From: Beijerinckiaceae bacterium | GTDB lineage: Bacteria; Pseudomonadota; Alphaproteobacteria; Rhizobiales; Beijerinckiaceae | Assembly: GCA_947478405.1 (NCBI GenBank) | Contig: CANJVX010000004.1 | Span: forward strand, 62,001-126,000 | Length of the DNA: 64,000 nt | Reading direction: 5' to 3' | Shown: in pieces, positions 1-64,000 of the stretch | Position numbering within the stretch: the first letter of the stretch is position 1 | Layout: every line of letters begins with the position of its first letter | Translations under genes and position numbers: made by a program | The notes under the pieces: model-generated | What the model saw: the letters and a program-made list of their open reading frames with translations, nothing else | Told to the model about the DNA's origin: nothing | The model's database searches: none

Positions 1-361
1 TCAGCTTCACCTTCTTGGCATAGCCAGATTCGGCGGGCTCGGAGGGAACGTCGACGCACTGGCCTGACGTGTCGAACTTCCAGCCATGATAGGGGCAGCG
101 CAAGCCGCATTCTTCATTGCGGCCGAACCAAAGCGACACACCGCGGTGGGCGCAGAATTCATCAATCAAGCCGAGTTTGCCTTCCGAATCACGGAACGCA
201 ATCAAACGCTCAGAGAGCACTTTCACGCGCACCGGCGGGCAATCATTCTCGGGCAGCTCTTCAGAGAGCAGGATCGGCATCCAATAGCTGCGAAACAGCT
301 CTCCCATCGGCGTGCCCGGACCCGTCTGGGTGACGAGTTCGTTCTGTTCTTTCTTCAGCAT
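1..361 (-). CDS. Rieske aromatic ring-hydroxylating oxygenase, alpha subunit (N-terminal 120 residues, cut by window edge)
   Basis: The protein would be the catalytic subunit of a mononuclear-iron Rieske oxygenase that hydroxylates an aromatic ring. Visible is the N-terminal Rieske domain with the two [2Fe-2S] ligand pairs, CAHRG and CPYHGWKFD. The opening stretch (KEQNELVTQTGPGTPMGELF) matches the phthalate 4,5-dioxygenase type. The ATG at 361 is the natural start. The catalytic C-terminal domain lies outside the window. The gene diverges from a Rieske ferredoxin and shares its promoter region, so both probably belong to one oxygenase system. The family is clear; the substrate is inferred only from the Pht5-like neighbour. 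Confidence 0.88.
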   Translation of the reverse strand, partial: MLKKEQNELVTQTGPGTPMGELFRSYWMPILLSEELPENDCPPVRVKVLSERLIAFRDSEGKLGLIDEFCAHRGVSLWFGRNEECGLRCPYHGWKFDTSGQCVDVPSEPAESGYAKKVKL

Positions 362-486
362 AACGCGCTCCCATGCTCGCCCCGAACCCGCGGATCCCGC
401 CCTCTTCTAAAAGGCCCGGAATAAAGACCTGAAGGGCGTTGACCGCTGTCGGGACACTTGTTATTGAACCGGCCAGTTCCTTCATA

Positions 487-501
487 CGGAACGCTGTTCC
501 G
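487..501. promoter_or_regulatory. Candidate IclR-family operator, perfect palindrome
   Basis: CGGAACGCTGTTCCG is a perfect inverted repeat with a 3-base centre. It sits between the divergent oxygenase and ferredoxin genes. The core GGAA-N5-TTCC has the same spacing as the E. coli IclR box. An IclR-family gene lies 430 bases downstream and is the obvious candidate binder. The assignment is inference. Confidence 0.5.
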
Positions 502-559
502 CAGCCGACCTGACCCTTTCCTAAATCAGGCGCGGTGAGACGTCAACGAGGAGTCCAAA

Positions 560-868
560 ATGCCGCAAAGGATCGATTTGTGCAAAACCAACGATGTGGA
601 CGAAGGCTCCGCTATCAAGGTGGAAACCGGCGACCTGGTTCTTGCCGTCTTTAACCTGAACGGCGCCTTTTATACCATGGATGACCTTTGCTCGCATGGT
701 CCAGGCTCCCTGTCGGAAGGCCCTATCTGCGACGATGTTGTAGAATGCGATTTCCACAATGGGTCATTCAACATCAAGACCGGCGAAGTGGTCGATCCGC
801 CCTGCATGATCCCGCAGAAGACCTATGCCACCAAGATCGACGGCGACACGGTCTATATCGAAGTCTGA
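560..868 (+). CDS. Rieske-type [2Fe-2S] ferredoxin
   Basis: This 102-residue soluble Rieske ferredoxin should pass electrons from a reductase to a ring-hydroxylating oxygenase. Cluster ligands are CSHGPG at about residue 43 and CDFHNG at about residue 62, the spacing of the small biphenyl/naphthalene dioxygenase ferredoxins. A GAGGAG ribosome site precedes the ATG at 560. The gene diverges from the oxygenase gene at the window start and is followed by a strong terminator. Together with the FAD/[2Fe-2S] reductase at 1830 it gives a complete three-component electron chain. Confidence 0.92.
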   Translation: MPQRIDLCKTNDVDEGSAIKVETGDLVLAVFNLNGAFYTMDDLCSHGPGSLSEGPICDDVVECDFHNGSFNIKTGEVVDPPCMIPQKTYATKIDGDTVYIEV

Positions 869-875
869 GTTCGAG

Positions 876-903
876 AGGGCCGGCGCCACATGCCGGCCCT
901 TTT
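876..903 (+). terminator. Rho-independent terminator after the Rieske ferredoxin
   Basis: AGGGCCGGC and GCCGGCCCT form a perfect 9-bp stem around a 7-base loop, followed by TTT. The hairpin overlaps an upstream in-frame ATG at 890, which argues that the next gene starts at 929. Confidence 0.8.
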
Positions 904-928
904 CACTTGCCTCTTCCCGGACAAGCTC

Positions 929-1801
929 ATGGCCGTCACCAGCAAGGCAAAAAAGGCTCCAGCGCAGCGCACAAAAGCGGCTGCGGATGTTCCTGTGCTT
1001 GTGCCTGTGGCTGCAAAAAAGCCACGGCCTGAGCCCCAGCGCCTATCCTCGGTCGCCATGGCTGTGCGCCTCTTGAAAAGCTTTTCGGAAGGTGAGGCTG
1101 AGATTGGTGTGACCACGCTGTCGCGCCGCTTGGGCGTGGCCAAAAGCACGGTCTATCGCCTCGCCTCCACCCTCGTCTCCGAAGGCCTGCTCGAGCAAAA
1201 CCCCGAGACGGAACGCTATCGGCTGGGCATGTCACTCTTTGGCCTTGGCGCACTGGTTCGCCAGCGCATGAATGTCGCCACCGATGCGCGCCCCTTTCTC
1301 TTTCATCTGCGCGAAGCCACCGGCGAGACGGTGCATCTGGCCATTCTGGAAGGCGCAGAAATTGTTTTCGTGCTGAATCTTGAAAGCAATCAGGCCATCC
1401 GCATGCGTGCCGATTTGGGCGCACGCAAACATGCCTTCTGCACAGCGGAAGGCCGCGCCATGCTGGCCTTCCAGTCAAAAGAGATTATCGACGAGGTTCT
1501 GGGCGACGTACTTGTGCCGCGCACGCCCAAGACGATCACGGATGCGCGTGCTATTCGCAAAGCGCTTGAGACTATCCGCCAGACCGGCTTTGCGACCGAA
1601 GATGAGCAGAGCGAACTCGGCATGCGCTCGGTGGCAGCGCCTATCCGCAATTCCAATGGCCGCGTGATTGCAGCCATCGGTCTGGCGGGCCCGATGCAAC
1701 GTATTTCGGATGAGGCTTTGGCTTCTTTCGCACCCCTTGTTGCCGATGCAGCAAGGACAATTTCCGCCCGTCTGGGCTATAATTCGCTGATGGGCGCTTG
1801 A
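929..1801 (+). CDS. IclR-family transcriptional regulator
   Basis: The 290-residue protein has an N-terminal winged helix (about residues 35-95, with VTTLSRRLGVAKSTVYRLASTL as recognition region) and a C-terminal IclR effector domain containing the typical DEQSELGMRSVAAPIRN stretch. IclR proteins are dimeric regulators that sense small aromatic or organic acids. The ATG at 890 lies inside a terminator, so 929 is preferred. The basic Ala/Lys-rich first 30 residues are a linker. It probably controls the divergent Rieske genes through the palindrome at 487-501 and possibly the reductase downstream. Confidence 0.9.
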   Translation: MAVTSKAKKAPAQRTKAAADVPVLVPVAAKKPRPEPQRLSSVAMAVRLLKSFSEGEAEIGVTTLSRRLGVAKSTVYRLASTLVSEGLLEQNPETERYRLGMSLFGLGALVRQRMNVATDARPFLFHLREATGETVHLAILEGAEIVFVLNLESNQAIRMRADLGARKHAFCTAEGRAMLAFQSKEIIDEVLGDVLVPRTPKTITDARAIRKALETIRQTGFATEDEQSELGMRSVAAPIRNSNGRVIAAIGLAGPMQRISDEALASFAPLVADAARTISARLGYNSLMGA

Positions 1802-1829
1802 AACAACACGACCAAGGACCTCGACAAAA

Positions 1830-2840
1830 ATGAAACAGATCACAATTGCAGGCGGAAGTGCTTTTCCTTGCGAAGACGACGATACCATTCTGCGCGCCGC
1901 GTTGCGTGCGGGCCTCGCCTTTCCTTATGAATGCAATGTCGGCTCTTGCGGCAATTGCCGTTTTGAACTCATCGAAGGCGAAGTCGAGCATGAGCGCAAA
2001 GATAGTCCCGCCTATACGGAGCGCGACATTCAGCGCAAACGTTGGCTGGGTTGCCAGGCCAAGCCCCATAGCGATTGCAACATCAAGGTGCGTTTGATCG
2101 ATCATTACAAGCCGCAGATTTTGCCCCAGCGCGTGCAGGGCACCTTCACCGGCCAGCATGACATTACCCATGACATTCGTGAATTCCGCTTCAAGCTGGA
2201 TACGCCTGTCATGTTCCTGCCCGGTCAATATGCGCTGCTGCATGTCCCAGGCATTCAAGGCGGCCGCGCTTATTCCATGTCCAATGTCACAAATGATGGC
2301 ACGGAATGGGATTTCCAGATTCGTCGCGTGCCCAATGGCAAATGCACGAGCGCCCTGTTTGATCGTTTGAATGCAGGCGACAAGATTGGCATCGACGGCC
2401 CCTATGGCATGGCTTATCTGCGCGAAGAAGCTGAGCGCGATATTCTGTGCCTGGGTGGCGGCTCTGGCCTTGCGCCCGTCATCTCCATTGCGCGCGGCTG
2501 GGCACGCTCTGACAAGTTGAAAGGCCGCAAGCTGCATTTGATCTATGGCGGCCGCACGGTGGGCGACATTTGCGGCGAGGATATGCTGAAAGAATTACGC
2601 GGTTTTGGCGTGGACCTGCATTATTACCCCGTCGTCTCCATGCCCGATGCCATCACGCCCGGTGAATGGACAGGCCTCACCGGATTTGTGCATGATGTTG
2701 CGGCACAAACCTTTGGCGACAATCTGAAAGACATGGAAATCTATTTCGCAGGTCCGCCCATGATGGCTGAAGCCGTCATGCGCCTTGTGGTGGAAAAGAA
2801 GATTCCCACCACACAGGTTCATTACGACCAGTTTGTGTAA
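1830..2840 (+). CDS. Ferredoxin-NAD(P)H reductase with plant-type [2Fe-2S] domain (oxygenase reductase)
   Basis: The protein takes electrons from NAD(P)H through FAD to a [2Fe-2S] cluster and delivers them to an oxygenase or its ferredoxin. Residues 1-95 are a plant-type ferredoxin domain (CNVGSCGNC plus GCQAKP). The FAD domain follows with RAYSMSN, then the NAD domain with GGGSGLAPVIS and a C-terminal YFAGPPMMAEAV. At 336 residues it matches naphthalene or toluene dioxygenase and phenol hydroxylase reductases. It lies 28 bases after the IclR gene and is the reductase partner expected for the Rieske ferredoxin. No other reductase is nearby. Confidence 0.9.
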   Translation: MKQITIAGGSAFPCEDDDTILRAALRAGLAFPYECNVGSCGNCRFELIEGEVEHERKDSPAYTERDIQRKRWLGCQAKPHSDCNIKVRLIDHYKPQILPQRVQGTFTGQHDITHDIREFRFKLDTPVMFLPGQYALLHVPGIQGGRAYSMSNVTNDGTEWDFQIRRVPNGKCTSALFDRLNAGDKIGIDGPYGMAYLREEAERDILCLGGGSGLAPVISIARGWARSDKLKGRKLHLIYGGRTVGDICGEDMLKELRGFGVDLHYYPVVSMPDAITPGEWTGLTGFVHDVAAQTFGDNLKDMEIYFAGPPMMAEAVMRLVVEKKIPTTQVHYDQFV

Positions 2841-2850
2841 AAGATCTCCT

Positions 2851-2933
2851 TTATTGCGAGCGCAGCGAAGCAATCGAGCCAAGCCACACGTGAGGCCACT
2901 GGATTGCTTCGTCGCTCCGCTCCCCGCAATGAC
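2851..2933. repeat. Dispersed hairpin repeat, copy A
   Basis: The left arm reads ATTGCGAGCGCAGCGAAGCA. The right arm is its imperfect inverted complement ending GCAATGACGG. The element fills the gap between the reductase and the Pht5-like gene. Related copies lie at 3960, 5244, 13975, 15658, 62421 and 63572. Confidence 0.8.
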
Positions 2934-2969
2934 GGCAATGAATGAAATAAGACGATAAGGAAACGCCCC

Positions 2970-3956
2970 ATGTCCAAGCTTCAACTCTCGCTTGCCTGCT
3001 GGAATTATGACCGCACGCGTGCGCTTGCCGATGGTTCTGTTCAGCCGGACGGCATCGATCTCAACTATCTTGACATGCCTGTTGAAGAGACTTTCTTCCG
3101 CATGGTTCGCTTCCGCGAATTTGATGTCGCCGAAATGTCGCTGTCGTCCTACACGGTCTCGCTGTTCAAAGACCCTTCGCCTTTCATTGCGATCCCGGTC
3201 TTTCCGTCGCGCTTCTTCCGTCATTCCTGCATCTATGTGAGCGCGAAGTCGGGCATCAAGACGCCGAAGGATCTCATCGGCAAGAAGATCGGCGTGCCGG
3301 AATATCAGATGACTGCGCCTGTGTGGATTCGCGGCATTCTGTCCGAGCACTACGGTGTGCCGGTGGATAGCGTTACGTATTACACCGGTGGCGAAGAAGA
3401 GCCGGGCCGTCCCGAAAAGCAGGGCCTCGATCTGCCGCCCAACATCAAGGTGCAGTCGATCCCGCAGGACAAAACCATTTCGCAAATGCTGCGCGATGGC
3501 GAGTTGGATGCTTTCCACACAGCGCGTGCACCCTCGACGCTGGATGGCATCAACGTGCTGCGACTGTTTCCTGATTATGCCAATGTCGAGCGCGAATATT
3601 ATCGCAAGACGAAAATCTTCCCGATCATGCACACGGTCGCGATCCGTCGCGAAGTTTATGAAAAGAACCGCTGGATTGCCCAAGCCCTGTTCAAGGCATT
3701 CCATGAATCACAGCGCCGCACCTATGAAGATCTGAAGGAAACGGCCGCACTGAAGGCGATGGTGCCGTGGTTGGGTGCCGTGATGGATGAAACGCGCAAG
3801 GAAATGGGCGACGATTACTGGTCCTATGGCCTCGACAAGAATTACGAGACTCTGCAGACCTTCCTTGGATATCATTACGAGCAGGGTCTCTCGAAGCGGC
3901 TCCTGAAGCCAGAAGAACTCTTCGCGCCTGAGACGCTCGAAGCGTTCAAGATCTAA
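2970..3956 (+). CDS. 4,5-dihydroxyphthalate decarboxylase-like protein (Pht5 family, periplasmic-binding-protein fold)
   Basis: The 328-residue sequence matches the Pht5 family: the opening YDRTRALADGSVQPDGIDL, then FREFDVAEMSLSSY, IPVFPSRFFRHS and GVPEYQMTAPVWIRGIL. The family shares its fold with NMT1/SsuA-type solute-binding proteins and is often labelled as an ABC binding protein. This copy has no signal peptide, which favours a cytoplasmic enzyme. In phthalate pathways Pht5 decarboxylates 4,5-dihydroxyphthalate to protocatechuate. The Rieske oxygenase next door makes such a role reasonable. A solute-binding role for the nearby ABC transporter is less likely because it could not be exported by the general pathway. 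Confidence 0.72.
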   Translation: MSKLQLSLACWNYDRTRALADGSVQPDGIDLNYLDMPVEETFFRMVRFREFDVAEMSLSSYTVSLFKDPSPFIAIPVFPSRFFRHSCIYVSAKSGIKTPKDLIGKKIGVPEYQMTAPVWIRGILSEHYGVPVDSVTYYTGGEEEPGRPEKQGLDLPPNIKVQSIPQDKTISQMLRDGELDAFHTARAPSTLDGINVLRLFPDYANVEREYYRKTKIFPIMHTVAIRREVYEKNRWIAQALFKAFHESQRRTYEDLKETAALKAMVPWLGAVMDETRKEMGDDYWSYGLDKNYETLQTFLGYHYEQGLSKRLLKPEELFAPETLEAFKI

Positions 3957-3959
3957 TTC

Positions 3960-4050
3960 GTCATTGCGAGGAGGCCGCAAGGCCGACGCGGCAATCCATA
4001 GCGCAAATCTCGAAAGCTTGGTGCTATGGATCGCTTCGCTCGCAATGACG
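3960..4050. repeat. Dispersed hairpin repeat, copy B
   Basis: Arms CGTCATTGCGAG and CTCGCAATGACGG enclose a second inverted pair (GCAATCCATAGC with GCTATGGATCGC). The copy lies just after the Pht5-like gene and before the shared terminator. Confidence 0.8.
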
Positions 4051-4069
4051 GGCGAGAGGACACAATAAA

Positions 4070-4095
4070 AAAAGGCGGGCTGATGCCCGCCTTTT
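4070..4095. terminator. Bidirectional terminator between the Pht5-like gene and the bicupin
   Basis: AAAAGGCGGGC, loop TGAT, then GCCCGCCTTTT. The perfect 11-bp stem is flanked by A and T runs, so it can stop the convergent transcripts on both strands. Confidence 0.85.
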
Positions 4096-4097
4096 CT

Positions 4098-5219
4098 TTA
4101 TGCCCAATCAGCCGGCTTAGGCGGCAAGGTCTCAAGCTCTTTATCGTAAGCCTCATCCATGCGCGGCTCAAGGCCGTGCTTGGAGAGTGCGCTGGAAAAC
4201 ATGTCACGCACCTGCTTTGTCTCATCCGCATAGTCGATCTGATAACCGCCCATGCGGCGCGAAATCCACGACATCGGCACGCCCTGCGTATTACGCGGCG
4301 ACCAATTCTTGAAGGCGAGATAACGCGCGGGCGTAGCACCTGAATTGAAATGCTGATGGAACCAAGCATTCGGCGGCACGATGAGCGTGCCGGGCTTCCA
4401 TTCATAACGCTGCGGCTCATTGCCTTCCGGCCACATCAGCGAATAACCCTCGCCTGAAAGCACGATGACATGTGCGCCGGGGCCATGGTGATGCGCCTTC
4501 TTGTAGGTGCCCACCGGGAACTGCGAAATATGGCTAGCCATCATGCCACCCGACATGTTGAAGCGAATATGGCCGCCACCCGCACCACGCTCTTTCGCCG
4601 TAATAAGCGGAAGATTGACAGCATCGGGCACGAAATTCGTCTTCAGCAGAAAACCTTCAGGCTCGGTCTTGGCGGCGAAGAAATCGGGCTCGCCATTGAA
4701 GCGCTGCGTGAAGTCATGTTTGTGATTGAAGACAAATTCCGGATCGCCATAAAGGTTGAGCACAGACGGGCAATAAGTCACACCGACATAGCGCGCAGGG
4801 GTCGTGCCCGAGCCGTTGAAATGCTGGAACCAGCAATTCAGCGGAATGCCGAAAATCGCGCCTTCTTTCCATTCAAAGGTCAGGCTCTGACCCCTGTCAT
4901 TCCACACTTTCGTGGAGCCGCGCCCCGACAAAATCAGCACCATTTCGTCAAACAGCTGACGACGCGGAGCGAGCTTGCCGCCATTTGGGATTTCGCAGAC
5001 ATAGCAATCATTCGAGGTGCGCGAAGCTTCATGATTGATGAAGACACCCTTGCCGCCGCGCTCAGCCCAGGGCTTGAGATCAACGATCTTCAAGTCAGGA
5101 ATAAAATGCGCGCTGATAATATCGAGCCCTTGGCCGCGCACCCATTTCAAATAAGGCGTATCTTTTTCCGTTGCGAATTTATTCGCCATTTCGGCGGAAA
5201 CAGTGGCGTCCTTGGCCAT
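4098..5219 (-). CDS. Bicupin-domain protein, copy 2
   Basis: This 373-residue protein of unknown reaction has two cupin barrels. The first (about residues 55-155) contains EMVLILSGRGSTKVW and the second (about 225-325) contains a His-rich metal-site segment, AHHHGPGAHVIVLSGEGY, and WFHQHFNSG. Bicupins include gentisate dioxygenases and oxalate decarboxylases. The second cupin keeps His residues consistent with metal binding. It is a tandem duplicate of the gene at 5371, closely similar over its whole length. A terminator and a repeat separate the two copies, so this one may be expressed separately or by read-through. Confidence 0.75.
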   Translation of the reverse strand: MAKDATVSAEMANKFATEKDTPYLKWVRGQGLDIISAHFIPDLKIVDLKPWAERGGKGVFINHEASRTSNDCYVCEIPNGGKLAPRRQLFDEMVLILSGRGSTKVWNDRGQSLTFEWKEGAIFGIPLNCWFQHFNGSGTTPARYVGVTYCPSVLNLYGDPEFVFNHKHDFTQRFNGEPDFFAAKTEPEGFLLKTNFVPDAVNLPLITAKERGAGGGHIRFNMSGGMMASHISQFPVGTYKKAHHHGPGAHVIVLSGEGYSLMWPEGNEPQRYEWKPGTLIVPPNAWFHQHFNSGATPARYLAFKNWSPRNTQGVPMSWISRRMGGYQIDYADETKQVRDMFSSALSKHGLEPRMDEAYDKELETLPPKPADWA

Positions 5220-5243
5220 GCGGCTCTCTCCCCAATTTTAGCC

Positions 5244-5326
5244 CGTCATTGCGAGCGAAGCGACGCAATCAAGAAGGATGCATCGTCTGACTGGATTGCT
5301 TCGTCGCTTTGCTCCTCGCAATGACG
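5244..5326. repeat. Dispersed hairpin repeat, copy C
   Basis: CGTCATTGCGAGCGAAGCGA and the inverted TCGCTTTGCTCCTCGCAATG flank an inner pair (CAATC/GATTG). The copy lies between the two bicupin genes. Confidence 0.85.
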
Positions 5327-5329
5327 ACG

Positions 5330-5357
5330 AAAAAGGGCGGAGTCGAAACTCCGCCCT
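5330..5357 (-). terminator. Terminator after bicupin copy 1
   Basis: On the minus strand AGGGCGGAGT, loop TTCG, ACTCCGCCCT is followed by a T run. It closes the transcript that comes down from the EutA-like gene. Confidence 0.82.
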
Positions 5358-5370
5358 CTGGTCTTTCCGA

Positions 5371-6492
5371 TTACGCGCCGGGCTTGGGCGGCAGCGATTC
5401 GAGTTCCGTCTTGTAGGCCTCTTCCATCTTCGGCTCGAGGCCGTTCTTGGTGAGTTCCTTCGAGAACATGTCACGCACCAACGTGCTCTCATCAGCATAA
5501 TCGATCTGGTCGCCGCCGATGCGACGCGAGATCCAGGCCTTCGGCACGCCCTGCGCATTACGCACAGAGACGACTTCGTGCTTGAACGCGAGATAGCGAG
5601 CAGGCGTCTTGCCCGTGTTGAAATGCTGGTGGAACCACATGTTCGGGGGCACAATCATCGTGCCGACTTCCCAATCATAGCGCTTGGGTTCATCACCCTC
5701 CGGCCACATCAACGAATAGCCTTCACCCGACAGGATGATGACGTGCGCGCCCGGACCATGGCAATGGCCCTTCTTGTAGGTGCCGATCGGGAACTGCGAA
5801 ATATGGCTGTTCATCGAGCCCTTCGCCATGTTGAAGCGGATGTGACCGCCACCCGCGCCACGCTCCTTGGCCGTAATCAGCGGCAAGTTGACGGCATCGG
5901 GAACAAGGTTGGTTTCCAGCAAAAGACCCTTCTGCTCACCCTTATTGGAGAAGTAATCAGGCTCGCCAGCAAAGCGCGTCTTGAAGTCATGCGCGGTGTT
6001 GAAAACGAAATCGATGTCTTCGTAGAGGTTGATAACCGGGGGTGCATTGGTCACTGAGACGAAGCGCGCAGCCTGCGTGCCAGAGCCGTTGAAATGCTGA
6101 TGCCAGGTGTTAAGCGGAATCGCGAAGAGAGCGCCTGCACCCCATTCGAAGGTGATGCGCTTGCCTTCATCGTTCCACACCGTCGTCGAACCACGGCCTT
6201 CGAGCACGAGGATCATTTCCTCAAACAGCTGACGCTGCGGCTCAAGCTTCTTGCCCGGTGCGATTTCGCAAACGTAGCAATCATTCGAGGTGCGCGAGGC
6301 TTCATGGTTGATGAAGACACCCTTACCACCGCGACGTGCCCAATCCTTCAGCTCGACCGTGCGCAGGTTCTGCACATAGTGCGCGCCGATGATGTCGAGG
6401 CCTTCGGAGCGCACCCAACGCAGATAGGGGGTGTCTTTCTCGGTGGCGAATTTTTTCGCCATTTCGTCCGAGACGATTGCGTCCTTTGCCAT
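5371..6492 (-). CDS. Bicupin-domain protein, copy 1
   Basis: This second 373-residue bicupin matches its downstream paralogue over its whole length (shared GGKGVFINHEASRTSNDCYV and GHIRFNM blocks). The second barrel carries HCHGPGAHVIILSGEGY and MWFHQHFN, likely metal ligands. No signal peptide is visible, so it should be cytoplasmic. It lies 24 bases downstream of the ABC ATPase gene and is the last gene before the terminator, so it is probably co-transcribed with the transporter and the EutA-like gene. The reaction is unknown. A ring-cleaving or isomerising bicupin acting on the imported substrate is one possibility and is inference. Confidence 0.76.
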   Translation of the reverse strand: MAKDAIVSDEMAKKFATEKDTPYLRWVRSEGLDIIGAHYVQNLRTVELKDWARRGGKGVFINHEASRTSNDCYVCEIAPGKKLEPQRQLFEEMILVLEGRGSTTVWNDEGKRITFEWGAGALFAIPLNTWHQHFNGSGTQAARFVSVTNAPPVINLYEDIDFVFNTAHDFKTRFAGEPDYFSNKGEQKGLLLETNLVPDAVNLPLITAKERGAGGGHIRFNMAKGSMNSHISQFPIGTYKKGHCHGPGAHVIILSGEGYSLMWPEGDEPKRYDWEVGTMIVPPNMWFHQHFNTGKTPARYLAFKHEVVSVRNAQGVPKAWISRRIGGDQIDYADESTLVRDMFSKELTKNGLEPKMEEAYKTELESLPPKPGA

Positions 6493-6516
6493 TTTTTTCT
6501 CCTTTGGCTTCTTTGA

Positions 6517-7644
6517 TTATGCAGCAGCGCGAGCGGGGGAAGTATCCGGAATCGCAACGCATTTTTCCGGGTTCATGCGAATATAGATCCTGTCGCCGAT
6601 CGGCGTACGCAACGAGGGATGCGCACGCGACAAGAGGATGTAGTCATCGACCTTGACCTGGAAGTCGACCATATCGCCCAGAAACACTTTCTGATCGACA
6701 AGGCCAGAGACCAGGTTGTAGCCATTGGCAGCTGCGGGCTCTTCGAGAAGCTCCACATCTTCCGGACGGATCGATACGGTGACGCGCATATTGGCGGCCA
6801 ATGTCTGATCGGTATGCACCAAGAGATCGCCAACAGGTGTGCGCACATTCCAGCGACCCGAAGTGCTGTCCTGGCCCAGAGCAACACCATCAATGAAATT
6901 CGTTGTGCCGATGAAGTCAGCAACGAATTTCGTGCGCGGATGGTCATAAATATCGCGCGGCGCACCCACCTGAACGATGCGGCCCTCATTCATCACCGCG
7001 ATTTCATGGCTCAAGGCCAGCGCCTCGCCCTGATCATGGGTGACGTAAATGGTGGTGAGACCCAGCTCGCGCTGGATGCGCTTCAGCTCGAAACGCATAC
7101 GGTCACGCAATTTGGCATCAAGATTGGAGAGCGGCTCATCGAGCAGGAGAAGCTCCGGCTCCATGACGAGCGCGCGCGCCAGCGCAAGGCGCTGCTGCTG
7201 GCCGCCCGACAGGCGGGTCGCCTCGCGTTCAGCATATTGATCGAGCGCCACCGCAGAGAGGACACGCATGACTTTGTCGCGGATCTCTTTCTTGGAGAGC
7301 TTGGTCTTGCGCACTTCGAGTGGGAAGGCCGCATTGGCAAACACCGTCATATGCGGCCAGATCGCGTAAGACTGGAACACCATGCCGAAATTGCGCTGGT
7401 TTGGCGGAATGAAAATCTTCTTCTCGGCCGAATAGACGAGACGGCCATTGACGCTGATCTCGCCGCCCACCGGGCGCTCAAGCCCAGCGATAGAGCGCAG
7501 CGTCGTCGTCTTGCCGCAGCCCGAGGGGCCGAGCAACGTGAAGAATTTCCCAGCCGGAACTTCGAAGGCCACGTCCTGCGCCGCTTTCACGGGCGGACCC
7601 TTCAGGCTTGGATATTCGGTGTTCAAACCTTTCACCGTAAGCAT
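6517..7644 (-). CDS. ABC transporter ATP-binding protein (PotA/FbpC type)
   Basis: This 375-residue ATPase energises the fused permease just upstream. It shows Walker A GPSGCGKTT, signature LSGGQQQRLALARAL, Walker B LLLLDEPLSNLDAKL and H-loop VTHDQGEALAL. A C-terminal TOBE-like region follows (about residues 280-365), as in polyamine, iron and 2-aminoethylphosphonate importers. It lies 14 bases after the permease. No solute-binding protein of the matching family 1 type is in this operon, while the transporter at 54.6-57.4 kb has a binding protein and permease but no ATPase. Confidence 0.92.
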   Translation of the reverse strand: MLTVKGLNTEYPSLKGPPVKAAQDVAFEVPAGKFFTLLGPSGCGKTTTLRSIAGLERPVGGEISVNGRLVYSAEKKIFIPPNQRNFGMVFQSYAIWPHMTVFANAAFPLEVRKTKLSKKEIRDKVMRVLSAVALDQYAEREATRLSGGQQQRLALARALVMEPELLLLDEPLSNLDAKLRDRMRFELKRIQRELGLTTIYVTHDQGEALALSHEIAVMNEGRIVQVGAPRDIYDHPRTKFVADFIGTTNFIDGVALGQDSTSGRWNVRTPVGDLLVHTDQTLAANMRVTVSIRPEDVELLEEPAAANGYNLVSGLVDQKVFLGDMVDFQVKVDDYILLSRAHPSLRTPIGDRIYIRMNPEKCVAIPDTSPARAAA

Positions 7645-7658
7645 GTTCCCTCCCCTTT

Positions 7659-9422
7659 TTAGCTTTCTTTGACGCCGAAGCGTTTACCGAGCCATTGAGC
7701 TGTCATGACAAAAACAAAGAGCGTTGCAATCAGCATAACGCCGAAAGCTGATAACTCCACATATTGTCCATTCTGCCACATTTCCCAAATGACAATCGAG
7801 ACCACTTCCGTGCCCGGACTATAGAGCAAAATCGAGCTCGACAATTCACGCACGGAGACGATGACAATATAGATCCAACCCGCCAGCAAGCCGGGCTTGA
7901 GCAATGGCAGCACCACTTTGCGGAAAGCGGTGAACCAGCTGGCTCCCGACATTGCGGCCGATTCCTCAAGCTCCTTGTGGAGCTGTACCATCGAAGTCGT
8001 GTTGTAACGCATGCCATAAGGCAAGAAGCGCGTCACATAAGCGATGAAGAGAATCCAGATCGAGCCATAAATGCCCCCGCCAATCGACAGGTAGCAGACC
8101 ATAATGGCCAGACCCATAACCAGCCCCGGCAAAACCAGCGGCACCGAGGCCACCTGATCGAGCACCCAGCGGCCCGGAATTTTCGTCCGCAAGACAATCC
8201 AGCAGACGACGGCGGTCAGCAGCATCACAGTCGTCGCGGTGCCAACCGAAAGGAGGAAGGAATTCCACACCGCCGTGCCGACGCTCGGATAATTGATGAC
8301 CGTCTTGTAAGCGGTGAGTGAAACATTCTGCAGGGCCTCCCAAGAGGGCACCGAATAATATTTCTGCAGCGACGACCAAAGGAGCACGATGAAGGGCAGA
8401 ACCACGACCAGCAAAGCGTAGACAACAAAAATGCCCGCAGTGAGATATTTCCAGCGACCCAGATCAATCGTACGCGGGCGGAAACCCTTGCCTGTCACGG
8501 TTGAATATTTGCCGCCTTGCGCGGTGATGCGCGACTGGAAATAAATGCCGCCCATGGTGATGACGAGCAATGTGATCGCATAGGCTGCCGCCAGACCAAT
8601 ATTGCTCGGATAAGAATGGATCGCGTCATAAATAGCTGACGTGAACACCTGAATGCCAACCGGCAGGCCCAAAAGGGCTGGCACTTCGAAACTCTCGATG
8701 GAGCGCACGAAAAGAATCAGGAAAGACGCAGCCACCGCGGGGAATGCGAGTTTCAGCGTGATGCGGCGGAAAATACCCCACATAGAGGCGCCGCTCATCA
8801 TCGCGCTTTCTTCGAGCGAAGGGTCCATCGCACGAAACGCAGCCGTCATCAGGAGGAAGGCGATAGGTGCATAATGCAAGCCATCCACCCAGATCATTCC
8901 CGCCATCGAATAAATATCGACATAGACTTTATCGGTGCCGAGTATTTTCTGCAGAGCGAGGTTGATCAGGCCAATCTTCGGGCTCGCCAGAAAAATCCAA
9001 GAGACAACGAAGAGAATGCCCGGAATGATCAGCGGAATGATCGAGAGCGCATAGAACAAGGGCTTCAGCGGCGTATTGGTGCGCTCCGTCATCCAGGCGA
9101 GTGCTGTGCCAACCACCAGCGCCAGAACCGCCGTGCCTGCTGCAAATTCCACCGAATTGGCAAAGAGCACCAGTGTATCGGACGACGAATAGGCATCAAA
9201 ATAATTGCCCAGCGTCCAGATGGCGGGCTTGCGCGCTGTGCCTGGCGTGCGGAAGCTCTGGTAGATCAGGAAGAACAGCGGAATAAGCGCAAGCCAGGCG
9301 ACGATCGAGACGACGCCACCCATCACAAACCATTTCGGATCAGCCTTGATCGCCGGCTGCTGAACGGCTTCAGGAAGATCTGTTGCTTGCCCCGTTGACG
9401 CCACTCTCGTGCCCTCGCTCAA
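7659..9422 (-). CDS. ABC transporter permease, fused double domain (FbpB/ThiP type)
   Basis: This 587-residue inner-membrane protein has two permease domains in tandem, each with an EAA loop: LEESAMMSGASMWGIFRRI (about residue 205) and LEESAAMSGASWFTAFRKV (about residue 480). About twelve hydrophobic segments are seen. Such fused permeases belong to iron, thiamine, putrescine or phosphonate importers. The frame opens with a TTG that overlaps the EutA-like stop (TTGA). A GTG at 9404 with GAGGG before it is an alternative start. The substrate is unknown, but the surrounding genes suggest an organic acid or amine linked to the bicupins. Confidence 0.9.
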   Translation of the reverse strand: MSEGTRVASTGQATDLPEAVQQPAIKADPKWFVMGGVVSIVAWLALIPLFFLIYQSFRTPGTARKPAIWTLGNYFDAYSSSDTLVLFANSVEFAAGTAVLALVVGTALAWMTERTNTPLKPLFYALSIIPLIIPGILFVVSWIFLASPKIGLINLALQKILGTDKVYVDIYSMAGMIWVDGLHYAPIAFLLMTAAFRAMDPSLEESAMMSGASMWGIFRRITLKLAFPAVAASFLILFVRSIESFEVPALLGLPVGIQVFTSAIYDAIHSYPSNIGLAAAYAITLLVITMGGIYFQSRITAQGGKYSTVTGKGFRPRTIDLGRWKYLTAGIFVVYALLVVVLPFIVLLWSSLQKYYSVPSWEALQNVSLTAYKTVINYPSVGTAVWNSFLLSVGTATTVMLLTAVVCWIVLRTKIPGRWVLDQVASVPLVLPGLVMGLAIMVCYLSIGGGIYGSIWILFIAYVTRFLPYGMRYNTTSMVQLHKELEESAAMSGASWFTAFRKVVLPLLKPGLLAGWIYIVIVSVRELSSSILLYSPGTEVVSIVIWEMWQNGQYVELSAFGVMLIATLFVFVMTAQWLGKRFGVKES

Positions 9423-11140
9423 TGCTTGTGGTCATTCTCATGGTGATGGTGGTGACCATGACCATGTGAATGAGAATGACCGTGCGAGTGGCCTTCGCCC
9501 TCATCGGCGCGATGATGGATGATTTCCTTGGAACGCGGACCGCGTGGATCTTCCGAGAAGACCAGCGACTTGATGGTCACAGGCACCGTATAGGAGGGGA
9601 TGCGCACCTTGCCGAGATCAATGTAATCGAAATCCATCAGCATAACGCCGTCGATCACAAGAACCTCTGACGCAACACTAAGCTCTTCGTGCATAATCGC
9701 GCCCAAAGTCTGCGCAATATCGCCATCAAGCATCACATAAAGCGGACGCTTCGCGGCGATATGATCGGCGAGGCCTGCGATAATGCCTTTCGCGAAAGGC
9801 GCGATGCGATCATAGGACGGCGCGCCGGTCCAGCGCATGGCCAGAGCAATGTCGACATCCGCACCTTCCACTTCAAACGCCTTGCGATGCGAGCGGATGG
9901 CCTTCGCCACTTCCTCGGCATCAATTACGTCGCCCGTCTCAACCGGCGGCTGGATGACCTGCAGATTGCGGCGCGGCAGCAATTCGCCGGGATTGGAAAT
10001 ATAACTCGTATTGCCCGACAGCTGTACGGAATATTCCGAAGCGCCCAGCGCCGTGGCGCGGATACATTCGCCCGCCGGCAGACAGGTCCAAGGGAAACGT
10101 GACTGGTCGATCTTGCGACGGATGGCCGTGCCCAGACGCTTACCCATATCGCCAAAATCGTGCGCTTCTCGCACATAAACATATTCGGCCACGCCGCCCG
10201 AAAACATCATGCCGCCGAGATCGCCGAAATCCAGAATCGGATCGGTGAGATAGAGATGGGCAATATCATGGGGCAGCGGGCGCGCGGTGAGTGCGGCAAG
10301 CAGCGTGTCTGCCATCACGTCGGCAACTTTGTCGAGCTGTTCGGAGGTGACGGTGTCACCAAGTTTCCATTCGAAACCGGCGCGCTTTGCGTGCGTCTTG
10401 CCTGCCGGATCGAGGCGGGTGATTTTGAAATTCTCGTCAATCACCTGCAAACGGCCACCGACATGGAAAGCGGCCGTTCCGAGCACGCGTCCACCTTCAA
10501 GCATGGCAAGTTTCGTTGTGCCACCGCCAATGTCGATATTAAGCACGCGCTTGCCCAATTCCAGCGACACATTGGCTGCACCCGAACCAAAGCCCGCGAG
10601 CATGGATTCCATATGATGGCCTGCGGTTGCGCAGACGAATTCACCGCCTGCTTCCGACAGAAGTTTCGAAATGCCCTGCGCATTTTCACGCCGCAAAGCT
10701 TCGCCCGTGAGAATAACCGCGCCGGTGTCGACTTCAGACGGTGTCAGGCCTGCACCCTCATAAGCGGCTTTGATGATCTCACCGAGCTTCACATCATCGA
10801 TGCGTGTTTCGCTGGAATAAGGCGTCAGCGACACAGGCGAGAGATAAACGGTATCGCGCGCAACAACGTAATAGCGGCTGGTGAGATCTTCAGCGAGTCG
10901 CCGCAGATGAATGCGCGAGAAGATAACCTGCGTGCCAGACGAACCAATGTCGATACCAACGCTGGTCAGGTGCACATTGTCAGCGAGCCAGAGCGGATTT
11001 TCTTCAATCGGCCCGTCCATATCGAACTCGTCATGATCATGATCGGAATAACCGTCGTGCTCATGCTTCCAGCCGGGGCCCATGCCGTGATGTTCGGACA
11101 TGGTATGACCCTTGTTGTTCTTATCGTCTTCACCGGCCAT
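9419..11140 (-). CDS. EutA-like ASKHA ATPase with histidine-rich ends
   Basis: EutA reactivates ethanolamine ammonia-lyase by exchanging damaged cobalamin. This 573-residue homologue keeps the actin-like ATPase motifs: VGIDIGSSGT at residues 61-70, NIDIGGGTTKLAM near 200, and MFSGGVAEYVY near 310. Unlike ordinary EutA it carries a His/Asp-rich N-terminus (residues 16-40) and a C-terminal tail containing GHSHGHSHSHGHGHHHHH, a pattern common in nickel, zinc or cobalt handling proteins. It leads an operon with an ABC importer and bicupins. No eutB or eutC is in the window, so its client enzyme is unknown. An alternative start is the ATG at 11101. Confidence 0.8.
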   Translation of the reverse strand: MAGEDDKNNKGHTMSEHHGMGPGWKHEHDGYSDHDHDEFDMDGPIEENPLWLADNVHLTSVGIDIGSSGTQVIFSRIHLRRLAEDLTSRYYVVARDTVYLSPVSLTPYSSETRIDDVKLGEIIKAAYEGAGLTPSEVDTGAVILTGEALRRENAQGISKLLSEAGGEFVCATAGHHMESMLAGFGSGAANVSLELGKRVLNIDIGGGTTKLAMLEGGRVLGTAAFHVGGRLQVIDENFKITRLDPAGKTHAKRAGFEWKLGDTVTSEQLDKVADVMADTLLAALTARPLPHDIAHLYLTDPILDFGDLGGMMFSGGVAEYVYVREAHDFGDMGKRLGTAIRRKIDQSRFPWTCLPAGECIRATALGASEYSVQLSGNTSYISNPGELLPRRNLQVIQPPVETGDVIDAEEVAKAIRSHRKAFEVEGADVDIALAMRWTGAPSYDRIAPFAKGIIAGLADHIAAKRPLYVMLDGDIAQTLGAIMHEELSVASEVLVIDGVMLMDFDYIDLGKVRIPSYTVPVTIKSLVFSEDPRGPRSKEIIHHRADEGEGHSHGHSHSHGHGHHHHHENDHKH

Positions 11141-11483
11141 GAAGTTGTCTTCCCTCGCTACGCTGATCGGGGCGCTGACACACCCACCTCTGCAAACACA
11201 GAAGCGGGCGGTGTCTCACCTCTCAAAGTCATCGGCGGTCCCGTTGGGCCTCCGCTTCCCCCCCGTCAGCCTATGGCCCCGGGCTTATTTTTATTGTCCT
11301 TCATTCGACTAAGGTCTAGACGGTTCAAAGGCAAGCGGAAACAGCAGCGTGGGGACCCTGAGCCCCCTGAAAACAAGGGTTTGGTAACAGGCCAACTCGG
11401 TTGACACGCCTGCCGGTTTGGCCGATTGCAGACAACAACCAAATGCCCCGCCCAAGCAGGGCCAAAACCAAGGAGCGCGCAGG
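11141..11483. other. Divergent intergenic region between the two EutA-like genes
   Basis: These 343 bases must contain the promoters of both EutA-like transcription units. No riboswitch, clear palindromic operator or small gene could be recognised. A B12-type riboswitch was looked for because of the EutA link and no B12 box was seen. Confidence 0.5.
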
Positions 11484-13004
11484 ATGAGTGACGAAGCTGT
11501 CGGGGGACGGGTATTTTTCAGCAACGTTCGTCGCAGCCTCGAAGAGGAAGACGAGATCCGCCTGGTTAGCGTGGGCGTGGATATTGGCTCCTCAACCTCT
11601 CATCTGGTCTTTTCACGCCTCGTACTGGAGCGTGTTGATAACCGATACGTGGTTACGGAACGTGAGGTTTTTCACGAATCCGACGTCCTTTTGACCCCCT
11701 ATACGGCCGATCTGGCAGAAATCGACAAGGTCAAGCTCGGCGTCTTCATCGACAAGCAATATGAGATGGCGGGCATTGACCCCATGTCGATCGACACCGG
11801 CGCCCTGATCCTCACAGGCGTGGCTGTGCGCCGCAACAATGCCCGTGCCATCGGCGAGCTTTTCGCCGCCCAGACCGGCAAATTCGTCTCGGTTTCGGCC
11901 GGTGACGGTCTTGAAACCACCCTGGCCGCCTTCGGCTCGGGCGCGGCCGCCCGCTCGCAGCGCGAAAACTGCCGTGTCATGAACATTGATATCGGCGGCG
12001 GCACATCCAAAATCGCCGTCTGCGAGCGAGGCGAAATCGTCGAAATGACCGCCATTGACGTGGGTGCGCGTACCCTTTCCTTCGATGCCGAGGGCAAGAT
12101 TGTCCGCATTGAAGAGGCCGCCCGCCGCTTTGCAGCCGAAGTGGGTCTGACGCTGGAAATGGGTGCCAAGCCAGACGAGGCGAAGCTCGACGCCTTGATC
12201 GACCGCATGGCCGCGCGCCTGATGGAGGCCATCAGCGTACCAAAAGTATCACCCGAAACGGCCTCGCTTCTGCGCGTCGATGCGCTGAAGAATGAGAAAA
12301 AGCCCGATGCCGTGACCTTCTCGGGCGGTGTGTCGGAATATATCTACAACCGTCAGAAGGCCGGATTTGGCGATCTCGGCCCCAAACTCGCAGCCGCCAT
12401 TCTGAAGCGCGTCACCGCTTGGGGACCGCGTCTGGAACGTCCGGATGAGGGCATACGCGCCACCGTGGTCGGCGCGTCGCAATATACGATCCAGGTCTCG
12501 GGCTCGACGATTTTCGTCAACCCACTCGATGTTCTGCCGATCCGAAATGTGCCCGTCATCACGCCTGATCTGCCCTTGGAGCCAGATGATCTTGATGTGA
12601 CAGCCATTGCGCAGGCCGTGAAAACCGCGCTGCGCCGTCTCGATCTGCATGAAGGCGAACAAGCGGTCGCTCTTTGCTATCGCTGGGGCGGCTCAGCCAC
12701 CTTCCGTCGCTTGGATGATTTTGTGAAGGGCTTGCGCGAAGGTCTGGCCATTCATCTTGGGAAAGGCTTCCCCCTTATTCTAGTGGGTGATGGTGACATT
12801 GGCGGCTTGGTGGGCATTCACTGCCTCGAAGAGCAAAAGATGACCAATCCGATTGTCTCGATCGACGGGATCAATCTGAAAGAATTCGACTTCATCGACA
12901 TTGGCGCGATGCTGGAAACCTCCGGCGCTGTGCCCGTCGTCATTAAATCTCTTGTTTTCCCGACCTCGGCCGCCCTGGGCCGCGTGGAGGGCGCGAAAGT
13001 CTGA
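11484..13004 (+). CDS. EutA-like ASKHA ATPase, second copy
   Basis: This 506-residue EutA homologue diverges from the first. Its nucleotide-binding motifs are intact: VGVDIGSSTSHLVF near residue 38, NIDIGGGTSKIAV near 178 and TFSGGVSEYIYN near 290. It lacks the His-rich tails. The ATG at 11484 follows AAGGAGCG and is preferred over an in-frame upstream codon at 11418. Two divergent EutA-like genes beside bicupins and an importer, with no lyase, suggest that they maintain another cofactor-dependent enzyme. A heteromeric pair is also possible. Confidence 0.8.
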   Translation: MSDEAVGGRVFFSNVRRSLEEEDEIRLVSVGVDIGSSTSHLVFSRLVLERVDNRYVVTEREVFHESDVLLTPYTADLAEIDKVKLGVFIDKQYEMAGIDPMSIDTGALILTGVAVRRNNARAIGELFAAQTGKFVSVSAGDGLETTLAAFGSGAAARSQRENCRVMNIDIGGGTSKIAVCERGEIVEMTAIDVGARTLSFDAEGKIVRIEEAARRFAAEVGLTLEMGAKPDEAKLDALIDRMAARLMEAISVPKVSPETASLLRVDALKNEKKPDAVTFSGGVSEYIYNRQKAGFGDLGPKLAAAILKRVTAWGPRLERPDEGIRATVVGASQYTIQVSGSTIFVNPLDVLPIRNVPVITPDLPLEPDDLDVTAIAQAVKTALRRLDLHEGEQAVALCYRWGGSATFRRLDDFVKGLREGLAIHLGKGFPLILVGDGDIGGLVGIHCLEEQKMTNPIVSIDGINLKEFDFIDIGAMLETSGAVPVVIKSLVFPTSAALGRVEGAKV

Positions 13005-13009
13005 ACCAC

Positions 13010-13966
13010 ATGCCAGCCGGTTTCTACCCACCGATTGATCCTTATGCCATCGGTGCGCTTGAAACCGGCGACGGCCATACGCTCTATTGGGAGACGTGCG
13101 GCAATCCCGACGGACCGCCCGCGCTTTTCCTGCATGGCGGACCGGGCGGCGGATGCTCCACCGACAATCGCCGCCTCTTCGACCCTGCACGCTATCGCAT
13201 TGTGCTGTTCGACCAGCGCGGCGCAGGCCGCTCAAAGCCGCTGGGCGAACTGCGCAACAATACGACCCAACATCTCATCGATGACATCGAGCGTTTGCGG
13301 GCATATTTAGGCATTGAGCGCTTTCATTGTGTGCTGGGCGGCTCGTGGGGTGCTACGCTTGCACTGGCCTATACACAAGCCCATCCATCACGCGTGAAAG
13401 CCCTTGTGCTGCGCGGTGTTTTTACTGCGCGCCAACGCGAAGTCGACTGGCTTTATGGCGACGGCACGCGCCATCTTTTTCCCGAAGCACATGCGGCTTT
13501 CGAAAATTTTATTCCAGCCTCCGAGCGCCATAATCTTGTTGGTGCCTATTACCATCGCCTCACCAGTGGCGATGAAGAGACCGAACTCGCAGCCGCCGCC
13601 CATTGGTGCGCCTATGAGGCGAAACTGCTGACACTGATGCCACGCATCCCACCAGCCGCACCCGCGCCCTCCTATGCCAGCCCGCACACGCGCGCGCTGG
13701 CGCGCATCGAAGCGCATTATTTTGTCCATCATTCATTCATGGAGGAAGGGCAAATTCTCTCGCGCACGCATCTGTTGCAGGGAATTCCCGGTGTGATCGC
13801 ACAGGGCCGCTATGACAGCGTGACACCACCCGTGACTGCTTATGAGCTGCATAAAAGCTGGCCGACATCGCGTCTGGAAATCGTACCCGATGCGGGGCAT
13901 GCAACGGTGGAACCCGGCATCCAGCGCGCGCTTGTTGCAGCAACAGATGAATTTGCGGACATTTAG
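13010..13966 (+). CDS. pip: Proline iminopeptidase (alpha/beta hydrolase, S33 family)
   Basis: The 318-residue enzyme removes N-terminal proline from peptides in the cytoplasm. It has the oxyanion motif HGGPGGGCS, the nucleophile elbow GGSWG near residue 112, a cap domain containing the ARIEAHYFVHH stretch that is typical of the family, a catalytic Asp region QGRYDSVTP near 265 and the final His in PDAGHATVEP. The ATG lies 6 bases after the EutA-like stop, so it is probably co-transcribed, although the link may be only positional. Related hydrolases act on other amides. Confidence 0.88.
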   Translation: MPAGFYPPIDPYAIGALETGDGHTLYWETCGNPDGPPALFLHGGPGGGCSTDNRRLFDPARYRIVLFDQRGAGRSKPLGELRNNTTQHLIDDIERLRAYLGIERFHCVLGGSWGATLALAYTQAHPSRVKALVLRGVFTARQREVDWLYGDGTRHLFPEAHAAFENFIPASERHNLVGAYYHRLTSGDEETELAAAAHWCAYEAKLLTLMPRIPPAAPAPSYASPHTRALARIEAHYFVHHSFMEEGQILSRTHLLQGIPGVIAQGRYDSVTPPVTAYELHKSWPTSRLEIVPDAGHATVEPGIQRALVAATDEFADI

Positions 13967-13974
13967 CGCACGCA

Positions 13975-13997
13975 CGTTATTGCGAGTTCACAATGAC
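13975..13997. repeat. Dispersed hairpin repeat, degenerate copy D
   Basis: Only the outer ends remain: CGTTATTGCGAG and CACAATGACGGC lie almost back to back, as if the centre had been deleted. Confidence 0.55.
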
Positions 13998-14008
13998 GGC
14001 TGAAGCTT

Positions 14009-14794
14009 TTAACGTCCCCGCTTCCACGGCACGATGAGATTTTCAATCTCAGTGATGAGCTGGGTGAAAACAATCCCAAGAATGGCAATCACGATAAGGC
14101 CAACATACATGGTCTCAACGGCCATGATCTCCCAGGCGCTCCACATCATGAAGCCAAGCCCGCTCCTTGCCCCCATCATCTCGGCAATGGAAATCAGCAC
14201 GAGGCCCATGCCAATGCCCAGTTTCACACCCGTGAGAATGAGCGGCATAGCACCCGGCAGAGCGACGGTACGAAAGACCTGCCAGCGACCCGCGCCAAAA
14301 TTCTGCGCGACATCGAAATGGATTTTGTGAATCTCCAGCACCCCTGCCATCGCATTGATGACAATGGGGAAGAAAATACCAATGCCGACCATGACAATTT
14401 TGGAACTTTCTCCAAGGCCGAAGATCAGCAGAACCAGCGGCAGGATAGCGCTTTTGGGTACCGGATAAGTGGCTGAAATAAGCGGCTCTACCAACATGCG
14501 CAAGGTTCGGTTGAGCCCCATAGAGACACCCAGCACCAAGGCCGGCAGGCCACCAAAAAGAAAGCCCCAGAACAAACGCTCCATGGAGGCATAGAAATGT
14601 TTCCACAAGAGGCCACTCTCGACCAACACTAAAAGCTGCGTAAAAATTTTCGAAGGTGCAGGGAAAAAGCGCACATCAATCACATTGATCCGCGCGCAAG
14701 CTTCCCACAGCAGGAGCAGCAAAATCGGAGAGGCAAAATTGAGCAGCCGCTCAAGATTGCCTTGGCTGAGGCGCCAAATACTTGCTTTCATCAT
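14009..14794 (-). CDS. ABC transporter permease (SsuC/TauC type)
   Basis: The 261-residue permease has six predicted membrane segments and the EAA-type loop FGAGRWQVFRTVALPGAMPL near residue 165. The family imports sulfonates, nitrate, taurine or pyrimidine precursors with an NMT1/SsuA binding protein. Its start (ATGATG) overlaps the stop of the ATPase upstream, so the two form an operon. No binding protein follows or precedes. The nearby Pht5-like protein shares the fold but has no signal peptide. The substrate is not predictable. Confidence 0.88.
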   Translation of the reverse strand: MMKASIWRLSQGNLERLLNFASPILLLLLWEACARINVIDVRFFPAPSKIFTQLLVLVESGLLWKHFYASMERLFWGFLFGGLPALVLGVSMGLNRTLRMLVEPLISATYPVPKSAILPLVLLIFGLGESSKIVMVGIGIFFPIVINAMAGVLEIHKIHFDVAQNFGAGRWQVFRTVALPGAMPLILTGVKLGIGMGLVLISIAEMMGARSGLGFMMWSAWEIMAVETMYVGLIVIAILGIVFTQLITEIENLIVPWKRGR

Positions 14795-15588
14795 GATGCG
14801 CGCCCTTCATCAAGCGCGCGGGCCCGCTGCACTTCATCACGCAAATGGCCCCAGATGGAATAAACAAGCTCGCCGTATTCAGGTCTTGCGCGCAATTCCA
14901 ACACGCGGCGCGGACGCTCAAAGGGCACGTCAACAATCTGTTTGGCGCGCCCCGGATGGGCGGTCATGATCATGATGCGATCACCCAGGGTAACAGCCTC
15001 ATCGACCGAATGGGTGATGAACATGACCGTCTTGCGGGTCTCTTCCCAGATGCGCAGCAATTCTTCTTGCAGCAGAATCTTGTTCTGCTCGTCGAGCGCG
15101 GAGAAGGGCTCATCCATCAGGAGAATATCGGGATCATTAGAAAAAGCGCGCGCAATGGACACGCGCTGGCGCATGCCTCCCGACAATTGATGCGGATAAG
15201 ACCTATGAAACCTCGCCAAACCCGTGCGTTGCAGATAATGCCCCACGACATCGCGGATCTCGCCTTCGGGGCGGTGACGCATGCGCAGGCCATAGGCCGC
15301 ATTTTCAAAAACCGTCATCCAGGGAAAGAGTGAGTCACCCTGAAACACCATGGAATTGGAGGGGCGCCCCGCTGCGGGCTTGGTGATCTCAAGCGTGCCG
15401 GAAGACGGATTTTCGAGACCCGCCAGAATACGCAGCAAGGTTGTCTTGCCGCAACCAGAGGGGCCCACAATCATGAAGAAACAGCCGGTCGGAATCTCAA
15501 GATTCATCGGCTCAAGCGCGGTGAAATCGCCATCGCGTGTCTGAAAGATCTTGGAGAGACCATGCAAACGGATCTTCACATCTGACAT
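14791..15588 (-). CDS. ABC transporter ATP-binding protein (SsuB/TauB type)
   Basis: This 265-residue ATPase has Walker A GPSGCGKTT, signature LSGGMRQRVSIARAF, Walker B ILLMDEPFSALDEQN and H-loop FITHSVDEAVTLGDR, the SsuB/TauB/NrtD pattern. It overlaps the permease gene and should form its energising subunit. The pair lacks a dedicated substrate-binding protein in the window, so it either uses one encoded elsewhere or is a remnant. Confidence 0.9.
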   Translation of the reverse strand: MSDVKIRLHGLSKIFQTRDGDFTALEPMNLEIPTGCFFMIVGPSGCGKTTLLRILAGLENPSSGTLEITKPAAGRPSNSMVFQGDSLFPWMTVFENAAYGLRMRHRPEGEIRDVVGHYLQRTGLARFHRSYPHQLSGGMRQRVSIARAFSNDPDILLMDEPFSALDEQNKILLQEELLRIWEETRKTVMFITHSVDEAVTLGDRIMIMTAHPGRAKQIVDVPFERPRRVLELRARPEYGELVYSIWGHLRDEVQRARALDEGRAS

Positions 15589-15657
15589 CTAAGAGCCTGC
15601 TTATTCCTGTTTCCGGCTACTTGGATAAAGATAAAGCAGCCGATCCGCAACAAAGCC

Positions 15658-15686
15658 GTCATTGCGAGCGTAGCGAAGCAATAACG
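15658..15686. repeat. Dispersed hairpin repeat, half copy E
   Basis: The stretch CGTCATTGCGAGCGTAGCGA continues into AGCAATAACG, a single arm with a short inverted end. It lies between the ABC ATPase and hslO. Confidence 0.7.
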
Positions 15687-15690
15687 GCGC

Positions 15691-16671
15691 TTAAGCGGGA
15701 TCGAAATCCTTCGGATCGAAATCTCGATGCGTCGAGCAGAATTCGCAGGTAACACCGATGCTGCCATCGTCACCCACCATGTCCTTACGCTCCTGCACGG
15801 TGAAGCGACGCAGCATGTCTTCGATGCGATCCGTCGAGCAGCGACAAGCATGATTTACGGATTGGCCCTCAAACACTTTCACACCGCGCTCATGAAACAG
15901 CCGATACAAAAGCCGCTCGCTCGAGAGTGTGGGATCAACCAATTCATGATCTTCAATCGTGGCCACAAAGCTCTTGGCCTCGACCCAAGCATCATCTTCG
16001 ATTCCTTGAGAAATTTCGGCTCCTTTGGGCGCATCGCCGGGATGCAGGTCGGCCTGGCGCATACGATCAATGGATTGTGGCAGGAATTGCAGGATCAAGC
16101 CACCCGCGCGCCATTGCGCACCATCGCCGGTCACATTCTGTGCAACAGCCAAGCGCACAACCGTCGGGATCTGCTCGGATTGCAGAAAATATTGATGCGC
16201 CGCATGTTCAAGGCCCTGACCATCGAGCGGCACGACACCTTGATAGCGCGAGAAATCTCCGCCCTGGTCAATGGTAAGCGCAAGATGCCCGCGACCCAGC
16301 AATTGCGCGGGTGCCGCTTCATTCGCTGCAATGGCCTGCGCCAATCCGTCTTCGTTGAAACGCGCAAAACCCCGCACGCGATCAGGCGCATCAAAATCGA
16401 TGACGATCATGTCGACCACACCCTCGGTGCGCGTCTGCACCTGAAAGCGGCCTTCGAATTTCAAAGCCGAGCCCAAGAGAACAGTGAGCGCAGCTGCTTC
16501 GCCCACAAGGCGCGCGACGGGCGCAGGATAACCGTGCTGGGCAAGAATGCGATCAACCGACGAGCCAAGACGTACAACACGCCCGCGGCTTTCCAACGGC
16601 TCGACAACAAAAGGTAGCACCACATCATCGGACCCGATGTCCGAGACGGGACGCGAGGCAGCTTGGTTCAC
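15691..16671 (-). CDS. hslO: Hsp33 redox-regulated chaperone
   Basis: Hsp33 is a cytoplasmic holdase switched on by oxidation of a zinc centre. The C-terminal zinc motif is present: CRC near residue 278 and CEFC near 313. The N-terminal region shows [17 protein letters not shown] and the conserved [17 protein letters not shown]. At 326 residues it is slightly long, as in alphaproteobacteria. The GTG start overlaps the argF stop (GTGA), which places it in an argD-argF-hslO operon. Confidence 0.93.
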
Positions 16672-17612
16672 GTCAGCTCACCCAGACACCACGCCAGAAC
16701 GCCCTTTTGTGCATGCAGACGGTTTTCTGCCTCATCAAAGACAACCGATTGAGGGCCATCAATGACGGAATCGGTGACTTCTTCGCCGCGATGAGCGGGC
16801 AGGCAATGCATGAAAATGGATTGTGGCCCAGCCACTGCCATCAGCGCGTCATTCACCTGATAACGCGCCAAAAGATTATGGCGCTTGCGGGCCTCATCTT
16901 CATCACCCATCGACACCCAGCAATCAGAGATCACGCAATCAACACCACGCACAGCTTCGCGCGGATCGCGGGTGATGTTGAGCTTGGCACCATTGGCTTT
17001 CGCCCAATCGACAATGGCAGCACCGGGGGCAAATTCTTCCGGAGTTGCGACATTGATCGCAAAATCGAAACGCTGCGCCGCATGCACCCAGCTGGTGAGC
17101 ACATTGTTGGCGTCACCCGTCCAAGCCACAGCGCGTCCCTTGATCGAGCCCTTATGCTCTTCAAAGGTCATGATGTCGGCCATCACCTGACAGGGATGCG
17201 AGCGTTTGGTGAGCGCATTGATCACCGGCACGGAGGCAAAACGGGCTAGCTCCACCATGTCATCATGGTCGAGAATGCGGATCATGATCGCATCGACATA
17301 GCGCGAGAGAACCCGCGCCGTATCGGAAATGGTTTCGCCGCGGCCCAGCTGCATTTCAGCACCCGTGAGCATCAGCGTTTCGCCACCAAGCTCACGCATG
17401 GCCAGATCGAAGGAGACGCGTGTGCGGGTGGACGGCTTGTCGAAAACCATGGCTAGCGAGCGGCCCTCGAGCGGGCGGCTTTTTGCGCGAACACCCTTCA
17501 CACGGGCCTTTTTCGTGACCACCGACCAATCAAGGATACGGCGTAATTCAGCCGCATCGACATCGCAAAGATCGAGAAAATGGCGCGGGGCGCCTTGGGT
17601 CTGCGCGCTCAT
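16668..17612 (-). CDS. argF: Ornithine carbamoyltransferase
   Basis: The enzyme makes citrulline from ornithine and carbamoyl phosphate, step six of arginine synthesis. The carbamoyl-phosphate motif [13 protein letters not shown] is near residue 58, [11 protein letters not shown] near 140, [14 protein letters not shown] near 230 and the ornithine motif [15 protein letters not shown] near 270. The ATG at 17612 shares one base with the argD stop (TGATG) and gives the usual 314-residue length. A longer frame exists upstream but would run into argD. Confidence 0.96.
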
Positions 17613-18805
17613 CACGCTTTCACTCCGTTCAAGCTCGCATCCATCCGCGCGCAAGCCGCATAGAGGCGCTTGACCGCCTCATCGACTTCCGTCTCGCCGA
17701 TCACGAGAGGCGGCAAGAGCCGCACAACATTATCGCCCGCCGGAATGACGAGCAGATGTTCAGCGCGCGCAGCCACGGCAAACTCGCCATTGTTGGGCAC
17801 CATTTTCAGACCAATCATCAACCCATCACCGCGCACGGCTTCTATAATTTTCGGATAGCTATCCTGCAGACCTCCAAGCTTTTGGCGCAGGCGCGATGCC
17901 ATTGCGCGCACATGATCGAGAAAGCCATCGCCCAGTATGACATCCAGCACGGCATTGCCCACCGCCATGGCCAGCGGATTGCCGCCATAGGTGGTGCCAT
18001 GCGAGCCCGCGACCATGCCCTTGGCGGCTTCTGTCGTCGCAAGGCACGCACCCAGCGGAAATCCGCCGCCAATGCCCTTGGCCGCCGACAGAATGTCAGG
18101 CGCCACACCCGACCATTCATGGGCGAAGAGTTTTCCGGTGCGGCCCATGCCTGTCTGCACTTCGTCGAACATCAGCAACAGGCCGTGCTCGTCGCATAGC
18201 TGGCGCAGGCCCTTCAGGCATTGCTGCGGCACGGGGCGAATGCCACCTTCGCCCTGGATCGGCTCGATCAGGATCGCGCCAGTCTCCGGCCCAATAGCCT
18301 TTTTCAAGGCTTCATGGTCGCCAAAGCGCACTTGATCGAAACCTTCCACCTTGGGGCCGAAGCCATCGAGATATTTCTGCTGACCACCGGCGGCAAGCGT
18401 CGCCAGCGTGCGGCCATGGAAGGCGCCCTCAAAGGTGATGATGCGGTATTTTTCCGGATGCCCATTGGCCGATTGATATTTGCGCGCCATTTTGATCGCG
18501 CATTCATTGGCCTCAGCACCAGAATTGGTGAAGAAGACGAAATCCGCAAAAGACGCATCGACCAGGCGCTGCGCCAGCTTCTCGCCCTCTGGAATCTGGA
18601 ACAGGTTCGAAGTATGCCAGAGCTTCTGGCCCTGCTGCGTCAAAGCCTCAATCAGATGCGGGTGCGAATAGCCCAGGCTCGCCACAGCAATGCCGCCACC
18701 GAAATCCAAATAGCGCGCGCCACCCACGGCTGTCAGCCAAGCGCCTTCTCCTTTTTCAAAGGCAAGGTCAGCACGCGCGTAAGTCGGCAAAATCGCAGAG
18801 GTCAC
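17612..18805 (-). CDS. argD: Acetylornithine aminotransferase
   Basis: This 397-residue PLP enzyme converts N-acetylglutamate semialdehyde to N-acetylornithine. It may also act in lysine synthesis. Motifs are [17 protein letters not shown] near 95, [12 protein letters not shown] near 180, [13 protein letters not shown] near 215 and the PLP lysine in [15 protein letters not shown] near 245. It starts with GTG. Upstream lies a GC-rich hairpin followed by a T-rich run, at 18851-18868, that could act as an attenuator. It is followed by argF with a one-base overlap. Confidence 0.95.
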
Positions 18806-18844
18806 GGGTCTTCTCTTCAGCGGATATGGCGGGGGCTCTAAAAG

Positions 18845-18868
18845 GAAAGAGCCGCCCCAGAGGGCGGC
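18845..18868 (-). promoter_or_regulatory. Terminator-like hairpin in the argD leader
   Basis: On the minus strand GCCGCCC, loop TCTG, GGGCGGC is followed by TCTTTCCTTTT. It lies about 45 bases before the argD GTG. It can be read as a transcription attenuator or as the terminator of an unseen short leader transcript. Confidence 0.45.
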
Positions 18869-19199
18869 AACTTCAGAGTCAAGTCTAGTTTCTCAGACGT
18901 CCCCGGTCAAATGAGACGGGAAGTGCCAGAACCGCGTGAAAAGGCTCGTTTGCGCGTAAGTTGATAGGGTTGCGTGGCAGCAGAGTGACAGTTTCCGCAA
19001 GTCCTTGGGGAAAACAGGTTGCAGACCCAGCCGACCCTTGCACCTGAATCAACCGCTAGTGTAGCGTCCCCTCCGTCGACCACGACATGTCGTACGGCGG
19101 ACCTTTCTTAGAGCGTATCGCGAGTAACGACGCGGGCTTTGGCCTGCGCTGCGTACGCTCCCGGATTCTTTGTGTAGCGGACCTTGGAGGAGGACAACA
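18869..19199. other. Divergent argD/gcrA intergenic region
   Basis: About 330 bases hold promoters for argD (minus) and gcrA (plus). Three GANTC sites, targets of the CcrM methylase, lie at 18876-18880, 19046-19050 and 19164-19168, which is compatible with GcrA/CcrM control. No gene was seen. Confidence 0.45.
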
Positions 19200-19721
19200 A
19201 TGTCCTGGACCGATGAGCGTGTAGAGCTCTTGCGGAAGCTCTGGCTGGATGGCCTCAGCGCCAGCCAAATTGCGGGCGAACTCGCCCATGGAATTACGCG
19301 CAATGCCGTAATCGGCAAAGTGCATCGCCTCGGCCTGTCGGGCCGGGTGAAGGCGCAGGCCCCTGCAGCACCCCGCCAACGGACCGCCCGCGCGGTGCCC
19401 CGCTCTACCCCGCGTCCGGCAACGCCGCTGTCGCGCGGCAATCTGGCGGTTGCATTCCGGCCGATGGAGGCTCCCGATCCCATGCCGGCGGAAGAGGTCG
19501 TAATCCCCATGTCGGACATGGTGACGATCATGGAATTGCGCGAAGGCATGTGCCGCTGGCCGGTCGGCGACCCCACAACACCCGAGTTCCGCTTCTGCGG
19601 CTCGAAGGGTGCGACGGTCGGCCCCTATTGCAACCACCATGCCCGCATCGCCTACCAACCGGCACAAGAGCGCCGCCGCGAACGCGAGCGTCGCGCCCAA
19701 CAACTGACCCGCCTCGCTTGA
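19200..19721 (+). CDS. gcrA: GcrA cell cycle regulator
   Basis: GcrA binds sigma70 RNA polymerase and activates promoters bearing methylated GANTC sites. The N-terminal DNA-binding part reads MSWTDERVELLRKLW and continues to GITRNAVIGKVHRLGLSGR, the family signature. An Ala/Pro-rich linker leads to the C-terminal sigma-binding region CRWPVGDPTTPEFRFCG and PYCNHHARIAYQP. The ATG at 19200 follows GGAGGAGG. The length of 173 residues is typical. The gene marks the host as an alphaproteobacterium. Confidence 0.96.
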   Translation: MSWTDERVELLRKLWLDGLSASQIAGELAHGITRNAVIGKVHRLGLSGRVKAQAPAAPRQRTARAVPRSTPRPATPLSRGNLAVAFRPMEAPDPMPAEEVVIPMSDMVTIMELREGMCRWPVGDPTTPEFRFCGSKGATVGPYCNHHARIAYQPAQERRRERERRAQQLTRLA

Positions 19722-19729
19722 GGCATATG

Positions 19730-19757
19730 AAAAAGGCCGGGGAGACCCGGCCTTTTT
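19730..19757. terminator. Bidirectional terminator between gcrA and the sensor kinase
   Basis: AAAAAGGCCGGG, loop GAGA, CCCGGCCTTTTT. The 12-bp stem has A and T runs on either side and serves both convergent genes. Confidence 0.9.
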
Positions 19758-19765
19758 CCTGATCG

Positions 19766-20791
19766 CTAGGCTGCGTTGTCGATCGGAATTTCGATGGAGA
19801 ATTCGGCGCCTCTGCCCGGCTCGCTCCAAATGCGCAAGATGCCGCGATGGCGCGCCACAATGTGTTTCACCAGCGCAAGCCCCAGACCCGTTCCGCCTTT
19901 GGCGCGGCTTTTGCCAACGTCAACGCGATAAAAACGCTCGGTCAAACGCGGCAAATGTTCGGGCGCAATACCGGCACCATGGTCGCGCACGGAAAAATGC
20001 GCCTGGCCGTCTTTCAAAGCCAGTTTGATTTCGACACGTGTCTGCGCGCCATCTTCATCGGCACCGTATTTGATAGCATTTTCGATCAGATTTTCCACGA
20101 CGCGGATCAGCTCATCGCGATCACCCGCAATGGGGAGCTTGGCAGGAATATCAACCTCCAGAATCACCTGCGCCTCTCGTGCAACAGGCGACAATGCGTC
20201 GAGACATTGGTGGATCACTTCGGAAAAATCGACCTGCGATTGCGGGCGTACATGCTCTTGTCGCTCAATTTGCGAAAGCGAGAGCAGATCATCGATCAGG
20301 CGCGCCATGCGCCGGCCTTGATCGCGCATGATGGACAAAAACCGCTCGCGCGCTTTGGGATCATCCTTGGCCGCGCCCTGCAGCGTCTCGACAAATCCCA
20401 GCAGGGAGGCCAGCGGTGTGCGCAATTCATGGCTGGCGTTGGCAATAAAATCGACGCGCATGCGCTCGGTGCGCTTGGCATCGGTGAGATCGTCAAAACT
20501 CAGCAGCACAAAGCGGGCAGCCTCCGTATGAAATGGTGCAACATACACTTTGAACAGGCGCTCGACCGGAACACGTTCATGCAGATTGACGGTCTCGGCT
20601 GATCCGCCCTGCAGCGCGCGATTGACGGCGTCGAGAATATCGGGCGAACGCACGACCAAAGGCAGCGTACGCTGACCTGTTGCCAGAATGGGAAAAAGGA
20701 CGCGCGCGGGGGTGTTGAACGCCCCGATGCGCTGAGCCTCGCCAATCACCAGAACCGGGTTAGGCAAAGCCTCGACAAATGCATCGATCAA
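19766..20791 (-). CDS. PhoR-like sensor histidine kinase without membrane segments
   Basis: The 341-residue protein opens with a PAS-like sensor region (ALPNPVLVIGEAQRIGAFN), followed by H-box NASHELRTPLASLLGF near 120, N-box VVENLIENAIKYG, G1 DHGAGIAP, F-box ERFYRVD and G2 KGGTGLGLALVKH. The sequence is closest to PhoR, which senses phosphate through the Pst system. PhoR normally has N-terminal membrane helices; none is present here. The frame opens with TTG after a TGA stop 24 bases upstream and only a CTG lies between, so a longer protein is not possible. No response regulator gene is adjacent. Confidence 0.82.
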   Translation of the reverse strand: MIDAFVEALPNPVLVIGEAQRIGAFNTPARVLFPILATGQRTLPLVVRSPDILDAVNRALQGGSAETVNLHERVPVERLFKVYVAPFHTEAARFVLLSFDDLTDAKRTERMRVDFIANASHELRTPLASLLGFVETLQGAAKDDPKARERFLSIMRDQGRRMARLIDDLLSLSQIERQEHVRPQSQVDFSEVIHQCLDALSPVAREAQVILEVDIPAKLPIAGDRDELIRVVENLIENAIKYGADEDGAQTRVEIKLALKDGQAHFSVRDHGAGIAPEHLPRLTERFYRVDVGKSRAKGGTGLGLALVKHIVARHRGILRIWSEPGRGAEFSIEIPIDNAA

Positions 20792-20892
20792 ATCGTGAGT
20801 CCCATCCAGCTGTCAGCACCCCACATCAAGGGCAGCTTTTACATGTAACCTTTATGACGGCGAAACAGGCCCGCAATCAAGCTGGAAGCCAC

Positions 20893-21924
20893 TCACTCTC
20901 CCTCGGACGCCTTCATCGCAGCGCGCAGGCTGTTCCAGCGCCGGATGCTCTCATTGGCCCCCAACAAAGCCAAAGCCAGAATAAAAGGCCCGACATAATA
21001 GATAATCCGGAAGAGCAGCAGCGAGGCCAGCAGCGCCTCGGCGGATGGTGCGGGGACCGCGTTGAGCATGGTCGCTTCAAAGGCACCAATACCGCCGGGC
21101 ATATGGCTGGCAATCCCCAAGAGGCAGGCGAGCACATAGGCCGCGCAAAAGGAGACAAAATCGAGCCCGTGGCCTTGTGGCAGAATGACGTAAAGCGCGC
21201 CCGCCGCGCAGCTCAGATCCACCACACCCAAGAGCAATTGGCCCAGCGTCAGGCCGAGGCCCGGGAGTTCCAGCCACAAGCCCTGAACACTGACCCGCCT
21301 GTGCCCGCGTGAAACCCAAGCGAGGTAAACCATGATGCCCCCCAGAATGGCGAGGCCGATGATGAGATTGATCCAGCCCTTGAGCCGGTTCACTTCGCTG
21401 ATCCCATCGGGCTGGATGACCATGGCAATGCCGATCACCAGCGCCATACCGAGCCAGAAGGTGAGGCCGGCAATCAGAGTGAGACTGGCAACTTTGCCGG
21501 CTGTCAGACCGACGCGCGAATAGATCCAGTAGCGCACGGTGCCGGCCGTGATCAGCGGAAAGCCCAGAGTGAAAGAGATGGCGAAAGAGGTGAAAGAGCC
21601 CAAGGCCGTCACGCGGTATGGCACAGCCAAACGCAATTGCCGCAAAGCAACCGCATCATAACCGGTCAGCGCGAGATAAGAGCAGGCCGTGAGCACGCAG
21701 GCTGCCACAATCTGCTCAAGCGACGTCTCCGCTAAAGCCGATCGTAATTCACCCCAATGCAAGCCAGAGACTGTGCGGCCGAGCACAAAGACCGACAGAA
21801 TGAGAATACAAAGGCTAAAGCCCGTGCCCAGCCGCGCCAACCAGAGCCGACGCTGGGCCAGATTCGGATCGCATGCACTGGCCTGCCCATCAAAGATATG
21901 CGGCGCCCCCGCGGGAGCCGCCAT
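20893..21924 (-). CDS. Lysylphosphatidylglycerol synthase-type (UPF0104) integral membrane protein
   Basis: The 343-residue protein has about eight membrane helices and matches the UPF0104/MprF-N family (YLALTGYDAVALRQL, TLGFPLITAGTVRYW, GIASHMPGGIGAFEATML). Members move or flip lipids, but this one lacks the synthase domain of MprF. The ATG at 21924 follows GGGAGGAAG. In-frame codons further upstream would overlap the next gene. It is transcribed after the YfhO-like gene, possibly in one unit with it. Confidence 0.82.
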   Translation of the reverse strand: MAAPAGAPHIFDGQASACDPNLAQRRLWLARLGTGFSLCILILSVFVLGRTVSGLHWGELRSALAETSLEQIVAACVLTACSYLALTGYDAVALRQLRLAVPYRVTALGSFTSFAISFTLGFPLITAGTVRYWIYSRVGLTAGKVASLTLIAGLTFWLGMALVIGIAMVIQPDGISEVNRLKGWINLIIGLAILGGIMVYLAWVSRGHRRVSVQGLWLELPGLGLTLGQLLLGVVDLSCAAGALYVILPQGHGLDFVSFCAAYVLACLLGIASHMPGGIGAFEATMLNAVPAPSAEALLASLLLFRIIYYVGPFILALALLGANESIRRWNSLRAAMKASEGE

Positions 21925-21976
21925 CTCGTCTTCCTCCCGCCTGGACTGATTCATCATACCGCCGCACTTTGCCCGT

Positions 21977-24280
21977 TCAACGTGACAGGAATGAGTCAAT
22001 CGCTGAACGCAGGCTCAGCCGCAAGCCGCGCATCGGCGCAAAGTAAAAGCGCACTTGCCGCGCACCCGGTGGCAGCTTCACAGCCCGAAAAATAACATTA
22101 GCACGCAACACATCACTGCGCTGACCATCAACCTCGACCCGCCACCACGGATGCCAGACATCATTGAGCACAAGATAGCCGCCATCGGGTGCATCGACGG
22201 AAACGCGCACCTGCGTGTTTTGATACAAATCGATCTTCGCACTCGTCGGACGACGCGCCGTTTTGTCGTCTGATCCGGGAGCATCCAGCAAAGCGGTTTC
22301 GCGCGGGTCAAACCCCTGCGGCCAATCCCCGCTTTCAACAAGCGCATCAAAATCGGTTTGTTTTGCACCACGCGCCACCATCACGCGCGGTAGCGCACGC
22401 GGATTTTCATAGACATAGGCATCCTTTGTGCGCGCCACAAAATTGAGATCCCCCGGCTTGAGATCGGGATCGATATTCTCGATTGGATTGGCGGAGGCAA
22501 TAAAACGCACGCCCAGCATGTCAGCCATCAGCGAGCGATAGGATGAAAACAGCGGCACGAAAGGTCGCTGTTCAGCCACTGCGACTTGATCCTGCGCACC
22601 CGTCGCATCAACAAACCACGACAAGCGTACGGGATTATATCCCAGATCATGCTGGAAGCCGTGGATGAGGCCAAGATTGGGCCAATCGAAACCAACAGCT
22701 GCCAGCTCAATGCGATCGATGCGATCCGGGCCTGCAGTTTCAGCTAGTTTTTGGCGCAAGAGCGAGATGGTTTCATTCGCAGTATCTGTGCGCATCACCT
22801 CGAAACGCGAAGCGGGCAAAGCAGTTGATTCATTGGGGCCATTGCTCACAGCAAGATCAGCCGTGAGTGCTCCGCCAACCAGAAGAAGTGTTGCCGCACC
22901 CATCTGTCGACCAAAGCGGCGCAGCAAAAACAGCAGAACCAGAGCGAGCAGGAGCAATCCGCTGCCCAACAGCAGCGGCATTTGCGCCTGCCACAGACGA
23001 CCCTTCCACCAGGCCACCGCCACAGCGGCCGCAAGTCCGGCGACGATAATCAAAACCGGCAACAGGGCGTTGCGCAAAAAGCTCTTGCGTTCATCAGCGA
23101 TGAAACAATGCAGGCCATAGCCACCCAAGATCGAGGCCAGCGCGCAAAGCGGAAAGGTGGCATCGGCGGGCCGGCGAAAGAGATCCGCACCCGGAATTTT
23201 GAACACCAGCTGGTAAAGCGGCGTGAAATCACCGAGCGCATAAAGCAGCATCAAGACGAAGCCGATGAGCAGTGGCGCCATCTCGCGACAAAAAGCCCGC
23301 CCTGCCGCCAGACCTAGGCCCAGAAAAGCCACCAGCGGCAGAGCACCGAAATAAATATTCGCCATATTGCGTGCGAGATTATAGTTGCCACCCCAGACAT
23401 CGGATTCCGGCGGGCCCCAAAACATGGCTATCGGACCATCCGTTCCAAACAGATTGGCTACAAAGGCCGTGAGCAGCGCAGCAGGATGCAAAGAGCCGCG
23501 CGCTGCGCCCTCAAAAACAATCTCTGTGCGCGTGGATTCTTCAGCCAGAACAAGCGTCAGCGAAATCGGTACTGCAATGGTGGTAAGCCCGGCCACAAGC
23601 GCCACGACCAGCGGAACAGCCGTGCGACGCAAAGGGGTTTGAACCAAATTCCAGAAGGCATAAATCACCAAGAGACAGGCGCACAGCAGCGCGATCTGAT
23701 CACGCCCGATCAGCATCAGCCCGCCAAAAAAGCCAGCCAACAATCCATTCCACCAACCGCCGCGTTGAAAAATGCGCGCGACGAACAAAAGCGTTATCGC
23801 GAAAAAGGCAAGGCTCAACACTTCGCCAATATGCTGGATGCGCCAGGCAGCCGAGCCGCCGAATGCAAAACTTAAACCCGCCAACAGCGCGCCGGCAGGG
23901 TGCCAGCCACGATCGCGGAAATACAACATCAAGGCGAGACCGCCGAGCGAGATCATGACGAAGATTGTTGCATCAGCCGCGATGAAGCCCGGATCGCGAA
24001 TAAACTTTGCCACCAGCAGATAGGGCAGCGTGAAGATCAGCGATTGCGGATCGGCAATATGAACCGAGCCTGCGAAGACATAAGGGTTCCAGAAAGGCGA
24101 TTCACCGCTGTGCAGCGTCTTTGAGAGAAAGACGAGCTGGGGATAGAAATGCGCTTTCGCATCCCACGGAATCGTAACATGTCCGGACACCCAGGGCAGA
24201 GCCAGCGCAAAAGCGCAGACCGCAAAGATGATCAGAGCGGCGCTGTAATCGCGATCCGCACCGGGCGTGCGCTGGTCCAT
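21977..24280 (-). CDS. YfhO-family multi-pass membrane protein (GT-C fold)
   Basis: The 767-residue protein has about thirteen predicted membrane helices and a C-terminal periplasmic region. Typical YfhO features are the early luminal Asp in VTIPWDAKAHFYPQ, WNPYVFAGSVHIADPQS, FRRPADATF and the C-terminal NDVWHPWWRVEVDGQ. YfhO proteins are proposed lipid-linked glycosyltransferases that glycosylate cell-envelope polymers. No substrate can be assigned here. The gene lies 6 bases downstream of ribA on the same strand. Confidence 0.8.
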   Translation of the reverse strand: MDQRTPGADRDYSAALIIFAVCAFALALPWVSGHVTIPWDAKAHFYPQLVFLSKTLHSGESPFWNPYVFAGSVHIADPQSLIFTLPYLLVAKFIRDPGFIAADATIFVMISLGGLALMLYFRDRGWHPAGALLAGLSFAFGGSAAWRIQHIGEVLSLAFFAITLLFVARIFQRGGWWNGLLAGFFGGLMLIGRDQIALLCACLLVIYAFWNLVQTPLRRTAVPLVVALVAGLTTIAVPISLTLVLAEESTRTEIVFEGAARGSLHPAALLTAFVANLFGTDGPIAMFWGPPESDVWGGNYNLARNMANIYFGALPLVAFLGLGLAAGRAFCREMAPLLIGFVLMLLYALGDFTPLYQLVFKIPGADLFRRPADATFPLCALASILGGYGLHCFIADERKSFLRNALLPVLIIVAGLAAAVAVAWWKGRLWQAQMPLLLGSGLLLLALVLLFLLRRFGRQMGAATLLLVGGALTADLAVSNGPNESTALPASRFEVMRTDTANETISLLRQKLAETAGPDRIDRIELAAVGFDWPNLGLIHGFQHDLGYNPVRLSWFVDATGAQDQVAVAEQRPFVPLFSSYRSLMADMLGVRFIASANPIENIDPDLKPGDLNFVARTKDAYVYENPRALPRVMVARGAKQTDFDALVESGDWPQGFDPRETALLDAPGSDDKTARRPTSAKIDLYQNTQVRVSVDAPDGGYLVLNDVWHPWWRVEVDGQRSDVLRANVIFRAVKLPPGARQVRFYFAPMRGLRLSLRSAIDSFLSR

Positions 24281-24286
24281 GTCGCC

Positions 24287-25429
24287 TCAGTCCTTTGCGC
24301 CACCTTGTGCGGGCGGGGCGTTGTCCAGCACGTCAATAAAATGGCCCGCGCGATCGCGCTTAGATGCGAGATAACGCACATTCTGAACCGTCTGGCGACC
24401 GACAACCCGCTGGTCAGCGTCCACTGTGAGACCGGCCTGCTCAAGAGCAGCAATCTTGATCGGATTATTGGTCATAACGCGCACAACACTCACGCCCAAT
24501 TGCTTGAGCATGACAGCGGCAAACGCAAATCCGCGCTGATCATGATCAAATCCCAATACTTCGTCGGCGTCATAAGTGTCATAGCCCTGCCCTTGCAGGC
24601 GATAGGCGCGGATCTTGTTGGACATGCCGTTTCCACGACCTTCCTGATCGAGATAAAGCAGAATGCCGCCGCCATTTTCAGCCATGAAATGTGCCGTATG
24701 GCGCAATTGATCACCGCAATCACATTTCAGCGAACCGAAGAGATCACCCGTCAGGCAGGCGGAGTGCAACCGCACCGTGACGGGCTTGGACAGATCAGGC
24801 TTGCCGATGATCACAGCCACTTGATCGCGAAAGCCCTCGCCGCCACGAAACACGACAAACTCGCTATCGGCTGCACCTTCCAGCGGCACAGGTGCGCGCG
24901 AGATAATGCGCAAATCGTGCTGCTGCGCGTCACGAAAGGCCGACACATCCTGCGGGCTCACCCAAACGAGCGCGTCAGCAAAGGCGCTATGGGGGGCAGC
25001 AAAAGAGACCAGCGCGGGCAGAACGAGTGCGAGGCGCATCAATTCGAGTGCCGCATTTTCTTCGACCGAAAGCGCGCAAACGGGCGCATCAATCCGCGCC
25101 TGTGTGTCAATCGCCAAATGAGCGATGCGGGCGGCATCAACCTGCGGCAGGGCCAGCGCACCAGCCTCCTGTCGGTCGACGCCCAAATGACGCAAACGGG
25201 GCGCTGCGAGAAGCAGGCGGGCGTGACCATTCGCATGGGTGGCTATTTCAGAACAGGCATCTTCATCCAGCGCCTCGACGCAGACGCAGACGCAAAGACC
25301 CTCCGCCCCGGAAACTGCCACGGGCCGGCCGGACCTAATTTCCGCCAAAGCACGCTCGACCTTTATCTGGCCAGACACGTCTGCGGCCAATAGACTGCGT
25401 TCACGATCCGTCACGCAAACCTCACTCAC
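24287..25429 (-). CDS. ribA: GTP cyclohydrolase II with degenerate N-terminal domain
   Basis: The C-terminal 200 residues form a complete GTP cyclohydrolase II: zinc cysteines in HSACLTGDLFGSLKCDCGDQ, YLDQEGRGNGMSNKIRAY, QGYDTYDADEVLGF and LTNNPIKI replaced by MTNNPIKIAALEQAGL. It opens GTP to the diaminopyrimidine precursor of riboflavin. The N-terminal 170 residues sit where RibB lies in RibBA but show no recognisable DHBP synthase motifs, so that half may be structural. It starts with GTG and diverges from a RibD-type reductase. It may serve riboflavin synthesis or the atypical pterin-like cluster next door. Confidence 0.88.
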   Translation of the reverse strand: MSEVCVTDRERSLLAADVSGQIKVERALAEIRSGRPVAVSGAEGLCVCVCVEALDEDACSEIATHANGHARLLLAAPRLRHLGVDRQEAGALALPQVDAARIAHLAIDTQARIDAPVCALSVEENAALELMRLALVLPALVSFAAPHSAFADALVWVSPQDVSAFRDAQQHDLRIISRAPVPLEGAADSEFVVFRGGEGFRDQVAVIIGKPDLSKPVTVRLHSACLTGDLFGSLKCDCGDQLRHTAHFMAENGGGILLYLDQEGRGNGMSNKIRAYRLQGQGYDTYDADEVLGFDHDQRGFAFAAVMLKQLGVSVVRVMTNNPIKIAALEQAGLTVDADQRVVGRQTVQNVRYLASKRDRAGHFIDVLDNAPPAQGGAKD

Positions 25430-25519
25430 TGGGAAGACCGCTCAAACGGATGCGCGGCTCCCCGGCCCTTTCTTTGCCCCGCTCATAGCCTATATCTGGG
25501 GCGGAAACTAGGATTGTCC

Positions 25520-26272
25520 ATGCCAGTGGACGCGCCCCAAGCCATCAAAGCAGTGCTAATTATGCCAAGCGATATATTGCCAAGCGATCCCTTCGCCCCT
25601 TTCCGGGCAGCCGACCCGACACGGCCTTTTGTGGTGGCCCAACTTGGGCAATCACTCGACGGACGCATCGCCACGCTCTCGGGAGCCAGTAAATATATCA
25701 ATGGCGCCTCCGCGCTCGACCATCTTCACCAGATCCGCGCAGAGGTGGATGCCGTCGTCGTCGGGGCTGGCACGATCCGCGCGGATGATCCCCTGCTCAC
25801 TGTGCGCCGCGTGCCTGGTCGCAGCCCAGCCCGCATTGTCATTGACCCCAGCGCCCGCTTGCGTGGGCCCGCGCGCTGGCTTGATCCTGATGGCACACCC
25901 TGCTTTCTCATCACGCGGGAGGATGCGCCCACGTTCGAAATTCCCGGCACCGAGCAAATCCGCCTAGCCGCCACTGCCAAAGGAATTGCGCCGCACGACA
26001 TTGTGAGTGCACTTTTTTCGCGTGGACTGACAAAGATTCTCATTGAAGGTGGCGCACGCACAATCTCCTCATTCATCGATGCAGGCTGCGTCGACCGGCT
26101 GCATTTGCTGATCGCGCCGATCATCATCGGATCTGGCCGCAACGGGCTTGATCTTGCACCCATCGAAGATCTCACCGGCGCCTTGCGCCCCAAGACGTTT
26201 CTGCACCGTTTGGCAGATAATGAAATTCTCATCGATTGCGACTTGCGCACGGAGGCGGGAGGCGAGACATGA
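25520..26272 (+). CDS. RibD C-terminal-type reductase (DHFR-like fold)
   Basis: The 250-residue protein has only the reductase half of RibD: FVVAQLGQSLDGRIAT, VDAVVVGAGTIRADDPLLTVR, ILIEGGARTISSFIDAGCVD and LIAPIIIGSGRNGL. RibD-CTD proteins reduce the ribosyl group of the GTP cyclohydrolase II product with NADPH. The deaminase half is absent, so a partner deaminase or a different product is implied. The ATG at 25520 is used; a TTG 6 bases upstream is also in frame. It diverges from ribA and overlaps the cytochrome b561 gene by ATGA. Confidence 0.87.
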   Translation: MPVDAPQAIKAVLIMPSDILPSDPFAPFRAADPTRPFVVAQLGQSLDGRIATLSGASKYINGASALDHLHQIRAEVDAVVVGAGTIRADDPLLTVRRVPGRSPARIVIDPSARLRGPARWLDPDGTPCFLITREDAPTFEIPGTEQIRLAATAKGIAPHDIVSALFSRGLTKILIEGGARTISSFIDAGCVDRLHLLIAPIIIGSGRNGLDLAPIEDLTGALRPKTFLHRLADNEILIDCDLRTEAGGET

Positions 26273-26808
26273 AGCGGCTGGAATATTCACACGCGTCAAA
26301 GTTTTTGCACTGGGTCACGGCTTTATTGATCTTCGGCGTCTTGCCCATGGGCTTTGTGCTGGATGATCTGCCAGAAGGTCGCATTCAGAATTTGGGCTAT
26401 GATCTACATCGCTCCTTCGGCTTTGTGCTTCTGCTATTGGCAGCCGCGCGCCTCGCTGTACGCCAGATTTATGGTGCGCCCGAAGCCTATGCAGGATTGA
26501 CAGCTTTTGAACGACGCGCCTCCACTGCGACCCATCACTTGCTTTATATGTTGTTGATCCTCACACCCTTGCTGGGCTGGGCGGCAACATCCGCTTACCC
26601 GGTAACTATCTCGATATTCTGGCTGTTCAATCTGCCGCCGCTGGCCCCGCAAAGCGAAGCGCTGTCGAAAGTGCTTTTCAAATTGCATGAGGCTTCGGCA
26701 ATCGGCATCGCCTTGCTGCTAGTTGGCCATATTGGCGGGGCGCTGATGCATCGGCTCATTAAGCGCGATGGCGTGATGGAGCGCATGTTGCCCGCTCGCA
26801 AGAGCTGA
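26269..26808 (+). CDS. Cytochrome b561 family protein
   Basis: This 179-residue, four-helix di-heme membrane protein should move electrons between quinol and a periplasmic acceptor such as superoxide. Heme-ligand histidines are visible in ASKFLHWVTALL, YDLHRSFGF, TATHHLLYML and FKLHEASAIG. The ATG overlaps the RibD-type stop. The stop TGA abuts the stop of the convergent methyltransferase gene, leaving no intergenic space. Confidence 0.9.
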   Translation: MKRLEYSHASKFLHWVTALLIFGVLPMGFVLDDLPEGRIQNLGYDLHRSFGFVLLLLAAARLAVRQIYGAPEAYAGLTAFERRASTATHHLLYMLLILTPLLGWAATSAYPVTISIFWLFNLPPLAPQSEALSKVLFKLHEASAIGIALLLVGHIGGALMHRLIKRDGVMERMLPARKS

Positions 26809-27636
26809 TCAGACAGGTACCGCGAAAAGATCGACATGGCCGATCTCACAGGATGCCGAGTTTTCGCGCGCGGCACGCCATGCTTCGATTTCAGCAGGAT
26901 TAACAGCGCCTGTTTCAGTAACTGCAGATGCAGCACCTTGCGCGAGCTGGCGTAGTAAATCACCTTGCTGCAGGCGCCACGGACTCATACCAGACACCAC
27001 ATGAAACGCTCGTATCTGCAAAGCTTGTGTCAAATGGGCCGCTGCATCTGGCCCTGAAGCCAAGCCAAGTCCCTTGTCACTTTTCTGATGCGCGTGAAAC
27101 GCCGCCAAAACGGCATCGTCTGCATGATGGGAAGGTGACCAGACCTCGTGTCCATCATAGGTGAGAATAGCATAGAGGGGCAGTTTGCGTGCAGCCAATG
27201 CGTCACACAAACCATCCATCCAATCCGCTGAAACAAGATCGAAGAAAGCCGTGGCGGTGAGCAGATCAACGCCCTCCAGCAAGCGGCCGGGATCGCGCGC
27301 GAGATCAGCTTTTTGCGTATGCACCACAAGTGTGCGATCCGCTTTGCGAAGAGACAGCACGCCATCGCGCTCTTGTGCATCATCTGCCCAAGCCGAAAGG
27401 CGCGTACGCGCAGCAGCGAGCAAATCTTCATCCCAATCAATCAGCCGCCACGTCTGAGAAAGAGGCAAATGCAGCGCCATAGCGCGCAGATTTGAGCCTG
27501 TGCCACAGCCGAAATCGACAATTGTCATCTGGGTGCGATGAGCAAAATGGGCGAATACAGCCGCGGCAACCTGAGGCGCGCGGGCGGCGTGATCGGCGGG
27601 CTCGCGCAAGGCGAGCCAATCGGGTGAGAAACTCAT
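26809..27636 (-). CDS. Class I SAM-dependent methyltransferase
   Basis: This 275-residue protein has the SAM-binding motif I VDFGCGTGSNLRAMAL near residue 45 and an acidic motif II LIDWDEDLLAAAR. The C-terminal half is not diagnostic. The substrate is unknown. The ATG at 27636 overlaps the glycosyltransferase stop (ATGA). It is the last gene of a four-gene operon (dehydrogenase, PTPS-like, glycosyltransferase, methyltransferase), which suggests that it methylates the same small molecule or glycoside. Confidence 0.83.
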   Translation of the reverse strand: MSFSPDWLALREPADHAARAPQVAAAVFAHFAHRTQMTIVDFGCGTGSNLRAMALHLPLSQTWRLIDWDEDLLAAARTRLSAWADDAQERDGVLSLRKADRTLVVHTQKADLARDPGRLLEGVDLLTATAFFDLVSADWMDGLCDALAARKLPLYAILTYDGHEVWSPSHHADDAVLAAFHAHQKSDKGLGLASGPDAAAHLTQALQIRAFHVVSGMSPWRLQQGDLLRQLAQGAASAVTETGAVNPAEIEAWRAARENSASCEIGHVDLFAVPV

Positions 27637-28685
27637 GAATGCGCCTCCGCCAAAACCTGCGCCACAATCTGCACCGCCTCTTCCCATGCCGGCAGGCGCG
27701 CGCCTGCAGCATAAGACGCATCCGCCAATTGACGACGAAGAGTGCCATCACTCAGCACACTTTGCAGCGCTTGACCCAAGGCCTGCGCATCGCCTGCTGT
27801 GACCTTGAGAGCAGTCCCATCCGGCAAAGTCTCAGCCAGTGCGCCACCATCGGTCGAGACCAAAGGCAGGCCGCGCACCATAGCTTCGCCCACCACCATG
27901 CCATAGCCTTCATAACGAGAGGGCATGACGAAGAGATCTGCGCGATCATAAAATTGCGCGAGGTGATCCGACGCAACTTCGCCCGCCAGCGTGATGCGAT
28001 CCGACAGTCCGCTGGCCGCAATTTGCGCAACCAGCGCAGCTGTATGATCAGGCGCCCGCTTCAGAGAGCCAACGATCGTCAAATGCCAGTCAAACATGCG
28101 GCAGGCGTCAAGTGCAGGCACAAGCACATCATAGCCTTTTCGTGGCACCACAGAGCCCACACACAGAAGCTGTGCAGTCTGCAGGCCACTTCCCTGCGCG
28201 CGTGGTGCACGCGCAGTCCCTGGCAAAGCCACGGCTACATGTGCCGGAGTAACGCCATAATCAGCAATGAGACCATCACGAGTTGAGACAGAGGTCACAA
28301 TCACACGATGCGCAAAAGAAAGCGCCAATCGTTCACTCTGGGCCAGCGCCTGCATCCTCTCAGCTGACAGGCCAGTCTCCAGCGCTAAAGGATGATGCAC
28401 CAGCGCGACAATGTAGGCGCGAATGGTTTTCAAAACTGGCTCAGGCAGCACGCCAAAAGCAAGCCCGTCGCAGAGTAAAATTTCGTCCGCTGGGATGGCC
28501 GATAAAAGCGCCGAAGTTTGCTCAAGCGCCTGCGCAGAGGGAAAGGGAAATCCTTCTGGCAGAGCGATATGTCGCATATCAACACCAACAGACGCCGCGC
28601 GCGCCAGCACTTCACGATCATAGGCGTAGCCCCCGGTGAGGGACGTGAGATCACCGGGAATGGCGAAAGCGGCGCGCAGTTTCAT
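27633..28685 (-). CDS. Glycosyltransferase family 4
   Basis: The 350-residue GT-B enzyme has a donor domain with LLCVGSVVPRKGYDVLVPAL near 195 and the EX7E motif in RYEGYGMVVGEAMVRGLPLV near 275. GT4 enzymes transfer a sugar from a nucleotide sugar. The ATG at 28685 lies 5 bases after the PTPS-like stop. Placement between a PTPS-fold protein and a methyltransferase resembles pterin glycosyltransferase contexts known from cyanobacteria, but the acceptor here is inferred only from neighbours. Confidence 0.86.
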   Translation of the reverse strand: MKLRAAFAIPGDLTSLTGGYAYDREVLARAASVGVDMRHIALPEGFPFPSAQALEQTSALLSAIPADEILLCDGLAFGVLPEPVLKTIRAYIVALVHHPLALETGLSAERMQALAQSERLALSFAHRVIVTSVSTRDGLIADYGVTPAHVAVALPGTARAPRAQGSGLQTAQLLCVGSVVPRKGYDVLVPALDACRMFDWHLTIVGSLKRAPDHTAALVAQIAASGLSDRITLAGEVASDHLAQFYDRADLFVMPSRYEGYGMVVGEAMVRGLPLVSTDGGALAETLPDGTALKVTAGDAQALGQALQSVLSDGTLRRQLADASYAAGARLPAWEEAVQIVAQVLAEAHS

Positions 28686-28690
28686 CTGGT

Positions 28691-29092
28691 TCAGGCGACC
28701 GGGCCTTCGAACCAAGCGCGGGCAACATGGCTTTCATGCAGCGTCACACGGATTTTTACAATGCCTTCACCGCCGGGGCCCAAATCACCCTTTTTGGCAG
28801 CGCTCGCCATGTGATCGAAAATATATTTCGACAAAAATTCAGTCGTTGTCTGACGGCCCTTGAATTGCGGCAGCGTGTCGAGGTTTTGATAATTGAGCGG
28901 GCCCAGAACAGCCTTCAGCGCCTCATGGGCGCGACCGATATCGACCACCACCTCATGTTCATTCAGCGTTTCGCGGTAGAAAGCCACATCGACAACGAAA
29001 GTCGCACCATGCATATTCTGCGCAGGGCCAAAGAATTCGCCCTTGAACGAATGGGCTATCATAATGTGCTCGCGCACTTCCAATGCATACAT
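28691..29092 (-). CDS. PTPS/QueD-fold protein lacking canonical active-site residues
   Basis: The 133-residue protein has the 6-pyruvoyltetrahydropterin synthase fold (opening REHIMIAHSFKG, VVDIGRAHEALKAVL, TTTEFLSKYIFDHM, HESHVARAWFEG). In QueD the segment C-x4-HGH carries the catalytic Cys and two zinc histidines. Here it reads AQNMHGATF, so the Cys and one zinc His are missing. The DHHYLN catalytic His region reads LNYQNLD. The E in LHES is kept. It is probably not a standard PTPS or QueD and may bind a pterin without the usual chemistry. It sits between a BchC-like dehydrogenase and a glycosyltransferase. Confidence 0.78.
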   Translation of the reverse strand: MYALEVREHIMIAHSFKGEFFGPAQNMHGATFVVDVAFYRETLNEHEVVVDIGRAHEALKAVLGPLNYQNLDTLPQFKGRQTTTEFLSKYIFDHMASAAKKGDLGPGGEGIVKIRVTLHESHVARAWFEGPVA

Positions 29093-29104
29093 GCGGTTTA
29101 CTCC

Positions 29105-30115
29105 TCAATAGCGAACGACCGTGGCAAGCGCGCCAGCGGAGGGATGGAAAATGTCTGACAGTTTTTCGGGCAGCGTCTCGAAGGCAATTTCATCCGTGAT
29201 CAAACGATCCAGCACATCGTCTCGCAGCAAGTCGAGGGCTTTGGCAAGTCGGCGCGCATAAGTCCAACGCGGACGGCGTGAGGGCGCGATATGACCGACC
29301 TGCGAGGAAATGAGGCGCAGACGCCTCGAATGGAATGATCCGCCCAGCGGCGCCATGACGGGCGTATCACCATACCAACTGATCTCAACCACCGTGCCCT
29401 CAAGCCCAGCCGCATCGAGCGCGGTTGCCAGCCCCTCAGCCGAAGCGCTCGCATGAAAGACAATATCCGCATCACCGGCCAGCGCGCCCGGTGTGCGGAA
29501 TTCCGCACCAATTGCATTCACCAAAGCCGCGCGTTGCGGCTCGATATCAACAACGACCACCTCGGTGCCAGGCAGTCGCGCCGCCAGATAAGCTACCAAG
29601 AGACCAACAAGACCCGCACCGATCACAACGACCCTGTCACCAGGGCCAGCACCCGAATCCCACAGAGCATTGAGGGCCGTTTCCATATTGGCGGCCAGAG
29701 CGGCTCGGCGCAGCGGCAGACCATCGGGCACGGGCACGAGCCGATCCACCGGCGCGATGAAATGGGTCTGGTGGGGATGGAGGGAAAAAACGGGAATCCC
29801 GAGCCAATCTTTGGGCCCCTCCTCGATGATCCCGACGGCGCAATAGCCATATTTGACAGGGTAGGGGAACTCACCCTCCTGAAAGGGGGCTTTCATCCGC
29901 TCATACTCGGACACCGGCACGCGGCCCTCATAGACGAGGCGCTCCGTTCCCCGACTGATGCCCGACCAGAGCGTGAGGACGAGCGCCTCTCCAGCCCCGG
30001 GCGCGTCTAGAGACATCGGGCGCAATTCGCCGCGTGCCTTGCCCGTATACCAGAGTGCCCGGCCCTTCACTGGCTCTGCCTGACTGCCTTCGCCCTTTTT
30101 CATCTCGACCGCCAT
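29105..30115 (-). CDS. Medium-chain dehydrogenase, BchC-like, without zinc ligands
   Basis: The 336-residue NAD(P)-dependent oxidoreductase has the Rossmann motif VVVIGAGLVGLLVAYLAARL near 150 and a GroES-like N-terminus with SGISRGTERLVYEGRVP. The structural and catalytic cysteine motifs of zinc alcohol dehydrogenases are absent. The SGIS-GTE pattern recalls BchC, the bacteriochlorophyllide dehydrogenase. No other photosynthesis gene is present, so the substrate is probably different. It is the first gene of the four-gene operon. Start options are GTG at 30127 and ATG at 30115. Confidence 0.8.
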   Translation of the reverse strand: MAVEMKKGEGSQAEPVKGRALWYTGKARGELRPMSLDAPGAGEALVLTLWSGISRGTERLVYEGRVPVSEYERMKAPFQEGEFPYPVKYGYCAVGIIEEGPKDWLGIPVFSLHPHQTHFIAPVDRLVPVPDGLPLRRAALAANMETALNALWDSGAGPGDRVVVIGAGLVGLLVAYLAARLPGTEVVVVDIEPQRAALVNAIGAEFRTPGALAGDADIVFHASASAEGLATALDAAGLEGTVVEISWYGDTPVMAPLGGSFHSRRLRLISSQVGHIAPSRRPRWTYARRLAKALDLLRDDVLDRLITDEIAFETLPEKLSDIFHPSAGALATVVRY

Positions 30116-30169
30116 GCCTGCACCCACTAATGTCCGACCACCCGAGCTTGGGCGCTATTCGAGAGCATC

Positions 30170-31984
30170 ATGTCGCAAACTAAACATGTCGCAAAGATGA
30201 CGCCCGCAGGACTCCAATTGGCTACGGTTCTAACCCGCCGACGGATCGCTGCAGCCCTCCTGAATGGCGCGACCTATCTGGCCCTTCTATGGTGGCTTGC
30301 CGCAATTCTGGGGGATCAGGGCTGGAGCGTCATTGATTGTCTGATTTTTGTCTGTTTCGCCATCGCTGCACCCTGGAGTGTGCTGGGTGTATGGAATGCC
30401 TTGCTCGGCTTGTGGCTTCTTCACATCCGCCGTGACAGCCGCACCCTTGTCGCACCTTATGCAGAAGTTGGCGACATGCTGGTGCCACTGCAGGCACGCA
30501 CCGCTATTCTGATGACATTGCGCAATGAGGACCCTGCACGTGCCTATGCGCGGCTTGAAACCCTCATTCTCTCGCTTGTTGCGACTGGGGAAGATCTCTT
30601 CTTCTCCTTCTTCATCTTGAGCGACACGAATGAAGCGGCCGTCGCGCAGGAAGAAGAGCGCCGCTATGAAGATTTGAAAGCGCGTCATCCGCGCTTTGCC
30701 GCGCGCCTGCATTATCGTCGACGCCTGACCAATGAAGGTTACAAGGCAGGCAATGTGCGCGATTTCTGCCAGCGCAATGGTGCTGAGTTTGAATTCATGC
30801 TGCCGCTGGATGCTGATAGTCTTATGTCGGGCGAAACGATCCGCCGCATGGTGCGCATGGCGCAGGCCTATCCCAAGCTTGGCATTTTGCAGAGCCTTGT
30901 TGTGGGTGCGCCGACACAATCTGGCTTTGCGCGCGTGTTTCAGTTCGGCATGCGCCATGGCATGCGCCCCTACACAATGGGCGCTGCTTGGTGGGCGGGC
31001 GATTGCGGCCCCTTCTGGGGTCATAATGCGCTCGTGCGTATTGCCCCTTTCCGCAATCATTGTGACTTGCCGGTTTTGCCCGGTGGCCCGCCGCTGGGCG
31101 GACAAATTCTCTCGCATGACCAGGTCGAGGCCGTATTCATGCGCCGCGCTGGTTATGAATGTCGTGTCTTGCCGGAAGAATGTGGCTCTTACGAAGACAA
31201 TCCGCCAACGCTTCTTGAATTCACTCGGCGTGACCTGCGTTGGTGCCAAGGCAATATGCAATATTGGCATTTGCTGGGCATGAAGGGGCTTGAACCGATG
31301 AGTCGGTTCCAACTCGTCTGGGCCATCATGATGTTTGTCGGCGTGCCGGCCTTCACGCTCATCATTCTGCTGGCCGCATTGAAACCGCTCGACGGTGAAG
31401 ACCTCACGCGTTTTCCTGCTGACAAGGCGATTGCTTTCTATCTGGCCTTTCTTGGCATGTATCTCGCGCCCAAACTCGCCGGCTTTCTCGACATTGTGCT
31501 TACAAGGGGCGGTCTTGCACGCTACGGCGGGGCTCTGCGTTTTTTCTCGGGTGCGCTTCTGGAAGTACTATTCTCCTTCATGCTGGGTGCTGCCACCACG
31601 CTGCGCACTGCCCTGTTCATGATCGGGCTCGCCTTCGGCCATTCCGTCGTCTGGAACGGACAGGCGCGCGATGCCCATCAGCTATCATTCGAAAAAGCGC
31701 TGGAAGGGCTCTGGCCGCACACTCTGTTCGGCTTCATTCTTTACGGAATTTGCCTCCAGCTGGCACCCTCGCTCATCCTCTGGTCCTTGCCGCTGACCAT
31801 CGGCTATATTCTGGCAGCCCCCTTCGCAGCGCTCACATCAGGACCCGCTTTCGGCGCCTTCCTCAAGAGCACAGGCCTGTGTGCCATTCCTGAGGATTTT
31901 GCGCCCCCCCCTGTTCTCACCATGCTCGAAAGCATCTCCACATCATCCGAACCAACATTGCCAAGAAAGCTCGAGACGATATGA
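30170..31984 (+). CDS. opgH: Glucans biosynthesis glucosyltransferase H
   Basis: OpgH polymerises the glucose backbone of osmoregulated periplasmic glucans across the inner membrane. This 604-residue form has membrane helices at both ends and a GT2 domain: AILMTLRNEDP, MLPLDADSLMSG (DxD), the catalytic acid region EECGSYEDNPPTLLEF and RDLRWCQGNMQYW as the QxxRW motif. It is shorter than E. coli OpgH (847). The next gene overlaps by ATGA. No opgG is adjacent. Instead an unrecognised secreted protein follows. Confidence 0.9.
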   Translation: MSQTKHVAKMTPAGLQLATVLTRRRIAAALLNGATYLALLWWLAAILGDQGWSVIDCLIFVCFAIAAPWSVLGVWNALLGLWLLHIRRDSRTLVAPYAEVGDMLVPLQARTAILMTLRNEDPARAYARLETLILSLVATGEDLFFSFFILSDTNEAAVAQEEERRYEDLKARHPRFAARLHYRRRLTNEGYKAGNVRDFCQRNGAEFEFMLPLDADSLMSGETIRRMVRMAQAYPKLGILQSLVVGAPTQSGFARVFQFGMRHGMRPYTMGAAWWAGDCGPFWGHNALVRIAPFRNHCDLPVLPGGPPLGGQILSHDQVEAVFMRRAGYECRVLPEECGSYEDNPPTLLEFTRRDLRWCQGNMQYWHLLGMKGLEPMSRFQLVWAIMMFVGVPAFTLIILLAALKPLDGEDLTRFPADKAIAFYLAFLGMYLAPKLAGFLDIVLTRGGLARYGGALRFFSGALLEVLFSFMLGAATTLRTALFMIGLAFGHSVVWNGQARDAHQLSFEKALEGLWPHTLFGFILYGICLQLAPSLILWSLPLTIGYILAAPFAALTSGPAFGAFLKSTGLCAIPEDFAPPPVLTMLESISTSSEPTLPRKLETI

Positions 31985-33012
31985 AAGCGCCGATTTCCGC
32001 ATTTCTTTTTGCCCTTCTGGCGACACAGGCTATTGCGCAAAGCCCATCGCGCCCGCCCGTGAAAACGCCCGTGCCCGTGGCGCCGGAATTTGTGCCGCCC
32101 AAGGAAGGCATCAATCCCAAAGAGCTGGCCGTGAATGTTGCCAATCGCTCGGTTCCGGTGCTCTGCGCTGAGAAAGATAATGTGGAACTCACATTCACCT
32201 CGCCCGCCGTGCGTGACTTCCGCATTCAGGCCGTACATCCGCCCTACATCGGCACGATCAATGTTGATCGCTATGCGCCCGACTTCACCTCTTGCGATAT
32301 GTCGGCTGATCCCGTCTATCGCTCAGATGCAAGCAAAGAGCAGCGCATCACATTTTGGGAAACGCCTGATTTCTGGTTGACGGGTTATATTTATCCCTCC
32401 TTCTGGCGCCCGGCGAATGTGCCTATCCGCATTGGCAATCGCGAAGTGAAGGGGCTGCATATGGTGCAGCTCTGGATGAAATATCGCGAACGCGCCGAAG
32501 AAGTGCTCGTCTTCTATCCGCCTGATGGCTATTGGCGTGCGCGCCCGCTGCCGTTCGCTGATATGCGCTGGACCTCTTATGGTTCATCCTTTCTGATTGG
32601 TCCGGTGGAAGTGCAGCAACGCCCCATTGTTGATCTGAAAAGCATCGCGCTGGACCCCGCCACCATGACCTTCACGCTGGAATTTGCCCGCGGCGGATCG
32701 GCCAAATTGAAGATCGACACAATCGATCAGGAACGTTTTGTGATTGAAACGAGCCTCTCTCCAGATGTGCCGCGCAACTATCCCTTCGCCTCCATGCGCT
32801 CCATGTATGCAACCGAATTCAATTCGGATGTTGCGCGCGTGGCCTGGCGCACAAAGGGCGTGGAAGCCTGGGGTGAAGCGCCTGTCATGTCTTTCAAAGG
32901 TGCGGACGTCACCGAAATCTGGGCTGGGCGCACTGTGCCTTCCTTGCACAATAAAAGCGCGCCCGACATGATCTTCAGCCATTTCACTGACAAGCCGGCG
33001 GCTGCCAAGTGA
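31981..33012 (+). CDS. Secreted protein of unknown function in the opgH operon
   Basis: I do not recognise this 343-residue protein. It has a Sec signal peptide ending near TQAIAQ (residue 20), a Pro-rich linker, then a beta-rich domain with two cysteines (VLCAEKD and FTSCDMSADP) that could form a disulfide. No membrane helix follows the signal, so it should be periplasmic. It overlaps opgH by ATGA and is followed closely by a DUF1624-type membrane protein. The context suggests a role in glucan extension, release or modification, possibly taking the place of OpgG. Confidence 0.7.
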   Translation: MKAPISAFLFALLATQAIAQSPSRPPVKTPVPVAPEFVPPKEGINPKELAVNVANRSVPVLCAEKDNVELTFTSPAVRDFRIQAVHPPYIGTINVDRYAPDFTSCDMSADPVYRSDASKEQRITFWETPDFWLTGYIYPSFWRPANVPIRIGNREVKGLHMVQLWMKYRERAEEVLVFYPPDGYWRARPLPFADMRWTSYGSSFLIGPVEVQQRPIVDLKSIALDPATMTFTLEFARGGSAKLKIDTIDQERFVIETSLSPDVPRNYPFASMRSMYATEFNSDVARVAWRTKGVEAWGEAPVMSFKGADVTEIWAGRTVPSLHNKSAPDMIFSHFTDKPAAAK

Positions 33013-33022
33013 ACGCAAGCAC

Positions 33023-34006
33023 GTGAGAGATCAGAGACACAGCCCACGCTGGCCCGTGCTCGATGCCGCGCGCGGGCTGGCGCTTGTTGGCATGATGATC
33101 TTTCATTTGTGCTGGGATCTCGCTTATTTCGATCTGCCCCCTGATGGTTTCACACAGAGCGGCCTGTTTCATGGCTTTGGTCATTCCATCGCGACTGCCT
33201 TTGTTATCCTTGTAGGCATAGGCCTGACGCTGGCTGCGCGTGACACGTTTGATCTGCACAAAGCTTTGATGCGCATTGGCAAGATCACTATGGCAGCGCT
33301 GCTGGTCTCGGCCGCAACCTATTTCATCTTCCCTGATGCGTGGATTGCATTTGGCATTTTGCATCTGATTGCATTGGCGAGCCTGTTGAGCCTGCCGCTC
33401 ATGCGCATATCAAGCGGACCGGTCGTGGCACTGGCCGTAGCGGCGCTGACACTGCCTCTTTTGGTTTCGGAAGAGGCTTTTGATTCACCCGCCTTGCAAT
33501 GGCTGGGGCTTGGCACACATCCCCCGCTTACCAATGATTGGCGCCCGCTGATGCCTTGGTTTGGCGTCATGCTGCTTGGCCTTGTCATCGGCCGCCACTT
33601 GGCCATGCACGGACTACCAGGCCCGCTACAGGCATGGACCGCCCGTAATATGTTTGGCCGCACTCTCGTTCTGGGTGGTCGCCACAGTTTGCTGATCTAT
33701 CTTGTGCACCAGCCTGTCCTCTTTGCTCTGGTCTTTGTTGGCGCAAGTCTGGTCTCATCGAGCCGCACGGAGATCTCCGGCTCGCAATCTCAATTCATGA
33801 GTGCATGCGGGAAGCAATGCGTGACCACGGGTGGGGAAGCGAGCCTATGCACGCTTGCTTGCGGATGCATTGCGCAAGAGGCCAGCGCACAAGGCATGGG
33901 CCGCGCTGTTGCACGCAATCAGCTAAGCCCTGATGAACAGATCGCATTCAACGACATCACGAAAGCCTGTTTGCGTCGCCTGTTGCCTCAGCCGCCTGCA
34001 CCCTGA
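33023..34006 (+). CDS. DUF1624/HGSNAT-like membrane protein with Cys-rich tail
   Basis: The 327-residue protein begins with GTG. Its start, RWPVLDAARGLALVGMMIFHLCWDL, is the hallmark of the heparan-alpha-glucosaminide N-acetyltransferase-like (DUF1624) family, and about seven membrane helices follow. Members are thought to move acyl groups onto sugars. After the last helix comes a tail with several cysteines (SACGKQC, LCTLACGC, KACLRR), probably disulfide-bonded in the periplasm. In this operon it could decorate periplasmic glucans, as OpgC does in enterobacteria. That is inference. Confidence 0.78.
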   Translation: MRDQRHSPRWPVLDAARGLALVGMMIFHLCWDLAYFDLPPDGFTQSGLFHGFGHSIATAFVILVGIGLTLAARDTFDLHKALMRIGKITMAALLVSAATYFIFPDAWIAFGILHLIALASLLSLPLMRISSGPVVALAVAALTLPLLVSEEAFDSPALQWLGLGTHPPLTNDWRPLMPWFGVMLLGLVIGRHLAMHGLPGPLQAWTARNMFGRTLVLGGRHSLLIYLVHQPVLFALVFVGASLVSSSRTEISGSQSQFMSACGKQCVTTGGEASLCTLACGCIAQEASAQGMGRAVARNQLSPDEQIAFNDITKACLRRLLPQPPAP

Positions 34007-34072
34007 TCGGGCGCCAGCACATCCAATTCGTCATTCACTTAAATTGCGACGCGCGAGCAAAAAACAGCGCCG

Positions 34073-34672
34073 TCAATCATTACCTGTGCGCGAGTAGCGT
34101 TGACCCATGATGAGCGTATCAAGGCCAGTTTGCCAATTGGCATCAGACGCAAAATCGGAGCTCGACGTAATAGACAAGAGTTCGATCAGGCGGTTCCGTG
34201 CACGATTGACGCGGCTCTTCATTGTCCCCACAGCGCAATGGCAAATGCCGGCGGCTTCCTCATAGGACAGGCCGGAGGCACCAATCAGCACCAACGCCTC
34301 ACGCTGATCGGGCGGAAGCTTCTGCAAGGCATCACGAAAATCGAAAAAATCCATATGGCCATTTTGCGCGGGCGCGGTGGCGAGACGCGCTGCAATTGTG
34401 CCCTCGGAATCAGACACTTCGCGCCGACGCTTGCGATATTCGGAATAATAAATGTTGCGCAAAATAGTGAAAAGCCAAGCGGGCATATTCGTGCCCTCGA
34501 CGAAGGAGCCCAGATGGCTCCAGGCTTTCATCAAAGTTTCCTGAACGAGATCATCAGCGCGGTCAGGATTGCCACACAGAGATACGGCGAAGGCGCGCAA
34601 ATTCGGGATGGCTCCGAGGAGGTCCGATTTGAGCTTCGGGTTCGCCTGGGTCATTCCCGTGTGATCTGTCAC
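34073..34672 (-). CDS. ecfG: ECF sigma factor EcfG (general stress response)
   Basis: The 199-residue ECF sigma factor has region 2 (DRADDLVQETLMKAWSHL, MPAWLFTILRNIYYSEYRKR) and region 4 (LPPDQREALVLIGASGLSYEEAAGICHCAVGTMKSRVNRAR). It directs polymerase to GGAAC-N16/17-CGTT promoters. The GTG start overlaps the nepR stop (GTGA). Order and overlap with nepR, and divergence from phyR, are those of the alphaproteobacterial stress locus. Free EcfG is released when phosphorylated PhyR captures NepR. Confidence 0.95.
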   Translation of the reverse strand: MTDHTGMTQANPKLKSDLLGAIPNLRAFAVSLCGNPDRADDLVQETLMKAWSHLGSFVEGTNMPAWLFTILRNIYYSEYRKRRREVSDSEGTIAARLATAPAQNGHMDFFDFRDALQKLPPDQREALVLIGASGLSYEEAAGICHCAVGTMKSRVNRARNRLIELLSITSSSDFASDANWQTGLDTLIMGQRYSRTGND

Positions 34673-35025
34673 GCCTTGTCACCGGTTTTTGGCTTGGAGC
34701 CTTCCGCACTCTGATCAAGCGCGTTGAGGAGTTCGAGAAAGCGATCGGGGATCGGCTGGTTCAGCACGTCGTCGTAGACGGACTTAAGCTGCCTTTCGAT
34801 ATAGGATTTCACGTCGGCGCTAGGCGGCGCGGTGCCGCCGTCATTGAGCTTCGTTTTCTTGGCGCTTTCGCTTGTGGGCGGCTGTGCCTGAATATGCTGC
34901 GTATGAGTTTGCGGCGGCGGGCCTGAGCTGGCCGGCGCAGCAGGTCCGCGCCCATTCGGGGCCCGACCAGCCGGACGTACCGATATTGCGCTCGGCTTCT
35001 TTTTCATTCCGGATTTTTCTTCCAT
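34669..35025 (-). CDS. nepR: Anti-sigma factor NepR
   Basis: NepR binds and silences EcfG until phosphorylated PhyR removes it. The 118-residue protein has a disordered Pro/Ala-rich first half and the conserved C-terminal binding helices VKSYIERQLKSVYDDVLNQP and IPDRFLELLNALDQ. The ATG follows GGAGGGGG. It precedes ecfG with a GTGA overlap. A perfect EcfG promoter lies 80 bases upstream, so the pair is autoregulated. Confidence 0.94.
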   Translation of the reverse strand: MEEKSGMKKKPSAISVRPAGRAPNGRGPAAPASSGPPPQTHTQHIQAQPPTSESAKKTKLNDGGTAPPSADVKSYIERQLKSVYDDVLNQPIPDRFLELLNALDQSAEGSKPKTGDKA

Positions 35026-35103
35026 TCCCTACCCCCTCCGGCAAAGGATGCTCCTGCCGGACACTCCATGCCAGACCCAGTCATCGGCCACCATCGGGTT
35101 TCC

Positions 35104-35129
35104 AACGCATGAGCCGCGCGCGAAGTTCC
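35104..35129 (-). promoter_or_regulatory. EcfG-type promoter of nepR-ecfG
   Basis: On the minus strand GGAAC at 35129-35125, a 17-base spacer and CGTT at 35107-35104 exactly fit the EcfG consensus. The promoter faces nepR. Confidence 0.85.
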
Positions 35130-35138
35130 CTTCAGGCT

Positions 35139-35163
35139 GGAACCAAACCGTGATTTTCGAGTT
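35139..35163 (+). promoter_or_regulatory. Probable EcfG-type promoter of phyR
   Basis: GGAAC at 35139, a 16-base spacer and AGTT at 35160. There is one mismatch to the consensus -10. It lies 42 bases before the phyR ATG, back to back with the nepR promoter. Confidence 0.6.
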
Positions 35164-35204
35164 TAATAACCTGAGCTCGGGTTTTTCCAGCAGGGGCGCA
35201 CAGC

Positions 35205-36017
35205 ATGTCGGTTTCCCAGGCGATTTCCTCGCATATTCCATATTTGCGGCGGTTTGCCCGCGCGCTGTCGGGGAGCCAAGCCAGTGGGGATGCCTATGTC
35301 CTTGCATCACTTGAAGCAATTGTCACAGATCCATCTTCTTTCCGTACCGGAAGCGAGGCACGCACAGCACTTTACCGGGTATTTCTGAAGGTTTGGGCCT
35401 CAACCCAGATTGATGACCATGCGCGAGGTGCAACCCAGCACACAGATGAGGCTGGCGCGCGACGTAGCCTAGATGCCATTTCATTACGCCCGCGAATTGC
35501 TTTCCTGCTATCGTCACTTGAAGGGTTCGAAACTGGCGAGGTGGCTCAGGCGCTAGATTGCCCTCGGGATGAAGCCCTCGCTCTGATCGAGACGGCCAGC
35601 AAGGAAATTGCCGACCAGATCCGTACCGATGTCCTCATCATCGAAGATGAGCCCTTCATCGCGCTCGACCTTCAAACGCTCGTCGAAGAACTCGGGCACC
35701 AAGTCATCGCTATTGCCCGCACGCATAAGGAAGCGGTCAAAACGATCGACACGCACAAGCCTGGCCTCATTCTCGCAGATATCCAGCTAGCTGACGGCTC
35801 GTCAGGTTTGGAAGCCGTGAACCAGATTCTTGGCAATATGGAAGTGCCGGTGATCTTCATCACTGCCTATCCGGAACGCTTTCTCACGGGCCAACCCCCC
35901 GAACCGGCTTTTCTCATCACCAAACCGTTCGGCGTCGACTCCCTGAAGGCAGTCATTTCGCAAGCACTGTTCTTTGATCGTCGCTCGAAACGCGCTTCGC
36001 AGGAGCGCATAGCCTGA
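35205..36017 (+). CDS. phyR: PhyR response regulator (sigma-like plus receiver)
   Basis: PhyR mimics EcfG with its N-terminal sigma-like domain (residues 1-135) and sequesters NepR after phosphorylation of the C-terminal receiver. The receiver has VLIIEDEPFIALDLQ, the phosphoacceptor Asp in LILADIQLADG, ITAYPER and the KP of FLITKPFG. The length of 270 residues is typical. It diverges from nepR-ecfG. The PhyR histidine kinase that usually accompanies it was not found in this window. Confidence 0.95.
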   Translation: MSVSQAISSHIPYLRRFARALSGSQASGDAYVLASLEAIVTDPSSFRTGSEARTALYRVFLKVWASTQIDDHARGATQHTDEAGARRSLDAISLRPRIAFLLSSLEGFETGEVAQALDCPRDEALALIETASKEIADQIRTDVLIIEDEPFIALDLQTLVEELGHQVIAIARTHKEAVKTIDTHKPGLILADIQLADGSSGLEAVNQILGNMEVPVIFITAYPERFLTGQPPEPAFLITKPFGVDSLKAVISQALFFDRRSKRASQERIA

Positions 36018-36059
36018 GAACAAGACACAGAACTCTCATGTGAACCGCAGACTGCATTT

Positions 36060-36338
36060 TTACATTCGATGACGATAGCGCCTGCAAATTTCACGCCCGG
36101 CACTATTAATGTAGCAGCGACGATAATTTGATCTGTAGTTTGAGCCAATAATGGCACCGCCTGCGGCACCGATCACTGCGCCAACAGCTGCACCACCACC
36201 GGTGCCTGTCGCAAGTCCGCCAATGGCTGCGCCCGAGACACCACCTATGGCTGCACCGGTCAGCGTTCGGTCAGTCCTTGTTTCACCACAGCCTGCCAAT
36301 CCTATCGTCAAGATTGAGGCAATCAGGATTTTTTTCAC
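36060..36338 (-). CDS. Small glycine-zipper lipoprotein, probable EcfG target
   Basis: The 92-residue protein has a lipoprotein signal (MKKILIASILTIGLAGC in effect, with GTG start) and a glycine-zipper region (AAIGGVSGAAIGGLATG, GAVIGAAGGAIIGS), followed by a short Tyr/Arg-rich tail with two cysteines. Such proteins insert in or span membranes. GGAGGG lies 6 bases before the GTG at 36338. A longer frame exists upstream but has no signal sequence. A perfect EcfG promoter lies 38 bases upstream. Confidence 0.8.
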   Translation of the reverse strand: MKKILIASILTIGLAGCGETRTDRTLTGAAIGGVSGAAIGGLATGTGGGAAVGAVIGAAGGAIIGSNYRSNYRRCYINSAGREICRRYRHRM

Positions 36339-36375
36339 CGCACCCTCCACGTGTTGCGCCGTTTGATGTGCTGCT

Positions 36376-36400
36376 AACGAGGAGGCTGGATAAGAGTTCC
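36376..36400 (-). promoter_or_regulatory. EcfG-type promoter of the glycine-zipper lipoprotein
   Basis: Minus strand GGAAC (36400-36396), 16-base spacer, CGTT (36379-36376). It is an exact consensus match facing the lipoprotein gene. Confidence 0.82.
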
Positions 36401-36453
36401 TATTCCGTTTGTAGAAAAAATAAAAGAATTTGAAAAAAAGCCTCGCCTTGGCA

Positions 36454-36478
36454 GGAACTCGAGCGTCTGCTTCGCGTT
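36454..36478 (+). promoter_or_regulatory. EcfG-type promoter of the KGG stress protein
   Basis: GGAAC at 36454-36458, 16-base spacer, CGTT at 36475-36478. It is an exact consensus match 40 bases before the ATG. Confidence 0.83.
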
Positions 36479-36518
36479 CACATTTTGTGATCTTGACCAC
36501 AACCAAGCGAGGCATCTC

Positions 36519-36800
36519 ATGGAAGAAAGAAAGAAGTCTCTTCGGGGCTTTGCCGCAATGAGCCCAGAGCGCCAGCGCGAAATCGCGCGCAAGGGTGGCG
36601 AAAGTGTTCCTAACGAAAAGCGCAGCTTTTCACAGAACCCAAATCTGGCTGCAGAGGCCGGTCGCAAAGGCGGGCAGAATGTGAACCCATCCAAGCGCTC
36701 CTTCTCGCAAAACCATGAATTGGCCTCGGCCGCCGGCCGCAAGGGCGGGCATGCCTCTCATGGTGGCGCAAAAAAAGTAGCGATTATGCTGCCAGAATAA
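36519..36800 (+). CDS. KGG-repeat stress-induced protein
   Basis: This 93-residue hydrophilic protein has three KGG-type repeats: RQREIARKGGESV, LAAEAGRKGGQNV and LASAAGRKGGHAS, separated by near-identical EKRSFSQN/SKRSFSQN blocks. The family (con-10/GsiB-like) accumulates in stress and stationary phase and is probably a hydrophilin. The EcfG promoter and the stress-locus position agree with this. It is followed by a strong terminator. Confidence 0.9.
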   Translation: MEERKKSLRGFAAMSPERQREIARKGGESVPNEKRSFSQNPNLAAEAGRKGGQNVNPSKRSFSQNHELASAAGRKGGHASHGGAKKVAIMLPE

Positions 36801-36815
36801 GAACAGTTTCAAAGC

Positions 36816-36844
36816 AAAAGCGCCGCGTAACCAGCGGCGCTTTT
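36816..36844. terminator. Bidirectional terminator between the KGG gene and cysG
   Basis: AAAAGCGCCGC, 7-base loop, GCGGCGCTTTT. The 11-bp stem serves both convergent genes. Confidence 0.88.
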
Positions 36845-36856
36845 TCATTTCAAAGT

Positions 36857-38296
36857 TCATGCGGACGTCGCGCGCACAGGCAAAGGCCGACCACCAAGCG
36901 CAGCGCCAATCAGCACGAGGCAAGGGCCCGATATTTGCGCCTCGGCAATGAGTTCAGGCAATTGTGCAATTGTGCCCGCGATGCGCCGCTCGTCGGGCCA
37001 GGTCGCGCGTTCCACTGCAATCGCTGGTGTCGATGGATCAATTCCTTCTTCGAGCAAACGCGCGACCAGAAGGGGTAGTGTCTTCACGCCCATATAGACA
37101 ATCGTCGTCGCGCGTGGATCGGTGAGGGCGGACAGCGCCAGATCATCAGGCAATTTTCCATTGCGCGCATGAGCAGTGATGAATTGCACGCGCCGGGCCA
37201 CATCACGCTCGGTCAAGGACAGGCCCAAAGATGCTGCCGCACCGGAAGCCGCGGTGACACCGGGTATGATTTCAACCGGAAGACCTGCGGCAATGACGCC
37301 GGCAATTTCTTCCCCTGCGCGTCCGAAAATCATCGGATCGCCGCCTTTCAAGCGCACGACGCGCTTGCCCTCGCGTGCCAGAGACACGAGCATGGCCGTA
37401 ATATCATCCTGCGTGCAGGAGGGCTTGTAGCCGCGCTTGCCCACGGCAATGCGCGTGGCCTCGCGGCGCGCAGCATTGACGGTGCGCGGAGAAACCAGAT
37501 CGTCGTAGAGAACGACATCGGCCGATTGCAAAGCACGGACTGCTTTCATTGTGAGGAGATCGGGATCTCCCGGCCCTGCGCCAACCAATACCACTGACCC
37601 GCGCGGAACATCAGCCAGACCAGAATCAACAGCTGCCAGAAGTGCGACGAGGTCGTTGTCGCGCGGCTTTTCATCGGCTTTGGAAAAAGCCAGCGCCGTG
37701 AACCGCTCCCAAAAAGCGCGTCTGGTGCGGAAATCGAATTTTTTCGCCAGAACGGCCGGCCGCCATTCTTTCGCAGCCTGCGCCCATCCGCGCAAACCCT
37801 GCGGCAGAATGGCCTCGATGCGCGCGCGAATGTCCTGCCCAAAGACCGGCGCCGCGCCATCGGTTGAAATGCCGATCACAACGGGCGAACGTTCAACAAT
37901 GGAGCCAAACTGAAAATCACAAAAAGCCGGACGATCAACCAGATTCACCGGCACGCCTGCTGCACGCGCCGCATCACGAAAGGCACGGGCCTCATCATCA
38001 CTTTCGACATCACCAATAGCCATTGCAGCATCGCGCAAATCCTTTGGCGTCCAGTCGCGAGCGATCCATTCGACATGAGCCAGATCGTGCACGGTTGCGC
38101 GCATTTTCTCACCCGGCGCGCTGGCAAAAACTTTCACATATGCGCCGGTGGCGGCCAGAAGTTCAGCCTTCCACGCCGCGCCATCGCTGCCGCCTGCCAA
38201 AACAACGACCTTGCCAGCCAGCTTGAAAAAGACAGGCAGTGTCGCAAGAGCGCCAAGGCGCCCGGGAGCTATGGAATCGGGTTGGCGCTGGTTCAT
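36857..38296 (-). CDS. cysG: Siroheme synthase CysG
   Basis: This 479-residue bifunctional enzyme makes siroheme for sulfite and nitrite reductases. The N-terminal part (about 20-215) is the NAD-dependent precorrin-2 dehydrogenase/ferrochelatase (VVLAGGSDGAAWKAELLAATGA). The C-terminal part is the uroporphyrinogen-III methyltransferase with VLVGAGPGDPDLLTMKAVRAL, YDDLVSP, VRLKGGDPMIFGRAGEE and PGVTAASGAAASLG. No sulfite reductase gene is adjacent in the window. It is convergent with the KGG gene. Confidence 0.95.
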   Translation of the reverse strand: MNQRQPDSIAPGRLGALATLPVFFKLAGKVVVLAGGSDGAAWKAELLAATGAYVKVFASAPGEKMRATVHDLAHVEWIARDWTPKDLRDAAMAIGDVESDDEARAFRDAARAAGVPVNLVDRPAFCDFQFGSIVERSPVVIGISTDGAAPVFGQDIRARIEAILPQGLRGWAQAAKEWRPAVLAKKFDFRTRRAFWERFTALAFSKADEKPRDNDLVALLAAVDSGLADVPRGSVVLVGAGPGDPDLLTMKAVRALQSADVVLYDDLVSPRTVNAARREATRIAVGKRGYKPSCTQDDITAMLVSLAREGKRVVRLKGGDPMIFGRAGEEIAGVIAAGLPVEIIPGVTAASGAAASLGLSLTERDVARRVQFITAHARNGKLPDDLALSALTDPRATTIVYMGVKTLPLLVARLLEEGIDPSTPAIAVERATWPDERRIAGTIAQLPELIAEAQISGPCLVLIGAALGGRPLPVRATSA

Positions 38297-38386
38297 AAGC
38301 GGGCAAGGGCTGTGTCGGGACGACCATCCTCTAGCGCCAAATGGTCAGCCCGTCCATGCAGCGCATTCAAACCATGCGAGATGGGA

Positions 38387-38755
38387 TCAAGCGTCGGGAA
38401 GAATATAGGCGTAGCGCGGATCATCGGGCGTGCCTTCCAATGCGCCGCCCTCGCTACCCGGCCGCCAAGTGATCATCTTTTCGATCTGTGTGGCGAGAGC
38501 AAAGTCTTTCTCCGTGATGCCACCGGAATCATGCGTGTTCAGACGCACTTTCACAGAAGGCCAGGAAGCATGAATGTCTGGATGATGCCAAGCGGCTTCC
38601 GCGAGATGGCCAATTGCATTGACCACCATCAGGGTCGATTTCCAGCCATTGGTTTGATAGACGCGCTCCAACGCGCCATCTTTGAGCGCCCAATGGGGCA
38701 AATCGGCAGTGAGGCGGGCGCGGATGAGATCATCCGGTATGACAGAAGATTTCAT
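38387..38755 (-). CDS. Pterin-4a-carbinolamine dehydratase
   Basis: The 122-residue protein carries the family signature: WALKDGALERVYQTNGW, then NAIGHLAEAAWHHPDIHASWPSV, with the catalytic HH pair, and LNTHDSGGITEKDFALATQIE. It recycles the hydroxylated pterin produced by aromatic amino acid hydroxylases or acts in molybdopterin metabolism. A C-terminal extension (GSEGGALEGTPDDPRYAYILPDA, shown in part as GTPDDPRYAY) goes beyond the usual ~100 residues. The ATG at 38755 is chosen because the frame upstream overlaps the cytochrome c gene. No phenylalanine hydroxylase is nearby. Confidence 0.88.
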   Translation of the reverse strand: MKSSVIPDDLIRARLTADLPHWALKDGALERVYQTNGWKSTLMVVNAIGHLAEAAWHHPDIHASWPSVKVRLNTHDSGGITEKDFALATQIEKMITWRPGSEGGALEGTPDDPRYAYILPDA

Positions 38756-38777
38756 CCGCGCGCTCCAGAAATTTGGC

Positions 38778-39173
38778 TTACTTCTTCTTGCCGTCCTTAT
38801 CGAACTGCTTGAGATAGGCCACGAGATTATCAATTTCCGTCTCGTTGGTAATGCCAGCAAAGACCATCTTGGTGCCGGGGATTTTGGCGCGCGGGTTCTT
38901 GATATATTCCTTGAACGTCGCTTCATCCCATGTGAGGCCTGAGGCCTTGTTGGCTTCGGAATAATTATAGCCTTCAACCGCACCCGAGTGGCGGCCGATC
39001 AAACCGTTCAGGTTCGGGCCGACGCTGTTCTTGGCGGTTTCACCAATCTGGTGACAAGCGCGGCACTTGGCAAAGCTCTTCTCGCCTGCTTCGGCATCCT
39101 GAGCCATAGCCTGTCCGGCAAAGCCGATCAGGGCGAAGGCGGCAGCCGCCGCGAGGGTGGTCTTGAATGTCAT
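38778..39173 (-). CDS. Class I c-type cytochrome
   Basis: This 131-residue periplasmic electron carrier has a signal peptide ending near AGQAMA. The single heme site is CRACHQIGE, the loop is VGPNLNGLIGRHSG and the axial Met is in PGTKMVFAGI. It resembles cytochrome c550/c2 and would donate electrons to oxidases or accept them from bc1. The ATG at 39173 follows AAGGAG. It lies 22 bases upstream of the carbinolamine dehydratase and may be transcribed with it. Confidence 0.93.
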   Translation of the reverse strand: MTFKTTLAAAAAFALIGFAGQAMAQDAEAGEKSFAKCRACHQIGETAKNSVGPNLNGLIGRHSGAVEGYNYSEANKASGLTWDEATFKEYIKNPRAKIPGTKMVFAGITNETEIDNLVAYLKQFDKDGKKK

Positions 39174-39586
39174 GTTTTCTCCTTCGGCTTTCCAACCCAT
39201 TTGGAAGACTGGCGATCTGGATAGGCCTTCATATGCAGCTCGGCCGTTCCGCAATCAAGAGTAGATCTTGTCGTGATCCCGGCCCAGCTTGAAACCCTGA
39301 TCTGTGTAGCGCGCTTAGCACTGCACAGAACGAGTATACGCGGACCGTATGTCGGCGGATTGGAAGGAGCAGATTCCACCGTCTATTTACGAGCAATGGA
39401 TCCGCCCAGCCCCGCCAGCCAAGTGGTCCAAGACCGCCCCGAAGCCTTCACCTCAAAAAATGTCACAATCCGACCGCACATGGCGCGGACGGCCCCAGTC
39501 GGCGATGACGCGACCCAAAGCATTGCCCGCACAGGGCTGAGGCTACTAAATCGCGGCCCTTCACCCCTCGCAATCGCGGATATGAT
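39174..39586. other. Intergenic region between cytochrome c and the MFS exporter
   Basis: These 413 bases hold the divergent promoters. Short open frames cross it but show no family features or good ribosome sites. No repeat or structured RNA was recognised. Confidence 0.5.
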
Positions 39587-41056
39587 ATGACTTCTCCCAC
39601 GGTGGCTCCTTCCCAAGACCTGAGCCGGCGCGAGATCGTGTCCATTATGAGCGGCCTGATGCTGGCACAATTCATGGGTGCGCTCGACCAGACGATTGTT
39701 GCCCCCGCCATGCCGACCCTCGGCCGTGTGCTGGGTGACCTCGAAAACCTGCCCTGGATTGTGACCGCCTATTTGCTCGTGTCTACGGCTGTGACGCCGC
39801 TCTATGGCAAGCTCAGCGACATTCACGGACGCCGCCCTATTCTGCTCATCGCCATTTCGATTTTCATGATCGGCTCGGTCGCATGTGCGCTGTCCACCAA
39901 TATGCTCGCACTGGTTCTCTCGCGCGGCTTGCAAGGATTGGGTGGTGGCGGCCTGATCGCGCTGACACAAGCCATTGTCGGCGACATCATCCCCCCTAAA
40001 CAGCGCCCGCAATATCAGGTCTATATTCAAACGACGTGGCTTGTCGCCGGCCTTGGTGGGCCGGTGATTGGCGGCTTCTTTTCGGAATATTTTCATTGGT
40101 CGATGATTTTCTGGATCAACCTGCCACTCGGCCTTGCCGCTTTTCTTATGACTGACCGAAAATTGCGCCGCCTGCCAAGCCATGGACGCCCGCATGATCT
40201 CGACATTGCAGGCTCAGTTCTCATGATTGGCATGTCGGTGACTTTGATGCTGGCACTGAGCTGGGGTGGCACCCGCTATCCATGGGATTCGCCTGTCATT
40301 CTGGCACTTCTTGTCAGTTCAGCAGTGCTGCTGGCAGGTCTGATTTTGCGCCTGCGCAGTGCGAAGGAACCACTCATTCCGATTTCTGTTCTCTCGAACA
40401 GCGTTGTCTTCAATGGGACGGTTTCGGTTTGTTTTTCAATGAGTGTACTCATTGCACTGATTATTTTTCTGCCGATCTATTTCGAGATCGTGCTTGGCTT
40501 TAATTCAGATGCAGCAGGCATGGCGCTGGTGCCACTGGTCGTGGGCACGACCATTGGTGCGGGCATTACCAGTCGGATTATGGGCCGCAGTGATCGCTAC
40601 AAGCGCCCCGGCATGATTGGATTGGCCATTGCCGTGCTCGCCGCACTGCTACTCTTCTTATTCGCGCCGCAGATGAATCTCATCATTCTAGAAGCTGTGC
40701 TCGCGTCACTTTCCATGGGGCTCGGCGCCATGTTGCCCGTGACCACAACCGCTCTGCAAAATGCCGTACCGCGACACGAAATGGGCACGACAATGGCGCT
40801 GCTCAATTTCCTGCGTCAGCTCGGCAGCGCTTTTGCGGTCGCCGGTTTCGGTACGATCCTGATCAGCCTGTCAGGTGCAACGCATGGCAGCGCACATGAA
40901 ATTTTGCTCAGGGCGACCGCACAAAACACGCAAGGCCTCGCCCATGGCTTTTCCTGGCTCTTTCTGCTGACGGCCCTATCACTAGCCCTCTCACTCGTCT
41001 TTCTGGGACGGATGGAGGAAAAAGAGTTGCGCGATGCGCATCATCCGCAATCGTGA
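39587..41056 (+). CDS. MFS multidrug exporter, DHA2 (EmrB/QacA) family
   Basis: This 489-residue, 14-helix proton-driven exporter has the motifs MGALDQTIVAPAMPTL (helix 1, motif D1), GKLSDIHGRRPILL (motif A) and LVAGLGGPVIGG (motif C). The substrate is unknown. It is encoded alone, with no membrane-fusion protein beside it. The DSF synthase gene follows 200 bases later on the same strand but is probably separate. Confidence 0.9.
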   Translation: MTSPTVAPSQDLSRREIVSIMSGLMLAQFMGALDQTIVAPAMPTLGRVLGDLENLPWIVTAYLLVSTAVTPLYGKLSDIHGRRPILLIAISIFMIGSVACALSTNMLALVLSRGLQGLGGGGLIALTQAIVGDIIPPKQRPQYQVYIQTTWLVAGLGGPVIGGFFSEYFHWSMIFWINLPLGLAAFLMTDRKLRRLPSHGRPHDLDIAGSVLMIGMSVTLMLALSWGGTRYPWDSPVILALLVSSAVLLAGLILRLRSAKEPLIPISVLSNSVVFNGTVSVCFSMSVLIALIIFLPIYFEIVLGFNSDAAGMALVPLVVGTTIGAGITSRIMGRSDRYKRPGMIGLAIAVLAALLLFLFAPQMNLIILEAVLASLSMGLGAMLPVTTTALQNAVPRHEMGTTMALLNFLRQLGSAFAVAGFGTILISLSGATHGSAHEILLRATAQNTQGLAHGFSWLFLLTALSLALSLVFLGRMEEKELRDAHHPQS

Positions 41057-41256
41057 GCTGAACAAACAAATCGGAGCTACGGTTCGGTGAAATAGCTGAT
41101 CAAAATATTAAATCGAAAAGAATTCGAATAATTTCTGCCCCTTCGTTCATTAACCATTTTGGGTACAAATGTAACGAAATGGTTCACAAACATTAAAATG
41201 CGTTTACTTTTACTCCAACGCAGGCTGGGCACTCGCATGCGGCGGGGAGTAAAAAC
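41057..41256. other. AT-rich leader of the rpfF-like gene
   Basis: The 200 bases are distinctly richer in A and T than the genes around them (around 41100-41210) and should contain the rpfF-like promoter. No specific operator was identified. Confidence 0.4.
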
Positions 41257-42240
41257 ATGGCGTATTTAGAGCTTCCACTGGACACCACATCGCGGTCGTC
41301 GGCCGATACGCAGCCCATCGTGCGCCCGGATTTGGCCCAGCCGCGACTGCGAGAGCTGAAGGAACCCAAGCTTGTGCAAGCGGGGGATGCGCCAAACATG
41401 CCGCCGCAAGGTCTGCACGAACTCGAGATTGAAATGGATGAGGCCCATGCGGCCATGTGGTGCTACATGCGCCCCTCTGGTCCGCCGAGTTTCACGCCCT
41501 CACTCCTGCGCGATCTGATCCGCCTACGCCGGGCCATCAACGAGCATATGCAGGGCCGCATACCGGGTGAGGGCCTGCGCTATTTCGTCGGTGCCTCGCG
41601 ACTACCTGGCATTTATAACCTTGGCGGCGACCTCCTGCATTTTGTGGCCATGATCCGCAATGCCGACCGCGCCACACTGCGCGCCTATGCGGTGGATTGC
41701 TGCGACGTCGCCTACCACATGACAGCAGGGTTTGAAGCGCCCGTGCTCACCATCGGCCTTGTGCAAGGCGACGCATTGGGGGGTGGCTTTGAAGGTGCCA
41801 TGTCCTTCAACATTCTCGTCGCCGAGCGTAGCGCAAAAATGGGCTTGCCGGAGGTTCTCTTCAATCTCTTCCCCGGCATGGGCGCGATGAGCCTATTGTC
41901 CCGAAAAATCGGCATGACGCGGGCCGAACGCATGATCCTCTCTGGCAAAACCTACTCCGCAGAAGATCTCTACGAGATGGGCGTTGTGGATATTCTCGCC
42001 GAGGATGGCGCGGGCGAAGCCGAGGTGCGCAAGTTCATTGCCGGTGGAAAAGCCCGCTACCACTTGCACCATGCGCTCTGCCAGGCGCGCCAACGCGTAT
42101 CGCCGATCACCTTCGAAGAATTATGCGATGTCACCGAAATCTGGGTCGACACAGCCATGCTGCTGGATGAAACAAGCCTGCGCCGTATGGAACGGCTCGC
42201 ACAGGCCCAGCGTCGCCGCGTGGAATCACTCAAGGACTAA
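41257..42240 (+). CDS. rpfF: RpfF-like DSF (diffusible signal factor) synthase
   Basis: This crotonase-fold enzyme makes cis-2-unsaturated fatty acid signals from acyl-ACP. The central block YNLGGDLLHFVAMIRNADR, followed by LVQGDALGGGFEGAMSFN and SAKMGLPEVLFNLFPGMGAM, matches RpfF and holds both catalytic glutamates (Glu141 and Glu161 in Xanthomonas). The length of 327 residues is slightly above RpfF because of a 40-residue N-terminal extension. Its stop codon overlaps that of the convergent rpfC-like gene, so the two are tightly linked. An ordinary enoyl-CoA hydratase is less likely given these motifs and the neighbour. Confidence 0.87.
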   Translation: MAYLELPLDTTSRSSADTQPIVRPDLAQPRLRELKEPKLVQAGDAPNMPPQGLHELEIEMDEAHAAMWCYMRPSGPPSFTPSLLRDLIRLRRAINEHMQGRIPGEGLRYFVGASRLPGIYNLGGDLLHFVAMIRNADRATLRAYAVDCCDVAYHMTAGFEAPVLTIGLVQGDALGGGFEGAMSFNILVAERSAKMGLPEVLFNLFPGMGAMSLLSRKIGMTRAERMILSGKTYSAEDLYEMGVVDILAEDGAGEAEVRKFIAGGKARYHLHHALCQARQRVSPITFEELCDVTEIWVDTAMLLDETSLRRMERLAQAQRRRVESLKD

Positions 42241-44690
42241 TGCATCAAGGCGCGCAGCGCACCGCGAGCCGCGGCAAACTCGCCCTCCAGCGCACGAACA
42301 TGAGCCGAACCATCGCGCGCCAGCTCGTGCGCTTCAATGGCGCGCAGATCAAGACAGCGACGATAAACGGCTTGCGCACCAACATTGGCCGCACAAGAGC
42401 GCAACGCATGAGCATGATCGCGGAAGCCCACCAGGTCCTGCGCCTGTACAGCCTCGCTGAGCTTCTGTAAAACCTGAGCCGCATCACTGACAAATTGCGA
42501 CGCTATCTCGCTGATAAAATTTCTGCCGCCAAGTTTTTCAAGTTCCTGCAAGGCGCATTGATCGATTGGCTCTTGTGAGGTGCAATCGGCATCCTGCGAT
42601 GCGACAACTATCCAAGATGCGGGCACAGTCTTATCGGCCGCCGCATGTTGTGCCACCGATTCAAGCAAGAGGGCTGGATCAATCGGCTTGTTGAGACACG
42701 CTACCATGCCGGCCTCGCGGCATTTGCGGGCTGTCTCTTCCGTCGCATCAGCAGTCAGTGCGATGATGGGCACGCTCGCCTGCCCCACCAACGCAAAGGA
42801 ATAGAACTTCGTCGCATCGAGCCCGTTCATCACCGGCATGTTGAGATCCATCAAAACAAGGTCAAACTCCTGCTGAAGCAAGGCATCAACTGCACGATCA
42901 CCATTGTCGACCATGATCGCCTTATGCCCACCCTGTTTCAAAATCTCCCCTAACACCATTTGATTGGTGCGATTGTCTTCGGCCACCAAAATTCGCAAAT
43001 TTCGCGAGCCTTGCAGCAAGGCGGTGGGCGCTGTCCCATGCACCAGAGGCGGCATGAGACGCTCAACGTCCTGTAATCCACTTTGCTCGAACGGCTGAGC
43101 CAGCATCGCATCAAAATGACATCGCAACTCGTGGGGAACCTGCCGCTGATCATCACAGAAAAGCAGTCTCAGCCCCGTCCCACCTTTGTGAGATAAAGCC
43201 GCAAGCGAGACCTGCTCAGCGCGCAGTGCCTTATCTTCAATGGCAAGAATCACACTCTCATCCGCCTTGTTCTGCCAAGCAGCCAGAGCATCGGCAAAAA
43301 CGCTATAGTGCTGAACCACACGGTCGGACGCTTTCAATGCAGCGACTAGCAGCGGATCACGCGCGCAGAGAATATAGGCCACAGGCGCAGATGCCGCCGT
43401 CTCTTCGGCAACCACGCCAACCTGCATTTCAAACCAGAATGTCGAGCCACGCCCCGGCAGGCTATTGACGCCAATTTCCCCGCCATGCGCGACAACGAGC
43501 TGGCGTGCAATGGCAAGGCCAAGCCCTGTTCCCCCAAAACGATCAATGATCGTCTCATCGGCCTGCGTGAAGGATTCAAAAATACGGGCCTGTGCCTCCG
43601 GTGCGATGCCAATACCCGTATCGATGATTTCCATACGCAGTCGCATCGTCTCTTCGGTCTGCCCCATGACATGCGCATCAATCAGCACATAACCATGCGT
43701 GGTGAATTTGACGGCGTTGCCGACAAGATTGATGAGCACTTCTTCGAAATGGCGCATGCTACCCATGATCTGGCGCGGCAATTTCGGATCCAAATGAAGT
43801 GCGAGATGAATGCCTTTTGTTTGCGCCTGGACTTCCAGCATGTCGCGAATGTCGCGCAGCAATTCGTGCAAACCAAACACACCCATCTGTGGTTTGTTTC
43901 CGATTTCCATGCGCGAAAGGTCAAGCAGTGAATTGATCAGATTGAGAAGCGACCGACCAGATTTGCCAATCGTGCGTGCGATATCGGCTTGTTCACGCGC
44001 TAGCGGCGCGCAAGTGAGCATGTCGCTCAACCCGATGACGGCATTGAGCGGCGTGCGCAATTCATGACTGATCGAGGCCAAAAACAAGCTTTTTGCACGG
44101 CTGGCTTCTTCTGCCTGCCGCTTGGCTTCCGACAGACGCCGGATCAACATCGACACATAGACGGGAAGAATGACGAGCCCCGCGAGCAGGCCGCTGCTGA
44201 GCTCCCGATTTTCGTGCCAGAAAGGTGTCGTCACAACGACAGCCAAAAAGGCGAAGAACCCGACAATGGTTGCGATGAAAAGATATTTGACACCAAAACG
44301 AAAGCCATTGCCGAAAATCGCCCAGAGAAGAATAGGATAGGTAAAAGCCGTCAACTCATCGCCTGAGTGCATGAGATAGGCGACACAAAAAATATCAATT
44401 GGAATACCTAGCAACCGCCGGAAACGCGAGACGCCTGGAAATATCAACAGATGTACGAACAGAAATATGGTCGCGCCCGTAAAGGCGATAAAATAAATGG
44501 TGATCTGCTCCAGAAATAGACGATGCTCTTCACTACCGCCCAGATAGCCAATGAAAAGTGCCATAAAAGCCATCAGGCTGAGTGCCAAGCGGCTCAACGT
44601 GAGTTCATGTTCACTATCCGGCCGATGCGACAGGCGAGCAACTATCCAGCCAAATCCAAAAATCTTTGCGCCTTGCATGGCATGCAACAT
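42237..44690 (-). CDS. rpfC: RpfC-like hybrid sensor kinase (HK-REC-HPt)
   Basis: The 817-residue protein has a sensor of five to six membrane helices resembling RpfC (WAIFGNGFRFGVKYLF, TTPFWHENRELS), an H-box SHELRTPLNAVIGLSD near 200, N-box NLVGNAVKFTTHG, G1 DTGIGIAPEAQ, G2 GGTGLGLAIARQL, a receiver with VAEDNRTNQMVL and phosphoacceptor LMDLNMPVMNG, and a C-terminal HPt with HAHALRSCAANVGA. RpfC senses DSF and restrains RpfF. The ATG at 44690 lies 8 bases after the upstream stop. A TTG at 44741 would overlap that gene. Confidence 0.88.
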   Translation of the reverse strand: MLHAMQGAKIFGFGWIVARLSHRPDSEHELTLSRLALSLMAFMALFIGYLGGSEEHRLFLEQITIYFIAFTGATIFLFVHLLIFPGVSRFRRLLGIPIDIFCVAYLMHSGDELTAFTYPILLWAIFGNGFRFGVKYLFIATIVGFFAFLAVVVTTPFWHENRELSSGLLAGLVILPVYVSMLIRRLSEAKRQAEEASRAKSLFLASISHELRTPLNAVIGLSDMLTCAPLAREQADIARTIGKSGRSLLNLINSLLDLSRMEIGNKPQMGVFGLHELLRDIRDMLEVQAQTKGIHLALHLDPKLPRQIMGSMRHFEEVLINLVGNAVKFTTHGYVLIDAHVMGQTEETMRLRMEIIDTGIGIAPEAQARIFESFTQADETIIDRFGGTGLGLAIARQLVVAHGGEIGVNSLPGRGSTFWFEMQVGVVAEETAASAPVAYILCARDPLLVAALKASDRVVQHYSVFADALAAWQNKADESVILAIEDKALRAEQVSLAALSHKGGTGLRLLFCDDQRQVPHELRCHFDAMLAQPFEQSGLQDVERLMPPLVHGTAPTALLQGSRNLRILVAEDNRTNQMVLGEILKQGGHKAIMVDNGDRAVDALLQQEFDLVLMDLNMPVMNGLDATKFYSFALVGQASVPIIALTADATEETARKCREAGMVACLNKPIDPALLLESVAQHAAADKTVPASWIVVASQDADCTSQEPIDQCALQELEKLGGRNFISEIASQFVSDAAQVLQKLSEAVQAQDLVGFRDHAHALRSCAANVGAQAVYRRCLDLRAIEAHELARDGSAHVRALEGEFAAARGALRALMH

Positions 44691-44697
44691 CACGGCC

Positions 44698-46845
44698 TCA
44701 GGCGATTGCCGCGAGTGGCGGGTCGTTTGAAACGAGTGCAATAAAGTCGGGTGCTGGCATCGGACGACCGAAATAATAGCCTTGCACTTCGTCGCAACCC
44801 TCTTCGCGCAATCGCGCCAATTGCTCCGCCGTCTCTACACCTTCTGCGACAATATCAAGATTGAGGCTGTGGCCCAGCGTGATAATGGCGCGCACAATGG
44901 CAGCATCATTCGGGTCGTTGGTCAGATTGCGTACAAAACTCTGATCGATCTTGAGCCGATCTACAGGGAATTTTTTGACATAAGAAAGCGATGAATAACC
45001 AGTGCCGAAATCATCGATCGACACATGCACACCCATATCCAGTAATCTTTGAAGATCCGCTGCAACGGCGTCGAAATCGTTAACAACAATGCTTTCTGTC
45101 AATTCGAGATCAAGGCAAGATGCGGGCAGGCCTGTCGTATATAACGCATCCGCCACGAGCTCGGGCATGTGGCGCTTGCGAAATTGCACTGGCGAGAGAT
45201 TGACGCTCATGCGCAAGCCCGGCAGGCCGCGATCATGCCAGCTGCGCGCTTCGCGACAGGCCTCGCGCAAGACCCACTCATTCAGCGGAATGATCAGCCC
45301 GTTTTCTTCGCACCGCGAGAGGAAGACACCCGGCCCGACCACGCCATTGCCCGGCCGGTTCCAGCGCAACAAGGCTTCAGCGCCAACAATTGCACCGCTA
45401 CGCAGATCAACCTGCGGCTGGTAATAGAGCAGAAATTCATCGTTTTCGAGCGCACGACGCAATTCATTGTCGAGCAAGGCGTCGTTGCGCGCTCGTGCCT
45501 GCATATCTGCTGCATAAAAACAGAAGGCGTTGCCCTGCTCTGCTTTCGCGCGATACATGGCCAGGTCCGCATTTTTGAGAAGATCCTCGCCATCGAGCCC
45601 GTCATCCGGATGAATGGCAATGCCTATGCTCGCTGTTGTGCGCAGGCCGCTCCCCTCAAAGTCGGAGGTGCCAGCAATAATCTTGAGCGTACGCTGAGCA
45701 AATTCCGATGCATCATCGCTAGAGTTGATATGAGCCTGCAAAATCGCAAATTCGTCACCGCCCAGTCGTGCAAGCGTATCTTCCGCACGGATCGCTTGAC
45801 GTAATTGATCGCCGACATGGCGGATAAAACGATCACCGGCTGAATGGCCCAATAAATCATTCACCGCCTTAAACCCGTCGAGATCAAGCAAGTGCAAGGC
45901 AAAGGGTTGATCGCCACGCCGCGCGCGCGCAATGAGGCGCCGCACACGTTCATGCAAAAGAGTACGATTGGGTAGATCTGTCAGGGGATCATGATGCGCC
46001 AGATGGCGCAAATGTCCTTCCGTGCGTTTGCGTGTGGTAATGTCCTGCGCACTGGAGAGGACTCCGATCACATGTCCGGCATGATCTTTCAAGGGTGACT
46101 TGGTGGTCAGGAAAACACGCGGCTCGCCGGTGCGATCCAATATCTCGTCTTCAAAAGGTGGCAGCGGCTTGCCGGTTTCGAAAACCATGCGGTTCAACGC
46201 CAGCATGCGCTCGCCTGCTTCTTCACCAAAAAGGCTGGTTAGATTTTGACCAACCATCAGCTCAGCCGGCATGCCTGAAAAATCTGCCTTGTAAGTATTG
46301 GCGAAAATCAGGCAGCCATCAGACCCGGCAGCACAAATGGCCACTGGCAACGTGTCGATCACTTGCGCCAGACGCTCGCGGGAATCACGCAGAGCGCGCT
46401 CGCGCGATTGTTCACTGTGCTCAAGCTCGCGCTCCAGCAGAACAGCACGACTGGCCAGCATCATCTGTTGCTTGTGCAGCTTGAGCAGATTGCGTGCGCG
46501 AGTGACGAATTCATGATGGTCGACGGGCGAGTGCAGGAAATCGGTAGCTCCGGCCTCCAGCGCGCGCAAACGAAAGGTGCGCTCCTCATAAACGGTGATC
46601 ACAATCACCGGCACATCAACCGACGAGGGCATTTCACGGAAAAGACGGATGAATTCTGCGCCATCCATCTCCGGCATTTTATAATCAGTGATGACAAGGT
46701 CGGGCGAGTTCGAGCCCAGCCATTTAAGTGCTTCGCCCGGATCACCAAAGGTGCGAACCTCGACATCCTCTTCAATCGAGGCCGCGAGTCTGGCGAAAAT
46801 ATTCCGGTTCGAAACCCGGTCGTCCGGAATAACGATGAGAGACAT
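44698..46845 (-). CDS. REC-PAS-GGDEF-EAL response regulator (cyclic di-GMP turnover)
   Basis: The 715-residue protein has a receiver (DDRVSNRNIF, phosphoacceptor in LVITDYKMPEMDG), a coiled linker, a PAS domain (about 150-270), an intact GGDEF (RLGGDEFAIL) and an intact EAL domain (GAEALLRWNRP, LTESIVVND, IDDFGTGYSSLSYVKKFP, EGVETAEQ). It can probably both make and degrade cyclic di-GMP. It lies 7 bases upstream of the rpfC-like gene on the same strand, where Xanthomonas has RpfG, which is REC-HD-GYP. It is therefore the likely output of this DSF system. Start at 46845 or 46884. Confidence 0.88.
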   Translation of the reverse strand: MSLIVIPDDRVSNRNIFARLAASIEEDVEVRTFGDPGEALKWLGSNSPDLVITDYKMPEMDGAEFIRLFREMPSSVDVPVIVITVYEERTFRLRALEAGATDFLHSPVDHHEFVTRARNLLKLHKQQMMLASRAVLLERELEHSEQSRERALRDSRERLAQVIDTLPVAICAAGSDGCLIFANTYKADFSGMPAELMVGQNLTSLFGEEAGERMLALNRMVFETGKPLPPFEDEILDRTGEPRVFLTTKSPLKDHAGHVIGVLSSAQDITTRKRTEGHLRHLAHHDPLTDLPNRTLLHERVRRLIARARRGDQPFALHLLDLDGFKAVNDLLGHSAGDRFIRHVGDQLRQAIRAEDTLARLGGDEFAILQAHINSSDDASEFAQRTLKIIAGTSDFEGSGLRTTASIGIAIHPDDGLDGEDLLKNADLAMYRAKAEQGNAFCFYAADMQARARNDALLDNELRRALENDEFLLYYQPQVDLRSGAIVGAEALLRWNRPGNGVVGPGVFLSRCEENGLIIPLNEWVLREACREARSWHDRGLPGLRMSVNLSPVQFRKRHMPELVADALYTTGLPASCLDLELTESIVVNDFDAVAADLQRLLDMGVHVSIDDFGTGYSSLSYVKKFPVDRLKIDQSFVRNLTNDPNDAAIVRAIITLGHSLNLDIVAEGVETAEQLARLREEGCDEVQGYYFGRPMPAPDFIALVSNDPPLAAIA

Positions 46846-47363
46846 GATGCATCCGGTAGATAACGCAAAGGTGCCGCAATGCATGGCCCGATGAGGCCGG
46901 CAACATTTCGGTCACCCCGATCATCATGTATTTGTCTTAATCAAATGCATATTCTTCATTTCTTGATACAATATGCTTCATAAATCGTAATCGTCTGTCT
47001 TCTCTCGTCAATTGCCCGAGTTTCGACGCAAAGGCAGCTTTCCGGTACCAGCCCCCTTGCACCGTTCCAAATTGTGCGCGGGAGCCGGCTACCCTTGAGA
47101 TTGTCCGATCTCGTCCCCGGATGCCTGCCGGTCTCACAGGCGCAAGAGGCTCGGGTTTGTGACGGTCACGGCCATGCTGTGTGGCGGCTTGCGACCATCA
47201 GCCGATTGGTTGGGTGCAGGCGCTTGGGCTTTACTCGCGGATCGAAGGCGATTACCTCGGGCACTTAAACGCGATTGCGGAAAGCAGGATGTCCTGCGCT
47301 TCGTCGATGATTGCACGCAAGCCATGGCCTCAGATCGCGCAAGCCAGCATGGCCGGAATGGAG
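46846..47363. other. Intergenic region upstream of the response regulator
   Basis: About 500 bases without a convincing gene. It contains the promoter of the REC-PAS-GGDEF-EAL gene and an AT-rich stretch at 46920-46985. Open frames across it lack family features. Confidence 0.45.
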
Positions 47364-47606
47364 ATGGAAGTGGCGAAAAAATCGGCCAAGGCCCCAGGCA
47401 AGGGTGAGTTCGTCCTATTCGATGTGTTCTACGAAGATGGGACACGCCGTTCCAATCGTCGCGTGCCGGCTGAAATGCTGGGCGGGCTTGATGGCGACAA
47501 GCCCGCGCGCAATGTCATTGAACAGCAAGACCGCGAGATCGCGGAAAAGTCTGGTCAGCCGCCGCTGCGAATCAAAAGCGTGCTACGCTCGGACGGCAAG
47601 AAGTGA
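47364..47606 (+). CDS. Small conserved-looking protein of unknown function
   Basis: The protein of about 80 residues starts with a Lys/Ala-rich stretch followed by GEFVLFDVFYEDGTRRSNRRV, GGLDGDKPARNVIEQQDREI and GQPPLRIKSVLR. It has no signal or membrane segment. The start is chosen among close ATGs (47349, 47358, 47364) for the GGAATGGAG before the last. It converges with an acidic protein gene 10 bases away. The function is unknown; the compact, charged sequence looks like a genuine small protein. Confidence 0.6.
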   Translation: MEVAKKSAKAPGKGEFVLFDVFYEDGTRRSNRRVPAEMLGGLDGDKPARNVIEQQDREIAEKSGQPPLRIKSVLRSDGKK

Positions 47607-47616
47607 AATGTGCGCC

Positions 47617-47919
47617 TTAGGCGTCCGTTTCATCATCTTCAAAATCTTCATCAATATCGACGAGAAACACGACTGATGGCTCATTTTCGTCGTCTGTTTC
47701 GCCCTCGTCGAGATCTTCAGCCTCGTCGAACCCCTCCTCCTCTTCAGGGGTAGCCTGACGCAGTAGGATCTCGCTCGTACCATCCCAGATGGGCTTGCCA
47801 TCGCAATGAATCACCGTGAGGTCTTCGCGAAACTCCTCACTATCAATTAAATCGCGCGCCTGATCTTCGTCTGCATTGGTGACGGCAATAGCGCGTCCGG
47901 CGATCTCTACAGTGAACAT
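47617..47919 (-). CDS. Small acidic protein of unknown function
   Basis: The first 55 residues of this 100-residue protein look folded (MFTVEIAGRAIAVTNADEDQ, IHCDGKPIWDG). The rest is very acidic (EEEEGFDEAEDLDEGETDDE), with 20 or more Asp/Glu. Such tails occur in partners of basic proteins or in nucleic-acid mimics. No family was recognised. It converges with the small protein gene at 47364. Confidence 0.6.
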   Translation of the reverse strand: MFTVEIAGRAIAVTNADEDQARDLIDSEEFREDLTVIHCDGKPIWDGTSEILLRQATPEEEEGFDEAEDLDEGETDDENEPSVVFLVDIDEDFEDDETDA

Positions 47920-48109
47920 GGCTTACCCCTCTGGCTGAACTCGAGAAAAAATCGCGTAGCTGCACTTGGGTACAAGATTGCCCCATTGCTGACGATCTCG
48001 CAAAAGTTAATGAAAAGTTAATGACGAAAACTCACGCATTCTGCCTGAAAAAATCCACTTGCGGGTTCCACTGATTCGCCAGCAGACTACGCGTGTGATT
48101 CAACAATCG

Positions 48110-48124
48110 AAAGGAGGTGATCCA
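48110..48124 (+). promoter_or_regulatory. Extreme Shine-Dalgarno sequence
   Basis: AAAGGAGGTGATCCA is complementary to the whole 3' end of 16S rRNA, far longer than an ordinary ribosome site. It ends directly before a GTG, with 7 bases from GGAGG to the start. Confidence 0.7.
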
Positions 48125-48193
48125 GTGTCTCATTGTCATGCGCCGGAGCTTTGTAACTGGATAGTTGCCTCCGCTGAGGTAGGCGTCCAATAA
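48125..48193 (+). CDS. Putative 22-residue peptide of a mini-gene
   Basis: A GTG after the perfect Shine-Dalgarno opens a 22-codon frame beginning MSHCHAPELCNWIV and ending in TAA. It contains two Cys and two His in its first ten residues. A strong terminator follows 26 bases later. The whole unit of about 140 bases stands alone in a 450-base gap. It may be a real micro-protein, a leader peptide, or a ribosome-binding RNA. I know of no family. Confidence 0.45.
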   Translation: MSHCHAPELCNWIVASAEVGVQ

Positions 48194-48219
48194 GCGCAAC
48201 CGCTGCGGTAAAGACAATG

Positions 48220-48254
48220 GAGGGGCTGCCGCAAGGCAGCCCCTCTTTGTTTTT
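48220..48254 (+). terminator. Strong terminator after the mini-gene
   Basis: GAGGGGCTGCC, loop GCAA, GGCAGCCCCTC, then TTTGTTTTT. The stem is 11 bp and perfect with a stable tetraloop. Confidence 0.9.
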
Positions 48255-48371
48255 CTCTTTTGCCGCTACAATCTGGAAGAACAATTTTGTAACGTCACCA
48301 CGCGCAATCAAACCCACCATCAACGTACTGAGGCTTGACCTGGGGGCTGGCCCTTGGCGGGTAGACATTGC

Positions 48372-49253
48372 ATGATCAATGCAGAAACTTCGGCTCCAAG
48401 GACAAGACCTATGGATTTCGACCCAGCATCGCTCTTCCCCTATCTGCCTATTGTTGATCGCAAGGCCACCGTATGGCCCAACAAGGCGCGCATCGCCGTT
48501 TGGGTTGTGCCCAATATCGAACATTTCCATTTGGAGCTTGGCGCCAACGCGCCCGATGTGCGCAATTATTCGCGTCGCGACTACGGCAATCGCGTCGGCG
48601 TGTGGCGCATGATGGAATGTCTAGAGAAACATAGGTTTCCCGGCACTGTGGCGCTAAATGGAGAAGTTGCGCAGCATTATCCGCGCATCATGGAAGAATG
48701 CACGAAACTGAAATGGGAGTTCATGGGCCACGGCCTAACGAATTCCACACCATTGTCGGGCATGTCCAACGAGACTGAACGGGCAACCATCGCGGCCACG
48801 CGCAGCGCGATCGAGGCGCACGGACAAAAAATGCGTGGTTGGCTCGGACCCGGATTGACCGAAACCTGGAACACACTTGGCCTGCTGAAAGAGCATGGCG
48901 TGGAATATGTTGCCGACTGGGTCAGCGATGATCTGCCCTTCCGCATGAATAATGGGCTCTACACAATTCCCTATTCGCTCGAGCTCAATGATATGCCGCT
49001 GTTCAACATGCCGTCCATCTCGACGCATGATTTCGAGACGCGCATCTGCGAGACGTTTGATGTGCTTTATGAGGAGGGAGCGCGTCTACCACGCGTCATG
49101 TGCATTGCCCTGCACCCTTTTCTCAGTGGTGTGCCCCACCGCATCCGCGCCCTTGGGCGGGCGCTGGCCCATATCGCTGGCCATGACGAGGCCTGGCTCG
49201 CAACCGGTTCGGAGATAATAGATGCCTATCAGGCATCGCCCGGCGCGCAATAA
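48372..49253 (+). CDS. Polysaccharide deacetylase family protein (PuuE-like)
   Basis: The 293-residue NodB-fold hydrolase resembles PuuE allantoinase/peptidoglycan deacetylase homologues: RIAVWVVPNIEHFHLE, FPGTVALNGEVAQHYP, KWEFMGHGLTNS, RGWLGPGLTETWNT and ALHPFLSGVPHR. Members remove acetyl groups from sugars or open cyclic amides. No other purine-degradation gene is present, so the substrate is open. The ATG at 48372 is used; a second ATG lies at 48411. The epimerase gene follows 60 bases downstream. Confidence 0.82.
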   Translation: MINAETSAPRTRPMDFDPASLFPYLPIVDRKATVWPNKARIAVWVVPNIEHFHLELGANAPDVRNYSRRDYGNRVGVWRMMECLEKHRFPGTVALNGEVAQHYPRIMEECTKLKWEFMGHGLTNSTPLSGMSNETERATIAATRSAIEAHGQKMRGWLGPGLTETWNTLGLLKEHGVEYVADWVSDDLPFRMNNGLYTIPYSLELNDMPLFNMPSISTHDFETRICETFDVLYEEGARLPRVMCIALHPFLSGVPHRIRALGRALAHIAGHDEAWLATGSEIIDAYQASPGAQ

Positions 49254-49312
49254 GAGCAGCTCTTGCACTCATCCCGCTTTTACGGGCATAGCTTGAGGCG
49301 AAGAGGGGTCTT

Positions 49313-50299
49313 ATGCGTGTTCTCGTCACCGGCTCGGCCGGTTTCATCGGATTTCATCTTTGCCGCCGGCTGATTGCGCTTGGCCATGAGGTCGTGGGCC
49401 TTGATGGCATGACGCCGTATTACGACCCTGCGCTGAAACGAGCGCGGCACGCCGAACTTCTGACATCCCGTCACTTTCAGGCGCATGAGATCATGCTGGA
49501 AGACGAGGGAGCGCTCTCGCGGTTGATCGGCGACACGCGCGCCGACGCTGTCATTCATCTCGCGGCACAAGCGGGTGTACGCTATTCGATAGAATCGCCG
49601 CGCTCCTATGTTGATTCCAATATCATTGGCACATTCAACCTGCTGGAAGCCTTGCGCATCAGTCCTACAGGTCATTTCCTGATGGCCTCGACCAGTTCGG
49701 TCTATGGCGCCAATGCGATGCCTTTCGCTGAAAAAGATCATACGGACCATCCGCTGTCTTTCTACGCCGCGACCAAACGCGCCACCGAGGCCATGGCCCA
49801 TTCCTATGCGCATTTATGGACGCAGCCGACGAGTGTTTTGCGCTTCTTCACGGTCTATGGTCCGTGGGGGCGCCCCGACATGGCGCTGTTCAAATTCACC
49901 CGCGCCATTCTCGAGGGTCATCCGATCGATATTTACAATAATGGCCAGATGCAGCGGGATTTCACCTATATTGATGATTGCATCGAAGGCATCATCCGTC
50001 TTCTGCCGCTCCCCCCGCAGGCCAGCACCGAGACGAACGGATCACCCGCAGCACCTTGGCGTGTGATCAATGTTGCGGGCGGGCGCAGTGTTGAACTCAA
50101 CGCCTATATCAAGGCCATTGAAGTAGCGACAGGGCGCACGGCCATTCGTAATCATCTGCCGATGCAACCGGGTGAAACCCAAGCCACATTGGCCGCCACG
50201 GATGAACTTGAAAAGCTTACGGGATTTTTGCCACGCACGAGTTTGGAAGATGGCGTGCGCGCCTTCGTCGATTGGTATCGGAGTTTCTACAAGCTCTGA
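49313..50299 (+). CDS. NAD-dependent sugar epimerase (UDP-glucuronate 4-epimerase type)
   Basis: The 328-residue short-chain dehydrogenase has the nucleotide motif VTGSAGFIGFHLCRRL, VIHLAAQAGVRYS, the catalytic SSVYG and YAATKRATEAM (YxxxK), and RFFTVYGPWGRPDMAL, typical of UDP-glucuronate 4-epimerases that make UDP-galacturonate for envelope polysaccharides. It is 60 bases after the deacetylase on the same strand; both act on sugars and may be co-transcribed. Confidence 0.9.
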   Translation: MRVLVTGSAGFIGFHLCRRLIALGHEVVGLDGMTPYYDPALKRARHAELLTSRHFQAHEIMLEDEGALSRLIGDTRADAVIHLAAQAGVRYSIESPRSYVDSNIIGTFNLLEALRISPTGHFLMASTSSVYGANAMPFAEKDHTDHPLSFYAATKRATEAMAHSYAHLWTQPTSVLRFFTVYGPWGRPDMALFKFTRAILEGHPIDIYNNGQMQRDFTYIDDCIEGIIRLLPLPPQASTETNGSPAAPWRVINVAGGRSVELNAYIKAIEVATGRTAIRNHLPMQPGETQATLAATDELEKLTGFLPRTSLEDGVRAFVDWYRSFYKL

Positions 50300-50300
50300 C

Positions 50301-50328
50301 AAAAATGGCGCACCCGGAGATGCGCCAT
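50301..50328 (-). terminator. Terminator between the epimerase and the small gene at 50351
   Basis: ATGGCGCA, 8-base loop, TGCGCCAT, followed on the minus strand by TTTTTG. It can serve the minus-strand gene and, less well, the epimerase. Confidence 0.75.
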
Positions 50329-50350
50329 AGAAGCTTTTCAGCTGAGTGTT

Positions 50351-50641
50351 TCAGCCACGTAGCGTCCGCGTTTCTCGATGACGGGTAAATTCCGGCCACC
50401 ATTGATCGAGCACAGCGGGGTCTTCATCCGGGCGCCGCTCTGCCACGCGGTCAATGAAGGCGGAAAGTTCCGCCAATCGATCGATCTCGCGATTGAGCAA
50501 TTCAATGGCGGCATTGGTCCCCAGCTCCATGTCTTCACAGACTTGGGCGCGGGCCAGATCGGCCATGGCATAGTTCAGGTCGATCAGGGCCACACCAAAG
50601 TGCCGACGCGCCGATTCAAAATTATCGTCAAAAGCCTTCAT
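50351..50641 (-). CDS. Small helical protein of unknown function
   Basis: The 96-residue, probably all-helical protein opens MKAFDDNFESARRHFGVALI and contains LLNREIDRLAELSAFIDRVAERR. It has no signal, membrane segment or known motif. A hairpin terminator lies just downstream. It is a stand-alone gene whose start is supported by AAGAGGCTCAAGAG upstream. Function unknown. Confidence 0.55.
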   Translation of the reverse strand: MKAFDDNFESARRHFGVALIDLNYAMADLARAQVCEDMELGTNAAIELLNREIDRLAELSAFIDRVAERRPDEDPAVLDQWWPEFTRHRETRTLRG

Positions 50642-50903
50642 CTCTTGAGCCTCTTTCCATCAAAAGAAGCCGCTGGGTGAAAATGGTACTCAACCCTGCC
50701 CCCCGGCATGAGCGGAAATATAATCCAAGAAATGCAAACGTGCTGTTTACAGATAAGAAAATTGCAAAAAAAGTTACAAAATTACTGTAGCTTAGCTATT
50801 CACTAGTACCGGCTTTGACATTCCCTAGCGGAATTTTGGCTGTCTTTTATTATTTTCTGAGCATCATTACCCGTTTAGGGGGGGCTTCGTCGCGCGAAGC
50901 GAA
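50642..50903. other. AT-rich gap between the small gene and the MFS exporter
   Basis: About 260 bases, unusually rich in A and T between 50720 and 50870 compared with the rest of the window. No gene, repeat or clear regulatory site was recognised. Confidence 0.4.
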
Positions 50904-52292
50904 TCACTCGGGCGAGATTTTTCGTCCCGCGAGCACGGCGCCAGCCTCCTGATCGAGGCTCATAAAGCTAAAAACAGACAGGGTCGACACGACCCCGATC
51001 AAGGCAAAGGCGATGGAAAAAGCGCTGACCGGCAGCGGTGATACCTCCCCCGCCACCTGATGCAAGATGATGGCTGACAGTGCCACGCCCAGCGTCAGCG
51101 AAAGACGCTGGGCCAATTGCGAGAAACTCATCGCATGGCTCATATCAGCGCGCTCTACATCCGCAAAAGCGATGGAATTGAGCGCTGTGAATTCAAGCGA
51201 GCGCGTCACGCCGCCCCAGAAAATGAGCAGCATCATGATCCACACAGGCATTTCCGCATTGAAGAATGCGCACACGCCCATGAAGAGGCTGGCGATCAAT
51301 CCGTTCCAGATCAGAACCAGCCGATAACCAAACTGGCGCAGGACCCGCTTTGACAAGGTGCGCATGCCAAGAGAACCAGCCGCCGACAGAAAGGTGAGGG
51401 CGCCAGATTCCACAGGCGAATAGCCAAAACCTTCCTGCATCAGCAGCGGCAGCAGGAACGGGATCGCGCCAACACCAATGCGAAAGACAGACCCACCCGT
51501 GATGCTCACACGAAAAGTAGGAAGGCGCATCAGGCTTAAATCCATAATCGGATTAGGAACGCGCCGCGAATAGACCACATAAATGCACAATGCGATCAGG
51601 CCTGATGCCAAAAGCCCAAGTCCCAAAGCATCTGGACTGTTTTTAGCAAATGCCGTGTCGAGGCCGAAAACCGTTGCTGCAAGACCAAAACCGGTCAGTG
51701 CAAAACCCGTCCAATCGAAAGGCTTCATCTCCTCTTCGCGCATATTCTCGATATATTTTCCTGCGAGGAAAAAGCCTAGCACGCCGACGGGCACGTTGAT
51801 CCAGAAAATTCCGCGCCAATGCGAATAGGTAGTAATGAGCCCACCCAACAGCGGTCCCATGATCGGCCCGATGACAGAGGGTATGCCCATCACTGCCATA
51901 GCGCTGACAAGTTCTGACTTAGGAACAGAGCGCACGAGAATGAGACGACCGACAGGCACCATCAGCGCGCCGCCAAAACCCTGGAAGATGCGAGCCGCGA
52001 TGAGCTGGCTGAAATCCTGCGACAGACCGCAGGCAATGGAGGACAAAGTAAAAATGACAATAGCCACGCGGAAGACAACACGCGCACCATATTTGTCAGC
52101 CACCCAGCCACTCATCGGCAGGAACGCGGCCACCGCAAGAAGATAGGCGGTAATGGCCATGTGCAGGCGCAAAGGCGGCTCGCCAAAAGAAGCGGCTATC
52201 GTTGGCAGCGCCGTGGCAAGCGAGGTCGAATCGAGATTCTGCATGAAGAGGGCACAGGCCACGATCAAGGGAATGATCACATGGCGCTTCAC
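50904..52292 (-). CDS. MFS exporter, DHA2 family
   Basis: This 462-residue, 14-helix drug/solute exporter shows MQNLDSTSLATALPTIA in helix 1, GWVADKYGARVVFR (motif A) and VIGPIMGPLLGGLIT (motif C). It lies 100 bases downstream of the acyl-CoA synthetase gene on the same strand and may export aromatic products or toxic substrates of that pathway. It is paralogous to, but distinct from, the exporter at 39587. Confidence 0.88.
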   Translation of the reverse strand: MKRHVIIPLIVACALFMQNLDSTSLATALPTIAASFGEPPLRLHMAITAYLLAVAAFLPMSGWVADKYGARVVFRVAIVIFTLSSIACGLSQDFSQLIAARIFQGFGGALMVPVGRLILVRSVPKSELVSAMAVMGIPSVIGPIMGPLLGGLITTYSHWRGIFWINVPVGVLGFFLAGKYIENMREEEMKPFDWTGFALTGFGLAATVFGLDTAFAKNSPDALGLGLLASGLIALCIYVVYSRRVPNPIMDLSLMRLPTFRVSITGGSVFRIGVGAIPFLLPLLMQEGFGYSPVESGALTFLSAAGSLGMRTLSKRVLRQFGYRLVLIWNGLIASLFMGVCAFFNAEMPVWIMMLLIFWGGVTRSLEFTALNSIAFADVERADMSHAMSFSQLAQRLSLTLGVALSAIILHQVAGEVSPLPVSAFSIAFALIGVVSTLSVFSFMSLDQEAGAVLAGRKISPE

Positions 52293-52392
52293 TCTCTTCC
52301 CCCTCTCGCATGAAATCGGCCAAACCCGAGGGCGTCCGTTCCTCTCTTTCTAGACGAGGTGCGAGAACCAATCCAACCCCTACTTGCAGCCT

Positions 52393-54555
52393 TTAGCGGT
52401 TGAGCACGACCAAGGCATCCAGCGCCACCCCGCCGCGCTCGCGCAACAGGAAGGGATTCACATCGACTTCCGCAATGGCTCCCTGCGCATCGACCATGAG
52501 ATGCGACAGGGCCACCAGAGCCTGCGCCAGCGCCTTGCGGTCAAGTGCCGGGCGCCCGCGATAGCCAGCAGCAATTGTGCCCGCACGCGTACGCGCTATC
52601 AATTGTAGCGCCCCGGCCTCATCAAGCGGACACGCAGCCAAAGCCACATCGCGCGTCAGTTCGAGGTCTACGCCCCCAGAACCAAAGAGCACAACAGGCC
52701 CCATTTCTGGATCGAGCTTGGCGCCCAACACACATTCGAGCCCGCCAGACACCATTTCCGCGATCAGCACACCATCCACCGGCGGCTTGTCTTTCAGCGC
52801 ACCAACATTGGCCATGATGGTGCGGTATGCTGCGCGCACAGCCGCTTCATCCTTGAGATTGATTTTAACACCGCCAATATCCGACTTGTGCGGAAGGCCC
52901 GCCGAGACAATTTTCGCCACGACCGGATAGCCAATATGCGCGGCGGCGGCGGCAGCTGCATCCTCGCTCATCGTTAATTCTTCCCGCGTTTCCGTCATGC
53001 CATAGAGGCTGAGCAATGCCTTCGACGACACTTCATCGAGCGTCGCAAGGCCTGACTTTTTCTGGAGCTGGCCAAGCAAGGCGAGCCCTTTTTCATTGGG
53101 TGCCGGATGTTTGGTCTCGCCAGTCGCGCCCAGATCAAACTGCCGCGTGATGGCGCGCATTGTGCGCAAAGCGCGATCCACTTCCTGCAGGAAGGGCAGA
53201 TTGGTGAATTCAGCGCGCAGAGTGCGGCTATAATCGCTCAAGCCATAAGAGATCATGCTCACATAAGCGATGGGCTTTTTAGCTTTGGCGGCCAGCGCAT
53301 TCACTTCGCGCAGATTGCGCTCTTTACGCTCTGTGCCGGCGGCACGCGGCAATTCTTCCTGCAAGAGAAGAATGTCAATGTCGGGATCATCCAGCAAAAT
53401 CTCGACGCAGCGCAGATAAGCACCTTCCTTCGACAAAGCTGCAAAGCCTGCATCAAGCGGATTGCCGATGATCGAACCCACCGAGAGAATCTCATCGAGC
53501 TTCTTGCGCGTGACATCTGACAAAGGCTGGTAGGACATGCCACAGGCTTCAGCCGCATCCAGCAAAAGACCACGCATACCGCCCGAGAAAGTGATCGAGC
53601 CCAAACGCTTTCCTTGAGGGGCCGGCGCATGGACGAGGAATTCAACCGCCTCGACCATCTCATCCAGATTGCCGACACGAATGGCGCCTGCACGGCCAGC
53701 CACTGCATCGAACGCCTCCATCGAGCCTGCCAGCGCGCCCGTATGGGCCGCCGCTGCTGCACGGCCCGCGTCAGATGCGCCAAGCTTCATGATCACAACA
53801 TGCTTGCCTGCCGCGCGCGCTATGCGCAGAGCCTCCAGAAAAGCTGCGCCATTATGCACGCTTTCGAGATAGCACGCGATCACGCGTACATCCGCAACAC
53901 CGGCAAAATACGCAATATAATCCGCCGTTGTGAGGCCGGTCTCATTGCCGCTGGTGATGGCCGCCTGTGTATCCACACCGCGCTCTTCGAGCGAGCGCTT
54001 GATCGCCATGACAATGCCACCCGATTGGCCCAGGACCACAACGGGACCATGCGCAAGCTTTTGCGCACGATCATCCGGCATGGAAAAGAAATTGATAGCC
54101 GCGTTGAAATTACCGAGGCAATTGGGACCAGAAACAGCGAGACCCGTGGTTTCAATCGTCGTGCGCAAATCATCCGCCAAAGCGCGACCATCGGCTTCGG
54201 TCGATTCTTCAAAGCCCGAGGTCATCACTGTGGCCGAGCGCGCTCCCGCAGCCGCAGCCTCACGCAACAGACCGGGCACAACTTTGGCTGGCGCCAGCAC
54301 AACGAGATGATCAGGTTTTTCCGGCAGCTCCGCAAAAGAGCGATAGCAGCGTGTGTCCCACACTGTGTCGCGGGTCGGATTGAACGGGAAGACAGAGCCC
54401 TTGTAGCCATAGCGAGACAAATTGCGCCAAACGCGTTGTGGCCAATTGCCGGGCTTATCGGTTGCGCCAATGATGACGACATTTTTGGGGTTCAGTAGCG
54501 CTTCGACTTTTTTGGCGCCCGCGCGCAGTTGTACCTGCGTCTTGTTCTCGCTCAT
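52393..54555 (-). CDS. NDP-forming acyl-CoA synthetase, FerA-like
   Basis: The 720-residue protein has a CoA-binding domain (NPKNVVIIGATDKPGNWPQR), a succinyl-CoA-ligase-like domain (VVLGQSGGIVMAIKRSL, TSGNETGLTTADYI), the phospho-His loop AAAHTGALAGS and a C-terminal ATP-grasp domain (GYPVVAKIVSAGLPHKSDIGGV, AEVDVNPFLL). This architecture is shared by ADP-forming acetyl-CoA synthetases and by feruloyl-CoA synthetase FerA of Sphingobium SYK-6. With a FerB-like hydratase-lyase in the same gene set, a hydroxycinnamoyl-CoA ligase role is the best guess. It lies 6 bases after the permease gene. Confidence 0.82.
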   Translation of the reverse strand: MSENKTQVQLRAGAKKVEALLNPKNVVIIGATDKPGNWPQRVWRNLSRYGYKGSVFPFNPTRDTVWDTRCYRSFAELPEKPDHLVVLAPAKVVPGLLREAAAAGARSATVMTSGFEESTEADGRALADDLRTTIETTGLAVSGPNCLGNFNAAINFFSMPDDRAQKLAHGPVVVLGQSGGIVMAIKRSLEERGVDTQAAITSGNETGLTTADYIAYFAGVADVRVIACYLESVHNGAAFLEALRIARAAGKHVVIMKLGASDAGRAAAAAHTGALAGSMEAFDAVAGRAGAIRVGNLDEMVEAVEFLVHAPAPQGKRLGSITFSGGMRGLLLDAAEACGMSYQPLSDVTRKKLDEILSVGSIIGNPLDAGFAALSKEGAYLRCVEILLDDPDIDILLLQEELPRAAGTERKERNLREVNALAAKAKKPIAYVSMISYGLSDYSRTLRAEFTNLPFLQEVDRALRTMRAITRQFDLGATGETKHPAPNEKGLALLGQLQKKSGLATLDEVSSKALLSLYGMTETREELTMSEDAAAAAAAHIGYPVVAKIVSAGLPHKSDIGGVKINLKDEAAVRAAYRTIMANVGALKDKPPVDGVLIAEMVSGGLECVLGAKLDPEMGPVVLFGSGGVDLELTRDVALAACPLDEAGALQLIARTRAGTIAAGYRGRPALDRKALAQALVALSHLMVDAQGAIAEVDVNPFLLRERGGVALDALVVLNR

Positions 54556-54561
54556 ATCACG

Positions 54562-56325
54562 TCAACCCTGTCCGTAAAGCCCGACGCCAGAGCGGCGAGC
54601 GAAGAAATAGAAAATCAAAGCCACAGCCGTCATCGCAAAGCTCCAGAGAAGCCCCAGAGCGGCAAGTTCCGGCCCCTGCCCATTGCTCCACAGATCAAAC
54701 ATGGCCACCGCCATAGTCTGCGAAGATGGACCTGACAGAAGCACGGGAAGCGTGAGAACGCGCGTGGCCAGCAGGAAGATGAAGAGCCAACCTGCAACAA
54801 GAGAGGGTGCCAGCAGCGGGAAGACGATGCGGCGAAACGCCAGAAAAGGTGATGCGCCAGAAACAGCCGCCGCTTCTTCCAATTCGCGATGTACCTGCAA
54901 CATGCCAGCATAAGAATAGCGAATGCCATAGGGCAGATAATTGATCAGAAACGCCCAGACGATGATCCAGATCGTGCCGTAAATGCCAATCGGCGTGGCG
55001 AGAAAGAATTGCATTACGCCAACGCCCAGAACGATACCGGGAAAGACCAACGGCACCGTGCCCAGCTGATCGACCATGCGCGCGCCGGGAATTTTCCGCA
55101 CACTCAGCCACGCAGCAATCGCCGTTATCACCATCACAATTGTCGCCGTGACCACAGCCACCAGAAGCGTGTTGCCGAGCAGTGACAGATAACGGTCAGA
55201 TTCGAAAATGCGCCCGTAATGTTTGAAACTCAGCAGTTTGAAAGCTGACGCGCGCACCGTCTGGTAAAACGGCAAAAGCGAAGCCCAGACGAGGATCAGC
55301 ATGGGCAAGATGAGCAGACAGAGAAAATTCAACACCAGCACCGCCCCACCCAGAAAGCGGAATTTACCAAGCGGGATTTTATTGGGTCTAAAATTCTTGC
55401 CCGTGATTGTCGCAAAGCGTTCTGCATTGCGGGTGAGGCGGCTATAATACCACAGCAACACAGCTACAATGCACAAGAGCAATGTCGACAAAGTGCTGGC
55501 CGAACCAATATCGGGCGGCATCGTCCGGTGCATCATTTCATAAATATCGGTCGTCAGCACGTGAACACGACCCGGCAGGCCCACCAATGCAGGCACTTCA
55601 AAAGCTTCCACCGTGCGGATGAACACCAGCATGGCAAGTGCGAGCACCGAGGGCAGCGATAGACGGAACGTGATGCGCCGCAAAGTCTGCCAGGTACCAG
55701 CCCCGCTCATACGTGCGGCTTCTTCAAGATCAGGATTGAAATTGCGCAGCGTCGAGCCGAGCAGCAGAAAGACGAGTGGCGACCAGAGCAACCCCTCGAT
55801 GAGGATCATGCCGCCAAGTCCATAGACATTGATCAGCACCCCCGTTTCGCCAGTCAATTCGCGATACCAGGAATTGATCGGGCCCGAGCGCGACAGCAGC
55901 AGCAACCACGCACTGGTATAGAGCACATAGGGCGTACCCAGCGAGATGATCGTGGTCAGATAAGCCAGCGGCTTGAACGGCGTATCCGTGCGCTCGACCA
56001 GCCACGCATTCACGCCGCCAATCAGAAGCGCCAGAAGCGCGCTACCTAAAGCAAAGACAAAGGAATTATACGCGCTCGTCCAGATGCCCCGCTGGGCCAG
56101 CACAATGGCAAAACGATGCGCGCTAAAATGCGTCTCACCGTTCTGCGTGACAGTGAATGCACCCTTGAGCAGGAACACGAGCGGCGGCAAAACCAAAATG
56201 GCAAAAATAGCGGCAATGATCGCGACAAAGACAACGCGCTCGTCGCGTGGCATGAAACGCGCAAACAGACCGCGCCTCTCTTGCCCGCTCTCTTTCACCG
56301 CAACATCGCTCATGCGCTGGCTCAC
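54562..56325 (-). CDS. ABC transporter permease, fused double domain
   Basis: This 587-residue permease is paralogous to the one at 7659. EAA loops are LEEAARMSGAGTWQTLRRI and LEEAAAVSGASPFLAFRRI. About twelve membrane helices are present. The GTG start overlaps the binding-protein stop (GTGA); an ATG at 56313 is the alternative. It works with the binding protein just upstream. No ATPase gene lies in this operon. The orphan ATPase at 6517 could in principle serve it. Confidence 0.9.
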   Translation of the reverse strand: MSQRMSDVAVKESGQERRGLFARFMPRDERVVFVAIIAAIFAILVLPPLVFLLKGAFTVTQNGETHFSAHRFAIVLAQRGIWTSAYNSFVFALGSALLALLIGGVNAWLVERTDTPFKPLAYLTTIISLGTPYVLYTSAWLLLLSRSGPINSWYRELTGETGVLINVYGLGGMILIEGLLWSPLVFLLLGSTLRNFNPDLEEAARMSGAGTWQTLRRITFRLSLPSVLALAMLVFIRTVEAFEVPALVGLPGRVHVLTTDIYEMMHRTMPPDIGSASTLSTLLLCIVAVLLWYYSRLTRNAERFATITGKNFRPNKIPLGKFRFLGGAVLVLNFLCLLILPMLILVWASLLPFYQTVRASAFKLLSFKHYGRIFESDRYLSLLGNTLLVAVVTATIVMVITAIAAWLSVRKIPGARMVDQLGTVPLVFPGIVLGVGVMQFFLATPIGIYGTIWIIVWAFLINYLPYGIRYSYAGMLQVHRELEEAAAVSGASPFLAFRRIVFPLLAPSLVAGWLFIFLLATRVLTLPVLLSGPSSQTMAVAMFDLWSNGQGPELAALGLLWSFAMTAVALIFYFFARRSGVGLYGQG

Positions 56326-57359
56326 CTGAACAGGCTCTTGAAGATCTCTGCCCAGCGCGGCATTTCCTTGTCGATCTCTTCAGGCGTCTTGTAGATCGCC
56401 TTGAATTTCTCGCCATCAGGGCGAAGTGCCAGATCATTGGGGGGCACATTGGGGTCGACGGGCAAATAATCAGCATCGCGATAGATTTTCTGCCCATCTT
56501 CCGAGAGCAGGAATTCCAGCAACAGGCGACCAGCATTGGGATGGGGCGCTTCCTTCGTAACCGAAATCACCGAGAGCACAGCCAAGGCCGGGTTCATCGG
56601 AATCCAGTCAACCGGCGCGCCTTTGGCAGCACTGATCACAGCGTGATTGTTAAAAATATTGAGCGCGATCGCATATTCACCGGCGATCACCTGATCGAGC
56701 ACCTGACGGGCGGCAACTGCAAGGCCTGAGGGATTCTGCTTGGCCAATTCACGCAGATAAGCCATACCCTTTTCTTCGCCCATCGAATTGAGCACAACGC
56801 CAACAAAGCCCGGCCCCGCCGAGGACGACGCAGTCGAGTTCCACGCAATCTTCCCCTTGTATTTCGGGTCGAGCAGATCCTGGAACGTTTTGGGCTCCGT
56901 GCCTTTTTTGATCAGCTCGGTATTATAGCCGGGCGTCAGAATGTAGAGATTGGTCGCAACCCAATAGCCTTCCGGATCGATATACGCCTTGGGCAGTCGC
57001 TTCGCGCTGTCTGGAATCCATTGCGCGGGAATTTTTTCGCTCTTCAGCGAGGCGGTCGCACCGGTTCCATCGAAAACATCAACCTGCATCTTGCCCGCGC
57101 GGGCTTCATTAAGCACACGCAACGCCACTTCGTTCGAATTGGCCCGCACATAATTGACCTTGATGCCGTATTTTTTCTCGAAGGCCTGTGCGGCGGGGCG
57201 CGCAAATTGATCGATGATCTGCGTCGTGTACCAGGTGACCTGCCCCTCCTTTTTTGCTGCATCGATCATGGCCTGATCGAGCGCGAGCACTGGCTGCGCA
57301 AAGGCGGCCAGTGTTGCAACCAGAAGAAGGGAGCGGCGGTGAAAAACGCAAATCGCCAT
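56322..57359 (-). CDS. ABC transporter solute-binding protein, family 1 (AfuA/FbpA-like)
   Basis: This 345-residue periplasmic binding protein has a signal peptide (RRSLLLVATLAAFAQPVLA). Typical blocks are AKKEGQVTWYTTQIIDQFARP, FEKKYGIKVNYVRANSNEVALRV, DVFDGTGATASL and GKIAWNSTASSSAGP. The family binds ferric iron, but also 2-aminoethylphosphonate, thiamine, polyamines and some organic acids. Clustering with ferulate-type genes suggests an aromatic acid. The ATG at 57359 follows GGAGAAAG. A hairpin terminator just upstream may separate it from the hydratase-lyase gene. Confidence 0.88.
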   Translation of the reverse strand: MAICVFHRRSLLLVATLAAFAQPVLALDQAMIDAAKKEGQVTWYTTQIIDQFARPAAQAFEKKYGIKVNYVRANSNEVALRVLNEARAGKMQVDVFDGTGATASLKSEKIPAQWIPDSAKRLPKAYIDPEGYWVATNLYILTPGYNTELIKKGTEPKTFQDLLDPKYKGKIAWNSTASSSAGPGFVGVVLNSMGEEKGMAYLRELAKQNPSGLAVAARQVLDQVIAGEYAIALNIFNNHAVISAAKGAPVDWIPMNPALAVLSVISVTKEAPHPNAGRLLLEFLLSEDGQKIYRDADYLPVDPNVPPNDLALRPDGEKFKAIYKTPEEIDKEMPRWAEIFKSLFR

Positions 57360-57385
57360 GGTCTTTCTCCATACAGCGGAGAGAT

Positions 57386-57414
57386 AAAAACACGGGCCAG
57401 AAAAATCCGGCCCG
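57386..57414 (-). terminator. Terminator or attenuator between the hydratase-lyase and the binding protein
   Basis: On the minus strand CGGGCC, 10-base loop, GGCCCG is followed by TGTTTTT. It may reduce read-through from the hydratase-lyase gene into the transporter genes. Confidence 0.7.
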
Positions 57415-57433
57415 CGCATTTCCTATCAAAAAT

Positions 57434-58273
57434 TCAGCGCTTGAATTCGCCCAGACCCGGCTTGAACACCTTGTCGTCGAGGAACATCTTCATCGCCTTC
57501 TGGCGACCGCCTTCCGGATCGACATGCTTCAGCGCATCGCTTTTGGCGTTGAGATAATCCATTGCCTGTTCCTTGGTCATGCGGCGAACCATGCGCACGC
57601 ATTCCTTGGTGTATTTGACAGCAGCCGGGCTCTTGGCTTCGAGCTTGCGGGCAAGCTCCATCACTTCAGCGCGCAGGTGATCAACCGGCACAGACTTGTT
57701 GACGAATTTCATCGCCGCCGCTTCCTTGCCCGAGAAGCGATCACCCGTGACAGAATAATAAATCGCGTCGCGATAATTCATCACTTCCGTCACAGCCCAA
57801 GCCACGAGACCACCGGGGATGATGCCCCAATTGACTTCCGAAAGGCCGAACGTCGCGTCGTCTGCGGCAACAGCGAAATCGCAAGCGATCACGGGGGTGA
57901 AGCCGCCGCCGAAGCAATAGCCATGCACCATAGCAATGGTGGCCTTGGGGAAAGATGAGAGACGATCCCAGCGCCAGGTATGCGCCGCGCGGCGTGCACG
58001 CACGCGCGCTTTCGGGTCGCTTTCTGTGCCGCGGAAATAGAGCTTCAAATCCTGGCCGGCGCAGAAATTGCCGCCCGCACCCGTGATCACGACCACTTTG
58101 GTCTGGTCATCCATCTCGGCCCAATCGAGCGCATCGCACATATCCATGTGCAACTGCGGCGACATGGCATTGCGCTTCTCTGGACGGTTCAGGATGATGA
58201 AAGTCGTTCCGCCATCGCGTTCGACCGCGACATTTTCAAACGACGGCAAGTCGTGCGTCAGTTCGTGCGGCAT
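57434..58273 (-). CDS. Hydroxycinnamoyl-CoA hydratase-lyase (FerB/HCHL-like)
   Basis: This crotonase enzyme of 279 residues should hydrate feruloyl- or coumaroyl-CoA and cleave it to an aromatic aldehyde and acetyl-CoA. The sequence tracks HCHL closely: RPEKRNAMSP, ITGAGGNFCAGQDLKLYF, SSFPKATIAMVHGYCFGGGF, ATFGLSEVNWGIIPGG (with the catalytic Glu143 equivalent), YYSVTGDRFSG and DPEGGRQKAMKMFLDDK. The ATG is followed closely upstream by a NikR-like gene on the same strand. A generic enoyl-CoA hydratase is possible but fits less well. Confidence 0.83.
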   Translation of the reverse strand: MPHELTHDLPSFENVAVERDGGTTFIILNRPEKRNAMSPQLHMDMCDALDWAEMDDQTKVVVITGAGGNFCAGQDLKLYFRGTESDPKARVRARRAAHTWRWDRLSSFPKATIAMVHGYCFGGGFTPVIACDFAVAADDATFGLSEVNWGIIPGGLVAWAVTEVMNYRDAIYYSVTGDRFSGKEAAAMKFVNKSVPVDHLRAEVMELARKLEAKSPAAVKYTKECVRMVRRMTKEQAMDYLNAKSDALKHVDPEGGRQKAMKMFLDDKVFKPGLGEFKR

Positions 58274-58333
58274 TTATTCCTCCCTTTTTGCTACGGGTCG
58301 TGATTGCCCATTTAGCCGTTATTGTGCACAGCA

Positions 58334-58358
58334 AGGGCCCGCGTGTAAAGCGGGCCCT
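58334..58358 (-). terminator. Hairpin at the end of the NikR-like gene
   Basis: AGGGCCCGC, 7-base loop, GCGGGCCCT. The stem is perfect and reaches into the stop codon, but the T run is weak, so termination may be partial. Confidence 0.5.
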
Positions 58359-58824
58359 AGAGTGCTGGTGTGGAATGATCGTGCTGATGGCCATCTTCAT
58401 CATGGGCGTGAGAATGGCCGCCGTCCTGAATGGGCACGAGATTGACCTGCCCAAAATGTACTCCACGCTCGGCCATTGTCTGTGCCGCCAGCTTGCGCAC
58501 AGCATCCGTATGCCCGCGCAGCAGTGTGACTTCCATACAATGATGGTGATCGAGCCGCGTGCGCATGGTGGAAATTGTGAGGTCGTGATGCTCATGCTGC
58601 GCACGATCTAGGCGCATAGCGAGGTCACGGCCATTGTAATCGTAAACATAGGAAACGGCTGCCACACAGCGGTGGGTGGAGGGGCCCGCCTCTTGCGAAC
58701 GCACCAATGCATCGCGAACGAGATCGCGAACCGCCTCAGAGCGGTTAGAATAGCCCTGCCGCTCCATGAAATCATCAATCGCTGCCGCAATATTGTCATC
58801 GAGGCTGATGGTGAGGCGTTGCAC
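58357..58824 (-). CDS. NikR-like CopG-family metalloregulator with altered nickel site and His-rich tail
   Basis: The 155-residue protein has the ribbon-helix-helix domain of NikR (MQRLTISLDDNIAAAIDDFM, YSNRSEAVRDLVRDAL) and the ACT-like metal domain (HHDLTISTM, DHHHCMEVTLLRG). In E. coli NikR the nickel ligands include His87 and His89 in LHVHL. Here the same segment reads MRTRL, so both are Arg. The His76 and Cys95 equivalents are kept. The C-terminus adds a His/Asp-rich tail (GGHSHAHDEDGHQHDHS). No nickel transporter or nickel enzyme is in the window. It may regulate the adjacent catabolic genes or sense another metal. Confidence 0.85.
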   Translation of the reverse strand: MQRLTISLDDNIAAAIDDFMERQGYSNRSEAVRDLVRDALVRSQEAGPSTHRCVAAVSYVYDYNGRDLAMRLDRAQHEHHDLTISTMRTRLDHHHCMEVTLLRGHTDAVRKLAAQTMAERGVHFGQVNLVPIQDGGHSHAHDEDGHQHDHSTPAL

Positions 58825-58853
58825 GGCAAGGCATCCTTTGCTGCACGGCGTTT

Positions 58854-58880
58854 AGAAAGAGGGGCGCCTTTCAGCGCCCC
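58854..58880 (-). terminator. Terminator after the ThDP enzyme gene
   Basis: GGGGCGC, 6-base loop, GCGCCCC, followed on the minus strand by TCTTTCT. It separates the ThDP enzyme from the NikR-like gene. Confidence 0.7.
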
Positions 58881-58888
58881 GCTTCATA

Positions 58889-60652
58889 TCAGGTATTGCG
58901 GTGACCGGTGGAGGCCGCACCACGCTCTTCACCCGGCTCGATATGCACATCAATCAGGCAGACGCCGCCTTTCTTGAGAATGTCCACGCCACGCTTGATG
59001 GCAGCATCCAGCTCGGCCGGGGTTTTCACCGGGCCGATACCGACCGCGCCCTGCGCTTCGACGAATTTTGCGAAGTCGAGATTCGGGTCTGTCATACGCT
59101 GTCCGATCCAACGGTTTTCCGGCGGGCGTCCACGGCGAACAGCAATCGTTTCCTGATGTAATTCGTCGTTGAAATAGGACTGGTTGTTATTGATCAGAAC
59201 GAGCAGCGGAATGCGATGGCGCGCCGCTGTCCAGATCGCATGACCGCCCATGGCAAAGTCGCCATCGCCCAGAATCGCAACTGTGTGAAGATCGGTGCCA
59301 GCATTGCCAACAGCCGCGCCGACAGACAGAGCCGGACCCGAGCCAATACCGCCGCCGCCGTCCTTGCCCAGATAGGCGCGCGGATGACGGAAAGGCCAGA
59401 GATCAGCTGTCCAGCCGCGGCAAATGGCCGCCAGCGAGACTTTGTCGGGATTTTCGAATGCGGCACGCAGGCTGACTGCCAGCTGGTCCATGGTGACGCG
59501 CGTCGGATCAACCTTGACCTCTTTGCGCTGCGCCTGCTGCCAGCAATCTTTCTTAGCCTCGCCCAGCTCAGCATTGAGATCAGCAATGACAGCATCCGCA
59601 CCAGCTGCCATGAAAATATCGGCTTCCGGCAATGCCTGATAATTGGCATGTGCGCCATTGTGCAGATATTGGTCCATGCCGGTGGCAATGACCTTGGCTG
59701 AAATCTTCTCGCCCTTCTTGATACGCAGCGCACTGGCGAGATCGACCCATTCGAGAGCCAAGATCACATCGGCCTGTTCAAGAATGTCGACAATGCGCTT
59801 GGGCGCACGACCAACCTGATTGAATGGCGCTGCAACATGGCAAGAATGATCTGTCGGGAAGGACGAACGGTTTTTCAAGTCCGTAAAGACAACCGCGCCC
59901 AGACGCTCGACGAGCTTGATACGCGCCTGCCAGCCAGCATCGGTCCAATCGGTCTTGCCCATCAGCACCACGGGGCGCTTGGCATCCTTCAGCAATGCCA
60001 CAGCGGCTTCGAGATCAGCCTTGGCCGCGCGCGGAGGCGCGGGCGCCTTCAAACGGTCCAGATCGGGCCATTCTGGCTGCTTTTCGAGAGTTGATTCCTG
60101 CAGGCCTGCATCAAGGCAGATGTAGACAGGCGCCTTGGGTTCCGAGCGCGTCATGATATTGGCGCGCGCCATGGCTTCAACCAGCGCATCAGCGGAAGAG
60201 GGCTGATTGTCCCACTTGATGAAGTCGCGGATGATGCCAGCCTGATCGGCAGATGTATGAATCCAGTCGATCCAGGGACGACGCTGTGAAGCATCGACCG
60301 GGCCCGTCGCGCCAAGCACGAACATCGGCGCGCGATCACAAAAAGCATTGTAGAGCGCCATCGAGCCATGCAGCAGGCCGACGTTGGAATGGAGCACGCA
60401 AGCCATCGGCTCGCCGGTTGCCTTGGCATAACCATGCGCAATGCCCACCGCATGATCTTCATGCAGGCAGAGCAGCATGGAGGGGTCGACATTGCCCAGA
60501 TGGTTGACGATGGAATCGTGCAAGCCGCGATAGCTCGCACCGGGATTGAGGCTGACATATTTGAAGCCGAAGCGGCGCATCATTTGTGCGGCGACATCAC
60601 TGCCAAAGCCAACCTTGTTGTCGACCTGACCCTCCGGACGATCCGTCAGCAT
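58889..60652 (-). CDS. Thiamine diphosphate-dependent enzyme (acetolactate synthase/benzoylformate decarboxylase family)
   Basis: The 587-residue protein has the three-domain ThDP architecture: an N-terminal domain with the catalytic Glu in LLCLHEDHAVGIAHGYAKATG, a middle domain, and the C-terminal ThDP motif AILGDGDFAMGGHAIW followed by LINNNQSYFND. The family includes decarboxylases, carboligases and oxalyl-CoA-type lyases. The substrate is not clear. The region suggests an alpha-keto acid from aromatic breakdown. The gene is flanked by a glutathione transferase upstream and a terminator downstream. Confidence 0.85.
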   Translation of the reverse strand: MLTDRPEGQVDNKVGFGSDVAAQMMRRFGFKYVSLNPGASYRGLHDSIVNHLGNVDPSMLLCLHEDHAVGIAHGYAKATGEPMACVLHSNVGLLHGSMALYNAFCDRAPMFVLGATGPVDASQRRPWIDWIHTSADQAGIIRDFIKWDNQPSSADALVEAMARANIMTRSEPKAPVYICLDAGLQESTLEKQPEWPDLDRLKAPAPPRAAKADLEAAVALLKDAKRPVVLMGKTDWTDAGWQARIKLVERLGAVVFTDLKNRSSFPTDHSCHVAAPFNQVGRAPKRIVDILEQADVILALEWVDLASALRIKKGEKISAKVIATGMDQYLHNGAHANYQALPEADIFMAAGADAVIADLNAELGEAKKDCWQQAQRKEVKVDPTRVTMDQLAVSLRAAFENPDKVSLAAICRGWTADLWPFRHPRAYLGKDGGGGIGSGPALSVGAAVGNAGTDLHTVAILGDGDFAMGGHAIWTAARHRIPLLVLINNNQSYFNDELHQETIAVRRGRPPENRWIGQRMTDPNLDFAKFVEAQGAVGIGPVKTPAELDAAIKRGVDILKKGGVCLIDVHIEPGEERGAASTGHRNT

Positions 60653-60751
60653 TCCCTGTCTCCCTTATAGTCTTGATTATTGGATTTTTGAGGCCTCTGT
60701 TCTGGCTTCAGAGACCCCAAGAGTCAACTTTAGTTCTAGCTTGCACAGGCC

Positions 60752-61375
60752 TTAGGCCAGTCCCTCGTCAGCCAGCGCCTTGGCAACAGCCGGGCGGGCC
60801 CGCATGCGCATATAATGGGCAGCCACATGGGCCGGCAAAGGCTGCTTCATCCGCTCAGCGACCCAGAATTCGAGATAAAAGAGCGCCGCATCGGCAATGC
60901 TCATCTGAGCACCACCGACATAATCCTTGGTCGCCAGCATGGCATCGAACCAGGCCAAGCCCTTGTCGATGATTTCCTGACCACGCGCCTTCACCGCCCC
61001 ATGGTCGGCCGCATTGGGAGAGAAAGCTTCCGGCTTCCAAACGCGGGTGAAGCCCTGCATGTGAAGCGAAGCACAGACATAATCGACAGTCTCCAACGTG
61101 CGAGCGAGCTGCTCTTTGTCCAGCGAGAGCAGGCCTTTTTCGGGATGGTTCAGCGCCAACCACGTCGCAATCGCGGGCCATTCGGTGAGCACTGTTCCAT
61201 CATCACGCAAGAGCGCGGGCACTTTCGACTTCGGATTGAGCTTCACATAATCAGGAGAAAATTGTTCGCGCGCCGCCAGATTGACCTTGGCCAACTCATA
61301 GGGCGCGCCGATCTCTTCCATCAGCACATGAATGCCAAGCGCACAGGAGCCCGGCGAATAATATAATTTCGTCAT
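60752..61375 (-). CDS. Glutathione S-transferase (beta class-like)
   Basis: The 207-residue protein has a thioredoxin-like N-terminal domain (KLYYSPGSCALGIHVLMEEI, with the Cys10 typical of beta-class enzymes, and SKVPALLRDDGTVLTEWPAI) and an all-helical C-terminal domain (AQMSIADAALFYLEFW). It would conjugate or isomerise electrophiles, or help in aromatic ring chemistry. It lies 11 bases after a TctC gene and upstream of the ThDP enzyme on the same strand, so a shared transcript is likely. Confidence 0.9.
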   Translation of the reverse strand: MTKLYYSPGSCALGIHVLMEEIGAPYELAKVNLAAREQFSPDYVKLNPKSKVPALLRDDGTVLTEWPAIATWLALNHPEKGLLSLDKEQLARTLETVDYVCASLHMQGFTRVWKPEAFSPNAADHGAVKARGQEIIDKGLAWFDAMLATKDYVGGAQMSIADAALFYLEFWVAERMKQPLPAHVAAHYMRMRARPAVAKALADEGLA

Positions 61376-61386
61376 CGCAATGATCC

Positions 61387-62400
61387 TTATTTGGGTTCGG
61401 CAATAATCGCCGCGAGCTTATCGGCAATGGGCTTGGGGGTTGCAACAATATCGGCAACGATTTTGGCGAGATCGGCACCCGAAACCGGATTGATATCGAG
61501 GCGCTCGCGCGCCGCTTCATCGAGAAATGCCTTGTCCTTGACCATGATGTCAAAACCTTTGCGCAGGATCGCGAGACGCGCGGCAGGCATTTCCGGCGGA
61601 CCAAAGAGCGGACGGCCAATGGTGGCAGGTGCAGAGATGAGACGCAATACGGCACGATCGTCGTCGTTCTTGGCCAGATCAAGCAGCAGAGGCACGTCTG
61701 GCAAGTCAGCTGCCTTGGTCAGACCAATCTGCACCAGAATATTGATCTTCTTGTCCTTGACCCAATCAGGCTTGGTGCCCTTCCATGATGACCACGGATT
61801 GGAGCCACGCGAGCCGATCTCGCCATTTTCCATAGCGAGATTCATTTCATTGCCACCCGGATAGCCCGAGACGATTTTGAATTTCGTGCCCAGAATGGCG
61901 TTCATCACCTGCGGCAATTGCGCAGACGTATTGGGGCCCGTTGCGCCGACGATCACTTCTTTCTGCGTGGCTTCCTGAATGGTTTTCACACCCGTCGTGT
62001 ACCAGGTCACCGCCGTATTATTGTCAGCCGATGGATTGCCGACCCAGACGAATTTGTTCATATCGAACTGGATCGTTGTGTCGCCAATGGCCTGTTGCAG
62101 CACGAGCGATTGATCCGCCATCGCGATGGCGGTGCCGTCTTTGGCGGCGACTTTGAAAATATAGCCCGCGACCACACGGCCACCGCCGCCCGCCATATTC
62201 TTCGGCACGAAATTCGGCGTGCCGGGCATGTAATTGCCCATGTGACGCGCAACGAGACGCGCATAAGTGTCGTAGCCACCACCGGGCGCATAGCCGATGT
62301 AAAGATCGACCGTCTTGCCTTTGTAAAAATCGGGCTCTTGGGCGAATGCAGGCGCCGACAGAAGCGTTGCTGACAGAAGTGCGGCAAAAGTCTTTTTCAT
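61387..62400 (-). CDS. TctC-type tripartite tricarboxylate transporter receptor, copy 2
   Basis: This 337-residue periplasmic receptor (Bug family) has a signal peptide ending APAFAQ. Family blocks are FYKGKTVDLYIGYAPGGGYD, VPKNMAGGGGRVVAGYI and YPGGNEMNLAMENGEIGSRG. Bug proteins bind carboxylates such as citrate, aromatic acids or nicotinate. No TctA/TctB membrane genes are in the window. It is a tandem duplicate of the gene at 62524. The ATG at 62400 follows AAGGAAAC. Confidence 0.88.
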   Translation of the reverse strand: MKKTFAALLSATLLSAPAFAQEPDFYKGKTVDLYIGYAPGGGYDTYARLVARHMGNYMPGTPNFVPKNMAGGGGRVVAGYIFKVAAKDGTAIAMADQSLVLQQAIGDTTIQFDMNKFVWVGNPSADNNTAVTWYTTGVKTIQEATQKEVIVGATGPNTSAQLPQVMNAILGTKFKIVSGYPGGNEMNLAMENGEIGSRGSNPWSSWKGTKPDWVKDKKINILVQIGLTKAADLPDVPLLLDLAKNDDDRAVLRLISAPATIGRPLFGPPEMPAARLAILRKGFDIMVKDKAFLDEAARERLDINPVSGADLAKIVADIVATPKPIADKLAAIIAEPK

Positions 62401-62420
62401 TTTTTGTTTCCTTTTAAGCG

Positions 62421-62511
62421 CCGTCATTGCGAGCGAAGCGAAGCAACCACGAAGCCACACGTGTCACCTCTGGATTGCCGCGTCGGACTTACGCCCTCCT
62501 CGCAATGACGA
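62421..62511. repeat. Dispersed hairpin repeat, copy F
   Basis: The left arm CGTCATTGCGAGCGAAGCGA and the right arm CTCCTCGCAATGACG flank a centre with CACACGTG, as in copy A. The copy lies between the two TctC genes. Confidence 0.85.
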
Positions 62512-62523
62512 TCCTTCGGATCA

Positions 62524-63555
62524 TCACTTCTTGTCACGATCAATCAGCGAGAGAATCGAGGCCAGCCGATCGCGCACGGGCTTGGGCGTATCGATAATAT
62601 CGGCAACAATCTTTTGAAGCTCCACGCCACCAATCGGATTGATATCGAGGCCCGTCTTCTTGGCTTCTTCCAGGAAAGCGGGATCTTTCATCGTGGCATC
62701 AAACGCATCGCGCAGAGCCTTGGTGCGGTCATCGGGCACATTGGGTGTCGAGAAGACGGGACGGCCCACCATCGGGGGCGCCGAGACAAGTTTCAGCGCC
62801 AGACGATCATCTTCATTCTTGGCGAGATCCATCAGCAGCGGCACATCGGGCAAGTCAGCGGCTTTCGTCAGACCGATTTGCACGAGAATGTTGATCTTCT
62901 TGTCACGAATCCAATCGGGCTTGGTGGATTTCCACGAAGTCCAATTGTTCGAGCCGCGGCCCGCAACTTCGCCATTTTCCATGGCAAGATTGATCTCATT
63001 GCCGCCCGGATAACCCATGATGATTTTGAACTTGGTGCCCAGCAGCGAATTCATCACCTGCGGATATTGCGCAGATGTGTTGAAACCCGTCGCGCCCACC
63101 GCCACTTCCAGACGCTTGGCGTCTTCAACCGTCTTCACCGGCGACGTGTGCCAGGTAACAAGCGTGTTGTTTTCGAAAATCGGCGTGCCTATCCAAGTGA
63201 ATTTGCGCGTATCAAATGTAATGCCCGCATCACCCACCGCCTGTTCCAAGGGCATGGATTGGTCGGCGGTGGCCAACACCGTGCCGTCTTTTGGCGCAAC
63301 ATTGTAGACGAAATTGGCAGCGACGCGACTGCCTGCACCCGTCATGTTCTTAGGCACGATGCGCGGCTTGCCGGGGATTTGCTCGCCCATAAAGCGCGCG
63401 ACCGTGCGCGCATAGACATCATAGCCACCGCCGACAGAAAAGCCGATCACCATATCGACCGTCTTGCCCTTGTAAAAATCAGCCGGCGTTTGCGCAAAGG
63501 CGGGTGCGGCCAGAAACACGGTCGAGGCGACAGTGACAAACAACATCTTTTTCAT
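62524..63555 (-). CDS. TctC-type tripartite tricarboxylate transporter receptor, copy 1
   Basis: This 343-residue Bug-family receptor has a signal peptide ending APAFAQ and the blocks FYKGKTVDMVIGFSVGGGYD, VPKNMTGAGSRVAANFV and YPGGNEINLAMENGEVAGRG. It is clearly paralogous to the next gene along. The ATG at 63555 follows GAGGAGGAAATG. It lies downstream of an AraC-type regulator gene on the same strand, which may control it. The transporter membrane subunits are not encoded here. Confidence 0.88.
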   Translation of the reverse strand: MKKMLFVTVASTVFLAAPAFAQTPADFYKGKTVDMVIGFSVGGGYDVYARTVARFMGEQIPGKPRIVPKNMTGAGSRVAANFVYNVAPKDGTVLATADQSMPLEQAVGDAGITFDTRKFTWIGTPIFENNTLVTWHTSPVKTVEDAKRLEVAVGATGFNTSAQYPQVMNSLLGTKFKIIMGYPGGNEINLAMENGEVAGRGSNNWTSWKSTKPDWIRDKKINILVQIGLTKAADLPDVPLLMDLAKNEDDRLALKLVSAPPMVGRPVFSTPNVPDDRTKALRDAFDATMKDPAFLEEAKKTGLDINPIGGVELQKIVADIIDTPKPVRDRLASILSLIDRDKK

Positions 63556-63571
63556 TTCATTTCCTCCTCGT

Positions 63572-63602
63572 CCGTCATTGCGAGCGTCAGCCAAAGCAAT
63601 AA
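63572..63602. repeat. Dispersed hairpin repeat, half copy G
   Basis: CGTCATTGCGAGCGTCAGCC followed by AAAGCAATAACGG, similar to half copy E. It lies between the AraC-type regulator and the TctC gene. Confidence 0.65.
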
Positions 63603-63627
63603 CGGCATCGTTATGATTATCTTCATC

Positions 63628-64000
63628 TCATCCCCGCAGCGTGCGGCGTGTTTCACTGGGCGATTCCCCAAAGGCTGCGCGATAATCGCGGGCAAACTGG
63701 CTGGTGCTTGGGTAGCCCACGGAGGCCGCAACATGGCCGATGGCCCCAGCGCGCCCGTCGATAAAAGCGCGACGCGCCGAAGACAAGCGCACATCGCGCA
63801 AATAAGCCATCGGGCTGGCATCGCGATATTTGCGAAAACCATATTGCAACGTGCGCATGGAAACGCCTGAGCCTTCGGCAATACGCGCCATATCGAGCGT
63901 CTCGCCATGATGCTCGCGGATGAAACGCTCGGCACGACGCATATAGGCCGGCACGATCCGATAGCGCTCATGAATGGGTCGCCGCTCGACCTCATGGCGC
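63628..64000 (-). CDS. AraC-family transcriptional regulator (C-terminal part, cut by window edge)
   Basis: The frame runs open to the window edge. About 123 residues are visible: RRPIHERYRIVPAYMRRAE, then the two helix-turn-helix motifs of AraC/XylS proteins (LDMARIAEGSGVSMRTLQYGF and IGHVAASVGYPSTSQFARDYR) and the end GESPSETRRTLRG. The N-terminal effector domain lies outside the window. It is transcribed towards the TctC pair and is likely a local regulator of aromatic or organic acid uptake. Confidence 0.9.
   Translation of the reverse strand, partial: RHEVERRPIHERYRIVPAYMRRAERFIREHHGETLDMARIAEGSGVSMRTLQYGFRKYRDASPMAYLRDVRLSSARRAFIDGRAGAIGHVAASVGYPSTSQFARDYRAAFGESPSETRRTLRG

Follow-up and report, generated by a model that had tools for sequence, protein, structure and literature searches.

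A PTPS-IV gene cluster with a RibD-type reductase in a Beijerinckiaceae genome: a candidate small-molecule pathway branching from riboflavin synthesis

Introduction

Proteins of the PTPS family are known for a catalytic triad, zinc-binding His residues and a Glu anchor. One of the named subfamilies, PTPS-IV, corresponds to cluster-node 62 of the AGeNNT analysis of 2017, which gave it the signature FGPAQ and a gene neighbourhood with PF00925 and PF01872 (PMC5445326). The section of that article on the subfamily names these two partners, calls PF00925 GTP cyclohydrolase I/FolE2, and states neither a product nor a proven function. The closest solved structure to the protein studied here is SCO6650 of Streptomyces coelicolor (PDB 3d7j), which was released in 2008 under the title of a 6-pyruvoyltetrahydropterin synthase homolog. 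The open-licence literature that we searched does not name SCO6650, nor does it contain a description of the gene set reported below.

Known pathways to pterin glycosides enter via GTP cyclohydrolase I, unlike the present cluster, which has GTP cyclohydrolase II (GCHII) and a reductase of the RibD C-terminal type (RibDc) at its proposed entry. The pteridine glycosyltransferases of cyanobacteria and Chlorobium have a GT4-like domain, and the GT4 protein of our cluster weakly matches UDP-glucose:tetrahydrobiopterin glucosyltransferase (E 1.9e-4), although many other GT4 enzymes outscore this match. The best solved relatives of RibDc are archaeal-type diaminopyrimidine phosphate reductases (6p8c, 2azn), which also consist of the reductase only. 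These are riboflavin enzymes by name, whereas the host of RibDc has a full RibD besides.

The locus and its genes

The window analysed here is a stretch of 64,000 nucleotides from Beijerinckiaceae bacterium (GCA_947478405.1, contig CANJVX010000004.1, positions 62,001-126,000 of the forward strand), and all coordinates are window positions. An earlier note had named seven open reading frames as a biosynthetic cluster. All seven lie where it had placed them, and Pfam profiles bear out the families assigned to them. They are given here with three neighbours:

20893..21999, minus strand: LPG_synthase_TM (flippase-like) protein, possible accessory, profile match
21977..24280, minus strand: YfhO-like membrane protein downstream of RibA, possible accessory, profile match
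24287..25429, minus strand: RibA, GTP cyclohydrolase II whose N-terminal domain is poorly conserved (PF00925 162 bits; NF006456 468 bits)
25514..26272, plus strand: RibDc, RibD C-terminal-type reductase, deaminase domain absent (PF01872 140.5 bits)
26269..26808, plus strand: cytochrome b561, accessory (PF01292 89.8 bits)
26809..27636, minus strand: class I SAM methyltransferase (MT), start in an ATGA overlap with GT4 (27.1 bits, below the Pfam cut-off of 30)
27633..28685, minus strand: GT4 glycosyltransferase with a conserved EGYGM...EA motif (PF13692/PF00534 103.4/97.7 bits)
28691..29092, minus strand: PTPS-IV protein with FGPAQ (PF01242 79.4 bits)
29105..30127, minus strand: MDR dehydrogenase (ADH), start codon uncertain, distant from BchC, conserved cysteines absent
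30170..31984, plus strand: MdoH-like glucosyltransferase, divergent neighbour, putative pathway part, profile match

The operon is tightly packed, with 12 bp between ADH and PTPS, 5 bp between PTPS and GT4, and the 4-bp ATGA overlap between GT4 and MT. An overlap of the same kind joins RibDc and cytochrome b561. The resemblance of the dehydrogenase to BchC, from which it had been called BchC-like, is only weak, and its score (49.2 bits, where TIGR01202 requires 291.25) rules out membership of that family. Fold searches with the methyltransferase returned generic class I enzymes only. Control by an FMN riboswitch was also discarded, as the whole window searched with Rfam at the gathering threshold gave CC2171 only.

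Residues of the PTPS-IV and RibDc proteins

The signature FGPAQ occurs in the window PTPS and, counting it, in 131/134 sequences. The cluster thus shows both the signature and the PF00925/PF01872 neighbourhood printed for PTPS-IV (PMC5445326), and by its sequence the window protein is a member of this subfamily. To that section, our analysis adds the ADH, GT4 and MT partners, the genome-wide co-occurrence with RibDc and the following residue changes. The window protein retains two of the three zinc His, and its catalytic Cys and Asp-His positions are altered. More precisely, all 134 sequences have Ala at the position of the catalytic Cys and HGA in place of HGH, and the pocket residues H14, H28, A24 and A30 are equally invariant (134/134). 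E120 is kept in 125/134; the 9 with Ser perhaps reflect alignment shifts. The protein shares with QueD (PTPS-I), the 6-carboxytetrahydropterin synthase, the fold (TM about 0.7), the two zinc His and the Glu anchor. It differs in the HGA and Ala substitutions, and a QueD or queuosine identity is ruled out by the missing CxxxHGH motif and by a score of 37.5 bits against the TIGR03367 cut-off of 89.25. Its likeness to SCO6650 is much closer (full-length match with E 3.9e-59; Foldseek TM 0.93 at 56% identity), the gene neighbourhoods that we read being those of other Streptomyces.

RibDc matches PF01872 alone, over residues 38-214 of 252 (cut-off 24.1 bits). The N-terminal deaminase domain is missing in Pfam searches, which rules out a bifunctional RibD. 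A Lys of RibG helps to tell substrates apart. At the Lys of the host's full RibD, sequences of the RibDc type have Gln or His in 87/88 aligned rows (Gln in the window), and the reductase of M. jannaschii has Asn. From the change of this Lys to Gln or His, we predict that RibDc acts on the non-deaminated diaminopyrimidine.

RibA and the riboflavin genes of the host

The window RibA narrowly passes NF006456 (cut-off 464 bits). The residues of E. coli GCHII with known roles are three zinc Cys and the catalytic Tyr and Arg, and their equivalents (C54, C65, C67, Y105 and R128) are all kept. The host encodes a separate full-length RibD, FolE, and a RibBA that has lost its cyclohydrolase residues, so that our searches of the genome found no intact GCHII besides the window RibA, whose gene may also supply riboflavin synthesis. 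The earlier note would have been refuted had the window's ribA and RibD-type genes been the sole riboflavin genes of the host and had the operon genes not recurred together elsewhere; the separate RibD and the wide co-occurrence described below speak against both.

The Streptomyces fungicidicus cluster encodes a RibA whose Tyr105 position is occupied by Met, with a creatininase gene adjacent. Prior work reportedly exists on SCO6655 and on GCHII with Met for Tyr. We considered whether creatininase is paired with a RibA that stops at a formylated intermediate, but this idea is weakened by the residue comparison, where 9/10 loci with both genes have Tyr at this position, and the pair is thus not evidence for the pathway proposed below. 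The Beijerinckiaceae genome itself carries a creatininase gene, L216, a BrbF candidate.

Co-occurrence and spread of the gene set

Among 385 genomes of Alphaproteobacteria, RibDc is found in 39/45 with PTPS and in 1/340 without (cross-table 39, 6, 1, 339), with a RibDc-type line of 126 bits chosen after the score lists were seen and with Fisher values that ignore the relatedness of the genomes. The association extends beyond physical linkage. In two genomes the pair is clearly unlinked on one contig, 62 kb apart in G028 and 951 kb apart in G380; in a third (G035) the genes are on separate contigs but may still be linked, as PTPS lies close to the end of its own. The RibDc type is missing from the other 6/45 PTPS genomes, and the S. 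fungicidicus cluster has no RibDc within 10 kb.

The loci were counted by searching their open frames with profiles. Within 8 kb of PTPS in 44 loci of the class (host excluded, some cut by contig ends), we found ADH in 43, GT4 in 42, MT in 38, RibDc in 35 and RibA in 17. ADH, GT4, MT and RibDc were all present in 30/44, so the operon genes of the earlier note do occur together widely. Across 98 loci, left after excluding the 36/134 without 5.5 kb on both flanks, ADH and GT4 are each near PTPS in 94 and MT in 88. By group, RibDc is near PTPS in 40/56 and RibA in 24/56. Membrane and transfer genes recur as well: MdoH in 26/56 groups, FkbM in 13/56, CDP-OH phosphatidyltransferase in 12/56, LPG_synthase_TM in 5/56 and YfhO-like genes in 4/56. 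The LPG_synthase_TM family is also present in the Microbacterium, Peteryoungia and Agrobacterium clusters. A simple soluble glycoside as product would leave the recurrence of the CDP-alcohol phosphatidyltransferase, MdoH and FkbM genes unexplained. Cytochrome b561 lies within 8 kb in 9/44 class loci and 33/80 named loci, of which the class set is the fairer, since the named loci are those nearest to the window.

RibA is associated with the PTPS cluster, optionally and more loosely than RibDc. In the order, a RibA of at least 170 bits (a line also chosen after the score lists were seen) occurs in 32/57 PTPS genomes and in 6/152 others; it is absent from 25/57. As 20/57 lack any GCHII match at E 1e-20, RibA is not obligatory. 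Across the class, RibA of the window kind is common without PTPS (129/340 genomes). The earlier note had linked ribA and ribD to the operon from proximity; the RibDc side of this link is well supported, and the RibA side is looser.

Related clusters are found in Alpha-, Beta- and Gammaproteobacteria and in Actinomycetota, many of the relatives being MAGs, and similar gene sets are annotated on plasmids of Microbacterium, Thiodictyon and Methylosinus, among them pOB3b1 of Methylosinus trichosporium OB3b. The same note knew of no described alphaproteobacterial pathway with this set. By way of correction, the subfamily had a name, its RibA/RibD_C neighbourhood was in print (PMC5445326), and the set extends beyond Alphaproteobacteria.

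Proposed pathway and alternatives

We consider it somewhat probable that the cluster encodes a conserved pathway to a small molecule, one that leaves riboflavin synthesis at the GTP-derived diaminopyrimidine and yields a pyrimidine or pterin that is both glycosylated and methylated. RibA, or another supply of the riboflavin intermediate where it is absent, would provide 2,5-diamino-6-ribosylamino-4(3H)-pyrimidinone 5'-phosphate. Its reduction by RibDc, with deamination skipped, would be the committed step and would leave the 2-amino group on the ring. The MDR dehydrogenase would next oxidise a hydroxyl, and PTPS-IV would hold the 2-amino-4-oxopyrimidine or pterin ring through its conserved pocket Glu, with a chemistry different from that of QueD/PTPS. 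Glycosylation by GT4 and methylation by the methyltransferase would follow, the nature of the product being deduced from these enzyme classes. Cytochrome b561, MdoH and the membrane proteins may also take part.

A more specific version is tentative, and we regard it as rather unlikely: a pterin route independent of GTP cyclohydrolase I, with a glycosylated and methylated product, widespread in Proteobacteria and Actinomycetota. After GCHII had opened GTP, RibDc would turn the ribose into a ribityl chain, the dehydrogenase would oxidise the C2' hydroxyl, and ring closure between the new ketone and the free 5-amino group would take place in the pocket of PTPS-IV. Formally, the outcome would be the 7,8-dihydroneopterin skeleton (C9H17N5O5 - 2 H - H2O = C9H13N5O4), to be modified by GT4 and the methyltransferase.

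The recurrence of membrane and transfer genes near PTPS could point to a lipid- or envelope-linked product, in which CDP-alcohol phosphatidyltransferase, LPG_synthase_TM and MdoH/YfhO-type proteins would join the glycoside to a phospholipid-like carrier or glycan. A CDP-OH phosphatidyltransferase is annotated next to the core in Streptomyces, Microbacterium, Thiodictyon, Peteryoungia and Agrobacterium. However, none of these genes is as constant as ADH and GT4, window positions 18001-42000 have no match to the CDP-OH phosphatidyltransferase profile, and MdoH is frequent mainly in loci near the window (66/80 named against 10/44 class loci), which makes such a product an improbable, though not negligible, alternative. 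We find it more doubtful that PTPS-IV uses a pterin from GTP cyclohydrolase I, a dihydroneopterin derivative, with RibA and RibDc serving riboflavin or merely reducing pterins. Pterins are possible substrates of RibD-type reductases, and the host has FolE. In its part on PTPS, Life 2016 also gives dihydroneopterin triphosphate as the substrate (PMC5041015). Against this reading, RibDc tracks PTPS across genomes, the host has another full RibD, and the catalytic positions of PTPS are altered.

That ordinary riboflavin genes adjoin a carbohydrate operon by chance seems very unlikely. The window RibA is indeed the sole intact GCHII found in its genome, and RibA matches (E 1e-10) occur in 166/385 class genomes, but the RibDc type is nearly confined to PTPS genomes, distantly related groups carry the set as well, and the host has its separate RibD. 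Least credible is a step in the deazaflavin (F420) pathway. A remark in Life 2016 (PMC5041015), citing unpublished work, places PTPS-IV in F420 synthesis. Yet the host, the one genome tested for it, has no CofD-family match at E 0.001, whereas 10/14 control genomes are positive by the same search; as the assembly is 95% complete, this absence is not proof, and an F420 role is simply not supported.

Significance

PTPS-IV is a named subfamily with a structure that became available in 2008 (SCO6650), and we found no proven function for it in the literature consulted. Its association with RibDc (also where unlinked, in two genomes), ADH, GT4 and, mostly, MT gives it a concrete candidate pathway with a testable entry substrate. 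If the pathway branching from riboflavin synthesis is confirmed, the label 6-carboxytetrahydropterin synthase, which the gene bears in 14/20 plasmid records found, would be corrected, and an undescribed class of metabolites in environmental bacteria would come to light.

Organization of the cluster

The gene set and family names proposed in the earlier note are borne out by family matches, except that the dehydrogenase called BchC-like (ADH, an MDR dehydrogenase) resembles BchC only distantly (49.2 bits against a cut-off of 291.25).

Genes of the cluster (window coordinates)
24287-25429, divergent from RibDc, GTP cyclohydrolase II (GCHII), RibA
25514-26272, convergent with the operon, deaminase-less RibD-type reductase, RibDc
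26269-26808, convergent with the operon, as RibDc, cytochrome b561
26809-27636, minus strand, methyltransferase (MT), operon member
27633-28685, minus strand, glycosyltransferase GT4, operon member
28691-29092, minus strand, PTPS-fold protein, operon member
29105-30127, minus strand, ADH, operon member

The operon runs ADH-PTPS-GT4-MT, with a 12-bp gap, a 5-bp gap, and then a 4-bp ATGA overlap, and RibDc and cytochrome b561 also join by an ATGA overlap. An MdoH-like glucosyltransferase and an unassigned protein (30170-33012) are transcribed divergently from the operon; the latter (31981-33012) has no match in Pfam or NCBIfam. The window also contains a PhyR-type response regulator (35205-36014) and the Caulobacter sRNA family CC2171 (RF01867; 48101-48243, 80.1 bits).

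Residues of the PTPS-fold protein and RibDc

The nearest solved relative of the PTPS-fold protein, the sole host match to the PTPS Pfam family, is SCO6650 (3d7j; profile match E 3.9e-59), to which its predicted model (mean pLDDT 90.6) compares with a TM of 0.93 and 56% identity. Aligned with the C. elegans enzyme, it has Ala for Cys, HGA for HGH, and Asn-Tyr for Asp-His, at positions that we take to be the PTPS catalytic residues. Across 134 PTPS sequences, the window's among them, H14, H28, A24, and A30 are invariant, position 68 is Tyr in 123, position 67 Asn in 93, and position 120 Glu in 125, while FGPAQ is present in 131. One study (PMC5445326) gives FGPAQ as the signature of PTPS-IV. It also reports PF00925 and PF01872 among the neighbours of 561 such sequences and names the former GTP cyclohydrolase I/FolE2, unlike Pfam, whose description is GTP cyclohydrolase II. 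Both the subfamily and some of its gene context have thus been published before. Another paper (PMC5041015) assigns PTPS-IV to F420 on unpublished work, a role unsupported in the host, whose genome (3.03 Mb, 95% complete) has no CofD match.

RibDc, whose closest solved structures are 6p8c and 2azn, lacks a deaminase domain. At the position that presumably distinguishes 2-oxo from 2-amino substrates, the host RibD and chain 7lrh have Lys and M. jannaschii has Asn; RibDc has Gln in 67 and His in 20 of the 88 rows aligned (of 90).

Distribution of the gene set

PTPS was found in 45 of 385 genomes of Alphaproteobacteria. Within 8 kb of it, in the 44 loci other than the host's, lie ADH (43), GT4 (42), MT (38), RibDc (35), RibA (17), MdoH (10), and cytochrome b561 (9); the first four occur together in 30/44. 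In an equally large set of class genomes, RibDc matches at E 1e-25 split into a high group (at least 126 bits, 40 genomes) and a lower one (at most 116 bits) that looks like ordinary RibD. All but one of the high group are PTPS genomes (both, 39; PTPS alone, 6; RibDc alone, 1; neither, 339; Fisher p 7e-46, relatedness ignored), the single exception, G127, being 74% complete. The pair lies 62 kb apart on one contig in genome G028 and 951 kb apart in G380, so the association is more than neighbourhood; in G035 they are on separate contigs, PTPS close to a contig end, and may still be linked.

The link that the earlier note drew from proximity between the operon and the ribA/ribD side thus holds for RibDc and is softened for RibA. 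RibA matches at E 1e-10 occur in 37/45 PTPS genomes of the class versus 129/340 others, and, in the host's order, matches of at least 170 bits in 32/57 versus 6/152. However, GCHII gives no match at E 1e-20 in 20 of these 57 PTPS genomes, which makes RibDc rather than RibA the constant partner. Against RibDc as obligatory, none was found in the Streptomyces fungicidicus stretch. In that cluster (L159, 13645-15138), RibA has Met at the Tyr105 position and adjoins a creatininase-family gene; elsewhere in the aligned rows the zinc Cys, Tyr, and Arg are kept. This pairing proves nothing, since creatininase also lies close to 9 Tyr-type RibA.

More widely, PTPS occurs in 27/398 genomes of a phylum sample (E 1e-15) and in 20 of 72,556 plasmid records (Streptomyces, Rhizobium, Methylosinus, Thiodictyon, Arthrobacter, Microbacterium, and others). 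Of 593 relatives, the best 80 belong, by record title, to groups that include Hyphomicrobiales, Rhodospirillales, Caulobacteraceae, Burkholderiales, Xanthomonas, and Marinobacter. Two of 98 well-flanked loci, in Rhodomicrobium (L089) and on a Streptomyces anthocyanicus plasmid (L160), lack ADH, GT4, and RibDc in the stretch, and are perhaps stray or repurposed copies. The accessory genes recurring around the clusters, in 56 groups, are MdoH (26), cytochrome b561 (19), FkbM methyltransferase (13), CDP-alcohol phosphatidyltransferase (12), creatininase (10), ABC exporter (7), sulfatase (7), and LPG_synthase_TM (5); their recurrence hints at a membrane- or envelope-linked product, which we keep as a rival reading. 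The 31981-33012 protein recurs in 4 of these groups.

A putative branch off riboflavin synthesis

The earlier note raised the question of a second riboflavin set in the host. The genome carries a separate RibD (378-residue frame, N-terminal half deaminase-like by eye), and also FolE and one creatininase-family protein. Its second GCHII-like protein, immediately outside the window (C4:127551-128036), is a RibBA in whose aligned stretch neither the QEGR motif nor any of the three zinc cysteines is present. From these residues only its DHBP synthase half appears credible, which leaves the window's RibA as the only intact GCHII found in the host; it may also feed riboflavin. We read the pathway as beginning at the diaminopyrimidine, supplied by RibA in some genomes and by the riboflavin route in others. 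A published account (PMC9478397) describes an alternative riboflavin route in rhizobia using BrbF, a creatininase-like formamidase.

The observed part of the mechanism is the gene set, its co-occurrence, and the residues. RibA would turn GTP into the diaminopyrimidine and RibDc would turn this into a ribityl compound; ADH may then oxidize, PTPS-IV bind and perhaps close a ring, GT4 glycosylate, and MT methylate. A bolder form, in which a dihydroneopterin-type pterin is made without GTP cyclohydrolase I, fits the atom count on paper and seems to us unlikely. For the branch at the diaminopyrimidine, leading to a glycosylated, methylated pyrimidine or pterin, the product should retain the 2-amino ring edge, which the PTPS Glu presumably holds, because RibDc contributes no deaminase.
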